Positions 1 through 40,938 of a stretch of DNA of 40,938 nt are shown here, piece by piece. The translations under genes and the position numbers were made by a program. Each line of letters starts with the position of its first letter. Within the stretch, counting starts at the first letter, position 1. The notes beneath the pieces are model-generated. The model was not told the origin of the DNA. It searched no databases and worked only from the letters and a program-made list of their open reading frames with translations. The stretch is from a virus: IMG/VR virus record IMGVR_UViG_3300025294_000013, positions 1 to 40,938 of that record; one strand, written 5' to 3'.

Positions 1-91
1 GCTCGAGAACCACCAGAACGAAGACGGCTCGATCAACGTGCCCACGGCGCTGCGTCCGTACCTCGGCGGGCTCGAAGTTTTGAAGGCTTGA
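1..91 (+). CDS. serS: Seryl-tRNA synthetase, C-terminal end (partial)
   Basis: The reading frame from base 2 encodes 29 residues with the typical SerRS C-terminal pattern EN-Q-DGSI-VP-ALRPY-GG, ending in TGA at 89-91. The gene starts outside the window. SerRS charges tRNA-Ser, and the tRNA-Ser(CGA) gene follows 58 bases downstream, so synthetase and substrate are neighbours on the same strand. This is host chromosome. The identification rests on a short stretch but the pattern is distinctive. Confidence 0.85.
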   Translation, partial: LENHQNEDGSINVPTALRPYLGGLEVLKA

Positions 92-97
92 TGGCGA

Positions 98-119
98 GGG
101 CTTCAAAAGCCCCGTTTTT
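98..119 (+). terminator. Rho-independent terminator of serS
   Basis: The stem GGGCTT / AAGCCC with a 3-base loop is followed by CG and five T residues. It lies 6 bases after the serS stop and before the tRNA promoter. Confidence 0.8.
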
Positions 120-122
120 GTC

Positions 123-131
123 TGCTAGAAT
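123..131 (+). promoter_or_regulatory. Extended -10 promoter of the tRNA-Ser gene
   Basis: TGCTAGAAT is an extended -10 element (TG-N followed by TAGAAT) placed 18 bases before the mature tRNA 5' end. No good -35 box is seen at the usual distance, which fits an extended -10 promoter. Confidence 0.55.
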
Positions 132-149
132 CGCAGGCTCGACAGCACC

Positions 150-239
150 GGAGAGGTGGCAGAGTGGTCGAATGTACCTGACTCGAAATCAGGCGTACTA
201 GCGATAGTACCGAGGGTTCGAATCCCTCCCTCTCCTCCA
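150..239 (+). tRNA. serU: tRNA-Ser(CGA)
   Basis: This is a complete 90-base class II tRNA. The acceptor stem GGAGAGG (150-156) pairs with CCTCTCC (229-235), and the discriminator T and encoded CCA follow. The anticodon stem CCTGA/TCAGG flanks the loop at 182-188 with anticodon CGA (184-186). The long variable arm has a GTACTA/TAGTAC stem, and the T arm is GAGGG-TTCGAAT-CCCTC. It reads UCG codons. The part from the anticodon stem onward is repeated at attR, so after integration the functional 3' half was probably supplied by the phage. The gene symbol is by analogy with the CGA isoacceptor. Confidence 0.97.
180..239 (+). repeat. attL (tRNA 3' portion, direct repeat copy 1)
   Basis: Bases 180-232 are identical to 40486-40538 (53 bp). 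With a one-base gap the match continues to the CCA end at 239. The repeat starts inside the anticodon stem, the usual crossover zone for tyrosine integrases that use tRNA genes. Confidence 0.95.
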
Positions 240-248
240 GTACATATA

Positions 249-281
249 GGCTTGATGCTATGAAATAGGTAGCGTCAAGCC
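249..281. promoter_or_regulatory. 12-bp hairpin between attL and the int stop
   Basis: GGCTTGATGCTA (249-260) and TAGCGTCAAGCC (270-281) form a 12-bp stem with one T-G wobble and a 9-base loop. The right arm contains the integrase stop codon. Neither strand has a T tract after it, so it is not a classic terminator. It may end or protect the int mRNA, or be a recombinase arm site. Confidence 0.6.
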
Positions 282-1288
282 ACCCGCCGCAGCTTCGTGG
301 TGGGGGAAATCTGACCTACCTTGAAGATCGCCTCGGCTTGCCGATCGGTTGATAGGTGCGCGTATCGCGCCGTGCTGCGCGGATCCTTGTGCCCCAGTAC
401 CGCGCCCACCGTGTAGAGGTCGACGCCCGCATTCACCATCTCCGAGGCCGTGCTGTGCCTGATGTCGTGGAAGTGCAGCCATGGCATGCCCACGACCACG
501 CATGCGGCCTTCACATTCTTCTGCACCGTGATCTTGGCAACCTTCCTCAGTCTGCGCGCGCACACCGCGACGCGCGGGTGAATCGGCACGATCCTGGGAT
601 CTCCGTTCTTCGTCTTGCCGAGGTGCCAGCGGTCGCCCTGGGGGATGGCCCGCAGGATCTCAGCCAGGCGCATGCCGCTGTAGAACCCGATGCGCAGCGC
701 CATGCGAGCGTTGGCGTTCTTAGTGGCCCGAGCGATGCGCAGCATCTCGGCGCGGTCGATGTAGAACTGGCGCTCGTTCTTCACTTCGGGCACCGTGACC
801 TTGGCGGCCGGGTCGGTCTCGCCGAACCCGTGATGCTTCCACGCCCAGCGGCACGCGGCCGTGAGGTATCGGATGCGTAGCCGTACCGTGGCGTCGGAGA
901 GGGGCCGCGGCTTGTCGCCCTCCTTCTTCGGCACGGACATCGACTTGAGACGCAGCGCCTTGCACACGTCGGGCAGCGCACTCATCGGGCGGCCGGCGTA
1001 AAAGTGCGCGATCAGGGCGAGCTCGCGTGCGACATTCATGCCGGTGGTGAGCTTCGGGATGCGCTCCTTCAGGTAGTAGGTGACAGCCTCTTCGATGAGG
1101 TGATGTCCACCACCGACGCCGTTTGCTTGCGCGTAGAGCTTCGCGCTGGTCTTGCGGTCGTACTCGTCAGCTTGGGCTTGAGTCCAAGTGCGCGGAAGGC
1201 GCTTTCGAGCGCGGACCCTGGATCCGTCGATCCAGCGGTCAAACTCAAAGACGAACTGACCGCGCGCTTTATCCCTTGTGATCGGCAT
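275..1288 (-). CDS. int: Tyrosine-type phage integrase
   Basis: This 337-residue site-specific recombinase catalyses integration and excision at tRNA-Ser. The catalytic set is visible in order: Arg in SGMRLAEIL (about residue 203), Lys in GKTKNGD, the His-x-x-Arg box in HDIRHSTASE, His in LGHKD and the nucleophile Tyr in STARYAHL. An N-terminal arm-binding/core-binding region precedes the catalytic domain. The gene lies directly beside attL and is the last gene of the leftward operon, so expression should come from pL. Its start overlaps the upstream HTH gene (1069-1434) by 220 bases. The start at 1288 gives a natural N-terminus beginning MPITRDKARGQF, but a later start cannot be excluded. 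Confidence 0.97.
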   Translation of the reverse strand: MPITRDKARGQFVFEFDRWIDGSRVRARKRLPRTWTQAQADEYDRKTSAKLYAQANGVGGGHHLIEEAVTYYLKERIPKLTTGMNVARELALIAHFYAGRPMSALPDVCKALRLKSMSVPKKEGDKPRPLSDATVRLRIRYLTAACRWAWKHHGFGETDPAAKVTVPEVKNERQFYIDRAEMLRIARATKNANARMALRIGFYSGMRLAEILRAIPQGDRWHLGKTKNGDPRIVPIHPRVAVCARRLRKVAKITVQKNVKAACVVVGMPWLHFHDIRHSTASEMVNAGVDLYTVGAVLGHKDPRSTARYAHLSTDRQAEAIFKVGQISPTTKLRRVA

Positions 1289-1434
1289 GATGTCTTGTAT
1301 TCCGTGATGTCTTGGGGTTCGAAGCGCAGGGAGCGGCCGAACCGATAGCCAGGCAGGGTGCCAGAGGCGGCCAGATCATAGACCTGGCGTGCGGAGACTC
1401 CGAGTTGTGCCGCTACTTCAGTGGCTGTGAGCAT
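1069..1434 (-). CDS. Excisionase-like helix-turn-helix protein
   Basis: A 121-residue protein. Residues 1-50 (MLTATEVAAQLGVSARQVYD and onward) match the MerR-like helix_turn_helix_17/excisionase fold: a short HTH, a basic turn GYRFGRSLRF, and a helix QDITEYK. The C-terminal 70 residues are Ser/Thr/Lys-rich, low in complexity, and overlap the start of int in another frame. Xis proteins bend DNA at att sites and decide the direction of Int, and the position immediately upstream of int fits that role. The C-terminal half may be poorly constrained because int fixes the other frame. Confidence 0.75.
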   Translation of the reverse strand: MLTATEVAAQLGVSARQVYDLAASGTLPGYRFGRSLRFEPQDITEYKTSCRSQGIKRAVSSSLSLTAGSTDPGSALESAFRALGLKPKLTSTTARPARSSTRKQTASVVDITSSKRLSPTT

Positions 1435-1439
1435 GGCTT

Positions 1440-1688
1440 CTACTTCAGTGAGTTGAGCCAATCTTCGATGTCCCCAGCGCGCCACCGGACGCAGCGCGAG
1501 GACAAACGGATCGGCCGCGGGAAGGTTCCAGCGTCCATGCGCAAATAGATTGCCGATCGCTTTAGACCCACAAGTGCTGAAACGGTCTCGAAGCGAAGCA
1601 GTGCCGCAGGATTGTTTGCGGCTTCGAGGGGCTGTTTTTTCTTTGTCGTCATCTTCAATGCTCCATTGTTTACAGCGTCTTCGCTCAT
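1440..1688 (-). CDS. AlpA-like transcriptional regulator
   Basis: An 82-residue protein. After a short Lys-rich N-terminus, residues 30-80 carry the AlpA/MerR-type HTH: LRFETVSALVGLKRSAIYLR, then G-FPRPIRLSSR, W-A-DIEDWL. AlpA family proteins regulate or help excise integrated elements. The start at 1688 is chosen because ATG overlaps the upstream stop (ATGA) and GGGGGAGAAG precedes it. Together with the next gene it gives two DNA-binding proteins of the excisionase fold just before int; either could be the directionality factor. Confidence 0.8.
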   Translation of the reverse strand: MSEDAVNNGALKMTTKKKQPLEAANNPAALLRFETVSALVGLKRSAIYLRMDAGTFPRPIRLSSRCVRWRAGDIEDWLNSLK

Positions 1689-2182
1689 AGCTTCTCCCCC
1701 CGAACAGCAGCGGCACCAAGCCACTCCAGCAACTTGAGATAGTCCGCGGTGCTTACGAGCGGGCCTGTGTGCTTGCCCTGCAGCATCCAGTTGACTGAGT
1801 TCTGCAGTCGATTCGCAATGCCGTCGCGGTCCTCCAACTCCTTCGCCGCCCGCTCAGTAGCGGCGTCCCATGCTTCCCGAGCGATGTCGGATAAGCGCAG
1901 TACCGTCTCAGGCGATGAGGACGCTGGGCCGTATTTGGGGATCACGTCGCACAGAGGGTGGCCGCGTTCCTTTGCCCAATGCTCGAAAGATACAGCGCCA
2001 TGCGTTGCCACGGAAGCACGTCCTGCCTCGAACATCTTGCGCATCTGTTCGGCGGTAAAGAAGTCGCCCCTGACGAACAGGCGTCGGTCAGTTGGCGTGA
2101 TCTCTCCGAATGCGTCGATGCGGATGTCCGGCTCCGGCATCATCTCCTCAAACGCTCGCTGTGCATCTGGGTGGGCGGTCAT
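1685..2182 (-). CDS. Conserved phage early protein of unknown function
   Basis: A 165-residue soluble protein, start fixed by the ATGA overlap with the upstream gene. Middle residues include SFEHWAKERGHPLCD and a segment LSDIAREAWDAATERAAKEL. The 'AREAWDAAVA' pattern recurs in short early proteins of many phages of Proteobacteria. The C-terminus is a helical segment SVNWMLQGKHTGPLVSTADY followed by LKLLEWLG. No enzyme motif or membrane segment is visible. It belongs to the leftward operon. Confidence 0.75.
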   Translation of the reverse strand: MTAHPDAQRAFEEMMPEPDIRIDAFGEITPTDRRLFVRGDFFTAEQMRKMFEAGRASVATHGAVSFEHWAKERGHPLCDVIPKYGPASSSPETVLRLSDIAREAWDAATERAAKELEDRDGIANRLQNSVNWMLQGKHTGPLVSTADYLKLLEWLGAAAVRGEKL

Positions 2183-2436
2183 TGCAGCTTCTCCTTCTTG
2201 AAGGTGCCGAAGTTCTGCTGAGCGATGAATGCGGCAGTGCCGTAGAGCCGGTCGAACGCCTCGTCTTGGCCCACTGTTGCGACCATCATCACGCCGGCCA
2301 CGCTGCAGGCCTTCATGAGAACGTTGGCTATGTCCTGCTCGCTTTGGCAATGGCAGTCATTCACGAACTGCTGCAACACCTTGCGCGCGAGAGTTTCGGC
2401 CTCTGCCTGAGAGATCATCTTCTTGTCGGTGGTCAT
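2179..2436 (-). CDS. Small hypothetical early protein
   Basis: An 85-residue, mostly helical protein starting MTTDKKMISQAEAETLARKV. The start at 2436 is supported by a TGATG overlap with the preceding stop; a longer form starting 42 bases upstream would overlap the neighbour more deeply. It contains the short Cys pair CHCQSEQD. No family is recognised. Confidence 0.7.
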   Translation of the reverse strand: MTTDKKMISQAEAETLARKVLQQFVNDCHCQSEQDIANVLMKACSVAGVMMVATVGQDEAFDRLYGTAAFIAQQNFGTFKKEKLQ

Positions 2437-2633
2437 CAGTAGGCCTTCGGTTGAATCGGGCAGCGGCTTTGCGAGCATGCATAGCCCTCGATGTGATAGA
2501 CATCACGCCCACACAAGCCGCATACCGCGATGATCGGATTTGCCTCTGGCGTCCAGTTAGGAGGCGCTCTCCTCGGGGCAACGAATGGCACGCCCAGACG
2601 GCGGGCGCGTTGCTCAGGCGTTTCACTGCTCAC
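2436..2633 (-). CDS. Small zinc-binding-like early protein
   Basis: A 65-residue protein. The GTG start at 2633 forms a GTGA overlap with the upstream stop. The N-terminus is basic (SSETPEQRARRLGVPF), followed by a proline-rich stretch and a C-terminal Cys cluster CGLCGRDVYHIEGYACSQSR with a further Cys, suggesting one small zinc knuckle. Function unknown. It is probably co-translated with its neighbours. Confidence 0.7.
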   Translation of the reverse strand: MSSETPEQRARRLGVPFVAPRRAPPNWTPEANPIIAVCGLCGRDVYHIEGYACSQSRCPIQPKAY

Positions 2634-3208
2634 TTCTCTCTCCTCTGTGCATCGATGGCTGCGGCAGCGACAGGCGGGCTCTGGATGTTGACCCATCGGT
2701 CGATGGCTTCGCTGGCGTATTGGGCAATTGGCTTACCGCGCTCATACAACGAGACGGCGGCAGGGTAGACGCCGATCTCCTTGGCGACTTGGGCTTGCGT
2801 CATGCCGAATGCGGTGCGCAGCGTCTTGAGGTTCACCTCACCCGCGTGCTCGGTCTGCATATGCCGCAGGAGGTTCTGGAATGTGCGATTGCAGCATGGG
2901 CACACGCCGTTCATGACGCGGGTGCGCATCTTGGTGTGTGCCCTGGCGATCTGGTCGCGCTCCTGCACGAGCTTCTGCATGCGCGCCGCTTCGGCTTCGC
3001 GCAACTCGCGCTGGCGATTGAGTTCTTGGCGCAGCCGCGTTTCTTCGTCGTTGCCTGCCCTGAAGGACTGCGGATGTCCTGAGGGGCAATAGAACGTCTT
3101 GCAATCATTGCGGCGGTCCTTCTCGAAGCGCGCGGTCACCGCAAAGGCCATGTGGCATGTGCAGCACTGCATCGTGCTGAACTCGATGGAATCGACGTAG
3201 ACGCTCAC
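2630..3208 (-). CDS. Zinc-finger / coiled-coil / XRE-type HTH protein
   Basis: A 192-residue protein built from four parts: an N-terminal Cys cluster (CCTCHMAF, then FYCPSGH); a charged coiled coil (RLRQELNRQRELREAEAARM); a C2H2-like finger (CPCCNRTFQNLLRHMQTEH, about residues 103-121); and an XRE-type helix-turn-helix (LKTLRTAFGMTQAQVAKEIG ending SLYERGKPI). The start is GTG with a GTGA overlap. It is probably a DNA-binding regulator. The joining of a C2H2-like finger to an XRE domain is unusual but known in scattered phage proteins. Confidence 0.82.
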   Translation of the reverse strand: MSVYVDSIEFSTMQCCTCHMAFAVTARFEKDRRNDCKTFYCPSGHPQSFRAGNDEETRLRQELNRQRELREAEAARMQKLVQERDQIARAHTKMRTRVMNGVCPCCNRTFQNLLRHMQTEHAGEVNLKTLRTAFGMTQAQVAKEIGVYPAAVSLYERGKPIAQYASEAIDRWVNIQSPPVAAAAIDAQRREK

Positions 3209-3666
3209 CTTGCACCATCCTTTCCATCTGCAGCTAGGGCGGCGTCGATGCCGGCAGAGAAGTCGAGGTCAACCCCAGAGAGATCGCAGAGCAATTCGAC
3301 GATGCGCTCGGCGTTCTCGCTGCTGAGCGTTGAAGTGCCGTCGCCCCGCGTGGAGATGTAGAGGGCTGCTGTGAACAGGTCGATGCACTGCTCTTCGGTG
3401 AATTCCCTCTGCCGCGCATCCTCGCGCAGTCTCTCTACCTCTGCCCGCATTTCGGCGAGCTGGGATTCGGCGTCGGAGAGGCGCACCATAGGCATGCTGA
3501 TGCAGTCAGCGTCACTACCATCGGGATCGCTTGGATAGACCGGGTCTTGGCAAACGCAGTCGTCGCCGTCCCAGACTGGCATCTCATCTTTCGTCGCGCG
3601 CAGGTACGCGATCACAGGCATCTCAGCCTTCTCTGCTGCCTGCGCAAGGGTGGGGGTGTCAGACAT
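3205..3666 (-). CDS. Hypothetical early protein with coiled coil
   Basis: A 153-residue acidic protein. A strong ribosome site (AGGAGAGGAA) precedes the ATG at 3666. The N-terminus is TPTLAQAAEKAEMPVIAYLR, then an acidic Cys-containing loop (DDCVCQDPV), a coiled coil (LAEMRAEVERLREDARQRE), and a helical C-terminus. No catalytic motif is seen. It ends in a GTGA overlap with the zinc-finger/XRE gene, so the two are likely co-translated. Confidence 0.72.
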   Translation of the reverse strand: MSDTPTLAQAAEKAEMPVIAYLRATKDEMPVWDGDDCVCQDPVYPSDPDGSDADCISMPMVRLSDAESQLAEMRAEVERLREDARQREFTEEQCIDLFTAALYISTRGDGTSTLSSENAERIVELLCDLSGVDLDFSAGIDAALAADGKDGAR

Positions 3667-4000
3667 TGGATTCCTCTCCTGCACCCATGAAAGGCACATT
3701 CGGAAACGCCTGGCGGAGTGCCTTGCGCCACCAAAATCGGCCGCGTTCTCCTGGAGGTTGCTCGCCGAACCCGAAGCCGCCCAGTTCGCCAGTGCCGACG
3801 AGAAACTGCAGAATTTCGATCTGGGCTGCCGTTAGCGGTGCGCATGCCTCTTTTGGCGCCGCTGCAAGCATGTCGGTGAAAACGAGCGCGATCACGTCAT
3901 CCCATGGGGCCATATAGCGCTTCTCATCGAACATGCGCTTCATGCCGGCCGAGATCATCTCCTTCGTCGGCCATTCGTTCGGATTGGTCTTGTCGATCAC
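3659..4000 (-). CDS. Hypothetical early protein
   Basis: A 113-residue protein with GTG start at 4000 in a GTGA overlap. The first half has the pattern EMISAGMKRMFDEKRYMAPW then DDVIALVFTDMLAAAP, related to the 'MI-AG--AM--....W..v..v..AMLAAAP' pattern of mosaic early phage proteins. The second half has TAAQIEILQFLVGTGELGGF and GRFWWRKALRQAFP. No function can be assigned. Confidence 0.72.
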   Translation of the reverse strand: MIDKTNPNEWPTKEMISAGMKRMFDEKRYMAPWDDVIALVFTDMLAAAPKEACAPLTAAQIEILQFLVGTGELGGFGFGEQPPGERGRFWWRKALRQAFPNVPFMGAGEESNV

Positions 4001-4644
4001 TTGGCCTCCCCCGTCTTCGGCTGAGCGCTCGCGAGAGCGGCGAGGTCCTCGTCCTTCTTCGCCATCGCATACACCTTGTCGAGCGTGCTGGCGCTGAAGT
4101 TCACCGGGCCGACCGGCGGGAAGATGAGCCAGCGGCCGGGCGCCCACAGCCGTGCATAGCGACGCAGCGCGACGCCAGCATTCATGCGGTCCTGCTGCTC
4201 TGGCGTCATCTTGTGGTGATCCATGCCAGCCCAGCGCCACAGCTCCTCGTGGTCGATGCGGTCGGCCAGCTCCATCAGCTTCTGCTGCTTCTCGCTCGGA
4301 GACTCCCCCTGCTGCACTGCTGCCGAGGGAGCTGCTGCGATGACGAAGCGATTCGCCCAGAAAGCGCCATCGCGCCATAGTTGCCAGGGCGTCTGGTTCT
4401 TTGCCCCGTACACATTCCAGTCGTACTCCCGGAACCCCTCGCGCATCTGCTCTTCGTTCGGGAGCAACGCTGCCGCCTCTTGTGCCGATGCCGGGGCGGC
4501 GAGAGCCGATTCGATCTTCGAAATGGCGCGCAATGCATCACTGCGTGCGAACGATGCCGGGTAGCCGCGAAGGACCGAGCGGACCAGAGCCAGTTCATCA
4601 GATGCTCCCCCTTGGGAGCGGGTGTTGGTGGGGGTGGTGGTCAT
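3997..4644 (-). CDS. Mosaic early phage protein
   Basis: A 215-residue protein with ATGA overlap at its start. Two modules are visible: residues about 60-110 (NEEQMREGFREYDWNVYGAK ending FVIAAAP) resemble the short repeated module that ends in '-AAAP' in many phage early proteins, and residues 120-190 (KLMELADRIDHEELWRWAG ... RYARLWAPG) form a second helical block. No catalytic residues or membrane segments. It shares module style with the genes at 3659-4000 and 4936-6132. Confidence 0.7.
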   Translation of the reverse strand: MTTTPTNTRSQGGASDELALVRSVLRGYPASFARSDALRAISKIESALAAPASAQEAAALLPNEEQMREGFREYDWNVYGAKNQTPWQLWRDGAFWANRFVIAAAPSAAVQQGESPSEKQQKLMELADRIDHEELWRWAGMDHHKMTPEQQDRMNAGVALRRYARLWAPGRWLIFPPVGPVNFSASTLDKVYAMAKKDEDLAALASAQPKTGEAK

Positions 4645-4943
4645 GGTTGGTCCTTGGAGATTTGCTCGACCTCTTTCAGGCACTTATCACATGGCGTGCA
4701 GCCAGGGCTTTCGAACACGGTGTAGACGAGCCAGCCCGTGCGGTCGATCATCTTCCGTGTGCCTTTGCTGCTACCGGGCTCCGCGCCGCAGAGCGCTTTG
4801 GCTTCGCCATTTCGCTTCAGGTGGCTGCGGTAAGGGTTGCCTTTGATCCGCGCGCCAAAGAGGCCTAGCGACTTGAGATGGGCCACGTCACCATCACTGA
4901 GCGACGGCTCCCAGGTGTTGCGATAGGTGTACATCTCAGCCAT
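4641..4943 (-). CDS. Small Cys-containing early protein
   Basis: A 100-residue protein that ends in an ATGA overlap with the next gene. It contains LKSLGLFGARIKGNPYRSHL, a basic region, and a C-terminal CTPCDKC motif that may bind zinc. The start at 4943 follows GGGAGGGTGGCA; an internal ATG nine bases later is possible. Function unknown. Confidence 0.7.
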   Translation of the reverse strand: MAEMYTYRNTWEPSLSDGDVAHLKSLGLFGARIKGNPYRSHLKRNGEAKALCGAEPGSSKGTRKMIDRTGWLVYTVFESPGCTPCDKCLKEVEQISKDQP

Positions 4944-6132
4944 TGCCACCCTCCCCACCCGCCTGTACTGCTTGCGGAGCGACAGCGAGCATTGCATCCC
5001 ACTCGCCCTTGATCACAGGGGTGCGCGCCTCGGTCTCATCCTTCCCGGCACGGATCTGTTGGAGCGCCTCCTTCAAGCGCTCTCGCTTCACCTGCATGGC
5101 GGCTTCGATCATTGCCGGCGTCAGCTCCTTCGGAACCCACTGCCATGCGGATTCGGCGGGGAGCCTGGACGCAGCCTGCTTGAAGATGACGAGGCAGTCA
5201 CCCCAGCCGCGCGTGTAGTCGCTGACCGCGCCGGACTTCTCGTCGCCGTAGCTCATGGCAGAGTGCGAGGCTTCGGCGCGGCGGACACTCTCTCGAATGA
5301 TGCTGACCCACTGCCACCCGCTTTCGGCTGGGGCGCTGGAGGGCGAGGAGGCGAGGAGCTCATCGATCTTCGCGAGCAGGGCGTTCGCTCCATTGGGGTC
5401 TTGTTTGACGCCACTAGAGTCCGTCCAACGCGTGTTCTTGAGCGTGTACTCGTGGACGAAGAAGCGTGCGTGATTCAGCAATGCCATCACCGGCTGCGCT
5501 ACCTCTGCGGCTGGAGTGCCAGGAGGGAAGCGGTGCAGCTTCAGAACCTCGTTGGCGATGATGTTGAGCGTGGCTGCGAATGATCCGCCCGGGCGTTGCG
5601 CAGCGAATTGCCTGAGCGTCAGATTGATATTTGCCCGCACATCGCCACCGTAGGTTTTCGTGGCAAGGTCGAAGTAGCGGCGCTCCTGCTCGTCTTCCGG
5701 AATAGGTAAATATCCAGCCGGCGGGCCTTCGCACTGCTGTGCCGCTACCTCTGCGGCTGGGGCGCTGGGAACGGAGGGGGCGGTGTAGAGCGCGAGGCTG
5801 AATACATCGTCTCGATGGCTTTGCACCCGGGCCGACCATTCTTGCTCGGCACCCTCGTCATTCGGCAGCAGGATCACAGGATTCGCATAGGCCACCGCCA
5901 CCGCTCCAGGATCTGCGGGCGTGGCATCGGGCACGGCCTCTTCATCGGTCACACCAAGGTAGGTGCAACCTTCTTCCGGTAGGTCGGTGTAGTGGGCATA
6001 GAGGCCCTTGCCGGAGTGGCCAGTCGTGACCTGCAGTGTGATCTCGGAGGGCTCGCCGCCGAACATCGCCAGCAGGTCGGTTGCCTGCTTGAAGTCGATG
6101 CGCACTGCTGCGCTCTTGTCGGTAGAGGTCAT
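4936..6132 (-). CDS. Large mosaic early protein with repeated linkers
   Basis: A 398-residue protein, start fixed by ATGA overlap. It is a string of short modules joined by Ala/Pro-rich linkers that recur: APAAEVAAQ and TPAAEVAQ, and AESGWQWV and AESAWQWVPKELTP. Modules include a region SEITLQVTTGHSGKGLYAHY, a 'ERRYFDLATKTYG' module, a 'LLNHARFFVHEYTLK' module, and a terminal ELTPAMIEAAMQ ... EWDAMLAVAP module. Such bead-like early proteins are common in phages and are thought to be reshuffled by recombination. No function is known. Confidence 0.72.
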   Translation of the reverse strand: MTSTDKSAAVRIDFKQATDLLAMFGGEPSEITLQVTTGHSGKGLYAHYTDLPEEGCTYLGVTDEEAVPDATPADPGAVAVAYANPVILLPNDEGAEQEWSARVQSHRDDVFSLALYTAPSVPSAPAAEVAAQQCEGPPAGYLPIPEDEQERRYFDLATKTYGGDVRANINLTLRQFAAQRPGGSFAATLNIIANEVLKLHRFPPGTPAAEVAQPVMALLNHARFFVHEYTLKNTRWTDSSGVKQDPNGANALLAKIDELLASSPSSAPAESGWQWVSIIRESVRRAEASHSAMSYGDEKSGAVSDYTRGWGDCLVIFKQAASRLPAESAWQWVPKELTPAMIEAAMQVKRERLKEALQQIRAGKDETEARTPVIKGEWDAMLAVAPQAVQAGGEGGNG

Positions 6133-6494
6133 GCTTGGACTCCGGTGGCTTTGGCGATGACGGCGCGAGCTGCATCCCATTCCTTGCCGATGGGCATGAT
6201 TCGCCCTCGGCTTTCGAGTGCCATCAAGCCTTCAAGCGCCTCCAGCAGTTCGGGCGCGGCGGCGATCAGTGGCCTATTGCAAGCAGCGACCGATTCCGCG
6301 ATGAGATGGCCGCCGTAGTACTGCACGCAGTCGCAGCCATGGGGACCATGCTCGATTGCGGTGTCGCTCACGATTGCGCCGCAGGTCAGTGCGTCGCGCC
6401 ACGGCCCAGGCGTGTGCTTTCCCGTCGCCTTCGCCTGGCTCGTATCAACCAGCATGCAGTCTTCTCCTGCGGGGATTTGGGGAGTGGGGGTCAT
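6129..6494 (-). CDS. HTPGPW / LIAAAPELL family phage protein, copy 1
   Basis: A 121-residue protein of a widespread but uncharacterised phage family defined by HTPGPW near the start of the domain, N-LIAAAPELLEAL in the middle, and ARAVIAKATG at the end. A second, diverged member lies at 9999-10391 in the same operon. Translation starts after an unusual run of nine C residues between the Shine-Dalgarno sequence and ATG. Confidence 0.82.
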   Translation of the reverse strand: MTPTPQIPAGEDCMLVDTSQAKATGKHTPGPWRDALTCGAIVSDTAIEHGPHGCDCVQYYGGHLIAESVAACNRPLIAAAPELLEALEGLMALESRGRIMPIGKEWDAARAVIAKATGVQA

Positions 6495-6509
6495 GGGGGG
6501 GGGCTCCTC
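6495..6509 (-). promoter_or_regulatory. Ribosome binding site with a C9 homopolymer spacer
   Basis: On the coding strand GAGGAG (6509-6504) is followed by exactly nine C residues and then ATG at 6494. A homopolymer is the whole spacer, so slippage would change spacing without changing the protein. Confidence 0.6.
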
Positions 6510-6525
6510 GCTCGCGTGACTGGCA

Positions 6526-7056
6526 TCAGCCTTCGATCGGCTGCTGGTCGACCGTGGGCAGCGCGAGCAGCAGCTGCACGTCGCGCGACTTGAACGTGGC
6601 CAGCTTGCCGAACTCAGCCTCGCTCACGTCGTTGATCTCGCAGGCCCACGTCCAGGTCGTAGTGCCGCCTTCCTTCGGCGTGATGTGCAGGCTGTCGACC
6701 TTCACGTCTTCGAGCACGATGTCGCTCTTGCCACCGAGGCCGAAGTCGAACGTGAGCTCGCAGCCGGTCTGCTCGCCGGACCATGCGAACTTGCCGATGC
6801 GCTGGCCGATCTTCGTGAGGTTCGGGCGGTCGGTGATCGGCTCCACGCCGTCGAGGCCTTGTTGCTCCTGCTCGCCGGCGGCCTTCGTGTACAGCATGCC
6901 CAGCAGGAAGCCATCGAGCATCGACAGCGCGCCGTTGGGCATCTCCGCGGAGAACACGAGCTTTACGCCCGGGTTGCTGTCCGGCGGCCGGTTCTTCTGC
7001 GACAGGACGTCGATGTCGGTGAGCTTCGCTTTGGTCGAGGACTCGATATAGAACAT
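6526..7056 (-). CDS. Conserved protein of the phage recombination neighbourhood
   Basis: A 176-residue protein with a good ribosome site (AGGAGCCTGACCC before ATG). It has the N-terminal pattern SSTKAKLTDIDVLSQKNR, then LVFSAEMPNGALSMLDGFL and a C-terminal beta-rich half (SLHITPKEGGTTTWTWACEI). From memory, related proteins of unknown function sit beside RecE/Cas4-like and RecT/Erf-like genes in phages of Proteobacteria. It follows the recE-like pair after a 124-base gap (7057-7180) that holds an inverted CTGGTCGG/CCGACCAG pair with a wide loop and an AT-rich leader with two GGAATAAA units on the plus strand. It may act in DNA recombination; that is inference from position. Confidence 0.75.
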   Translation of the reverse strand: MFYIESSTKAKLTDIDVLSQKNRPPDSNPGVKLVFSAEMPNGALSMLDGFLLGMLYTKAAGEQEQQGLDGVEPITDRPNLTKIGQRIGKFAWSGEQTGCELTFDFGLGGKSDIVLEDVKVDSLHITPKEGGTTTWTWACEINDVSEAEFGKLATFKSRDVQLLLALPTVDQQPIEG

Positions 7057-7180
7057 GGGTCAGGCTCCTGGAATAAAACGTGGAATAAATTGCGCGGAAA
7101 AATAAAAAGGGCTGGCTCTCGCCGCTGGTCGGAAGGGATTGAACGGAGGAGACGGAGGCCGACCAGGCGCACCCTGGAAA

Positions 7181-7813
7181 TCAGTACGGGTTGGAGTCGT
7201 CTTCGGGCTCTGCCGTGGACTCGGGTTCGGGCGTCGGTGCCGGGGCAGGCTCGGCCCGCTTCTTCAGCGCCTGCGCACGCGCCGCATAGGCCTGCTGTGC
7301 ACGCTCGATGTCGGCCGGCGCGGTGAGTTCCATCGCCATCTTCTTGGCGCGGTCCATGTCGGCCCGATTCATCGCCGATTCGATGGCTTCGAGCACCGGC
7401 GCCAGCGTGGCGGTCTTCAGCACGTCGATGCTGTGCAGCGCCTTCTTGCCCTTCGTCGCCGTCAAGTTCACCTTGATCGGCTTGTCGATGTGGCTGAGCG
7501 CACGGATGCGAATACCGCCGACGGTCATCCCGCCGAAGCGCACCTCGGCGTCGTGGTAGAGCGTCATCGAGCGACCAACCCATGCGCGGCCGTCCTCACC
7601 CCAGGCGAAGATCAGCAGCTTGCGCATGGTCTTGCAGGGCTTGTAGGGCCGGCCTTCGTCGTTCGGGTAGTGCAGGATGACCGGCTGCTCCTCGCTGGTG
7701 CCCATGCGGACCTCGGACACGGTGATGGTCATGTCCTGCGTCAGCAGCTGCTCGGCATTCAGCTGGTCCGACTTCGGCACGATGGTGCGCCGCAGATCGC
7801 TGATGTCATTCAT
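7181..7813 (-). CDS. Conserved phage protein paired with RecE-like exonuclease
   Basis: A 210-residue protein that overlaps the exonuclease gene by 8 bases. The core reads MRKLLIFAWGEDGRAWVGRS, LYHDAEVRFGGMTVGGIRIR, then ALSHIDKPIKVNLTATKGKK, a pattern I recognise from phage proteins encoded next to recombination nucleases. The C-terminal 50 residues form a long Ala-rich helix and an acidic Pro-rich tail (PAPTPEPESTAEPEDD) like the acidic tips of ssDNA-binding proteins. A role as single-strand binding or annealing partner of the exonuclease is plausible but not shown; no RecT, Erf or Red-beta motif is visible. Confidence 0.78.
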   Translation of the reverse strand: MNDISDLRRTIVPKSDQLNAEQLLTQDMTITVSEVRMGTSEEQPVILHYPNDEGRPYKPCKTMRKLLIFAWGEDGRAWVGRSMTLYHDAEVRFGGMTVGGIRIRALSHIDKPIKVNLTATKGKKALHSIDVLKTATLAPVLEAIESAMNRADMDRAKKMAMELTAPADIERAQQAYAARAQALKKRAEPAPAPTPEPESTAEPEDDSNPY

Positions 7814-8723
7814 AAGAGAACTCCACTTCTTGAGAGGTGATTGCGTAAGGGGGAAGGTCGACCGTTTCGGTAGCGGTCGTGTAGCTGGGCCACGTGTTCG
7901 TGCGCAGACACTCGGCGTAGGTGTCGAGCAGGTAGCGGTGCTGCAGCGCGCCTTCGTGGCGGGACTCGTCGCCCAGCTGGTACGAGGCCGCGAGGAAGGG
8001 CCATGTGGTCTCGACGACAACGAACACGAAGCCGACGACTTCGAGGCCCGATGCGCGCGCGTAGCCCTCGCTGTACCAGGAGTCTTGCAGGTGGTACTTC
8101 TTCTCAACGATCTGTCGCGTGAACTTTCGGGGCGTGGCTTCGCTGAACGTCTTAACGTCGACGAGCACAGCCTGGTGCGCATTGATCGGCACCACGAGGT
8201 CAGGACGGCAGCGGCACAGCACGCCGGTGAGCTGATCGACCCAGTAGGCCGACACTTCGGTCTTGCCGCGCTTGAGCATCTCGGCCATCGACAAGCCGCC
8301 CCAGACGTTCTGCAGCGAGCGCATGCTGTGCGCCTGGCACATGGCCGCGTGGCGCTGCTCGGCGTTGATGATCCGCGCGCCGGCGTGCTCCTTGTTCCAA
8401 GTCGTCCACCACGCTTTCGCCGCGGTGCTCGACTCGTTGGAGTTCACGGCCTTCCACTGCGCGGGCGTGGGCCGGTTGGGCGCGTCCTTCGGCAGCACGG
8501 CGTAGCGCTTGTTGAACTCCGCGGGTTCGAGCAGCGCGCAGTGCGCGAGGTTGCCTTCGAGCTGGCCGGCCTTCTCGGTGCGCGCCGGTCGATCAGGATC
8601 GAGGTGCAGCGCGTAGAACATCGCAGGGCAGCGCGCGAGGTCGTCCAAGCCGCTCTTGCTGATGCTCAGGCTGTTGCCGTGATACTCGTTGATATCAAGG
8701 CCGTAATAGACGCCTGGCTTCAT
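7806..8723 (-). CDS. RecE-like (exonuclease VIII type) PD-(D/E)XK nuclease
   Basis: A 305-residue protein. The N-terminal KPGVYYGLDINEYHG and SISKSGLDDLARCPAMFYAL are characteristic of the exodeoxyribonuclease VIII / DUF3799 catalytic family. The active site is visible as RCRPDLVV followed by AVLVDVKTFSEA (Asp ... Asp-x-Lys). It digests dsDNA ends for phage homologous recombination. I take ATG at 8723 because it overlaps the HNH stop as ATGA, with GGAG 7 bases upstream. The 5' end of the gene appears rearranged: an RecE-like N-terminal peptide also begins the upstream HNH protein. Confidence 0.88.
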   Translation of the reverse strand: MKPGVYYGLDINEYHGNSLSISKSGLDDLARCPAMFYALHLDPDRPARTEKAGQLEGNLAHCALLEPAEFNKRYAVLPKDAPNRPTPAQWKAVNSNESSTAAKAWWTTWNKEHAGARIINAEQRHAAMCQAHSMRSLQNVWGGLSMAEMLKRGKTEVSAYWVDQLTGVLCRCRPDLVVPINAHQAVLVDVKTFSEATPRKFTRQIVEKKYHLQDSWYSEGYARASGLEVVGFVFVVVETTWPFLAASYQLGDESRHEGALQHRYLLDTYAECLRTNTWPSYTTATETVDLPPYAITSQEVEFSYE

Positions 8724-9298
8724 AGCCAACTCCAGTCGCGACGGAGCTTGATGCGGCTGACAGTTGCCGAGGCAATGCCATGATCAGCTGCAATCAGTGC
8801 GTGCTTGCGTTGGTCTGAGCGAATGCTCAACACTTGTTGGACGGTCAACTTTGATTGGCCGTGCTTTTCTCCACGATTGGCTGTCCCATGAAGCACACGG
8901 TCCGCCAGGTTGGCTTGCTGGGTTGCCCAACGAAGATTGCTCAACATGCAGTTCGTTGGGATGCCGTCGTTGTGTGCCCCGACCATCCCATTGGGTTGCG
9001 GCCCAACGAACGCGCAAAGGACAAGGCGATGAACCCGAAACGACTGGCTGACATTCCCGCGGTAGAGCATCACTTGGGGATAGCCTGCATTGAGCGAAGG
9101 GATCTTGATGCGCGCAGGAAGCGTCTTCATGCACCCGTTGCGCATACTGATAGTCCTCGCCTCTGAGCGCACGCGCCCAGCATCCGACACCGCATATAGG
9201 CCTTCAAACCCAATGACCGGAAGCCATCGTTCGATCGGCAGGCCCTCGTAGATGCCGGGCTTCGTCGGCGAGGCGAATGCAGTCTCGACGGCGCCCAT
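8720..9298 (-). CDS. HNH homing endonuclease (NUMOD4) with RecE-like N-terminal leader
   Basis: A 192-residue protein. Residues about 25-47 (WLPVIGFEGLYAVSDAGRVR) are a NUMOD4 DNA-binding motif. The HNH core spans about 95-130 (FRVHRLVLCAFVG, AHNDGIPTNCMLSNLRW). The C-terminus carries an HTH-like segment (KLTVQQVLSIRSDQRKHALI). The first ~23 residues do not belong to this family: TKPGIYEGLPIE resembles the N-terminus of exonuclease VIII proteins, including the adjacent gene (KPGVYYGLDINE). The gene seems to have landed in the 5' end of recE and captured its start. Either ATG 9298 or GTG 9301 could initiate; GGAGGG lies just upstream. Confidence 0.88.
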   Translation of the reverse strand: MGAVETAFASPTKPGIYEGLPIERWLPVIGFEGLYAVSDAGRVRSEARTISMRNGCMKTLPARIKIPSLNAGYPQVMLYRGNVSQSFRVHRLVLCAFVGPQPNGMVGAHNDGIPTNCMLSNLRWATQQANLADRVLHGTANRGEKHGQSKLTVQQVLSIRSDQRKHALIAADHGIASATVSRIKLRRDWSWL

Positions 9299-9507
9299 CA
9301 CGAAGCCCTCCGCAGCGGGATCGGCCGCAGGGTGTTGAGCACCTCGTCGACATAGCTGTCGCCGGTGCTGGTGGAGCCCTGGTCGAACGCAGCGCGGGCC
9401 ATCTTGAGCCAGCGGATGGCCTGGTCGATCTCGTCCAGCTCGACGAACTCGCCTTCGGGCTGCGGGACGAATGCGCGGTGCTCGGTGGTGCTGATTGCGT
9501 TGTGCAT
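9298..9507 (-). CDS. Small hypothetical early protein
   Basis: A 69-residue acidic protein starting MHNAISTTEHRAFVPQPEGE, then LDEIDQAIRWLKMARAAFDQ and a short helical end. It overlaps the HNH/RecE leader (TGATG), so it belonged to the operon before the HNH insertion. No family recognised. Confidence 0.68.
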   Translation of the reverse strand: MHNAISTTEHRAFVPQPEGEFVELDEIDQAIRWLKMARAAFDQGSTSTGDSYVDEVLNTLRPIPLRRAS

Positions 9508-9512
9508 GGTGT

Positions 9513-9731
9513 TCAGCCTTTCAAAGAGGCGCGCACGATCACAACGACCAGCGCGATGAGGAAGAGGAGGGCGACGACGCCCAGGCATGCGATGCCGGCG
9601 GCGCGGCCGTTGGGCTGCTCGACCGGTTCAGGCGCGGGCAGGTGGTCGCAGATCTCGGGGTAGGGCCGCTGCTTGCGCGCGCGGTACTCCGACAGGCTCA
9701 CGGGCGGGTGGAAGTTGCTCTGCTGGTTCAC
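9513..9731 (-). CDS. Small single-pass membrane protein
   Basis: A 72-residue protein, GTG start in a GTGA overlap with the upstream gene. A soluble N-terminal half (HPPVSLSEYRARKQRPYPEI) precedes one C-terminal membrane helix (IACLGVVALLFLIALVVVIV) and a short basic tail. It is first of three consecutive tiny membrane proteins when read left to right. A role in superinfection exclusion or membrane takeover is only a guess. Confidence 0.7.
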   Translation of the reverse strand: MNQQSNFHPPVSLSEYRARKQRPYPEICDHLPAPEPVEQPNGRAAGIACLGVVALLFLIALVVVIVRASLKG

Positions 9732-9901
9732 GAGGTCACCCCCACGACGATCAGAGCCACCACGAACAGGATGTAGATCACCCAGTCCACCGCTGTGAAG
9801 TCGCGCACGGGGTCTTCCATCGGCACGATCTCGCACTGGCTGGAGCGGTTGTACGGGCCGAAAGCCTCATCGGTGGTGCGGGGGTAGCGGCGCGTGTTCA
9901 C
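9728..9901 (-). CDS. Small single-pass membrane protein
   Basis: A 57-residue protein with GTG start at 9901 (GTGA overlap with the upstream stop) and TGA at 9730-9728 (GTGA overlap with the next start). The N-terminal part is polar (MNTRRYPRTTDEAFGPYNRS); the C-terminus is a membrane helix (WVIYILFVVALIVVGV). Both overlaps strongly support translation. Confidence 0.68.
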   Translation of the reverse strand: MNTRRYPRTTDEAFGPYNRSSQCEIVPMEDPVRDFTAVDWVIYILFVVALIVVGVTS

Positions 9902-10002
9902 AGCACCCCCGCATCAAGCAGCGTCGCAACCGCCGCCAGTCCAAACCCAGCAGCACCGAACAAGAAGCCTGCGAGCCAGGCGATGTATTGGCGGCGGGTC
10001 AT
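9898..10002 (-). CDS. Tiny membrane protein (34 residues)
   Basis: MTRRQYIAWLAGFLFGAAGF continues to a hydrophobic segment GLAAVATLLDAGVL. ATG 10002 overlaps the upstream stop as ATGA, and the stop overlaps the next GTG. Almost the whole protein is one hydrophobic helix with a basic N-terminus. Confidence 0.62.
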   Translation of the reverse strand: MTRRQYIAWLAGFLFGAAGFGLAAVATLLDAGVL

Positions 10003-10391
10003 GACATGCTCCCGGTGGCTTTGGCGACGGCGGCGCGCAGATCGCGCAACATTCCCTTGATGTCGTCATGAAGGTTGTCGTCGTCAAAGCCCGCAACGAA
10101 TGGCTCGACTCGTTGGGCTGCTGCCAGCAACTCAGGCGCGGCCGCGATCAGGCGAACGTTGGGTTCCTCAAGTTCATACTTTCCCAGCGTCGAACAGCAG
10201 CGCGCTATTACCCATCCGTCTTCTGTGCGAACCAACAGATCAGCGTGGGCCACCCAAGGCCCCGGCGTGTGCTGCGCGGCGCGTCGGTGGTCCGAGCAAT
10301 GGCTGACACCAGAGTCTCCAGGGCCAAGTTCGCTGCCGCACTGCGAGCAGTACGTCATCGCGAATCGTGGCTTGCTCTGCGCGGCGCTCAC
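9999..10391 (-). CDS. HTPGPW / LIAAAPELL family phage protein, copy 2, with zinc ribbon
   Basis: A 130-residue protein with GTG start (GTGA overlap). The N-terminal 35 residues hold a Cys4-like knuckle (YCSQCGSELGPG, then HCSDHRRAAQ). The same domain as in 6129-6494 follows: HTPGPW, N-RLIAAAPELLAAA, LRAAVAKATG. Function is unknown. This copy differs from copy 1 in having the zinc-binding extension. Confidence 0.8.
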   Translation of the reverse strand: MSAAQSKPRFAMTYCSQCGSELGPGDSGVSHCSDHRRAAQHTPGPWVAHADLLVRTEDGWVIARCCSTLGKYELEEPNVRLIAAAPELLAAAQRVEPFVAGFDDDNLHDDIKGMLRDLRAAVAKATGSMS

Positions 10392-10573
10392 GATGCAGCT
10401 CCTTCAGCCGCGGCAATCGCCGCCTTGGCGTTCTTGCTCGTGAGCGACACGCGGCGGAAGCCCATGCGGGTACGCGGCGCGTCCTTCGTCACCTCGGTCA
10501 CGCCAGCAGGCCCAGCCCACACGGTGAACTGCTGCCCGCCCACCGTCACGATGGTCTTGCGCGGGGCGGTCAC
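10388..10573 (-). CDS. Small hypothetical early protein
   Basis: A 61-residue basic protein; GTG start in a GTGA overlap. It reads TAPRKTIVTVGGQQFTVWAG then RTRMGFRRVSLTSKNAKAAI, a beta-rich N-terminal half and helical C-terminus. Family not recognised. Confidence 0.65.
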   Translation of the reverse strand: MTAPRKTIVTVGGQQFTVWAGPAGVTEVTKDAPRTRMGFRRVSLTSKNAKAAIAAAEGAAS

Positions 10574-10890
10574 GATGCAGCCCTCCGAACGATCCGCGGC
10601 TGCGGAATCGACAGCCCGCATGCCATCTGCGCAGGAGCTACCTCGCGCCAGATCGAGGCATCCGGGTCCAGTTCCATCTGCGTCGCGATCAGCCACGTGA
10701 ATTCGTCACGGCCCGCGCGCCATTCGCTCTGGCTGTCGCTGTGCTCGTAGAACCAGGGCGCGCGCACCAGACGCCGGCGGTACTCGCTCACGCGCTCCTC
10801 GCGCTCGAAGTCGTTCAGCAGGTTCTGCTCTGCCGCCAGCGCGTACACGCGGGCGTAGGCGGGGGCTGTGGGGTTGAGGACGGCGGCCAT
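10570..10890 (-). CDS. Hypothetical early protein
   Basis: A 106-residue protein, second gene of the pL operon, starting MAAVLNPTAPAYARVYALAA. It contains EREERVSEYRRRLVRAPWFY then SEWRAGRDEFTWLIATQMEL, a helical, charged region. No recognised family, no membrane segment. Confidence 0.7.
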   Translation of the reverse strand: MAAVLNPTAPAYARVYALAAEQNLLNDFEREERVSEYRRRLVRAPWFYEHSDSQSEWRAGRDEFTWLIATQMELDPDASIWREVAPAQMACGLSIPQPRIVRRAAS

Positions 10891-10891
10891 G

Positions 10892-11047
10892 TCAGTACCC
10901 CAGCCAGTTCAGAACCTCGGCGCCGCGGTACGTCGCGCGGTCGCCCACATCAGCTAGGAACTCAGCGGTGTCGCAGCCGTGGCGCTTCACCTCGTCCAAG
11001 GCGCGGGCGCGGCTCACCGTCGCTTCGCATGCTTCTTCGTAGTTCAT
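10892..11047 (-). CDS. First gene of the leftward operon: small conserved phage protein
   Basis: A 51-residue acidic protein: MNYEEACEATVSRARALDEV, then KRHGCDTAEFLADVGDRATY, ending GAEVLNWLGY. I recognise the pattern (N-terminal 'YDEAC', central 'HGCD...F..DVG', C-terminal 'YRG.EVL.WLGY') from small phage proteins of unknown function. The start has GGAG 7 bases upstream in a leader of about 20 bases from pL. Confidence 0.75.
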   Translation of the reverse strand: MNYEEACEATVSRARALDEVKRHGCDTAEFLADVGDRATYRGAEVLNWLGY

Positions 11048-11074
11048 CTGCCATCTCCGTGTTGGGATGAACGA

Positions 11075-11103
11075 ATTACATCAAACGGTGTTTGTCGTGT
11101 CAA
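11075..11103 (-). promoter_or_regulatory. pL, leftward early promoter
   Basis: On the minus strand a consensus -35 TTGACA (11103-11098) is separated by 17 bases from -10 TGTAAT (11080-11075). Transcription should start near 11068, 20 bases before the first gene. Two operators overlap the -35 and the -10. Confidence 0.88.
11078..11091. promoter_or_regulatory. Operator OL1
   Basis: ACATC-AAAC-GGTGT, a 14-bp dyad that covers part of the pL -10 and spacer. The same site occurs three more times (11103, 11880, 11905). Confidence 0.85.
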
Positions 11104-11116
11104 CACCATTCGATGT
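11103..11116. promoter_or_regulatory. Operator OL2
   Basis: ACACC-ATTC-GATGT, touching the first base of the pL -35. Its centre lies 25 bp from that of OL1, as between OR1 and OR2. Confidence 0.85.
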
Positions 11117-11134
11117 AAATATTTGGGCAGGGCG

Positions 11135-11158
11135 AAAAAAGGCCCGCTCGGGGCGGGC
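11135..11158 (-). terminator. Terminator of the repressor gene
   Basis: On the minus strand, GCCCGC-CCCGA-GCGGGC is followed by C and six T residues. It lies 30 bases after the cI stop and upstream of pL, so it stops the repressor transcript from entering the lytic leftward operon. Confidence 0.9.
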
Positions 11159-11187
11159 TGGTGCGGGGGCCTGAGAATTGTGCGCTT

Positions 11188-11856
11188 CTAAAGTTCGATG
11201 CCTGTCCAGACGGCGCGGCCGATGACCTCGAAGTCCTCGTCGTCCCGGTAGATGCGCTGTTTCGGCTTGAAGTTCGGGTTGTCGGCTGTAGCCAGCACGC
11301 CGACGCCCTCGATTCGCTCCAGCCGCTTGATCATCAGCTCGCCATCCACGCGAAAGGCGAAGAACCCGCCATCCAGGCGTGACGTGTCGCCGCGGTTGAG
11401 CAAGACCACAGCGCCCTCCCGGATGGTCGGATCGTTGCTGATGCCGTCGGCGTCGACCACCACCGCGTTGCCGAGCGAGACACCGAGCTTGCGCAGGAAG
11501 TCCGACCGGAAGGACAGAGGAGGCTTGTCGTCCTCGTGGTAGACGACCTTGCCGGTGCCGTTCGAAAACGAGACATCCGCTCGGTAGACCTCCACGAACT
11601 GGGAGTTCTGGGTCAGGCCGTCGAGTTCGCCGGGGGAAAGATCGCCCACAGCGGCTTCGATGTCGCGGGCGATGGCGGCCCCGAACGAGCCCTTGCCGTT
11701 GAGCAGGTCGCTCACCTTGTTTGTCGGCTTCTTGATGGCGCTGCCGATGGCCGTGGTCGCCCACGTGCCGTTCTCGTTCTGCCAGCCTTTTCGGCGGCAG
11801 TACTCCCGGAAGGCCTCGCGCCGCTGGGCGGAAAGCGGATCAGGTTTGGCTGGCAT
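11188..11856 (-). CDS. cI: CI-like repressor, S24/LexA-type
   Basis: A 222-residue protein. The N-terminal ~75 residues form a helical DNA-binding domain (AIGSAIKKPTNKVSDLLNGK). The C-terminal half is an S24 domain: the region GISNDPTI aligns with the usual G-D-S-M-x-P-T-I (Ser kept, Asp and Met replaced), and MIKRLERI supplies the catalytic Lys. No Ala-Gly or Cys-Gly is seen in the linker; the usual site reads SFSNGTG. It should bind the four 14-bp operators and hold lysogeny. The leader from pRM is short (~14 bases) with GGTGA. Confidence 0.92.
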   Translation of the reverse strand: MPAKPDPLSAQRREAFREYCRRKGWQNENGTWATTAIGSAIKKPTNKVSDLLNGKGSFGAAIARDIEAAVGDLSPGELDGLTQNSQFVEVYRADVSFSNGTGKVVYHEDDKPPLSFRSDFLRKLGVSLGNAVVVDADGISNDPTIREGAVVLLNRGDTSRLDGGFFAFRVDGELMIKRLERIEGVGVLATADNPNFKPKQRIYRDDEDFEVIGRAVWTGIEL

Positions 11857-11876
11857 GGCCGAATTTCACCGCTTGA

Positions 11877-11905
11877 TTTACACCGAACGATGTTGACTGA
11901 TGCAA
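11877..11905 (-). promoter_or_regulatory. pRM, repressor promoter
   Basis: On the minus strand TTGCAT (11905-11900), a 17-base spacer and TGTAAA (11882-11877) point to cI. It overlaps pR face to face and both OR sites, so binding at OR can tune it. Confidence 0.72.
11880..11893. promoter_or_regulatory. Operator OR1
   Basis: ACACC-GAAC-GATGT, ending on the first base of the pR -35 and covering the pRM -10. Confidence 0.87.
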
Positions 11906-11921
11906 CACCGAATGATGTAAT
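11893..11921 (+). promoter_or_regulatory. pR, rightward early promoter
   Basis: TTGACT (11893-11898), 17-base spacer, TGTAAT (11916-11921): the same layout as pL relative to its operators. The expected start is 11928-11929, which coincides with the cro ATG. Confidence 0.87.
11905..11918. promoter_or_regulatory. Operator OR2
   Basis: ACACC-GAAT-GATGT, covering the first three bases of the pR -10 and touching the pRM -35. Centre-to-centre distance to OR1 is 25 bp. Confidence 0.87.
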
Positions 11922-11928
11922 CGCCGCC

Positions 11929-12195
11929 ATGGACCTCAAACCCTACCTTTCGGCGATGACCAAGCCCGAGCGCATCGCGTTCGCCGAGCGTTGCGATACC
12001 TCCCTTGGCCACCTGCAGAACGTGATGTACGGGCTCAAGCCCTGCGCCACGGATCTGGCGGTTGCGATCGAACGAGAGTCCGAGCGCACCGTTTGCCGCT
12101 GGGACCTGCGCCCGGACTGGCCCCGGCATTGGCCCGAGTTGGTGGGCCATCCCGATGCGCCTCCAGTCCCCGAGCCCGAGGCGAAGGCGGCCTGA
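11929..12195 (+). CDS. cro: Cro-like regulator, YdaS family
   Basis: An 88-residue protein. MDLKPYLSAMTKPERIAFAE, then CDTSLGHLQNVMYGLKP and AIERESERTVCRWDLRPDW, is the YdaS/Cro-like pattern of prophages. The HTH covers about residues 10-60, and a Pro/Glu/Ala tail follows. I choose ATG 11929 because the pR start point falls on it and no Shine-Dalgarno sequence precedes it: the mRNA would be leaderless. An upstream ATG at 11890 lies before the transcription start and would not be transcribed from pR. It should bind the same operators and shut off cI. Confidence 0.88.
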   Translation: MDLKPYLSAMTKPERIAFAERCDTSLGHLQNVMYGLKPCATDLAVAIERESERTVCRWDLRPDWPRHWPELVGHPDAPPVPEPEAKAA

Positions 12196-12198
12196 CCC

Positions 12199-12291
12199 AT
12201 GGCCGCCCACCTCCTCACCGCCTGGTTCGTCCTCGTCGTCCTGCTCATGTACGTGAGCGGGGCGTTCCAGGACTGCGGTGACGGGGAGTAG
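12199..12291 (+). CDS. Tiny membrane protein (30 residues)
   Basis: MAAHLLTAWFVLVVLLMYVS then GAFQDCGDGE. One membrane helix with an acidic, presumably periplasmic tail. It starts 3 bases after the cro stop. Similar tiny membrane ORFs are common after cro in prophages; function unknown. Confidence 0.5.
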   Translation: MAAHLLTAWFVLVVLLMYVSGAFQDCGDGE

Positions 12292-12302
12292 GGCGCTGTT
12301 CA

Positions 12303-12328
12303 GGTGGTGCATGCCGCCTATTTTTTTT
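12303..12328 (+). terminator. Terminator after cro (tR1-like)
   Basis: GGTGG-TGCATG-CCGCC with one G-T pair, followed by TA and eight T residues. It would attenuate pR transcription before the replication genes. No antiterminator gene is recognised. Confidence 0.75.
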
Positions 12329-12365
12329 GCCCCCATTGATAAGAGCTGAGAAGCACTGAAACAAC

Positions 12366-12758
12366 ATGGTCTCCCCCGTTATCACCAGTTCTCAGAACGG
12401 CGCGAAGGAGCAGCTGACGCTCGACTTCGTGCCCGGGCTGCTGGAACGCTACCGCTCCCTGCGCGAGTGCGTCGGCTCAGGCATCTACCAGCGTGGCCTC
12501 GGCCGCGTCGCCATCGACCTGGACCTCGCACCCGGCAACCTGTCCGTGCAGATCAGCGACGACCCCTCGCGCAAGTTCAGCGTCGACAGCCTTGAGCGCT
12601 ACATCGAGAAGACGGGCGACAACACGCCCATCATGTACCTGATCGAGAAGTTCCTGGCGCCCGACGCGCGGCCCAAGAACGCGCACGAGGTGCAGGAGAT
12701 CCGCAACCAGCTGGCGCAGGCGATGCGCAAGCTTGAGGCGCTGGGTGGTGCAGTATGA
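12366..12758 (+). CDS. CII-position regulator-like protein
   Basis: A 130-residue protein. Residues 20-75 (LLERYRSLRECVGSGIYQRG, AIDLDLAPGNLSVQISDD, RKFSVDSLERYIEKTGD) read like a CII/HTH domain: 'DLDL-PGNLS..L..' as the HTH and 'D-LE-Y-E-TGD-TPI-YL-EKFL' after it. A helical tail closes it. Position after cro and the tR1-like terminator matches CII in other temperate phages. Function is inferred from pattern and place. Confidence 0.7.
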   Translation: MVSPVITSSQNGAKEQLTLDFVPGLLERYRSLRECVGSGIYQRGLGRVAIDLDLAPGNLSVQISDDPSRKFSVDSLERYIEKTGDNTPIMYLIEKFLAPDARPKNAHEVQEIRNQLAQAMRKLEALGGAV

Positions 12759-13555
12759 GGTCCGAGACGATCGGCAACGCGACGCTGTACCACGGCGAGG
12801 CGCTTGAAGTACTGCAGTCTCTCGAGCCGGGCACCGCGGACGCGGTCATCACCGATCCGCCGTACTCGAGCGGTGGTGCATTCCGAGGCGATCGCGCCGT
12901 GGACACCAAGACCAAGTACCTGAGCACTGGATCCGGCAACCGCGAGAAGACCTCGGACTTCGGCGGCGACAACCGCGACCAGCGTTCGTTTCACTTCTGG
13001 TCAACGCTGTGGTCTGCCGCCGCGCTGCGGGCTTCGAAACCAGGCGCGCCCGCCATGTTCTTCACGGACTGGCGCCAACTCCCCATCTCCACCGACTACT
13101 TGCAGGCGGGCGGCTGGGTGTGGCGCGGCATCGTGCCGTGGGTGAAGAAGTCGCCGCGGCCCCAGATGGGGCGCTTCACGTCAGCCGCCGAGTACGTCGT
13201 CTGGGGTTCAGCGGGGCCGATGCCTGTCGATCGCGGCGTCGGCTGCCTGCCGGGCTTCTACGAGTTCCATGTACCGGGCGAACGCGAACACGTAACTCAG
13301 AAGCCGGTACCGCTCATGGCCGCGATGGTCGAGATCTGCGAGCCCGGCGGGCTGGTGCTGGATCCCTTCATGGGCTCGGGAACCACCGGCGTGGCAGCGC
13401 TGCAGCTCGGCCGCCGCTTCATCGGCTGCGAGCAGAGCCTGCAGTACTTCGACGTCGCGTGCCGGCGAATCGAGGAAGCCATCACCGCCGGCCGCATGTT
13501 CGATGAGGCCCAGCCGCCGCTGCAGGGCTTGCTGGTGCCGGAAGGAGTCGCATGA
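12755..13555 (+). CDS. Beta-class DNA methyltransferase (orphan)
   Basis: A 266-residue protein. Motif IV DPPYSSGG at about 34-41 precedes motif I DPFMGSGTTGVAAL at about 202, the order of the beta class (N6-adenine or N4-cytosine). The C-terminal part FIGCEQSLQYFDVACRRI completes the SAM pocket. No restriction gene is adjacent, so it probably protects phage DNA against host restriction or tunes replication. ATG overlaps the previous stop (ATGA). The target sequence cannot be predicted. Confidence 0.92.
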   Translation: MRSETIGNATLYHGEALEVLQSLEPGTADAVITDPPYSSGGAFRGDRAVDTKTKYLSTGSGNREKTSDFGGDNRDQRSFHFWSTLWSAAALRASKPGAPAMFFTDWRQLPISTDYLQAGGWVWRGIVPWVKKSPRPQMGRFTSAAEYVVWGSAGPMPVDRGVGCLPGFYEFHVPGEREHVTQKPVPLMAAMVEICEPGGLVLDPFMGSGTTGVAALQLGRRFIGCEQSLQYFDVACRRIEEAITAGRMFDEAQPPLQGLLVPEGVA

Positions 13556-14601
13556 CCGATCCCCTCGTCCCTGCCGAGTGCGACCTGCGCGACTTTCCCT
13601 ATCTCCCGGTCGACGTCCAGCGCCTGCTGACCTCCGAGACCTGGGTGCTGGGAAAGGGCGACGAGCGCGCCGCTGCCATGGCGCTTTGGCTGCAGAGCTG
13701 GCACCAGGTGCCCGCGGCCAGTCTCCCCGAAAACGATCGCATGCTGGGCCATCTCGCCCAGGTAGCGAACTGGAAGCGCGTGAAGCCTCAGGCGCTGCGC
13801 GGCTGGGTCCTGTGCACCGATGGTCGCCTCTACCACCCCGTGGTCGCCGAGAAGGCGCTGGAGGCCTGGGTCGAGAAGCTGGTGAACAGCTTTTCCGGCT
13901 CGATCGGCAACGCCTCGCGCTGGGGCATCGAGGTCGACACGGCCAGCACGCTGGGCCAGATCCTCTTCGCCCTGGACTGCCTGCGAAAGCTCGCGCCGCA
14001 ATCCAAGGTGTTCAAGAAAAAGGCCGTGGCGAAGATCGTGGCGGGATCGCCCCCCGAATCGCCCCCCGATAACGCGGGGGGATCGCCCCCCGATGCCGAA
14101 AAGCATCGCCCCCCGATCGCAAGAGAAGAGAAGAGAAGAGAAGGGATTAATAGAGAGACCGACGCGGGCGGGCGCGACCCCGACCCTCCGGCTGCAACCC
14201 CAGGCACCACGGCCGGCGAGGCCTGCAAGGCCATGCGGCAGGCCGGGCTGCAGGACGCCAACCCCGGGCACCCGGAGCTCATCGCGCTGCTGGCCGCCGG
14301 CATGACGGTCGACGAGCTGGCCTGTGCCGCCTCCGACACAGCGCGGGCCGGAAAGGGCTTCGTGTACGCCTTGCGCACAGCGGCGAGCCGACGTCGAGAC
14401 GCCGCCAACGTGGGCACGCTGCCCGCCGCAGCGCCCATGCGAGCCCAGCCCACCGGCGAGACCGCCTACCAGCGCACCCAGCGCGAGCGCATGCAGCGCG
14501 ACTTCCCGAGCATCGCCGCGAAGGCGCCGACCGCTTCCAACCGCACCCCCACCACCGTCGAAACGGAGGCCACCGATGTCACTGCCCGCCGACTGGGTTG
14601 A
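13552..14601 (+). CDS. Replication initiator, DUF1376/lambda-O-like
   Basis: A 349-residue protein. Residues 10-110 (DFPYLPVDVQRLLTSETWVL, AAAMALWLQSWHQVPAASLP, DGRLYHPVVAEKALEAW) follow the DUF1376 pattern of phage replication initiators, ending in winged-helix-like residues. The middle is a Pro/Ser/Gly linker encoded by the iterons and by an AGAGAAGA purine tract (REEKRREG). The C-terminal part has an Ala-rich helical region. ATGA overlap with the methyltransferase. It probably binds the repeats inside its own gene to start replication. Confidence 0.82.
   Translation: MTDPLVPAECDLRDFPYLPVDVQRLLTSETWVLGKGDERAAAMALWLQSWHQVPAASLPENDRMLGHLAQVANWKRVKPQALRGWVLCTDGRLYHPVVAEKALEAWVEKLVNSFSGSIGNASRWGIEVDTASTLGQILFALDCLRKLAPQSKVFKKKAVAKIVAGSPPESPPDNAGGSPPDAEKHRPPIAREEKRREGINRETDAGGRDPDPPAATPGTTAGEACKAMRQAGLQDANPGHPELIALLAAGMTVDELACAASDTARAGKGFVYALRTAASRRRDAANVGTLPAAAPMRAQPTGETAYQRTQRERMQRDFPSIAAKAPTASNRTPTTVETEATDVTARRLG
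14046..14155 (+). promoter_or_regulatory. Probable replication origin: four iterons and purine/AT-rich tract
   Basis: ATCGCCCCCCGA occurs at 14046, 14058, 14082 and 14105 (centres 12, 24 and 23 bp apart). It is followed at 14121-14155 by a purine tract of AAGAG units and GGGATTAATAGAGAG. Initiator-binding repeats next to an easily melted tract inside the initiator gene match the lambda ori layout. Confidence 0.72.
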
Positions 14602-15052
14602 GTACGTTTTCGCCAAGCTGCAGCTGCGCTATGGCCGCGATTTTTCGATGCGCTGGGAGGGCTTGGACCTGTCCGTCGTGAAGGCCGATTGGGCCCACGA
14701 GCTCGACGGGTTCGACGCGCACCCCGCGCTCATCGAGCACGCGCTGAAGCACCTGCCGGAGCGCCCGCCGACGGTCATCGAGTTCCGCCGCATCGCTCGC
14801 AGCGGCCCGGACATCCAGCCTGACCAGCTGCGCCTCGAAGCCCCGCTGCCGGCATCCCGCGCCACCCGCGATCGCCTGATCGCCGCCATCCGGCCCGCCC
14901 TGAAGCCGCAGCAGCGCGACCCGCGGCAGTGGGCCCGCGACCTCATCGAACGCCACGAGAGCGGGCGTTACTGCTCCACCCCCACAGCCCTGGCCATGGC
15001 GCGCGATGCGCTTCGTGAGCCGGCTTTCCTTGCCGAGGAGATCACGCCATGA
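14576..15052 (+). CDS. Lambda-P-position replication protein
   Basis: A 158-residue protein overlapping the initiator gene by 26 bases; CGGAGG precedes ATG 14576. MSLPADWVEYVFAKLQLRYG, SVVKADWAHELDGFDAHP and LIEHALKHLPERPPTVIEFR resemble the P-like helicase-loader pattern (W...L.G......AL..LP..PP...EF). The C-terminus is helical. A helicase-loading role is inferred from place and pattern. Confidence 0.68.
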   Translation: MSLPADWVEYVFAKLQLRYGRDFSMRWEGLDLSVVKADWAHELDGFDAHPALIEHALKHLPERPPTVIEFRRIARSGPDIQPDQLRLEAPLPASRATRDRLIAAIRPALKPQQRDPRQWARDLIERHESGRYCSTPTALAMARDALREPAFLAEEITP

Positions 15053-15276
15053 ACCCCGTTCATATTCGTCGACCCGAGCCCGAAGAAACGCCACTGTCGC
15101 CCTCCGAGCGGTTAGTCGCAATTCGCGAGGGCTTCCATCCCTACGAGATCGAGCGCTGGCACCCGCAGATTGCGCGCAACTGGTCGCTGCTCTCGGCTCG
15201 TACGCATCGGGCGCAGGCGATTGCGGCGCTGCCTGCCCATCTCGCGCCCGCGCGCGCGTTTGCGGAGGCAGCATGA
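15049..15276 (+). CDS. Small hypothetical protein
   Basis: A 75-residue protein, ATGA-overlapped at the start and ATGA-overlapped at its end. It reads MNPVHIRRPEPEETPLSPSE then FHPYEIERWHPQIARNWSLL and an Ala-rich end. No family recognised. Confidence 0.65.
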   Translation: MNPVHIRRPEPEETPLSPSERLVAIREGFHPYEIERWHPQIARNWSLLSARTHRAQAIAALPAHLAPARAFAEAA

Positions 15277-15752
15277 GCGAACTCGTACAACGCCTGCACC
15301 ATCGCTGCCGCGAAGACGGCGACTGCCTCATCTGGACCGGCCGCCGCAGCGCTGGCGGTGTCCCTCGTCTCGGCGATGCAAGCCTGCGCCGGCTGGTCTA
15401 CATCGACGCCAAGGGCCCAATCCAAGACCGATTCATGGTCACCTACACGTGCGGCAACTCGCTGTGCATCAACCCCGAGCACCTGAAGGCAACGACGAAG
15501 AGCGCGGTGCTGAAACGGACCTACGAAACCACCGATCTGGCTTTGCGGCGCTCGATCACGTCGACGCGTGAGGCACGCAAGAAGGCGAAGCTGAGCCTTG
15601 AAGCGGCGCGCGAGATCCGGGCGAGCAACGAGACGATCAAGGAGCTCGGCGCGCGCTATGGCGTGCATCCGACGCTGATCTCGTTCGTGCGGCGCGGCGA
15701 GGCCTGGAAAGAGCCGGTAACGCCGTTCACTGGGCTGGGGGCACGCGCATGA
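15273..15752 (+). CDS. HNH-type endonuclease with C-terminal HTH
   Basis: A 159-residue protein. The pattern CLIWTGRRSAGGVPRL, then TYTCGNSLCINPEHLKATTK, is the compact HNH fold of phage homing-type nucleases: Cys pair for zinc, Asn-Pro-x-His-Leu for the metal site. The C-terminus KLSLEAAREIRASNETIKEL and YGVHPTLISFVRRGEAW is an HTH. Overlaps on both sides suggest it is a settled part of the operon. Confidence 0.82.
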   Translation: MSELVQRLHHRCREDGDCLIWTGRRSAGGVPRLGDASLRRLVYIDAKGPIQDRFMVTYTCGNSLCINPEHLKATTKSAVLKRTYETTDLALRRSITSTREARKKAKLSLEAAREIRASNETIKELGARYGVHPTLISFVRRGEAWKEPVTPFTGLGARA

Positions 15753-16201
15753 TCGAACTCACCCTCCCCATGCCCCCGAGCGCAAACGTCTACTGGCGCA
15801 CAACCGTCCGCGGCAGCTTCGCCAGCACCTACGTGTCGAAGGAAGCCAAGGACTACAAGGAGAAGGTCGGCTGGATCTGCAAGGCCGCTGGCATCCGTGC
15901 GCCGCTCGCCGGCCGCGTGCGCATCAATGTCGCGCTGTACCCGGCCCGCCCGCTCGACTGGGCCAAGCGCGTGAAGAAGCTGGGCGCGACCTGGGACGAC
16001 AGCGTGCGCTGCATCGACCTGGACAACGCGAACAAGGTGCTGCTCGATAGCCTGAAAGGCATCGCCATCGTGGATGACGGCTGGCCCGTGCGCAGCCTGC
16101 ACTGCGACCGCATGGAGCCCGACGAGCACGGCGCGCGCGTGGTGCTGACCATCGAGCAGATCGCGCAGCCGGTGGTGCAGGGCGAGCTGTTGGGGGCCTG
16201 A
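15749..16201 (+). CDS. rusA: RusA-family Holliday junction resolvase
   Basis: A 150-residue protein. It shows the RusA signature: N-terminal LTLPMPPSANVYWR, and DLDNANKVLLDSLKGIAIVD followed by Asp, where the conserved acidic residues bind Mg2+. It resolves four-way junctions made during recombination-dependent replication, working with the RecE-like module. ATGA overlap with the upstream gene. Confidence 0.93.
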   Translation: MIELTLPMPPSANVYWRTTVRGSFASTYVSKEAKDYKEKVGWICKAAGIRAPLAGRVRINVALYPARPLDWAKRVKKLGATWDDSVRCIDLDNANKVLLDSLKGIAIVDDGWPVRSLHCDRMEPDEHGARVVLTIEQIAQPVVQGELLGA

Positions 16202-16203
16202 AA

Positions 16204-16398
16204 TTGCCAAATTTCGAAATTTCGCAACTTTGCGGCTCGTGCCAGTCCTGGAACCTCGAAGGCCCGCTCGCCCAGCACGGCTACGGCCAGTGCCAAGCGC
16301 GGCCGGAGCAGCTGCGCGCCGCCATCACCACCAGCGCCCAGAACGTCTGCAGGCTGGGGAAGTTCGTGGCGATCGTGCCGAAGGGGGCGCTGCAGTGA
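16204..16398 (+). CDS. Small Cys-rich protein (TTG start)
   Basis: A 64-residue protein beginning at TTG 16204. The Cys pattern LCGSCQSWNLEGPLAQHGYG then QCQARPE and NVCRLGKFV suggests a small zinc finger. It ends in a GTGA overlap with the next gene. No better start exists in frame. Confidence 0.65.
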   Translation: MPNFEISQLCGSCQSWNLEGPLAQHGYGQCQARPEQLRAAITTSAQNVCRLGKFVAIVPKGALQ

Positions 16399-16559
16399 GC
16401 GCGGTCGTCTGGCTCCTGGTCATGCTGAACACGAACGGCGGCTCGCCTGTCGTGGTGCGCGAGTTCACCGTCGAGCGGCAGTGCAAGGCGGCAGCCGACA
16501 GCGGCACCAGTGGCGCCTTGCGCATGCACTGTGTCCGCATGGAAGGAGCGCAGCCTTGA
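16395..16559 (+). CDS. Small hypothetical protein with hydrophobic N-terminus
   Basis: A 54-residue protein; GTG start in a GTGA overlap. MSAVVWLLVMLNTNGGSPVV then REFTVERQCKAAADSGTSGA and Cys near the end (MHCVRMEG). The first 12 residues could be a signal or anchor; two Cys could pair in the periplasm. Confidence 0.6.
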   Translation: MSAVVWLLVMLNTNGGSPVVVREFTVERQCKAAADSGTSGALRMHCVRMEGAQP

Positions 16560-16708
16560 CATTGCTCTGCCGCCCCAAAGGCCGAGGCAACTGGACCATG
16601 ATTCCCATGGTTCTGCCCAACACCCATGCCGACTTCTTCGCCTTTCGCCGCGGCATGACCGTGACCATCGGCAGCCGCGTGCTGCGCATCGTGGAGGTGA
16701 GGCCGTGA
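16556..16708 (+). CDS. Small conserved phage protein (TTG start)
   Basis: A 50-residue protein; TTG 16556 overlaps the previous stop (TTGA). RPKGRGNWTMIPMVLPNTHA then FRRGMTVTIGSRVLRIVEV follows a pattern ('KGRGNW...L....AD.....G....LGG..WRV..V') that I recall from short phage proteins upstream of late genes. Function unknown. Confidence 0.65.
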   Translation: MTLLCRPKGRGNWTMIPMVLPNTHADFFAFRRGMTVTIGSRVLRIVEVRP

Positions 16709-17340
16709 GCATCCAGAAACGCAAACGCGACCTCGACACGTTGGTCGAGCGATGCGGCCTTGAGCTTCTGCAAACCAGCATGACCGGTCAGGGGCACCTG
16801 AAGCTCACAGTGCGTGCGCCGAATGGCAAGACACGCGCATTCGCTGTGGCTTCCACGCCCAGCGATTGGCGCGGCGAGAAGAATCAGGAAGCCGAGTTCA
16901 AGCGATTCGCCCGCGACAACCAGCAGCTCACAACAGCTGTGGCCGAGGCGATGTCCAACGTTTTGCCCCTCATCAGACCCGAAAAAGTGGAGACCGAAGT
17001 GCCAGCACCCAAACAGATCGAAACCGTCGAGAGGCAAATGTCGCACCTCGAGTTCTATCGCCTATGCGAGTGGCTGAAGACCGCGGGCCTCGACAAGCAG
17101 CCTTACACCATCGTGGAGGTCATTGTGAAGGCTCAGACGGCGCTGGGCTTCTCAATGTCGGAGGCGCAAGTTCGTGAAGGGCTGGCAATCGTCGGCCTTA
17201 CCCTGACGGCACCAACAGTGACGCAATTGCAGGCCGTGGAATGCATGCTCGCAGAAATGCACCGGCTCATGAAGGGGCTGGGACATGTGCCGTCAAACGA
17301 CTTCCTATCCCTCGCGCAAGGCAACACGAAGATCGAGTAA
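16705..17340 (+). CDS. Hypothetical protein with HicA-like N-terminal pattern
   Basis: A 211-residue protein; GTG start in GTGA overlap. Residues 8-70 (LVERCGLELLQTSMTGQGHL, KLTVRAPNGKTRAFAVAST, PSDWRGEKN) resemble the small dsRBD-like fold seen in HicA-type phage proteins ('GHYK......TPSD.R...N'). The C-terminal two thirds is helical (SHLEFYRLCEWLKTAGLDKQ). It could bind RNA or DNA; a toxin role is not supported because no antitoxin partner is seen. Confidence 0.65.
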   Translation: MSIQKRKRDLDTLVERCGLELLQTSMTGQGHLKLTVRAPNGKTRAFAVASTPSDWRGEKNQEAEFKRFARDNQQLTTAVAEAMSNVLPLIRPEKVETEVPAPKQIETVERQMSHLEFYRLCEWLKTAGLDKQPYTIVEVIVKAQTALGFSMSEAQVREGLAIVGLTLTAPTVTQLQAVECMLAEMHRLMKGLGHVPSNDFLSLAQGNTKIE

Positions 17341-17343
17341 ACC

Positions 17344-17637
17344 ATGACCGACCTTGCCCACTACGCCGAGCACCAGCAGGCCATTGACAAGCTGCCCGGC
17401 GTGTCCTGGTGGCACGTCATCGTCTCGCTGGAGCAGCGCGGCTACACCCACGCGGCGATGGGCGCGGCAATCGGCTGCGCGCGCACCACCGTCGAAGGCT
17501 GGAAGAACCGCGACGCCCAGCCCGGCCACAGCGACGGCGAGCGGCTCATTGCGCTGTGGCGCGTGGTGACGGGCCTGCCGCGCGAAGATCTGCCGCTCAA
17601 GGTCGATCAGGTACTTTCGGCTGCAGCTTTTCGGTAG
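17344..17637 (+). CDS. Conserved HTH-like protein before the late module
   Basis: A 97-residue protein. VSWWHVIVSLEQRGYTHAAM then GAAIGCARTTVEGWKNRDA is a helix-turn-helix, followed by HSDGERLIALWRVVTGLP. I recall similar proteins upstream of phage packaging/late genes. Its place as last early gene fits a late-gene regulator. That role is inference. Confidence 0.7.
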   Translation: MTDLAHYAEHQQAIDKLPGVSWWHVIVSLEQRGYTHAAMGAAIGCARTTVEGWKNRDAQPGHSDGERLIALWRVVTGLPREDLPLKVDQVLSAAAFR

Positions 17638-17651
17638 CCGGGATTCCGGCT
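17636..17651 (+). repeat. GCCGGGATTCCGGC hairpin, copy 1
   Basis: AGCCGGGATTCCGGCT: 6-bp stem with GATT loop. It overlaps the stop region of the preceding gene and opens the gap before the late module. The 14-base core recurs at 21162 and 35545. Confidence 0.6.
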
Positions 17652-17703
17652 GGGTGGTGGGGGACATTGCGGCGTCCCTACCAACCCCTTCAGGAGACGC
17701 ACC

Positions 17704-18096
17704 ATGGGCCGCACTGCCTCCCCCGTCACTCCGGGCACCAATCCCACCCCCGACGCACCCGAGGCTGAAGCCTCCCCCGTCACTCCGGGCACCAATCCCA
17801 CCCCCGACGCACCCGAGGCTGAAGCCTCCCCCGTCACCCCGGGCGCGGGTGAGACAAACACCGCAGCGGCCGGCACCGACCTTTCGGAAACCGTGAAGGC
17901 CCAAGCCGCCGAGATCGCCGAGCTCAAGGCCATGATGCGCACGATCGCGCGCAACCAGGTTGCCGTCGCCGTGCCCGAGAAGGTCGTGCTGCCCACCATG
18001 GCCTCGGTCCTCGAATCGAAGCCGACCATCCCCGTGCTGACCGAGGACGGCTGGTACGTGCCGCCGGTCCACCCCACCGACCGCAAGGTGTCGTAA
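17704..18096 (+). CDS. First late gene: repeat-containing structural-module protein
   Basis: A 130-residue protein. Residues 5-47 consist of two identical 18-residue units (SPVTPGTNPTPDAPEAEA) and a third partial unit. A coiled-coil segment follows (VKAQAAEIAELKAMMRTIAR), then an ordered tail with LTEDGWYVPPVHPTDRKV. CAGGAG precedes the ATG. The disordered N-terminus and tail suggest a virion-associated or assembly protein; no family is known. Confidence 0.75.
   Translation: MGRTASPVTPGTNPTPDAPEAEASPVTPGTNPTPDAPEAEASPVTPGAGETNTAAAGTDLSETVKAQAAEIAELKAMMRTIARNQVAVAVPEKVVLPTMASVLESKPTIPVLTEDGWYVPPVHPTDRKVS
17716..17823 (+). repeat. Perfect 54-bp tandem duplication
   Basis: Two identical 54-bp units (17716-17769 and 17770-17823), followed by a diverged third start (from 17824). 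In frame, 18 residues per unit. Identity at DNA level means a recent duplication. Confidence 0.93.
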
Positions 18097-18099
18097 GCC

Positions 18100-18306
18100 A
18101 TGTGCGGAGGTGGCGGCAAAGCTCCCGCGCCGGTTCAGCCGCGCGAAGACCCGCAGGTCGCGGCAGATCGTGCTGCGGCCGAGGCAGCGAGCAAGGCCAA
18201 TGCCGAGTCCGCCGTGCGCAAGACCGCGCGACGCGCCTCTGCACTCTCCACGGGCGCCGGCACCACATCGGCGCTCAGCTACGGAAAAACCACCCTCGGG
18301 GAATAG
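18100..18306 (+). CDS. Small conserved podovirus protein upstream of portal
   Basis: A 68-residue protein starting MCGGGGKAPAPVQPREDPQV, with an Ala-rich helix and SALSTGAGTTSALSYGKTTL. Short 'MCGGG' proteins directly before the connector gene occur in this phage group. The role is not known; the N-terminal Cys-Gly run is notable but is not a lipobox. Confidence 0.72.
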   Translation: MCGGGGKAPAPVQPREDPQVAADRAAAEAASKANAESAVRKTARRASALSTGAGTTSALSYGKTTLGE

Positions 18307-19947
18307 ATGACCGAAGCAGCCGCCCAACTGGACCGCCGCTACACCCAGTTGGCGGCGCAGCGACTCCCCCATGAGACGATCTGGCAGGAGGTCTTCGAGT
18401 ACCTCGCGCCCGAGCGTGCTGTCGGCTGGTACTCCTCGCCCACCGAATCGGCTGGCACCACGGCCGCCAACCAGCGCGCGGTGCTCTACGACTCGACCGC
18501 AATCGATGCCGGCGAGGTGCTCAAGTCCAACATCGCCAGCTGGATGACGCCCGACAACTCGCGCTGGTTCGGGCTCGACGCCGGTCAGGATGACGAGCAG
18601 ACGACCACCTGGATGGACGGCGCGGCGCAGTTCCTCTTCGAACACATCAACTCCGCGGGCTTCGGTGCGGTAGCCGGTGAGTGCTACAGCGACATCGTGC
18701 CGGCGGGCTGGTTCGTGCTCTACATCGACGAGGGTAAGGACGAGCAGGGCCGGCCCATCGGCGGTTTCAACTTCGAGCAGTGGCCGCTGTCGCAGTGCTT
18801 CGTGGCGAGCAGCAAGCCTGCCGGCCGCGTGGACACGATCTATCGGTGCTTCGACATGACGGTCGAGCAGGCGGTCGCCGAATATGGCCTCGACAAGGTG
18901 AGCGACGAGACGGCCAAGCTGTTCAACGACGGCAAGCTGACCGACAAGGTGCCGATGCTGTGGGCCATCGAGCCGCGGCGCAAAGGCGAGTACGGCGCCG
19001 CGCTGTCGAGGAACCTGCCGTTCCGCTCCTGCCACATGGAGAAGCGCAAGAAGCACATCGTGCGCGAGTCGGGCTACCACGAGTTCCCGTGCGCCGTGCC
19101 GCGCTGGCGCCTGATCCCTGGCACGCCGTATGCCACCGGCCTCGGCTCGAACGTCCTGCCCGATGTGAAGACGCTCAACCAGATCAAGAAGCTCGAACTG
19201 ATGAGCCTCGACATCGCCGTTGGCGGCATGTGGAAGGCCGTGGATGACGGCGTGCTCAACCCGAAGACCATCCGCATCGGGCCGCGCAAGATCGTAGCGA
19301 TGGCATCGCTGGAGAGCATGGCGCCGCTGGAGACGGGCGCGAACTTCAACGTGTCGTTCTCCAAGTGCCAGGACCTGCAGCAGGGCATTCGCCGTGCGCT
19401 TCTCGCCGACATGCTCACGCCTCAGGGCGGCCCGGTGCGCAGCGCGACCGAGATCTCCCGCGACATGAACCAGATCCGGCAGCTCATGGCGCCGCTGGTC
19501 GGCCGCTTCCAGTCCGAGTTCCTGCAGGTCACAGTCGAGCGCTGCTTCAACATCGCCTACCGCGCCGGCGCGCTGGTCGCCAAGCTGGGCCCGGTGCCTG
19601 AGGGCCTGCTGGAAGGCGACTACACCGTGAAGTACATCAGCCCGCTCGCGCGCAGCCAGCTGATGGAAGAAGTCACGGCGATCGACACCTTCGTGGCCGG
19701 CCTCCTCGCGCTCGCTGGCTCGACGCAGGACATGACCGTCCTCGACAACATCAAGCTCGACGACGCCAACTACGAGAAGGGCAAGGCCCTAGGCGTGCCG
19801 GCCAAGCTGCTGCGCGGCCCTGAAGAACTGGCCCAGAAGCGCGAGATGGACAACCGCAACCGGCAACAGGCCCAGCAGGATCAGCAGGCTCAGGCGCTGC
19901 AGATGAAGGCCGGCGAGACAGCCATCGACGCCGCCGTAGCCGTATGA
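18307..19947 (+). CDS. Head-to-tail connector / portal protein (T7 gp8-like)
   Basis: A 546-residue protein, the usual size. It forms the dodecameric DNA channel at the packaging vertex. Family marks: N-terminal WQEVFEYLAPERA, DSTAIDAGEVLKSNIASWMT, central GFNFEQWPLSQCF, PRWRLIPGTPYATGLGSNVL, and AALLADMLTPQG-like RRALLADMLTPQGGPVRSAT with EISRDM. The Gln-rich C-terminus (NRQQAQQDQQAQ) is a helical tail. It begins right after the previous stop. Confidence 0.93.
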   Translation: MTEAAAQLDRRYTQLAAQRLPHETIWQEVFEYLAPERAVGWYSSPTESAGTTAANQRAVLYDSTAIDAGEVLKSNIASWMTPDNSRWFGLDAGQDDEQTTTWMDGAAQFLFEHINSAGFGAVAGECYSDIVPAGWFVLYIDEGKDEQGRPIGGFNFEQWPLSQCFVASSKPAGRVDTIYRCFDMTVEQAVAEYGLDKVSDETAKLFNDGKLTDKVPMLWAIEPRRKGEYGAALSRNLPFRSCHMEKRKKHIVRESGYHEFPCAVPRWRLIPGTPYATGLGSNVLPDVKTLNQIKKLELMSLDIAVGGMWKAVDDGVLNPKTIRIGPRKIVAMASLESMAPLETGANFNVSFSKCQDLQQGIRRALLADMLTPQGGPVRSATEISRDMNQIRQLMAPLVGRFQSEFLQVTVERCFNIAYRAGALVAKLGPVPEGLLEGDYTVKYISPLARSQLMEEVTAIDTFVAGLLALAGSTQDMTVLDNIKLDDANYEKGKALGVPAKLLRGPEELAQKREMDNRNRQQAQQDQQAQALQMKAGETAIDAAVAV

Positions 19948-20192
19948 GCCGCGACGTTTCGCCCGAACAGCTCCCCGAGCTGTATCGCCAGATCTTCGAA
20001 GTCGACAAGCGCGGCGCGCAGATCCTTGAAGACCTCGTGCGTCGCTACAGCAAGCCGGCCGTCGTCGAAGGCGGCATCGACGCCGTGATCAAGACCTACC
20101 ACCGCATGGGCGAGCACGAAGTCGTGCAGCACATCATCCGCATGATCAACCGGGCCAATTCCGTGCCCGACACCCAGGAGAACGAACCATGA
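19944..20192 (+). CDS. Bbp19-like phage protein
   Basis: An 82-residue helical protein: LYRQIFEVDKRGAQILEDLV, then GIDAVIKTYHRMGEHEVVQH and IIRMI. The order (portal, this gene, scaffold) and the pattern 'G..IL.DL.......A...GE..V...I' match the Bbp19 family named from Bordetella phage BPP-1. ATGA overlap with the portal. Confidence 0.78.
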   Translation: MSRDVSPEQLPELYRQIFEVDKRGAQILEDLVRRYSKPAVVEGGIDAVIKTYHRMGEHEVVQHIIRMINRANSVPDTQENEP

Positions 20193-21091
20193 ACTTCGGA
20201 GCACGACATGTCTACATGGAAGGAGAAGCTGGCGCGGCTGGCGGTGGCGATGGTGGAGCGGGTGCCGCAGCCGGTGCCGCCGGCAGTGGTGCAGGAGCCG
20301 CCGGCGGTCAACCGGGCGCAGCGGCGGGCGCAGGCGCTGCAGCAGGCGGCGAAGGCAATCCAGCAGGCTCGGCGCTGAGCGGCGGCAACGAGTGGACCCC
20401 GCAGTCCATTCCCGAGAAGTTCCGCGTCAACGGCGCTGATGGTGAGCTCGACCTGGCCGCGTCGCTGCGCAAGGTCGACGAGCACCGCAGCGCGCTGGAG
20501 AAGCGTATGGGCAGCGGCGACATCCGCCCCAAGACAGCCGACGAGTACAAGCTGCCGGACAACGAAACCTTCAAGGCGCTGCAGCTCGATGACGCAACCG
20601 CGAAGGCCTTCAAGGAAAAGGCCCACGGCTGGGGCCTGAGCCAGAGCCAGTACGAGAGCGTGCTGAACGAGTGGGCCACGCTGGCGCCCGGGCTGGTGAG
20701 CGCGGGCCAGGCCGAGACGGTCGAAACCGCCGTGGCCGAACTGAAGAAGACCTGGGGCAACGACTACGACGCCAACATCAAGGCGTCGTTCTCGGCTGCT
20801 GTGAAGGTCGGCGCCGCGGCCGGCTTCACCTTCGACGAGGTGGACAAGGCCATCGGCAACAACCCGGTCGCGATCCGCATGTTCGCTGCACTGTCGAAGG
20901 AGATGGGCGAGGACGCGACGCCGGCCGCCGCCAACGGTGGGACTGGCGGCGGCGCGCAGACCGCTGCCGACTTCCTGACCGAGAACTTCGCGGCCTACAG
21001 CGATCCGAAAGACCCGAAGCACAAGTCCGTGACCGAGCGCTACAGCGCGCTGCTCGCACGCGAGACGAAGGGCAAGAACGAACCGATCTGA
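20189..21091 (+). CDS. Capsid assembly scaffolding protein (T7 gp9-like)
   Basis: A 300-residue protein. A Gly/Ala low-complexity N-terminus (residues 12-60) precedes NEWTPQSIPEKFRV and a helical core (SLRKVDEHRSALEKRMGSGD, AVAELKKTWGNDYDANIKAS). The C-terminus is basic-helical (VTERYSALLARETKGKN), as scaffolds need for capsid binding. It lies between connector and capsid genes. ATGA overlap at the start. Confidence 0.85.
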   Translation: MNFGARHVYMEGEAGAAGGGDGGAGAAAGAAGSGAGAAGGQPGAAAGAGAAAGGEGNPAGSALSGGNEWTPQSIPEKFRVNGADGELDLAASLRKVDEHRSALEKRMGSGDIRPKTADEYKLPDNETFKALQLDDATAKAFKEKAHGWGLSQSQYESVLNEWATLAPGLVSAGQAETVETAVAELKKTWGNDYDANIKASFSAAVKVGAAAGFTFDEVDKAIGNNPVAIRMFAALSKEMGEDATPAAANGGTGGGAQTAADFLTENFAAYSDPKDPKHKSVTERYSALLARETKGKNEPI

Positions 21092-21126
21092 ACGCAGTTG
21101 TCTCCACGGTCGAGCGATCGACCTTC

Positions 21127-21161
21127 AGCCCGCCGGCGAAAGCTGAGCGGGCTTTTCTTTT
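21127..21161 (+). terminator. Terminator between scaffold and capsid genes
   Basis: AGCCCGC / GCGGGCT stem (21127-21133, 21147-21153) followed by TTTTCTTTT. It sits 36 bases after the scaffold stop and 153 bases before the capsid start. The rest of the 21092-21313 gap has a second hairpin, no convincing ORF and no clear promoter. Confidence 0.82.
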
Positions 21162-21176
21162 GCCGGGATTCCGGCA
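21161..21176 (+). repeat. GCCGGGATTCCGGC hairpin, copy 2
   Basis: TGCCGGGATTCCGGCA: same 14-base core as at 17637, with the outer pair changed from A-T to T-A, so the stem is kept. It follows the terminator directly. Confidence 0.65.
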
Positions 21177-21313
21177 CGTCGAAAACTGACATTGCAGGCC
21201 ACGGCCCTGCTTGGCATGCGGGATCACCGAGAAGCCCGCAGCAGCCAGCGACGCAGGCCCGGCAACGGATCACCTGAACGGCGAACACCAGTTCAAAACT
21301 TCAGGAGTTCTCA

Positions 21314-22174
21314 ATGACCGATACCGTGACCCGCCAGTTCGTAACGCAGTTCGATTCCTCGCTGCGCCTGCTGGCCCAACAGAAGGATTCCCGCCTCCGC
21401 GCCACCGTCTTCGACCGCGGCACCATCGAGGGCGCGAGCTTCACGATCAACAACCTCGGCGCCGTCGAGATGGACGAGAACGTCACCCGCCACGGTGACA
21501 CCATCTGGTCCGACATCGACCATACCGCGCGCACCGTACCGATGCGCGACTTCTTCAAGGCGCTGCCGCTGGACAAGGCGGACATCCCGAAGATGAAGGT
21601 CAACCCGGTGACGGGCGGCCAGTACATGCAGCAGCTCGTCGCCGCGCGCAACCGCAAGATCGACGACATCATCTTCGCGGCTGCCCTGGGCACGATCAAC
21701 AGCGTGGACGGGACGACCGGCCCCTACACGCTGCCCGCCGGCCAGATCATCGCCGCCGGTGGCACTGGCCTGACCAAGGCCAAGATCATCCAGGCCCGCG
21801 CGATCTTCCGCGCCAATGAGACCGACGACGAGGAGCTGTTCTTCCTGTGGGACTCGCTCGCCATGACCCAGATCCTGAGCGACACCACGCTCACGAGCGC
21901 GGACTTCATGGCCGGCAAGATGATCCAGGAAGGGAACATCGCCAACAAGTGGCTCGGCTTCACCTGGATCCCGTACGAGCGCACCACGGTCGCCGGCGGC
22001 GTGCACACCACGGCCGCCTACGCCAAGAGCGCCATCCACTTCGGCATGGGCTTCGAGGAGGGCAGCGTCGACAAGCGCCCCGACAAGAAGAACTCGCTGC
22101 AGGTGTCGATGGCCGGCAGCTACGGCGCAGGCCGCCAGGACGAGAAGAAGGTCGTCCAAGTCTCGTTCCAGTAA
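21314..22174 (+). CDS. Major capsid protein
   Basis: A 286-residue protein with a strong ribosome site (CAGGAG). It shows the conserved plan of capsid proteins of this podovirus group: N-terminal RQFVTQFDSSLRLLAQQKDS, central TVPMRDFFKALPLDKADIPK, QLVAARNRKIDDIIFAAALG, and C-terminal FGMGFEEGSVDKRPDKKNSL. It forms the icosahedral shell. It comes after portal and scaffold and before a decoration gene. Confidence 0.9.
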   Translation: MTDTVTRQFVTQFDSSLRLLAQQKDSRLRATVFDRGTIEGASFTINNLGAVEMDENVTRHGDTIWSDIDHTARTVPMRDFFKALPLDKADIPKMKVNPVTGGQYMQQLVAARNRKIDDIIFAAALGTINSVDGTTGPYTLPAGQIIAAGGTGLTKAKIIQARAIFRANETDDEELFFLWDSLAMTQILSDTTLTSADFMAGKMIQEGNIANKWLGFTWIPYERTTVAGGVHTTAAYAKSAIHFGMGFEEGSVDKRPDKKNSLQVSMAGSYGAGRQDEKKVVQVSFQ

Positions 22175-22216
22175 TCGCTGGCGCGAACCCCGGACCAACT
22201 CTCAGGAGAAAACGAA

Positions 22217-22678
22217 ATGGCTGAACTTCTCACCGTCACCCGCACGCAGGTGGCACAGACCGCTGGCACCAAGGCGCCCGCGGCTTCCTTCAACCGCATG
22301 CGCGTCGCCGTCATCGAGACGCCCGCGGCTTACGCGGCGCCCGCGCAGAACGACACGGCAGGCACGTCCATCGTGCTGCCGCAGGGTTCGCGTCTGCTGC
22401 TGCCCGTCACGGTGTCGTGCGCCGCCGGTACCGCGTCGAGCACGCTGTCGGTGGGCCTGCGCGATCCGAAGACCAAGATGGCCATCGACGCGACGGCCGT
22501 GGTCAACGCTGCCGCAATCAGCGCCGCCTCGACGTCGCAGGTCAACACCGGCACCAAGACCATCACCGGCCAGACCTACCTGCTGCCGCAGGACTGCGAG
22601 CTCTACCTGACGTTCGGCGGCGCCGCTGGTGCTGCCAACCAGGCAATCCGCGTCGAAGTCCCGTTCGTCGCGCCGTAA
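22217..22678 (+). CDS. Head decoration-like protein
   Basis: A 153-residue Ala/Thr-rich beta protein with a good ribosome site (CAGGAG). It reads LLTVTRTQVAQTAGTKAPAA then SIVLPQGSRLLLPVTVSCAA and ends GGAAGAANQAIRVEVPFVAP. Position directly after the capsid gene and before a terminator suggests an abundant capsid-bound protein. Family not certain. Confidence 0.75.
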   Translation: MAELLTVTRTQVAQTAGTKAPAASFNRMRVAVIETPAAYAAPAQNDTAGTSIVLPQGSRLLLPVTVSCAAGTASSTLSVGLRDPKTKMAIDATAVVNAAAISAASTSQVNTGTKTITGQTYLLPQDCELYLTFGGAAGAANQAIRVEVPFVAP

Positions 22679-22703
22679 CCAAGGGGTCCGCCCCTGCAAC
22701 CGA

Positions 22704-22730
22704 GGGGGAGGCCACGCCTTCCCCTTTTTT
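22704..22730 (+). terminator. Terminator after capsid/decoration genes
   Basis: GGGGGAGGC-CAC-GCCTTCCCC stem (one G-T pair) followed by six T residues. It corresponds in place to the T7 terminator downstream of the capsid gene, which boosts capsid mRNA over the genes beyond it. Confidence 0.88.
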
Positions 22731-22747
22731 CGTTTCTGGAGAAGCCG

Positions 22748-23326
22748 ATGTCCACCTCGATCTCGATCTGTTCCAACGCGCTGCTGCAGCTGGGCAAGGC
22801 CCCCATCGCTTCCTTCAACGAGCCCGGCGACCTGGCGCGCCTGTGCTCCAACCTCTACGGGCCCGAGCGCGATTCGATCCTGCGCGAGAACGACTGGAAC
22901 TGCGCCATCAAGCGGGAAGTTCTGGCGCCCATGTCGACGACCCCAGCGTTCGGCTTCTCCGCTCAGTTCGCGCTGCCGAGCGACTACCTGCGCATGATCA
23001 GCATCGGCGACTGGAAGGTGGGCATGCCGACATGCAGCCGCTTCAAGGTCGAGGGTCGGCGCATCCTGGCGAGCGGCACGGCTCTCCCGATCGTCTACGT
23101 GTTCCGAAACGATCAGGAGTCGACCTGGGACTCGAAGCTCGTGGAACTCATGACGGCGCGCATGCTATGGAAGCTGGCCTATCCGGTCACCCAATCCACC
23201 ACGCTGCGCGATGAGCTCAAGGACGAGTACATAGCGATGGCCAAGGCCGCGCGCGCCATCGACTCGCAAGAGAATCCGAGCGAACCGCTGAGCGATGACT
23301 ACACGCTGATCACGGGGCGCATGTAA
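22748..23326 (+). CDS. Tail tubular protein A / adaptor (T7 gp11-like)
   Basis: A 192-residue protein. N-terminal ISICSNALLQLGKAPIASFN and LYGPERDSILRENDWNCAIK, with FALPSDYLRMISIGDWKV, match the adaptor family that joins the portal to the nozzle. RBS CTGGAGAAG. Ends in TAATG overlap with the next gene. Confidence 0.88.
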   Translation: MSTSISICSNALLQLGKAPIASFNEPGDLARLCSNLYGPERDSILRENDWNCAIKREVLAPMSTTPAFGFSAQFALPSDYLRMISIGDWKVGMPTCSRFKVEGRRILASGTALPIVYVFRNDQESTWDSKLVELMTARMLWKLAYPVTQSTTLRDELKDEYIAMAKAARAIDSQENPSEPLSDDYTLITGRM

Positions 23327-25743
23327 TGGCCCGCGCAGATCTCATCCAGACCAACTTCACCGGCGGCGAGCTGTCGCCGTCCATCGCTCTCGGCCGCGTC
23401 GATATCGCCAAGTACAACAACGGGGCGAAGCGCATCGAGAACTGCGTGCTGACGGTGCAGGGCGGTGCCAAGCGCCGGCCCGGCTCGCGCTTCATCCGGC
23501 CCACCAAGGATCAGACGAAGGTGGCCCGACTGATCGAGTTCGTCTACAACCGCGGGCAGGCCTATGTGCTCGAGCTGGGCGAGGGCTATGTGCGGTTCAT
23601 CAAGGAACGCGCCTACGTCTTGGCATCGGGTTCGCCTTACGAGGTCGTCTCGCCCTACACGGAGGCCCAGCTCCCCAGCGTCAACTACGTGCAGAAGGCC
23701 GACACAGCCTTTCTCGTGCACGAGGCCGTGTACCCGCAGCGGCTGCAGCGCTACGCCGATGCGCAGTGGGGCATGGCGAACGTCCCGTTCATCACCGCGC
23801 CGACCGAGGAACAGGGCCTCTACCTGGAAACGAACCTCACGCTTAGCCAGGCCACGCCGGGCGCCGCGACGGTGGTGGCCAGCGCAAACACGTTCCTGAA
23901 CTCCGACGTCGGCCGGCACATCATCTTCGGCGGCGGGGATGCGGTGATCACCGGCTACACAGACCCGACGCACGTGGCAGTGACCATCCGCACGCCATTC
24001 CCCTCGACGGTGCTCGCCTCTGGGCAGTGGAACCTGGACGGTAGTCCGCAGGCCTCCATCGCGCCGTCTGCGCTGGGTGCAGTCGGCCAGACGATTTCCC
24101 TCTCGTCGATCTTCGCGTTCTACGAACCGGCCAAGACCATCGACGCCATTCTCGCCAACGGCATCAACGGCGTGATTGCCACGGTCACGGGGCACGGATA
24201 CTCGACCGGCGACACGATCTCCCACTTCACGACCGGCGGTGAGGCGCTGAACGGCACGCACGTCATCACCGTCGTCGATACCAACACCTACACCTACCAG
24301 ACGGTCGGAACCGGTGGTGCGTTCGGGGGCACGGCGCGGCGGCTCATCCAGTCGCCTGACGGCCTGGTCTTTCACGCGCAGGACCACGGCAGCGTGGTGA
24401 TCCTCAACGGCGGCATGGTCGAAATCACCGACGTGGCCAGCAATTCAATCGTGAACGCCAAGGTGCTGCGCCCGCTGACCTCCATCGTGCCAGTGGGCGC
24501 GAACGCATGGTCCATCGAGAGCCCTGCCTGGAACGAGCGCAAGGGCTACCCGCGCGCCGTGACCATCAACAAGCAGCGGCTGATCTACGGGGGGTCGCCG
24601 GGCTACCCGCAGAACATCTGGGCCAGCCGGATCCAGGAGTACCTGAACTTCCAGTTCGGCACCAATGATGACGACGCCTTCCGCTTCGAACTCGACGGCC
24701 CGCGCAACAGCCCGATCCGCCACCTGGTTCCGGCGCGCCAGATGCTGGTCCTGACCGAAGCCGACGAGATGAGCCTCAAGGGCGGCCAGGAAAAGCCCAT
24801 CACCGCGACGAACATCCAGAAGACTGACGAGTCCACGGTGGGCGCCAGCTCGGTGCGCCCGGTCAAGATCGGCAACGAGATGGTGTTCGTGCAGGCGGCC
24901 GGCAAGAAGGTGTCCGCCATCGGCTACCGCTACGAGATCGACGGCTTCTCGTCGCCTGACCGCACGGTGTTCGCAGCGCACATCACCGGCGATGGGGTGA
25001 TCCAGACGGCGCACCAGAAGGAGCCCGACTCCCAGCTCTACGCGGTGCGCTCCGATGGGCAGATCGCCGTGTGCGCCTACGACATCGACCAGGAGGTGAC
25101 CGGCTGGTCGCGGTGGATCACGAACGGCGCCTACGAATCCATCGCGACCGTGCCGACCGCCACCAGCGAGGATGCCTATGCCATCGTGCGTCGCACGGTC
25201 GGAGGTGTCACGAAGCGCTACGTCGAGGTGTTCGATCCCGACATGCTCGTGGATTGCGGTATCAGCGGCACGCATCCAACCGGACAGGCCACGTGGACCG
25301 GCCTCGACCACCTGGAAGGTGAGACGGTTCAGGCATGGGCCGATGGCGCCTACCTGGGGACGTTCGAGGTCGACGGCGGCGCGGTCACGCTGACGCGCCC
25401 GGCCAAGTCCGTGCAGATTGGGCTTGGCTTCACGCCGCTGATCGAGATGCTGCAGCCTGAATCCGGCGGCAATGGGACGACTGCACAGGGTTCACAGGTG
25501 CATGTCAACGAAGTGATCCTGCGGGTGCTCGACACGAGTGCTGCCGTCATCAACGGTCAGCCGATCGAGTTCCGCCGCTTCGGGCCCGACCTGCTCGACT
25601 TGCCGCCACCCCTGTTTTCTGGAGACGTGCGCGCGACCACGCTCTCGGACGAGATCTTCAAAACCAGCCAGATCATCACCCAGCCCTACCCGCTGCCGTT
25701 CCACCTGCTGGATGTGATCCGGCGCGTCACCATCAACAACTGA
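23326..25743 (+). CDS. Tail tubular protein B / nozzle (T7 gp12-like)
   Basis: An 805-residue protein of the usual length. N-terminal QTNFTGGELSPSIALGRVDI, KYNNGAKRIENCVLTVQGGA and KRRPGSRFIRPTKD are hallmarks. The middle contains beta-rich inserts (VIATVTGHGYSTGDTISHFT), and then GYPRAVTINKQRLIYGGSPG with RIQEYLNFQFGTNDDDAF. It forms the tail nozzle with binding sites for the tailspike. Confidence 0.93.
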   Translation: MARADLIQTNFTGGELSPSIALGRVDIAKYNNGAKRIENCVLTVQGGAKRRPGSRFIRPTKDQTKVARLIEFVYNRGQAYVLELGEGYVRFIKERAYVLASGSPYEVVSPYTEAQLPSVNYVQKADTAFLVHEAVYPQRLQRYADAQWGMANVPFITAPTEEQGLYLETNLTLSQATPGAATVVASANTFLNSDVGRHIIFGGGDAVITGYTDPTHVAVTIRTPFPSTVLASGQWNLDGSPQASIAPSALGAVGQTISLSSIFAFYEPAKTIDAILANGINGVIATVTGHGYSTGDTISHFTTGGEALNGTHVITVVDTNTYTYQTVGTGGAFGGTARRLIQSPDGLVFHAQDHGSVVILNGGMVEITDVASNSIVNAKVLRPLTSIVPVGANAWSIESPAWNERKGYPRAVTINKQRLIYGGSPGYPQNIWASRIQEYLNFQFGTNDDDAFRFELDGPRNSPIRHLVPARQMLVLTEADEMSLKGGQEKPITATNIQKTDESTVGASSVRPVKIGNEMVFVQAAGKKVSAIGYRYEIDGFSSPDRTVFAAHITGDGVIQTAHQKEPDSQLYAVRSDGQIAVCAYDIDQEVTGWSRWITNGAYESIATVPTATSEDAYAIVRRTVGGVTKRYVEVFDPDMLVDCGISGTHPTGQATWTGLDHLEGETVQAWADGAYLGTFEVDGGAVTLTRPAKSVQIGLGFTPLIEMLQPESGGNGTTAQGSQVHVNEVILRVLDTSAAVINGQPIEFRRFGPDLLDLPPPLFSGDVRATTLSDEIFKTSQIITQPYPLPFHLLDVIRRVTINN

Positions 25744-25750
25744 GGTGCCC

Positions 25751-26197
25751 ATGAAAGTCGAAGTGGCAACCCCCGACGATGCGGCCGAGATCGCCGCGCT
25801 GGGCCAGATCCTGCACGACACGTCGAGCTACGCGGGCATCCCGTACAACGTTGTGAAGGTCGAGGGCTTGATGCGAAGCCTCGCGGCCGGCGCCGGGGTG
25901 GTCTTCGTCGTACGCAAGGACGGCGCCATCGTCGGCGGCATTGCCGGCGGCGTGACCGAGTGGTGGTTCAGCGACGAGCGCCACGGCTATGAGTTCTCGT
26001 TCTTCGTGCGCGAGGACGCGCGCAACGCATTCACCGCGGTGAAGCTGGTGAACAGCTTTCGCATCTGGTGTGCGAGGCAAGGTGCCAAGAAGGTGCGGCT
26101 CGGCATCACGACCGGCATTCACGAAGAGAGCACCGGCAAGTTCTACCGCATGCTGGGCTTCGAGCCAGCAGGCACCCTTTTTTCCCTGGAGGTCTGA
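25751..26197 (+). CDS. GNAT-family acetyltransferase-like protein
   Basis: A 148-residue protein. It begins MKVEVATPDDAAEIAALGQI, then VVFVVRKDGAIVGGIAGGVT, and ends RLGITTGIHEESTGKFYRML with GFEP-GTLF, the usual GNAT N- and C-terminal patterns. GNAT genes occur at this place in related podoviruses; the target is unknown. The acetyl-CoA loop (R/Q-x-x-G-x-G/A) is not clear, so activity is uncertain. Start ATG 25751 is preferred over GTG six bases upstream. Confidence 0.8.
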   Translation: MKVEVATPDDAAEIAALGQILHDTSSYAGIPYNVVKVEGLMRSLAAGAGVVFVVRKDGAIVGGIAGGVTEWWFSDERHGYEFSFFVREDARNAFTAVKLVNSFRIWCARQGAKKVRLGITTGIHEESTGKFYRMLGFEPAGTLFSLEV

Positions 26198-26198
26198 G

Positions 26199-26687
26199 AT
26201 GGGCATCGAAACAGCACTCTTGGTCGGCCTGGCCGCCGCTGGCACCGCAGTCAGCGTCTACGGCCAGCAGCAGCAGGCGAAGCAGGCCGACGCCATCGCC
26301 AGCCAGCAGGAGCAGATCGCGCGCGACGACGCTGCCTATGCCGCCAGCGAGGCGCAGCTCCAGGCCCGGGCCATCCGCAAGGCAGCCGACAAGCAGCGTG
26401 CCGAAGCGCGCGCCGCGCTGGCCGGGTCTGGCGTGGTGGTCGGCGCCGGCACGGCCGAGCAAATCGACACCGAGATCCAGCAGCAGAGCGAGGAAGACGC
26501 GCTGATGGCGATTTACGACGGCAAGAACCGCGCGCGCAGCATCACCCAGAGCGGCAACCTCGCGGCGCAACGCAGCCGCAATGCCGCGGATGCAGCCCGG
26601 ATCGGCTCTTGGACCTCCGCGCTTCAGGGGGGCGCCACCATCGCACGCGGCTGGAACACCAGCGGCGCCAACGCACCGAGGGCCTGA
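26199..26687 (+). CDS. Internal virion protein, T7 gp14-like
   Basis: A 162-residue protein. A hydrophobic N-terminus (ALLVGLAAAGTAVSVYG) precedes a long Gln/Ala-rich helix (QQQQAKQADAIASQQEQIAR) and a Gly-containing turn AALAGSGVVVGAGTAEQIDT. In T7 the equivalent protein is ejected and forms the outer-membrane channel. Its place before two large ejection proteins supports this. Confidence 0.82.
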   Translation: MGIETALLVGLAAAGTAVSVYGQQQQAKQADAIASQQEQIARDDAAYAASEAQLQARAIRKAADKQRAEARAALAGSGVVVGAGTAEQIDTEIQQQSEEDALMAIYDGKNRARSITQSGNLAAQRSRNAADAARIGSWTSALQGGATIARGWNTSGANAPRA

Positions 26688-26689
26688 GC

Positions 26690-28708
26690 ATGGCGAAGAT
26701 TCCAACCGGCAACTTCGGCTTTCGGGTGCCCCAGGGCGGCGATACCACGCCGATGCCCCAGGTCGACAATCAGGTGGGCGATGCAACCCAGCGCCTCGGC
26801 GCCACTGCGGTGAGCGCGGCCGGCTCATTGCTCGAGCAGCAGAAGCACGAGGCCAAGATCGCGGCCGACCGCGCCACGCAGGTGCAGGTGCTGACCGCGC
26901 ACGCGAACATCCAGAACGGTCTGGCCGACGCCTTCGACGCGGTGAATGCCGACGTGCTGGACGGCAAGACGGACAAGATCGCGGCCACGGCCGCGTGGCG
27001 CGACACCTCGCAGAAGATCATCGCGGACAACCTGAAGGGCGTGCCCGCCGACCGCGCGCCGCTGGTGGCCGCCCAGGTCAAGGGCCTGGAAGGGCAACTC
27101 CAGAACCGTCTGTTCGACACCTTCCGCAAGCGCGACCAGCAGGATGTGGCCGCCGGCCTGCTCACCTACAACGAGCAGATGCAGCGCTTCGCCGCAACGG
27201 ACCCGAAGGCCGCAATCCAGCAGTGGGGCACGTTCGTGGACCAGATGGGGCCCGGCGCCGGCTGGCCTGCTGAGCGAATCGCCAAGGAAAAGCAGACCTT
27301 CATCGAGGGCGTGACCTTCAACCAGTTCCGGCGTGCGGGCCAGCAGGCCATGCAGTCGGGCAGCGTGGCAGCCATCGAAGAGGTGCAGAAGCGACTCGCC
27401 GGGCCCGAGGGAGATCCGCTCGACCCCGCCAAGCGCAACACGCTCGACCAGACCCTCTTCGGCTGGCGCACGAGCATCGAGGCGAAGCAGGCGCGCGCCG
27501 CGGACAAGGCCGAGCGGGACGCGACGAAGCGCTTCAACACGGCGACCGACACGCTGAACCAGTGGGGCGACATGGCGCTCAACGGCGCCACGGCATCCCC
27601 CGAGTTCATCGCCACCGCCGTGCAGCAGGTCGAGGGCATTCCCGAACTGCAGCCGCGCCTGCGCGACCTGCTGGAGACCCAGAAGGCGGTGTCCGGCTTC
27701 GCCAACCAGTCCGCGGCCCAGCGTGCGGCCATCCTCGAAGACGCGCGCGCCGAGCGCTCGAACCCCGCCCGCGGCACGGACCCCGCCGGCGAGCGTCGCC
27801 TGAAAGCCGCCGAGCAGATCGACGACCGCCTGCGCCAGAAGGTCAACAACGGCGAGGCGTGGGCGGCGGCCCAGAGCGTGGGCGTCATCGGCGCCGCGCC
27901 GCTCATGCAGATTACCAATCCCCAGCAGGCCCTGCAGGTCTTCCAGCAGCGCACGCAGGACATCACCGCGGTGGAGGCCTGGGCCGGCCGCAAGGTGTCG
28001 CCGCTGCAGCCCCAGGAGGCTGAGCAGTTCCAGAAGATCGTGCGCGCGCTGAAGCCCGACCAGGCCGCCTCGCTGCTCGGCCAGATCGGCGGGGTGGTCG
28101 GTGATGCCGACCGCATCGCGGCGATTGCCAAGCAGATCGGCGACAAGGACAACACGATGGGCATGGCGATGCTCTACGCCAACTCGAAGACGACGCAGGG
28201 CCGCTACACCGCCGAACTGGTGCTCCAGGGCGAGCAGGCCATTCGCGACAAGACGGTGCGCGTCGACGGCGCCGTGGAGTCCGGCTGGCGGGCCGACATT
28301 GCCAAGAAGGTGCGCGGCGCCTACTCCAATCAGGAGGTCGAAAACAACATCGTCGATGCGGCATTCAAGATCGCCGCGGCGAAGGGCGGCGACGTCGACA
28401 ACGCGATCAACCTCGCCGCTGGCGGAATCATCGAGCGCAACGGCGGCAAGATCCCGCTGCCCTACGGGATGAAGGAGCCCGAGTTCGACAAGCGCATCAA
28501 GGCGTTCACCGCGGCCGACCTGGCGGGCCAGGCCCCCGACGGCTTCGTGCAGGCGGGCCCCGCGCGCATGCCGCTCGCCGACTTCGTGAAGACGCTCCCC
28601 GACGCGCGACTAGTGCACGCCGGCCAGGGCCTCTACAACGTGCGCGCCGGCAACACCCTGGTGACCAACGAACGCGGCCAGCGCATCACCCTGAAGGTCA
28701 GCCCATGA
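26690..28708 (+). CDS. Internal virion protein, T7 gp15-like
   Basis: A 672-residue, largely alpha-helical protein: VDNQVGDATQRLGATAVSAA, GSLLEQQKHEAKIAADRA, NTATDTLNQWGDMALNGA. Length and position match ejection proteins that form the periplasmic tunnel. It overlaps the next gene by ATGA. Sequence identity to T7 would be low; the call is from order and helical content. Confidence 0.8.
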   Translation: MAKIPTGNFGFRVPQGGDTTPMPQVDNQVGDATQRLGATAVSAAGSLLEQQKHEAKIAADRATQVQVLTAHANIQNGLADAFDAVNADVLDGKTDKIAATAAWRDTSQKIIADNLKGVPADRAPLVAAQVKGLEGQLQNRLFDTFRKRDQQDVAAGLLTYNEQMQRFAATDPKAAIQQWGTFVDQMGPGAGWPAERIAKEKQTFIEGVTFNQFRRAGQQAMQSGSVAAIEEVQKRLAGPEGDPLDPAKRNTLDQTLFGWRTSIEAKQARAADKAERDATKRFNTATDTLNQWGDMALNGATASPEFIATAVQQVEGIPELQPRLRDLLETQKAVSGFANQSAAQRAAILEDARAERSNPARGTDPAGERRLKAAEQIDDRLRQKVNNGEAWAAAQSVGVIGAAPLMQITNPQQALQVFQQRTQDITAVEAWAGRKVSPLQPQEAEQFQKIVRALKPDQAASLLGQIGGVVGDADRIAAIAKQIGDKDNTMGMAMLYANSKTTQGRYTAELVLQGEQAIRDKTVRVDGAVESGWRADIAKKVRGAYSNQEVENNIVDAAFKIAAAKGGDVDNAINLAAGGIIERNGGKIPLPYGMKEPEFDKRIKAFTAADLAGQAPDGFVQAGPARMPLADFVKTLPDARLVHAGQGLYNVRAGNTLVTNERGQRITLKVSP

Positions 28709-30936
28709 TCGACGCGATGTTCCAGCAGGGCACCGACCAGGCCCTCGACGACCAGATCCAGCGGCCCGCGCCCTTCAAGAAAGAGGGCCCGGGCTTCAGT
28801 ACTTTCGGGCTCGGCCGCGGCGCGGTGCTGGGTGTCGGCGGCGGTGCGGCGAACACGCTGGCCTTCGGAGCCGAGCTGGTGGGCGCGTTCGGCGACGTGG
28901 CGGGCGCCGGCGGCTTCAACCAGGGCGGCATGTTCAGCACGCCGACCGCGGAGGAGAAGCGCCAGCAGGACGAGGCGGCCAAGCGCCTGCGCGAGCAGGG
29001 CCCCAGCTTCAGCAACGAGGCGGGCGACATGTTCCGGCAGCGCGCCAAGGAGATCATGCCGGACCCGGCGACCACGCATGCCAGCGAGCAGGTCGTGGCC
29101 GGCGTTTCCCAGTTCGCGACCCAGGCCATCGGCTACGCGGCCACGACCGGCCCGGCCGCGCCGTTCTTGCTGGGCGCGGACGTGGGCATGGCCGAGGCCG
29201 ACAAGCTCAAGCAGCAGGGTGTCGACCTTGAAACTCGGACGAAAGCCGGCCTCGTGTCCGGCGCGGTGGCCGGCGTCTCTATCGCGCTGCCCGTGGCGGT
29301 GCCCGGCTCGGTGGCGAAGACTGCCGCGCTGGTCGCCGTTGGCGGCCCAGGCGGCTTCGTGGCGCAGAATGCCGCTGAGCGCGCCATCCTGAACAATGCA
29401 GGCTACAAGGACATCGCCAGCACCTACGACCCGCTCGACCCGGTGGGCCTGGCGCTGTCGACCCTGGTGCCGGCCGGCTTCGGCGCGGTGGCGGTGCGCG
29501 GCGCGCGCACGAAGACGGCACCGACGCTGAAGGAGGTGGTGCTCGGCATCGAGAGCAACGGGCAGCGCTACGACGCGAAAGGCAACGTGCTGACGTCGCC
29601 CAAGGGCGCCAAGGGCGAGATGCAGGTGATGGACGCCACCAACCTCGACCCGGGATTCGGCGTTCGACCGGCGGCTGACAACAGCCTTGCCGAGCGGGCC
29701 CGCGTGGGCAGCGACTACCTCGACGCCATGCTCAAGCGCTACGGCAGCGAGGACAAGGCCATGGCCGCCTACAACGCCGGCCCAGGGGCACTCGACAAGG
29801 CGCTCGCGCGCGCGGCGAAGGAGGGCGGCGACTACCTGCGGTTCCTGCCCGAGGAGACGCAGGCCTACGTCACCAAGGGCATGAAGCGGCTCGGCGAGGA
29901 GCGTACGAATGCCGGCGCGCGCGAGGCCATCGCCCGCGATCCGGATCTCGTGGCTGCGGCCCGCGTGCGCCAGACGCTCAACGCGATCGACAGCTACCGC
30001 CTGAGCGGCGACGGCGACATCGCCGGCATGTCGCGGCACCAGGACGCCATGGAAGCCGCGCACGACCAGCTTGCCCGCGGCGAGCCCGTGAGCGTGTCCG
30101 ACCTGCTGGCGCTGGATTCCGTGCGCGCCGGCCGCCTGCTGGACGACCAGATCGCCGCAGGCGAAGCCCAGCGCGCCTCCCTGCTCGGTGAAGCCGGGAA
30201 CATCGCCGACGCTGGCCAGGTGCGCCAGATCCGTGCCGAGCTCGACCAGGTGAAGGCGCAGCGCCCGGACGACAGCGCGGCGGCCATCAAGGCGCGGGCG
30301 AAGGAACTGCAGGACTCCGACCAGCTGAGCTACAAGCAGGCCCAGGCCGCAGCCCGCAAGGAGATCGCCTCGGCGCTGGAGACGCACGACGCGCAGATCC
30401 AGCGGCTGAATGGCTTGCTCGACCAGAACGCGCGGGCGCAGCGCGCCGCCGAGGATGTCGGGCGGGTGGATGCAGAACTGGCCAGCCTGCGGGAGCAGCG
30501 CGCGGAACTGGATGTGCCGGCCACGTCGCCCCGCTCGCTGGCGCTGGCCCTGAACGAGGCTTTCCGGGCGCCGCCGGCGCCTCGCGTGCGCACTGCAGTG
30601 GAAGCGCAGCCGCGCGCCACCGGCCGGCAGATGCTAGCCGCGGCGGGGGAGTCAACGCCCGCGGCGACGGCTCCGGCCCGCGGTGTCAGCGCTGGCGAGC
30701 CTGCTATCAATTCAGGAAAACCAGCCGAGTCGACGCCCGCGGACACCGCCGCCCTCGACCGCCAAGCCGCCGAGGTAGCCGACCTGCAGCCCGACCTCAT
30801 GGTGCAGCTCGAAGGCATGGACAAGCCCGTGCGCGCGGCGGACTTGCTCGAGCAGGTGAAGAAGGAGGCGGCCGACGAAACCCGCGATGCGTCGCTGATC
30901 GACGTGGCGGCGAACTGCTTCCTACGCAGTAGTTGA
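28705..30936 (+). CDS. Internal virion protein with lytic transglycosylase domain (T7 gp16-like)
   Basis: A 743-residue protein. A Gly/Ala-rich N-terminal region (VGGGAANTLAFGAELVGAFG) precedes an SLT domain at about residues 280-375: GIESNGQRYDA with catalytic Glu, GAKGEMQVM, and MAAYNAGPGALDKAL. The rest is long coiled helices (RQIRAELDQVKAQRPDDSAA). It locally digests peptidoglycan on DNA entry. The next ejection-type gene lies beyond a 180-base gap occupied by an antisense ORF. Confidence 0.9.
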   Translation: MIDAMFQQGTDQALDDQIQRPAPFKKEGPGFSTFGLGRGAVLGVGGGAANTLAFGAELVGAFGDVAGAGGFNQGGMFSTPTAEEKRQQDEAAKRLREQGPSFSNEAGDMFRQRAKEIMPDPATTHASEQVVAGVSQFATQAIGYAATTGPAAPFLLGADVGMAEADKLKQQGVDLETRTKAGLVSGAVAGVSIALPVAVPGSVAKTAALVAVGGPGGFVAQNAAERAILNNAGYKDIASTYDPLDPVGLALSTLVPAGFGAVAVRGARTKTAPTLKEVVLGIESNGQRYDAKGNVLTSPKGAKGEMQVMDATNLDPGFGVRPAADNSLAERARVGSDYLDAMLKRYGSEDKAMAAYNAGPGALDKALARAAKEGGDYLRFLPEETQAYVTKGMKRLGEERTNAGAREAIARDPDLVAAARVRQTLNAIDSYRLSGDGDIAGMSRHQDAMEAAHDQLARGEPVSVSDLLALDSVRAGRLLDDQIAAGEAQRASLLGEAGNIADAGQVRQIRAELDQVKAQRPDDSAAAIKARAKELQDSDQLSYKQAQAAARKEIASALETHDAQIQRLNGLLDQNARAQRAAEDVGRVDAELASLREQRAELDVPATSPRSLALALNEAFRAPPAPRVRTAVEAQPRATGRQMLAAAGESTPAATAPARGVSAGEPAINSGKPAESTPADTAALDRQAAEVADLQPDLMVQLEGMDKPVRAADLLEQVKKEAADETRDASLIDVAANCFLRSS

Positions 30937-31116
30937 GGCGACGAGCATGACCAGCGACAACACGGCCGCCGCGCCGACCATCAGGGCGAGAACCTTCCAG
31001 TACGCCTTCGTGGCCTCCCATGCGTCCTGCCAGCGCCCGCGTGCCGCCCAGGCGGACAGCGGGATCGGCGAGAACAGCACGGCAATGCCCGCGATGAACA
31101 ACAGAAAGGACTGCAT
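30922..31116 (-). CDS. Antisense two-TM membrane protein (candidate lysogenic moron)
   Basis: A 64-residue protein on the strand opposite to the late operon. MQSFLLFIAGIAVLFSPIPL forms helix 1, ARGRWQDAWEATKAYWK a charged loop, and VLALMVGAAAVLSLVMLVA helix 2. It fills almost exactly the gap between two ejection-protein genes: its stop lies inside the end of one, and its ATG abuts the GTG of the other. No clear Shine-Dalgarno sequence is seen; a TTG 30 bases upstream is an alternative start. Superinfection exclusion is a possible role, by analogy with small membrane morons. Confidence 0.58.
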   Translation of the reverse strand: MQSFLLFIAGIAVLFSPIPLSAWAARGRWQDAWEATKAYWKVLALMVGAAAVLSLVMLVASTTA

Positions 31117-33633
31117 GTGAAGCCCAATTGTGTCACCGCCGTACAAGAGGCGGCGAAAAAGCTGGGGCGCAATGCCCTGACGGCCGCTCAGTTGCAGGCC
31201 ATCGACGACCGCATCAACGCGACGATGCGCCGCCTAGCGCGCACCGATCCCGACTGGCAGGCCAAGAGCACCGACCAGCGCGTCATTGAGGCCGCGCAGG
31301 CTGCCATGGCCGACATTCAGGCCGAGGCCGCGCGCAAGGTCGCGAACGCCCAGCGCCAGATCCTGAAGACCGCGGCCACCGACATCCGCATCACCGAGGG
31401 CATGGCGCAGTTCAAGGAAGGCCGCAGCCGCGCCCTCGTGAACGACATCGACAACACCGGCCACTACATCAACGGGATCAAGCAGGAGGCCGTGGGCAAC
31501 ATGGTCGACCTGATGGAGGCAGCCAAGACGGGCGAGGGCGCCGGCTTCGGCCGCCGCGTCATGATGTTCCTGTTTGACGCCGACAACCCGCGGATGACGC
31601 GCGACCTGGCCACCGAGATCTACCGCAACGGCGACGGCAGCACCGGCAACAAGATCGCGTCCGAGGGCGCGAAGGCGTACCTGAAGGTGATCGAGGGCCT
31701 GCGCCAGCGCTTCAACAGCGCCGGCGGCGACGTGGGGCGGCTGGAGTACGGCTACATCCCGCAGCCGCACGACGCGGCCAAGGTGCGCGGCGCTGGTGAC
31801 GCAGCGGCGCGCGAGGCATGGGTGGACCGCATTGCTCCGCTGCTGGACCGCTCGCGCTACGTGCTGGAGGATGGTTCCCGCATGGGGGATGCCGAGTTTC
31901 GAACGCTGCTCGGCCGGGCGTGGGAGACGATCAGCAGCGACGGCGCGAACAAGCGCGAGCCCGGCGCCTTCGGCGGAAACGGCGCCAAGGCCAACGCCGG
32001 CAGCGAATCGCGGCAGATCCACTTCAAGGACGCCGACAGCTACATGGCCTACATGAAGGACTTCGGCACCGGCAGCATGTACGACGCGGTGATCGGGCAC
32101 GTGGGCCGCATGGCGCGCGACATCGGGTTGATCGAGCGGTATGGCCCGAACCCGAACTCGCAGATGCGCCTGCAGTTCGACTTGGCTGAACGCGCAGACG
32201 GGACCATCAAGCGCGACTTCGGACTGCGCCCGCAGAGCTACTGGGACCAGCTCAACGGAACGGCCGGCACGCCGCAGAGCGCGAAGCTCGCCCAGCTCGG
32301 AACCGACGCGCGCAACATCCAGACGTTCGGCAAGTTGGGCAGCGCGGTGATCTCCAGCATCACCGACCTGGGCACCTTCATGACGACGACCGGCTACAAC
32401 AAGCTCGGGTACTGGGACGCCATCGCCAATATCGGCAAGACGGCCGCCAGCAAGGACGCGCGCGACTTCATGACCACGCACGGGATCATCGCGGAATCGA
32501 TGATCGGCGATATGAACCGCTGGACCGGCGACAACATCCGCCAGACGTGGAGCGGCCGTCTCGCGAACAGCACGATGAAGCTGTCCCTGATGAACGCCTG
32601 GACCGACACGCTGCGCCGCGCGTTCTCGCTCACGATGATGCAGGGCCTCGCCCGCATGTCGAAGACGGAATGGGGCAAGTTGACCGAGTGGGACCGCACC
32701 CTGATGGAGCGCCGCGGCATCACCGCGGCCGACTGGCAGGTCATCACGAAAGCCGACCTCACCGAGTTCGGCGGTAAGCAGCATCTCACGCCCGAGGCGA
32801 TCCGGGCCACGAACGATGACCGCGCAAGCGAGGTGGTGGCGAAGGTGTTGGGCCTGATCCAGGACGAGAGCGAGTTCGCGGTGCTCAACCCCGACCTCGC
32901 GACGAAGACTCTGGCCAGCGGCGGCGGTAGCCAGCGCGGCACGATGCGCGGCGAGTTCTGGCGCAGCGTGATGCAGTTCAAGAGCTTCCCGTTTGCCATG
33001 GTGTCGCGCCACTGGCGTCGCATGCTGGAGGCGCCGCAGGTCACGGACGGTAGCGCGCCGGTACTGGCCAACCGGGTGATGTACGCGGGCGCGCTCATGG
33101 TGACCACCACGGCCCTCGGCGCCATTGCACTGCAGGCAAAGCAACTCGTTGCCGGCAAGGACCCCATCGACATGCATGGCCCGCATGCCGCGAAGTTCTG
33201 GGCGAAGTCCGTTGCTCAGGGCGGCGGGCTTTCGATTTTTGGGGACTTCCTGTTGAACGACCCCACCGACCAGCCGGGCGGATTCGTCGGTGCGGCGGGC
33301 GGCACTTTGCTAGGCCCAACTGCGGGGTCGACCATTGGGCTCGCGGCTATCGCCGTTGAGAACGCCCACAAAACAGCGAAGGGGAAGCCGACTCACATGG
33401 GCGCGGAAACGCTCAAGTGGGCACGCGCGAACACGCCCTACACCGGCATCTGGTACGCGCGCGCCGCGCTCGACCACGCCGGGCTGCATGCCCTGCAGGA
33501 GAACCTGAGCCCCGGGTACCTGGGGAAGATGAAGGCGCGGTCGGCCAAGGACTTCGGACAGTCCTACTGGTGGAACCCGGGCACCGGCGCCCCGGATCGC
33601 GCGCCCGACTTCGGAAAGGCGGTGGGCCAATGA
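31117..33633 (+). CDS. Large internal virion (ejection) protein
   Basis: An 838-residue protein with GTG start (AAAGGA upstream). It is mainly helical: AVQEAAKKLGRNALTAAQLQ, NDIDNTGHYINGIKQEAVGN, GYIPQPHDAAKV, and DTLRRAFSLTMMQGLARMSK. The C-terminal third has a hydrophobic stretch VMYAGALMVTTTALGAIALQ and a Gly-rich region GGFVGAAGGTLLGPTAGSTI, fit for membrane insertion. It resembles the C-terminal part of T7 gp16-like ejection proteins, so the function may be split between this and the preceding gene. Confidence 0.82.
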   Translation: MKPNCVTAVQEAAKKLGRNALTAAQLQAIDDRINATMRRLARTDPDWQAKSTDQRVIEAAQAAMADIQAEAARKVANAQRQILKTAATDIRITEGMAQFKEGRSRALVNDIDNTGHYINGIKQEAVGNMVDLMEAAKTGEGAGFGRRVMMFLFDADNPRMTRDLATEIYRNGDGSTGNKIASEGAKAYLKVIEGLRQRFNSAGGDVGRLEYGYIPQPHDAAKVRGAGDAAAREAWVDRIAPLLDRSRYVLEDGSRMGDAEFRTLLGRAWETISSDGANKREPGAFGGNGAKANAGSESRQIHFKDADSYMAYMKDFGTGSMYDAVIGHVGRMARDIGLIERYGPNPNSQMRLQFDLAERADGTIKRDFGLRPQSYWDQLNGTAGTPQSAKLAQLGTDARNIQTFGKLGSAVISSITDLGTFMTTTGYNKLGYWDAIANIGKTAASKDARDFMTTHGIIAESMIGDMNRWTGDNIRQTWSGRLANSTMKLSLMNAWTDTLRRAFSLTMMQGLARMSKTEWGKLTEWDRTLMERRGITAADWQVITKADLTEFGGKQHLTPEAIRATNDDRASEVVAKVLGLIQDESEFAVLNPDLATKTLASGGGSQRGTMRGEFWRSVMQFKSFPFAMVSRHWRRMLEAPQVTDGSAPVLANRVMYAGALMVTTTALGAIALQAKQLVAGKDPIDMHGPHAAKFWAKSVAQGGGLSIFGDFLLNDPTDQPGGFVGAAGGTLLGPTAGSTIGLAAIAVENAHKTAKGKPTHMGAETLKWARANTPYTGIWYARAALDHAGLHALQENLSPGYLGKMKARSAKDFGQSYWWNPGTGAPDRAPDFGKAVGQ

Positions 33634-34019
33634 AGCAAGAGCAATTCGAGCGCCTTCAGGCGCTGCACGAGAAACTGGTCGATGTGTTCCTCGACGAAGC
33701 CAACCCTGACAAATGGCCGGGGACTGGTGTTGAGGTGGCAAGCTGGGACCAGCAGACGCGGGGTGATCGCTACTGGGTCAAGAAGAACGCCGTGGCCACC
33801 ATCGCGCTGACACAGCGCATCCAGTCGCTGGTCACTGTGGTGCGCCACGCCACCGCGGCCGGCGGCGGAGAAGAGACGCCCGAGGCCGTGACCGAACCGC
33901 AGGAGGATCTGGATAAGCAGGTTGCGGAGGCAGAGAAGGAAGCTTCAAAGTTGCTGGCCAACCTGCAGAACCCCAAGGCGAAGGCGGACTTCGACAGGAA
34001 GGTGCATGGAAAAGCGTGA
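33630..34019 (+). CDS. Small terminase-like protein (T7 gp18 position)
   Basis: A 129-residue acidic helical protein. MKQEQFERLQALHEKLVDVF, WDQQTRGDRYWVKKNAVATI, and a C-terminal EDLDKQVAEAEKEASKLLAN. ATGA overlap upstream and a 14-base overlap with the large terminase downstream. The position matches the DNA maturase A of T7-like phages; recognition is by context. Confidence 0.72.
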   Translation: MKQEQFERLQALHEKLVDVFLDEANPDKWPGTGVEVASWDQQTRGDRYWVKKNAVATIALTQRIQSLVTVVRHATAAGGGEETPEAVTEPQEDLDKQVAEAEKEASKLLANLQNPKAKADFDRKVHGKA

Positions 34020-35628
34020 GATCAGTTTTCTCGCCTTCTTCCTGATCTGGGCCAAAGCCCGCAACTGGGTGGTGCCGGATGTGCATGTCCGTGCGTGCCA
34101 CTGGCTCGAGCATCGTGGGCCCCTGGCGGTGCTGCGGTGCTTCCGCGGCTTCGGCAAGTCCACCATCCTCGCCGTGTACAACGCCTGGCGCTACTACTGC
34201 GACCAGACCTACCGCATCCTCCATCAGTCTGAAGCCGACAAGACGGCGTACAAGACCAGCCGCGACACCCAGTACGTGCTGCGCAACCACCCGCTGACGC
34301 GCGGCATGCTGCCGCCGGGGCAACTCTCCGTTGAGGCATGGTGGCTCACCGGATCGTCGGACCCGCGGAATGCCTCCATGTACGCCAAGGGCATTCTGTC
34401 GAACGTCACGAGTGCGCGCGCCGACGAGTGCCAAAACGATGACGTCGAAGTGCCGCGCAACATCGGCACGCCCGAGGCGCGCGAGAAACTGCGGTATCGC
34501 CTCGGTGAGCAGACGCACATTCTGGTCCCTGGCGGGCGACAGCTCTACATCGGCACGCCGCATACGCACGACAGCCTCTACGACGAACAGGAGAAGCTGG
34601 GGGCCGACTGCCTGACGATCCGCATGTTCGAACGCGAGCACCGCACCGAGAAGCCTGCGATGGTGATCGACCCGGGCTTCGCGCCCGAGTTCATCTTCGT
34701 GGGGATCGGCCGTGGCGCGCGGTGCCTTGTCGCTGGCATCGACTACCAGCTGATCGGCACCCAGGTGCACTTCGCCGGGATGCCGGAAGGGGTCGTCGAC
34801 TGCTACACCGGCAGCGCTTGGCCGGAACGATTTGACCGCGCCGAGATGGAGCAGCGCCGGCGCAAGACGAGAACCCTGAACGAGTGGGATAGCCAGTACC
34901 AGCTGCACAGCAAACCCATCGGCGAGATTCGCCTGGACCCCGAGAAGATCATCCCCTACGAGATGAAGCCGGTTCTGAAGCGCGCGAACCGCGAGTCCAT
35001 GCTGATGCTGGGCAATGTGCGCATCGTGAGCGCCGCGTGCCGCTGGGACTGCGCCATGGGCAAGATCGACACGGACGCCTCGGCAATCTCGCTGGTCTAC
35101 AGCGATGCGGCCGGACGGCTGTACTGGCAGTTTGCGATCGGCCTCACCGGTGACATCGACGAGCAGTGCGAGAGCATCCGCAAGCTGGTCATCGAGTACC
35201 ACATTCCGAGCGTGACGGTTGAGACGAATGGCCCGGGAGGCTTCGTGCCGCCGATCCTGCGCAAGCATCTGCGCGGCCAGGGGGGGGAGAAGCCGCTGCC
35301 GGCCGTGGCGTGCGGTGTGGTGGTGGACCACGTGGGCACGAACAAGAACAAGGACATCCTCGACGCCTTTGAAGCCCCCATGTCCATCGGCGCGCTCTGG
35401 GCGCATATCGACGTTCTCGACGGTCCGATGTGGGACCAGATGAAGGACTGGAACCCCGCCGTTACCACCCAGCCGGACGACTACCTGGACTCGGGCGCGA
35501 GGGCGATTCTGGCCAACCCCGTGCGGATTGGCAACGGACACAGCGCCGGGATTCCGGCAGCGGTCGAGCGTGCAATCTGGCGGCCAGATTCTGGCGTCCA
35601 TGAAGTCACGCTGGAGGCCTCTGAATGA
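34006..35628 (+). CDS. Terminase large subunit (T7 gp19-like)
   Basis: A 540-residue packaging ATPase/nuclease. Walker A-like CFRGFGKSTILAVYNAWR sits near residue 45; an acidic ADECQNDDVEVPRN segment follows as Walker B-like region. The nuclease half has SAACRWDCAMGKIDTDASAI and SVTVETNGPGGFVPPILRKH. It cuts concatemers and drives DNA into the prohead through the portal. The start at 34006 begins MEKREISFLAFFLIWAKA. It precedes the tailspike gene with ATGA overlap. Confidence 0.92.
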   Translation: MEKREISFLAFFLIWAKARNWVVPDVHVRACHWLEHRGPLAVLRCFRGFGKSTILAVYNAWRYYCDQTYRILHQSEADKTAYKTSRDTQYVLRNHPLTRGMLPPGQLSVEAWWLTGSSDPRNASMYAKGILSNVTSARADECQNDDVEVPRNIGTPEAREKLRYRLGEQTHILVPGGRQLYIGTPHTHDSLYDEQEKLGADCLTIRMFEREHRTEKPAMVIDPGFAPEFIFVGIGRGARCLVAGIDYQLIGTQVHFAGMPEGVVDCYTGSAWPERFDRAEMEQRRRKTRTLNEWDSQYQLHSKPIGEIRLDPEKIIPYEMKPVLKRANRESMLMLGNVRIVSAACRWDCAMGKIDTDASAISLVYSDAAGRLYWQFAIGLTGDIDEQCESIRKLVIEYHIPSVTVETNGPGGFVPPILRKHLRGQGGEKPLPAVACGVVVDHVGTNKNKDILDAFEAPMSIGALWAHIDVLDGPMWDQMKDWNPAVTTQPDDYLDSGARAILANPVRIGNGHSAGIPAAVERAIWRPDSGVHEVTLEASE

Positions 35629-37835
35629 CCGTCCCCGTCCAAACCCCTGTTTCGAACCACGTCGGGAACGGGATCACTACTTCCTTCCCCTACGCCTTCC
35701 GCCTGCTCGACGCTGTCGACATCACGGTGACAGTCGATGGGGTAGCGAAGACGCTGAACATCGATTACACGGTTACAGGGGTTGGCGTCGAGTCGGGCGG
35801 CGCTGTCGTGTTCGCGGTTGCTCCGGCCTCCCTTTCGGCCATTGCGCTGATCCGCCAGGTTCCCATCAACCGCCTGACCGACTACCAGTACTCGGGCGAC
35901 TTCCAGTCGCCCACCGTTAACAACGACTTCGACCGCATCGTGATGATGCTGCAGGACAGCGGCCTCGCCCTGGCGAACACGATCCGGCTTCCTCCAGGCG
36001 ATGCCGCCAGCGGCGTGCTCCCCGATGCTGCTGGGCGCGCGCTCAAAGGCCTGGCATTCGATGCCGAGGGAGACATCTTCCTGACGGCCGCATCAGGCAA
36101 CGCCGATGTGCTGGCAGCCGCGCTGGGATCGAACGCCACCGCCGCGCTGGGTGGTGGCCTGGTGGGCTACGACGGCACCAAGAACTATGCCGCGGGCACC
36201 ATCGGCAAGGGCATCAAGGACGCTGCGGCCACCGGCGCCCAAGGGATCGCCGACGCTGCGACCGCCGCCGCCGCCGCCGCCGCCGCAAACACCAACACGA
36301 ACAACTACAAGGCCGATGTCGCCAGCGTCGCTGATGTCGCCAAGGGCGCGGCGCTGATGGGCTACAAGCTCAACGCCACGGGCTCCGTGGGCCGCACGCT
36401 CGCGGCCAAGTTGCTCGAGCAGGTGAGCGTGAAGGACTTCGGCGCGGTGGGGGATGGCACAGCCGACGACACCGCTGCGATTCAGGCCGCCGTGACCTGG
36501 GCGCAGACGACCGGCAAGCGAAGCGTTTTCTTCCCGGCCGGGCAGTACAAGGTCACCGCCACCATCAACGTGACGCCCACCAACCCCGGATTCCTCTCGT
36601 TCTGCGGAGCCGGTCGCTCTTCGACGATCGATCACGCGGTGGTCGGCCCGTTGTTCCAGTTCACGGGGGTCATGGACTGGCTGACGGTTTCTGATCTGCG
36701 GATCCTGTCCACGACGGCAAAGTCCAACAAGCTGCATGCGGGCTTCTATTTTCCGGACGGCAACACGCACAGCGATTTCGTCAACGTCACCTACGACAGC
36801 AACAGCAACGCCACCATGGGGGCGTCGTTCTACTACTGCGAGCAGGACAAGACGAATGACACGGTGAGCTTTGTGAACTGCATCGCGATCTGCCGCACCT
36901 GCTGCTACCAGATCGGCGCAGGCAGCTCGATCTTCTGGCATGGCGGCCGGTGCATCGGCCAGTGGCCAACGGTCAACGGCACGGGCATCCTTTTCACCGG
37001 CGGCAATGGCGGCTGCTGGATGTGGGCCACCGACACCATCCAGCTGGAATACGGTGTCCGGGTGCAGCGCCTGACCGCTACCTCGAACCGCGAGATCTTC
37101 GCGGTGCATGCTGCGTTCGACTCGTGCCGGATCAACTTCTCCCAGGAGGACCAGAGCTACGTGTCGATCCTGGGCTGCTGGGCTGCCAGCGCGAAGGACT
37201 ACGGCATCCAGTTCGCCGGGGAGTCGGATGCGGCGATCATGACCATCAGCGGCGGCACGGTCTTCAACTCCGGCGGTGGAGCTGTAGGCGGCGGGGCCAG
37301 CGTCGGCCTGCGCTACAACGGCCGGGGCGCGCTCTTCTGCAATGGGGTGGTGTTCCGCAACAACCTGGGCCGCGCGATCTACTGCGAGAACGATCTGCCG
37401 TCCGTCTACGGTGTCATCGAGAACTGCCAGTTTCGGGACAACGGTGCCAACGGCGACTACCAGGTCTATCTCACCGGCAACAAGGTCTTCCGCAACAACT
37501 ACCTCAACGCGGCGGCGAGCGGTGCGTCTGCGGTACAGCGGGACATCACGGGGCGCTCTCGCCTGCGCATCAGCAACAACATCGGCTTCCAGGGCATCTC
37601 GCTGGTGACGCCGCCAACCTTCCCTGCGTCAGGCGTAGCAGCCACCAACGACACCGGTGTGGCCGCGACGCTCTACCTTCGCGGCGGGACTGCGACATCC
37701 GTGCAGAAAAACGGCACCTTCATCTGCGACATCGTGGGCGGCGGCAACACGAATGTGAACATCCGGCTTCGCCCGGGCGACACGTTCACCGTGAACTACA
37801 CCGTCGCGCCTTCGGCGACGTGGGACTTTGAGTGA
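35625..37835 (+). CDS. Tailspike with T7-type anchor and beta-helix domain
   Basis: A 736-residue protein. Residues 1-130 (GNGITTSFPYAFRLLDAVDI, IALIRQVPINRLTDYQYSGD) match the T7 tail-fibre N-terminal anchor. An Ala-rich helix with a run of GCC codons (about 212-222) links to a pectate-lyase-3 beta-helix at about 268 (VSVKDFGAVGDGTADDTAAI, FFPAGQYKV). Many short Cys/Gly-rich turns follow. The C-terminus is beta-rich (RPGDTFTVNYTV). It binds and probably cleaves host surface polysaccharide; catalytic residues cannot be named from sequence alone. Confidence 0.9.
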   Translation: MTVPVQTPVSNHVGNGITTSFPYAFRLLDAVDITVTVDGVAKTLNIDYTVTGVGVESGGAVVFAVAPASLSAIALIRQVPINRLTDYQYSGDFQSPTVNNDFDRIVMMLQDSGLALANTIRLPPGDAASGVLPDAAGRALKGLAFDAEGDIFLTAASGNADVLAAALGSNATAALGGGLVGYDGTKNYAAGTIGKGIKDAAATGAQGIADAATAAAAAAAANTNTNNYKADVASVADVAKGAALMGYKLNATGSVGRTLAAKLLEQVSVKDFGAVGDGTADDTAAIQAAVTWAQTTGKRSVFFPAGQYKVTATINVTPTNPGFLSFCGAGRSSTIDHAVVGPLFQFTGVMDWLTVSDLRILSTTAKSNKLHAGFYFPDGNTHSDFVNVTYDSNSNATMGASFYYCEQDKTNDTVSFVNCIAICRTCCYQIGAGSSIFWHGGRCIGQWPTVNGTGILFTGGNGGCWMWATDTIQLEYGVRVQRLTATSNREIFAVHAAFDSCRINFSQEDQSYVSILGCWAASAKDYGIQFAGESDAAIMTISGGTVFNSGGGAVGGGASVGLRYNGRGALFCNGVVFRNNLGRAIYCENDLPSVYGVIENCQFRDNGANGDYQVYLTGNKVFRNNYLNAAASGASAVQRDITGRSRLRISNNIGFQGISLVTPPTFPASGVAATNDTGVAATLYLRGGTATSVQKNGTFICDIVGGGNTNVNIRLRPGDTFTVNYTVAPSATWDFE

Positions 37836-37842
37836 GGTGCGA

Positions 37843-38178
37843 ATGACGCGGACAAGGCCTGCTCCACTGGAAGAAGAGATCGAAGGAAAGCGACTCATGA
37901 AATTCGATCCGACGATCAACACTGGCACCATCCTGCAAACCGTTGTGGTTGCTCTTTCGGCGGTCGCGCTCTTCTTCGGGCTCAAGGCAGAGAGCGCCCA
38001 AAACAAGGCAGAGCTCGAGCAGGTCAAGGCTGTTGCTGCGGTTGAGCGAGCGCAGACGACGCAAGCTCTTGCCGAGATCAAAGCCGAGATGAAGGAGCAG
38101 GGCAAGACGCTGGGTGACCTGAAGGAAGGGATTGCGATCTTGCGCGGCCGCGCGGCAGACACGGGGGTGAAGCGATGA
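37843..38178 (+). CDS. Single-TM coiled-coil protein of the lysis module
   Basis: A 111-residue protein (or 93 if it starts at ATG 37897, MKFDPTINTGTILQTVVVAL). One membrane helix (ILQTVVVALSAVALFFGL) is followed by a long charged coiled coil (AQNKAELEQVKAVAAVERAQ and onward). It resembles spanin- or holin-associated proteins that begin 'MKFDPTI' in related phages. GAGG precedes ATG 37843. ATGA overlap with the endolysin. Confidence 0.72.
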   Translation: MTRTRPAPLEEEIEGKRLMKFDPTINTGTILQTVVVALSAVALFFGLKAESAQNKAELEQVKAVAAVERAQTTQALAEIKAEMKEQGKTLGDLKEGIAILRGRAADTGVKR

Positions 38179-38657
38179 ACTTCGATCAAGCATTCGACCG
38201 CCTGCTCGGGCATGAGGGCGGCTACGTCAACGACCCGCGTGACCCGGGCGGCGAGACTAACTGGGGCATCACCGTTTCAGTTGCGCGCGCCGAGGGCTAC
38301 AGCGGCCCCATGCGCGACCTGCCGCGGGATACCGCGAAGGCGATCTACAAGGCGAAGTACTGGGCGCCGGTGCGCGCTGATGAACTGCCGGACAGCGTGC
38401 GCTTCGATGTCTTCGATGCGGCTGTGAACCACGGGGTGAACCAGTCTTCGAAATGGCTGCAGCGCGCGGCCGGCGCGAACCCCGATGGTGTCATCGGCGC
38501 GCAGACCGTGGCAGCGGTCCGCTCGGCTGGCCCACTTATCGCCGCAGCCTTCAACGGCTATCGGCTGCAGTTCTACACCGACCTGAGCACGTGGCCGACC
38601 TTCGGCAAGGGCTGGACTCGGCGCGTGGCCTCCAACTTGCAGAATCTGAAGGGCTGA
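38175..38657 (+). CDS. Endolysin, GH108 N-acetylmuramidase
   Basis: A 160-residue protein. LLGHEGGYVNDPRDPGGETN followed by WGIT is the GH108 signature with the catalytic Glu in HEGGY. The C-terminal part, FDAAVNHGVNQSSKWLQRAA then DGVIGAQTVAAV, is the PG_binding_3 domain. No signal peptide or signal-anchor is visible, so it needs the holin to reach the wall. It overlaps the upstream gene and precedes the holin by two bases. Confidence 0.95.
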   Translation: MNFDQAFDRLLGHEGGYVNDPRDPGGETNWGITVSVARAEGYSGPMRDLPRDTAKAIYKAKYWAPVRADELPDSVRFDVFDAAVNHGVNQSSKWLQRAAGANPDGVIGAQTVAAVRSAGPLIAAAFNGYRLQFYTDLSTWPTFGKGWTRRVASNLQNLKG

Positions 38658-38659
38658 CC

Positions 38660-39076
38660 ATGGCTGCACTCATCGGGCTCGCTCCCGTCATCAGCGACAT
38701 CCTCGACAAGTTCCTGCCGGACAAGACGCAGGCGGAGGCGGCCAAACTGGAGGTGTTCAAGGCCGCTCAGGCTCAGCAGCTGGCCGAGCTGAAGGCAATG
38801 TCGGACATCGCGGCCGCGCAGAGCGCGACGAACTCAGTAGAGGCGGCCAGCACGCGCTTGTTCGTGGCGGGCTGGCGGCCGTTCGTGGGCTGGATCTGCG
38901 GGTTCGCCGTCGGCTTCAAGTTCATCGGCGGCCCGATCCTGTTCATGGTGGCGCAAGCGCTGGGCCACCCCGTGACGCTGCCATCCATCGAAACCGAGGA
39001 ATTGTGGCCGCTGCTGCTCGGCATGCTGGGCCTTGGCGGCCTGCGTACCGTGGAGAAGGTGAAGGGCGCGGCCTAA
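38660..39076 (+). CDS. Holin of the 3TM family
   Basis: A 138-residue protein. A helical, Ala-rich N-terminal half (QAEAAKLEVFKAAQAQQLAE) precedes STRLFVAGWRPFVGWICGFA, VGFKFIGGPILFMVAQAL and a last hydrophobic segment WPLLLGMLGLGGLRTVEK. This is the 3TM holin pattern (RPF-GW-C). It times host lysis. Its stop overlaps the stop of the opposing methyltransferase gene by three bases. Confidence 0.9.
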   Translation: MAALIGLAPVISDILDKFLPDKTQAEAAKLEVFKAAQAQQLAELKAMSDIAAAQSATNSVEAASTRLFVAGWRPFVGWICGFAVGFKFIGGPILFMVAQALGHPVTLPSIETEELWPLLLGMLGLGGLRTVEKVKGAA

Positions 39077-40167
39077 TCGCCCTTCCTGGTCGCCACGTAG
39101 GTGATGCCGATCGCATTGATGAAGTCGTGCTTCACCACGTTCCAGCCCAGCTCATCCAGTAGCCCGAGGATGTAGTCCTCGCGGAAGGAAAGCTCCAGCC
39201 AGCCATGATGCCTGATGCAGTAGATGGCCTGGCCTGAAGGGTTGATGCCCCAGGGATAGGGCAGTGCGTTGTTGATCGTCTCTCCAGCCAGCACCAGCCG
39301 GCCGCCGGGCTTGAGCACCCGCGGGATAGCCTTCAGCAGCCGGACATGATCCGCGCAATGATGAAAGCACTCGAAGAAGAGCACCGCGTCGAACTTTTCC
39401 TGGATGGTTTCTGCATCGAAGAAGTTGCCCACACTCAGGTCGACGTCGAGATCAAGCGCCCGAGCGCGCCGGCTCGCGATCTCCACGAAGTGCGGGGAGA
39501 TGTCGATCCCCTTCACCTTGTAGCCGGACAGGCCGAGCTGCACTGTGGTGTTGCCCCAGCCGAACCCCATCTCCAGGACGCTCGACGCCGGCGGCAGGTT
39601 CATCGCCTGGATGACGTGCCCGATTGCCATCAGCTGTGCACCGATGGTCTTGGCGTCCCCCGAGATGTAGGGCACCGGGCGCCTGGCGTACAGGTCGGCG
39701 TCGTACGCGGTCACCTCGTTGGACGTGCCGTAGGCCCGGTTCGCGATCTCGGAATAGGTGTCCATGACCCAGGCAGCGTATTCGCTCGAGCGCGGGTCGG
39801 CGCTGATCGGCTTCAGGTCAACCCAGAAATCATCGAGGAGCGCGGTGTACGCCGCAGGGTCTTCGTTGGCGAGTCGCTCCAGCTTGGAAACCTCGGCCTC
39901 GATCTCTGACGGTTGGATCCGGCGAGTGGTCCTGAAGGTCTGCAGGCGCTTGAACTCCTCGCTCTGGACCAGGCTCTCACGGAAGGAGGCGAGGGTATGC
40001 CCAGCGGACAGGTGCAGGGCAATCGCTTCCTCGCTCTCGGGTGGGCGCCTGAGCAGCTCGATGTAGCTGCTGATGAGCTGCTCGCGCTGTAGTGGCGCGC
40101 CGGGGTTGGCTTGCTCCTGCTCTGCTGCATTACCGCTCATGGAAACAAAAGTTTCTGGACCCCGCAT
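39073..40167 (-). CDS. SAM methyltransferase with DUF4214-like N-terminus (lysogenic moron candidate)
   Basis: A 364-residue protein. Residues about 28-75 (LISSYIELLRRPPESEEAIA, SFRESLVQSEEFK) resemble DUF4214, found with surface-glycan enzymes. The class I methyltransferase domain starts near 178: VLEMGFGWGNTTVQLGLSGY, KGIDISPHFVEIASRRARA, FDAVLFFECFHHC, RVLKPGGRLVLAGE. ATG 40167 has GGAGGCG 7 bases upstream. It lies antisense to the late operon, next to attR, and is likely expressed in the lysogen. It may methylate O-antigen sugars and so block the phage receptor; that is inference. Confidence 0.88.
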   Translation of the reverse strand: MRGPETFVSMSGNAAEQEQANPGAPLQREQLISSYIELLRRPPESEEAIALHLSAGHTLASFRESLVQSEEFKRLQTFRTTRRIQPSEIEAEVSKLERLANEDPAAYTALLDDFWVDLKPISADPRSSEYAAWVMDTYSEIANRAYGTSNEVTAYDADLYARRPVPYISGDAKTIGAQLMAIGHVIQAMNLPPASSVLEMGFGWGNTTVQLGLSGYKVKGIDISPHFVEIASRRARALDLDVDLSVGNFFDAETIQEKFDAVLFFECFHHCADHVRLLKAIPRVLKPGGRLVLAGETINNALPYPWGINPSGQAIYCIRHHGWLELSFREDYILGLLDELGWNVVKHDFINAIGITYVATRKGD

Positions 40168-40262
40168 CTGATCGCCTCCGAAATTTTGGTGGATGGTACA
40201 TGGCTCGCCGCAGGCCCCCGGCACTACAAAACCGACCGCAAAATATTCCAGAAATTATTCCG

Positions 40263-40298
40263 GCCGGCTCCCGCCGGCTCCTGCCGGCCAGCGCCGGC
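40263..40298. repeat. Four GCCGGC palindromes spaced exactly 10 bp
   Basis: GCCGGC at 40263, 40273, 40283 and 40293, all on one face of the helix, directly after an AT-rich tract (40237-40260). They lie upstream of the methyltransferase gene and in the right attachment arm. The rest of 40168-40485 holds no convincing gene; I see only short GC-rich inverted repeats such as GTGCG-CTCGA-CGCAC near 40405. Confidence 0.8.
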
Positions 40299-40485
40299 GG
40301 CAGTCGCCTCGCCCGCGCGCCGGGCCAGAGGCACGCGGGCCTGTCGCAATGCGGCAAAACAAGCATTCCTTCGGTGGGGGGAAAATTGTCCAACTGGGCG
40401 CAAATCGTGCGCTCGACGCACTGTGCGCATGTCCAGTCCTCCAGCATCCATGCGGGTTCCCGGGGTGTGCGCCATCCGCATGTCG

Positions 40486-40544
40486 GACTCGAAATCAGGC
40501 GTACTAGCGATAGTACCGAGGGTTCGAATCCCTCCCTCCCTCCA
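40486..40544 (+). repeat. attR (tRNA-Ser 3' remnant, direct repeat copy 2)
   Basis: Identical to 180-232 over 53 bases, then continues to CCA with one T deleted relative to attL (CCTCCCTCCA against CCTCTCCTCCA). It lacks the 5' half of the tRNA and is not functional. Host DNA resumes after it. Confidence 0.95.
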
Positions 40545-40550
40545 AAAATG

Positions 40551-40593
40551 ACGGCCTGATCTATGTAGAACGTGGATCAGGCCGTTTTCTTTT
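40551..40593 (+). terminator. Host terminator downstream of the original tRNA-Ser gene
   Basis: ACGGCCTGATC / GATCAGGCCGT, an 11-bp perfect stem with a 13-base loop, followed by TTTTCTTTT. It lies 6 bases after the attR CCA, as expected for the tRNA terminator displaced by integration. Confidence 0.9.
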
Positions 40594-40645
40594 GGATCGA
40601 CGGTCTGCCTGCAAGACTCTGCGTACTCCCAGGAAAGGATCCGCC

Positions 40646-40938
40646 ATGAAGCGCCATCGCAGGTTGATTTCCAGCGCCGCTGCGGCGTTGGCGATCTTGT
40701 CGATCGCCGCCTGCTCGGTGCCGCAGGCGAAGGATGCCGCCGCGGCACCCACAGCGCCCGCAGCGTGTCGCCAGGACGCCGCAGCCGCCCTGACGGGCAA
40801 GAGCCGCATCAGCGACGCCGATGCCCGGCAGGCGACAGGCGCGTCCATCGTGCGCCAGATCCAGCCGGGACAGCCCGTGACGATGGACTATCGCCGCGAG
40901 CGCGTGACCATCGAGACGGACGCGGCCAGCGGCAAGAT
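40646..40938 (+). CDS. I78-family peptidase inhibitor lipoprotein (partial)
   Basis: The gene runs off the window; 97 residues are visible. MKRHRRLISSAAAALAILSI followed by AACS is a lipoprotein signal with lipobox I-A-A-C. The mature part (CRQDAAAALTGKSRISDADA, GASIVRQIQPGQPVTMDYR, RERVTIETDA) fits the I78/AFLEI peptidase inhibitor family. RBS AGGAAAGGA. It is host chromosome. Confidence 0.87.
   Translation, partial: MKRHRRLISSAAAALAILSIAACSVPQAKDAAAAPTAPAACRQDAAAALTGKSRISDADARQATGASIVRQIQPGQPVTMDYRRERVTIETDAASGK

Follow-up and report, generated by a model that had tools for sequence, protein, structure and literature searches.

An HNH homing endonuclease gene has probably captured the start of a phage recE gene and supplied a replacement 5′ end

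Comparison of an HNH endonuclease gene with the neighbouring exonuclease gene indicated that an HNH cassette has probably entered recE after about codon 23, taken over the ribosome site and start of this gene and supplied it with a replacement 5′ end. The window, meaning the whole stretch of DNA analysed, was a virus record of 40,938 bases. A temperate phage was indicated by an integrase (275-1288), a DNA methyltransferase (PHROG 67, 12755-13555) and podovirus-like virion genes. An earlier note on this DNA had observed that the leader of the HNH protein appears to be the 5′ end of recE. This observation was confirmed, and its coordinates proved exact. In addition, a second IMG/VR contig from a metagenome assembly showed 100% identity across a stretch of 4,788 bp that contains the locus, so an assembly chimera was unlikely. 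The features are given in Table 1.

Table 1. Features at the window locus and at the loci with repeated gene ends
Feature	Position	Strand	Basis
Upstream ORF, 69 aa from ATG 9507	9298..9507	-	sequence, ORF list
Ribosome-binding site GGAGG, 8 nt upstream of ATG 9298	9307..9311	-	sequence
Candidate captured recE 5′ stub MGAVETAFASPTKPGIYEGLPIE, now HNH leader	9230..9298	-	profile, DNA match, empty-site alignment
NUMOD4-HNH endonuclease core, without its own start codon	8720..9229	-	Pfam, family alignment, composition
ATGA overlap of recE start and HNH stop, 4 nt	8720..8723	-	sequence
Candidate replacement recE 5′ end (MKPGVYYGLDINEY)	8682..8723	-	composition, identity to L004
recE-like exonuclease VIII, 305 aa, PD-(D/E)XK (DUF3799), intact frame	7806..8723	-	PHROG, Pfam
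L169: HNH leader MPTLDTVDTGSA in frame; Sak4-like ATPase restart MPSLDTVDTGSA 4 nt past HNH stop			
L231: HNH leader MMRELRPHQIQA; SF2 helicase restart MNRSLWPHQVDG on ATGA overlap			
L202: antisense HNH; 509-aa phage protein with remnant MVTPKFKTTS and restored start MVTPKFKTTS	3085 (remnant); 2462 (restored start)		
L094: 3′ case; Holliday junction resolvase (PHROG 1770), remnant LMAVAVTYADTRQSEAA after HNH gene			
L054: 3′ case; Endonuclease I, HNH antisense between copies, C-terminal 46 codons duplicated, 30/46 aa	2297-3692		
L260: 3′ case; small HNH-type gene			
L227: 3′ case; HNH C-terminus WAHIRREKF copies upstream terminase-like C-terminus KAHIRREKF	1198-1760		

The HNH reading frame ran on the minus strand from an ATG at 9298 to a stop at 8720, with an alternative GTG start at 9301. 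Its product matched NUMOD4 (PF07463, E = 1.9e-11) from residue 24 and HNH_3 (PF13392, E = 3.6e-10) from residue 89, both above the curated cut-offs, and the conserved H and N columns were retained in the family alignment. The gene was assigned as a putative free-standing NUMOD4-HNH homing endonuclease. The GC content of its core was 57%, compared to 65% for the record. The first 23 residues were foreign to the NUMOD4-HNH family. The best phage homologues aligned only from about residue 19-26 onward, except for one weak match (32% identity) that started at residue 1. At 85 of the 88 loci of the first survey batch, a start codon lay 10 or fewer residues from the NUMOD4 tryptophan, whereas the nearest one in the window was 24 residues away. 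The same limit of 10 residues from NUMOD4 held at 138 of 149 non-redundant loci, and the 11 exceptions included the window (24), L169 (16) and L231 (13). The HNH gene has lost its own start, which is replaced by that of recE, and this supported the claim that the old recE start had been taken. The stop codon of the upstream ORF (TGA, 9300-9298) overlapped the leader ATG as TGATG, and the GGAGG in front of it would be the captured initiation region of recE.

The leader was then compared with the N-termini of exonuclease VIII proteins. A 12-column profile was made from the recE N-termini of relatives, with the window left out, and 67,041 six-frame positions were scanned. The start of recE itself scored 39.1 bits and the HNH leader (TKPGIYEGLPIE, 9265) scored 34.0 bits, while the next best position reached 15.0 bits. 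The match was also seen in the DNA, where the leader (9267-9231) was 86% identical over 37 bp to the recE start of L004. L004 and L005 carried a recE that was 83% identical to that of the window at the amino acid level, with a single start and no HNH gene in front. Over the 33 nt common to both window copies, the leader was identical to L004 at 28 positions and the present recE start at 22. The two copies matched each other at 22/33 nt (67%) and were homologous over at least 11 codons.

An HNH-free sister of the window phage was not found, and the upstream ORF occurred only in the near-identical L120. The empty site was therefore inferred from the relatives at 83% amino acid identity. It was reconstructed, for search only, by fusing the leader with the part of recE that begins at YHG. 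This joined sequence aligned from residue 1 to an HNH-free Bordetella phage exonuclease VIII. Against relatives whose N-terminus is longer, it also scored higher than the present start (for example 107 vs 96 bits for L008, 143 vs 132 bits for L023). The length of the leader from Met to PIE was equal to the N-terminus of the Bordetella-type group (MNAITEPVAMIDAPRVIVGLPIE), and by this equal length it is plausible that the first 12 residues (MGAVETAFASPT) were also derived from recE. The DNA identity of the first 36 nt to the Bordetella-type extensions was at background, so that only KPGIYEGLPIE was firmly assigned to recE. These results supported the proposal of the earlier note that the HNH gene had landed just after the first codons of recE. 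The note had named two observations that would speak against it, and neither was made. The same leader was absent from all other HNH genes among the 149 (29.8 bits in the window, at most 12.9 bits elsewhere), and exonuclease relatives shared the N-terminus. An apparent leader match in Brujita gp46, where the HNH gene lies two genes upstream of the exonuclease, was rejected because this protein starts directly at NUMOD4.

The recE product was assigned to exonuclease VIII (PHROG 412, E = 1.6e-70; PF12684, E = 4.5e-22), and the RPD...DVKT core was present. The target gene had been said to be kept, and its frame agreed with this. The present product begins MKPGVYYGLDINEYHG. The described restart of recE at a new ATG overlapping the HNH stop was supported, but this description understated the arrangement, in which a second, diverged 5′ coding copy follows the HNH gene and which recurs elsewhere. 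Since the leader resembles L004 more closely than the present start does, the latter was taken as the second copy, placed after the HNH stop. Over its initial 42 nt, recE had a GC content of 45%, a value in the bottom 0.8% among 42-nt windows across the record, while the rest of recE had 65%. Identity to L004 was 29/42 nt at the recE start and 705/838 nt over the remaining gene, a comparison based on 42 nt, with 40 of 796 windows within recE equally diverged from L004. L004 and L005 likewise differed more from each other at the recE 5′ end. Taken alone, the right-hand junction gave a modest indication.

A GGAG at 8733-8730, six bases before the recE ATG, could serve recE. The ATGA overlap suggested that translation of HNH and recE may be coupled, and such overlaps were mildly enriched after HNH genes (27/73 vs 58/252 TGA-ending ORFs, p = 0.02). 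No close donor for the imported end was found in viral_contigs, genome_contigs or phages. The scans of genome_contigs gave no match with the recE protein of the window, and only three distant Xenorhabdus matches with that of L004. No plasmid match was found.

The 67% GC of the stub, the GGAGG, the TGATG coupling and the likeness to L004, together with the odd GC of the present start, suggested that the stub is resident and the present start imported. The enzyme would cleave the resident recE close to the junction, at about 9230, near ...CTGCCGATCGA. Repair from a related donor phage, guided by homology on the recE side, would bring in the HNH gene together with the recE 5′ end next to it, and the other side would be joined at the cut without homology. 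The resident 5′ stub would be left upstream and become the HNH leader. Since homology would be used on one side only, the stub should mark the cut. The imported 5′ end would keep recE functional, and this differently spelled copy should resist the enzyme and block re-cutting. A single mRNA would yield both proteins, through translation that is coupled or re-initiated.

A survey was performed for recurrence of this arrangement. The 200 nt flanks on either side of 145 non-redundant NUMOD4-HNH genes were compared by ungapped translated alignment, with flanks from different loci as the null, and GC-rich low-complexity matches were filtered out before counting. The alignment of diverse HNH proteins was too variable for use in scanning. 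A flank score of at least 40 was observed for 9 of the 145 HNH genes vs 0.93 expected, and a score of at least 50 for 4 vs 0.06 expected. At a score of at least 43, there were 7 of 145 HNH genes and none of 400 control ORFs from the same loci (Fisher p = 8e-5). A score of at least 40 was also reached by 5 of the 400 controls, so single weak cases prove little alone. The flank score of the window was a modest 39, and its case stands on the independent profile test. The recurrent cases were two further start captures (L169 and L231), one antisense 5′ case (L202) and four 3′ cases. Flank repeats at L105, L222 and L257 were judged to be chance or unclear and were excluded from the count.

The copies in L169 were identical at 28/36 nt and 11/12 aa, with 6 of 7 differing codons synonymous. 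Those in L202 were identical at 22/30 nt and 10/10 aa, and all 6 differing codons were synonymous. HNH-free relatives of the L231 helicase begin MKLKLRPHQ or ..LTLRPHQ. In L227, the HNH C-terminus appears to be the displaced HIRREKF end, in which case the stop codon and gene end would have been captured. The recurrence suggests that repair of the invaded gene is frequent among such elements.

An opposite polarity was considered, in which the resident recE kept its present start and the element carried in an HNH gene whose fusion to a foreign recE stub dated from an earlier host. The present start does resemble other phage starts, such as MKPGVYPG in Persinger, and in L242 an HNH gene is paired with exonuclease VIII and has no stub. 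However, the GC content of the stub was record-like and the stub was coupled to the upstream ORF, unlike the present start with its low GC. The stub was also nearer to the HNH-free L004, and a stub in the coupled position was found in L169 and L231. This explanation was therefore unlikely in view of composition, of the likeness to L004 and of the place that the stub takes in the operon at three loci.

We gave a still lower probability to the idea that the recE 5′ end was duplicated in tandem at its own site, during or after the insertion, and then drifted, with no import. In its favour, both copies abut the HNH gene and share homology over their common codons. However, the two copies were only 67% identical, although the stub, which is no longer selected as recE, stays close to the recE of relatives and makes the event look recent. 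Drift in place conflicts with such low identity beside a well-preserved stub. In addition, the copies in L169 and L202 differed almost only synonymously, which fits a functional homologue and not a drifting relic.

Intron ORFs are commonly joined in frame to the upstream exon, and the leader could be such an exon if the HNH ORF lay in a group I intron, an intein or a gene 60-like hop. This was highly improbable. The HNH gene occupies the entire insert and leaves no room for a ribozyme, and its ORF terminates in a stop. No intron was matched in Rfam, and no Hint domain was found in the HNH ORF with Pfam. Splicing would also be unnecessary, because the recE 5′ end is present a second time, in full, beyond the HNH gene. 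It was hardly credible that an ordinary N-terminal extension resembled recE by chance, since the shared block, though short (11-12 residues), stood far above the next best position of the profile scan, adjoined recE, matched at the DNA level and belonged to a pattern repeated at other loci.

Capture of the resident recE start with import of a replacement, the preferred explanation, was compared with known systems. The closest precedent was the fungal mitochondrial mORFs, which form hybrid genes in Allomyces macrogynus (atp6) and Glomus sp. (atp6, atp9, cox2, nad3) (PMC3630166). In these, a foreign C-terminus arrives with the endonuclease gene, beyond which the native end persists; compared to a close relative, the imported ends were 64-81% and the native ends 91-98% identical in nucleotides (PMC3630166). 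The window was similar in that the endonuclease gene is flanked by two homologous copies of one target-gene end. The more diverged end is likewise the one in use, with 67% vs 85% identity to L004 over just 33 nt. In contrast, the mORFs described in PMC3630166 are C-terminal and encode LAGLIDADG or GIY-YIG enzymes, whereas the window is from a phage, has an HNH enzyme and concerns a 5′ end, with the start codon of the target captured. The phage HNH form and the 5′ start-capture version would be what is new here.

The free-standing HNH and GIY genes of T4-type phages (mobE, mobA, segF), as described in the part of PMC2988022 used here, overlap their neighbours by a few bases, lie beside conserved DNA-metabolism genes and show flank co-conversion. 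The HNH gene of the window is similarly free-standing, with an overlap of a few bases and a DNA-metabolism neighbour. The T4-type insertions in that part of the source are intergenic or split a gene into two polypeptides (Aeh1 nrdA, T4 gene 60). They differ from the window in that no duplicated, replaced gene end is described in the same part (PMC2988022). In the literature searched, mostly without subscription papers, no phage example of a homing gene carrying a gene end was found.

Free-standing homing endonucleases are thought to be harmless because of their intergenic, intron or intein positions. The window and the seven other loci pointed to another route, which is insertion into a coding end with a replacement end supplied. 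This would be a natural counterpart of engineered 'home-and-rescue' drives. It would explain HNH genes that overlap the starts of recombination genes, and chimeric target genes between phages would arise. The cut site of each enzyme would be predictable from the stub boundary. It is possible, though somewhat short of an even chance, that phage NUMOD4-HNH genes form a general 'cut, insert and rescue' class. Such elements would carry a differently spelled, cleavage-resistant target end, 5′ or 3′ and in either orientation, and would need neither intron nor intein to invade the interiors of essential genes, with the stub marking the cut.

Two further loci were compared with the window. In L242 (2465-4008), a NUMOD4-HNH gene immediately precedes an exonuclease VIII gene of full length (PHROG 412) and overlaps it as ATGA. 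In Xanthomonas phage SAC (L036, 1992-2489), an unannotated NUMOD4-HNH gene lies between a recombinase gene and a YqaJ-type exonuclease gene and overlaps both by a few bases. Both resembled the window in HNH family, recombination-exonuclease neighbour and overlap. In both, however, the HNH gene begins at a start of its own and lacks a leader derived from the exonuclease. The pair in L242 is possibly a donor-like arrangement. Separately, a NUMOD4-HNH gene was located between a YqaJ-type exonuclease gene and a PHROG 11517 gene in L117 (2492-3693), and the gene after recE in the window (7181-7822) is likewise of the PHROG 11517 family. In L025, a prophage-like contig, recE was followed some 1.6 kb downstream by a second distant match to HNH (4890-5204).
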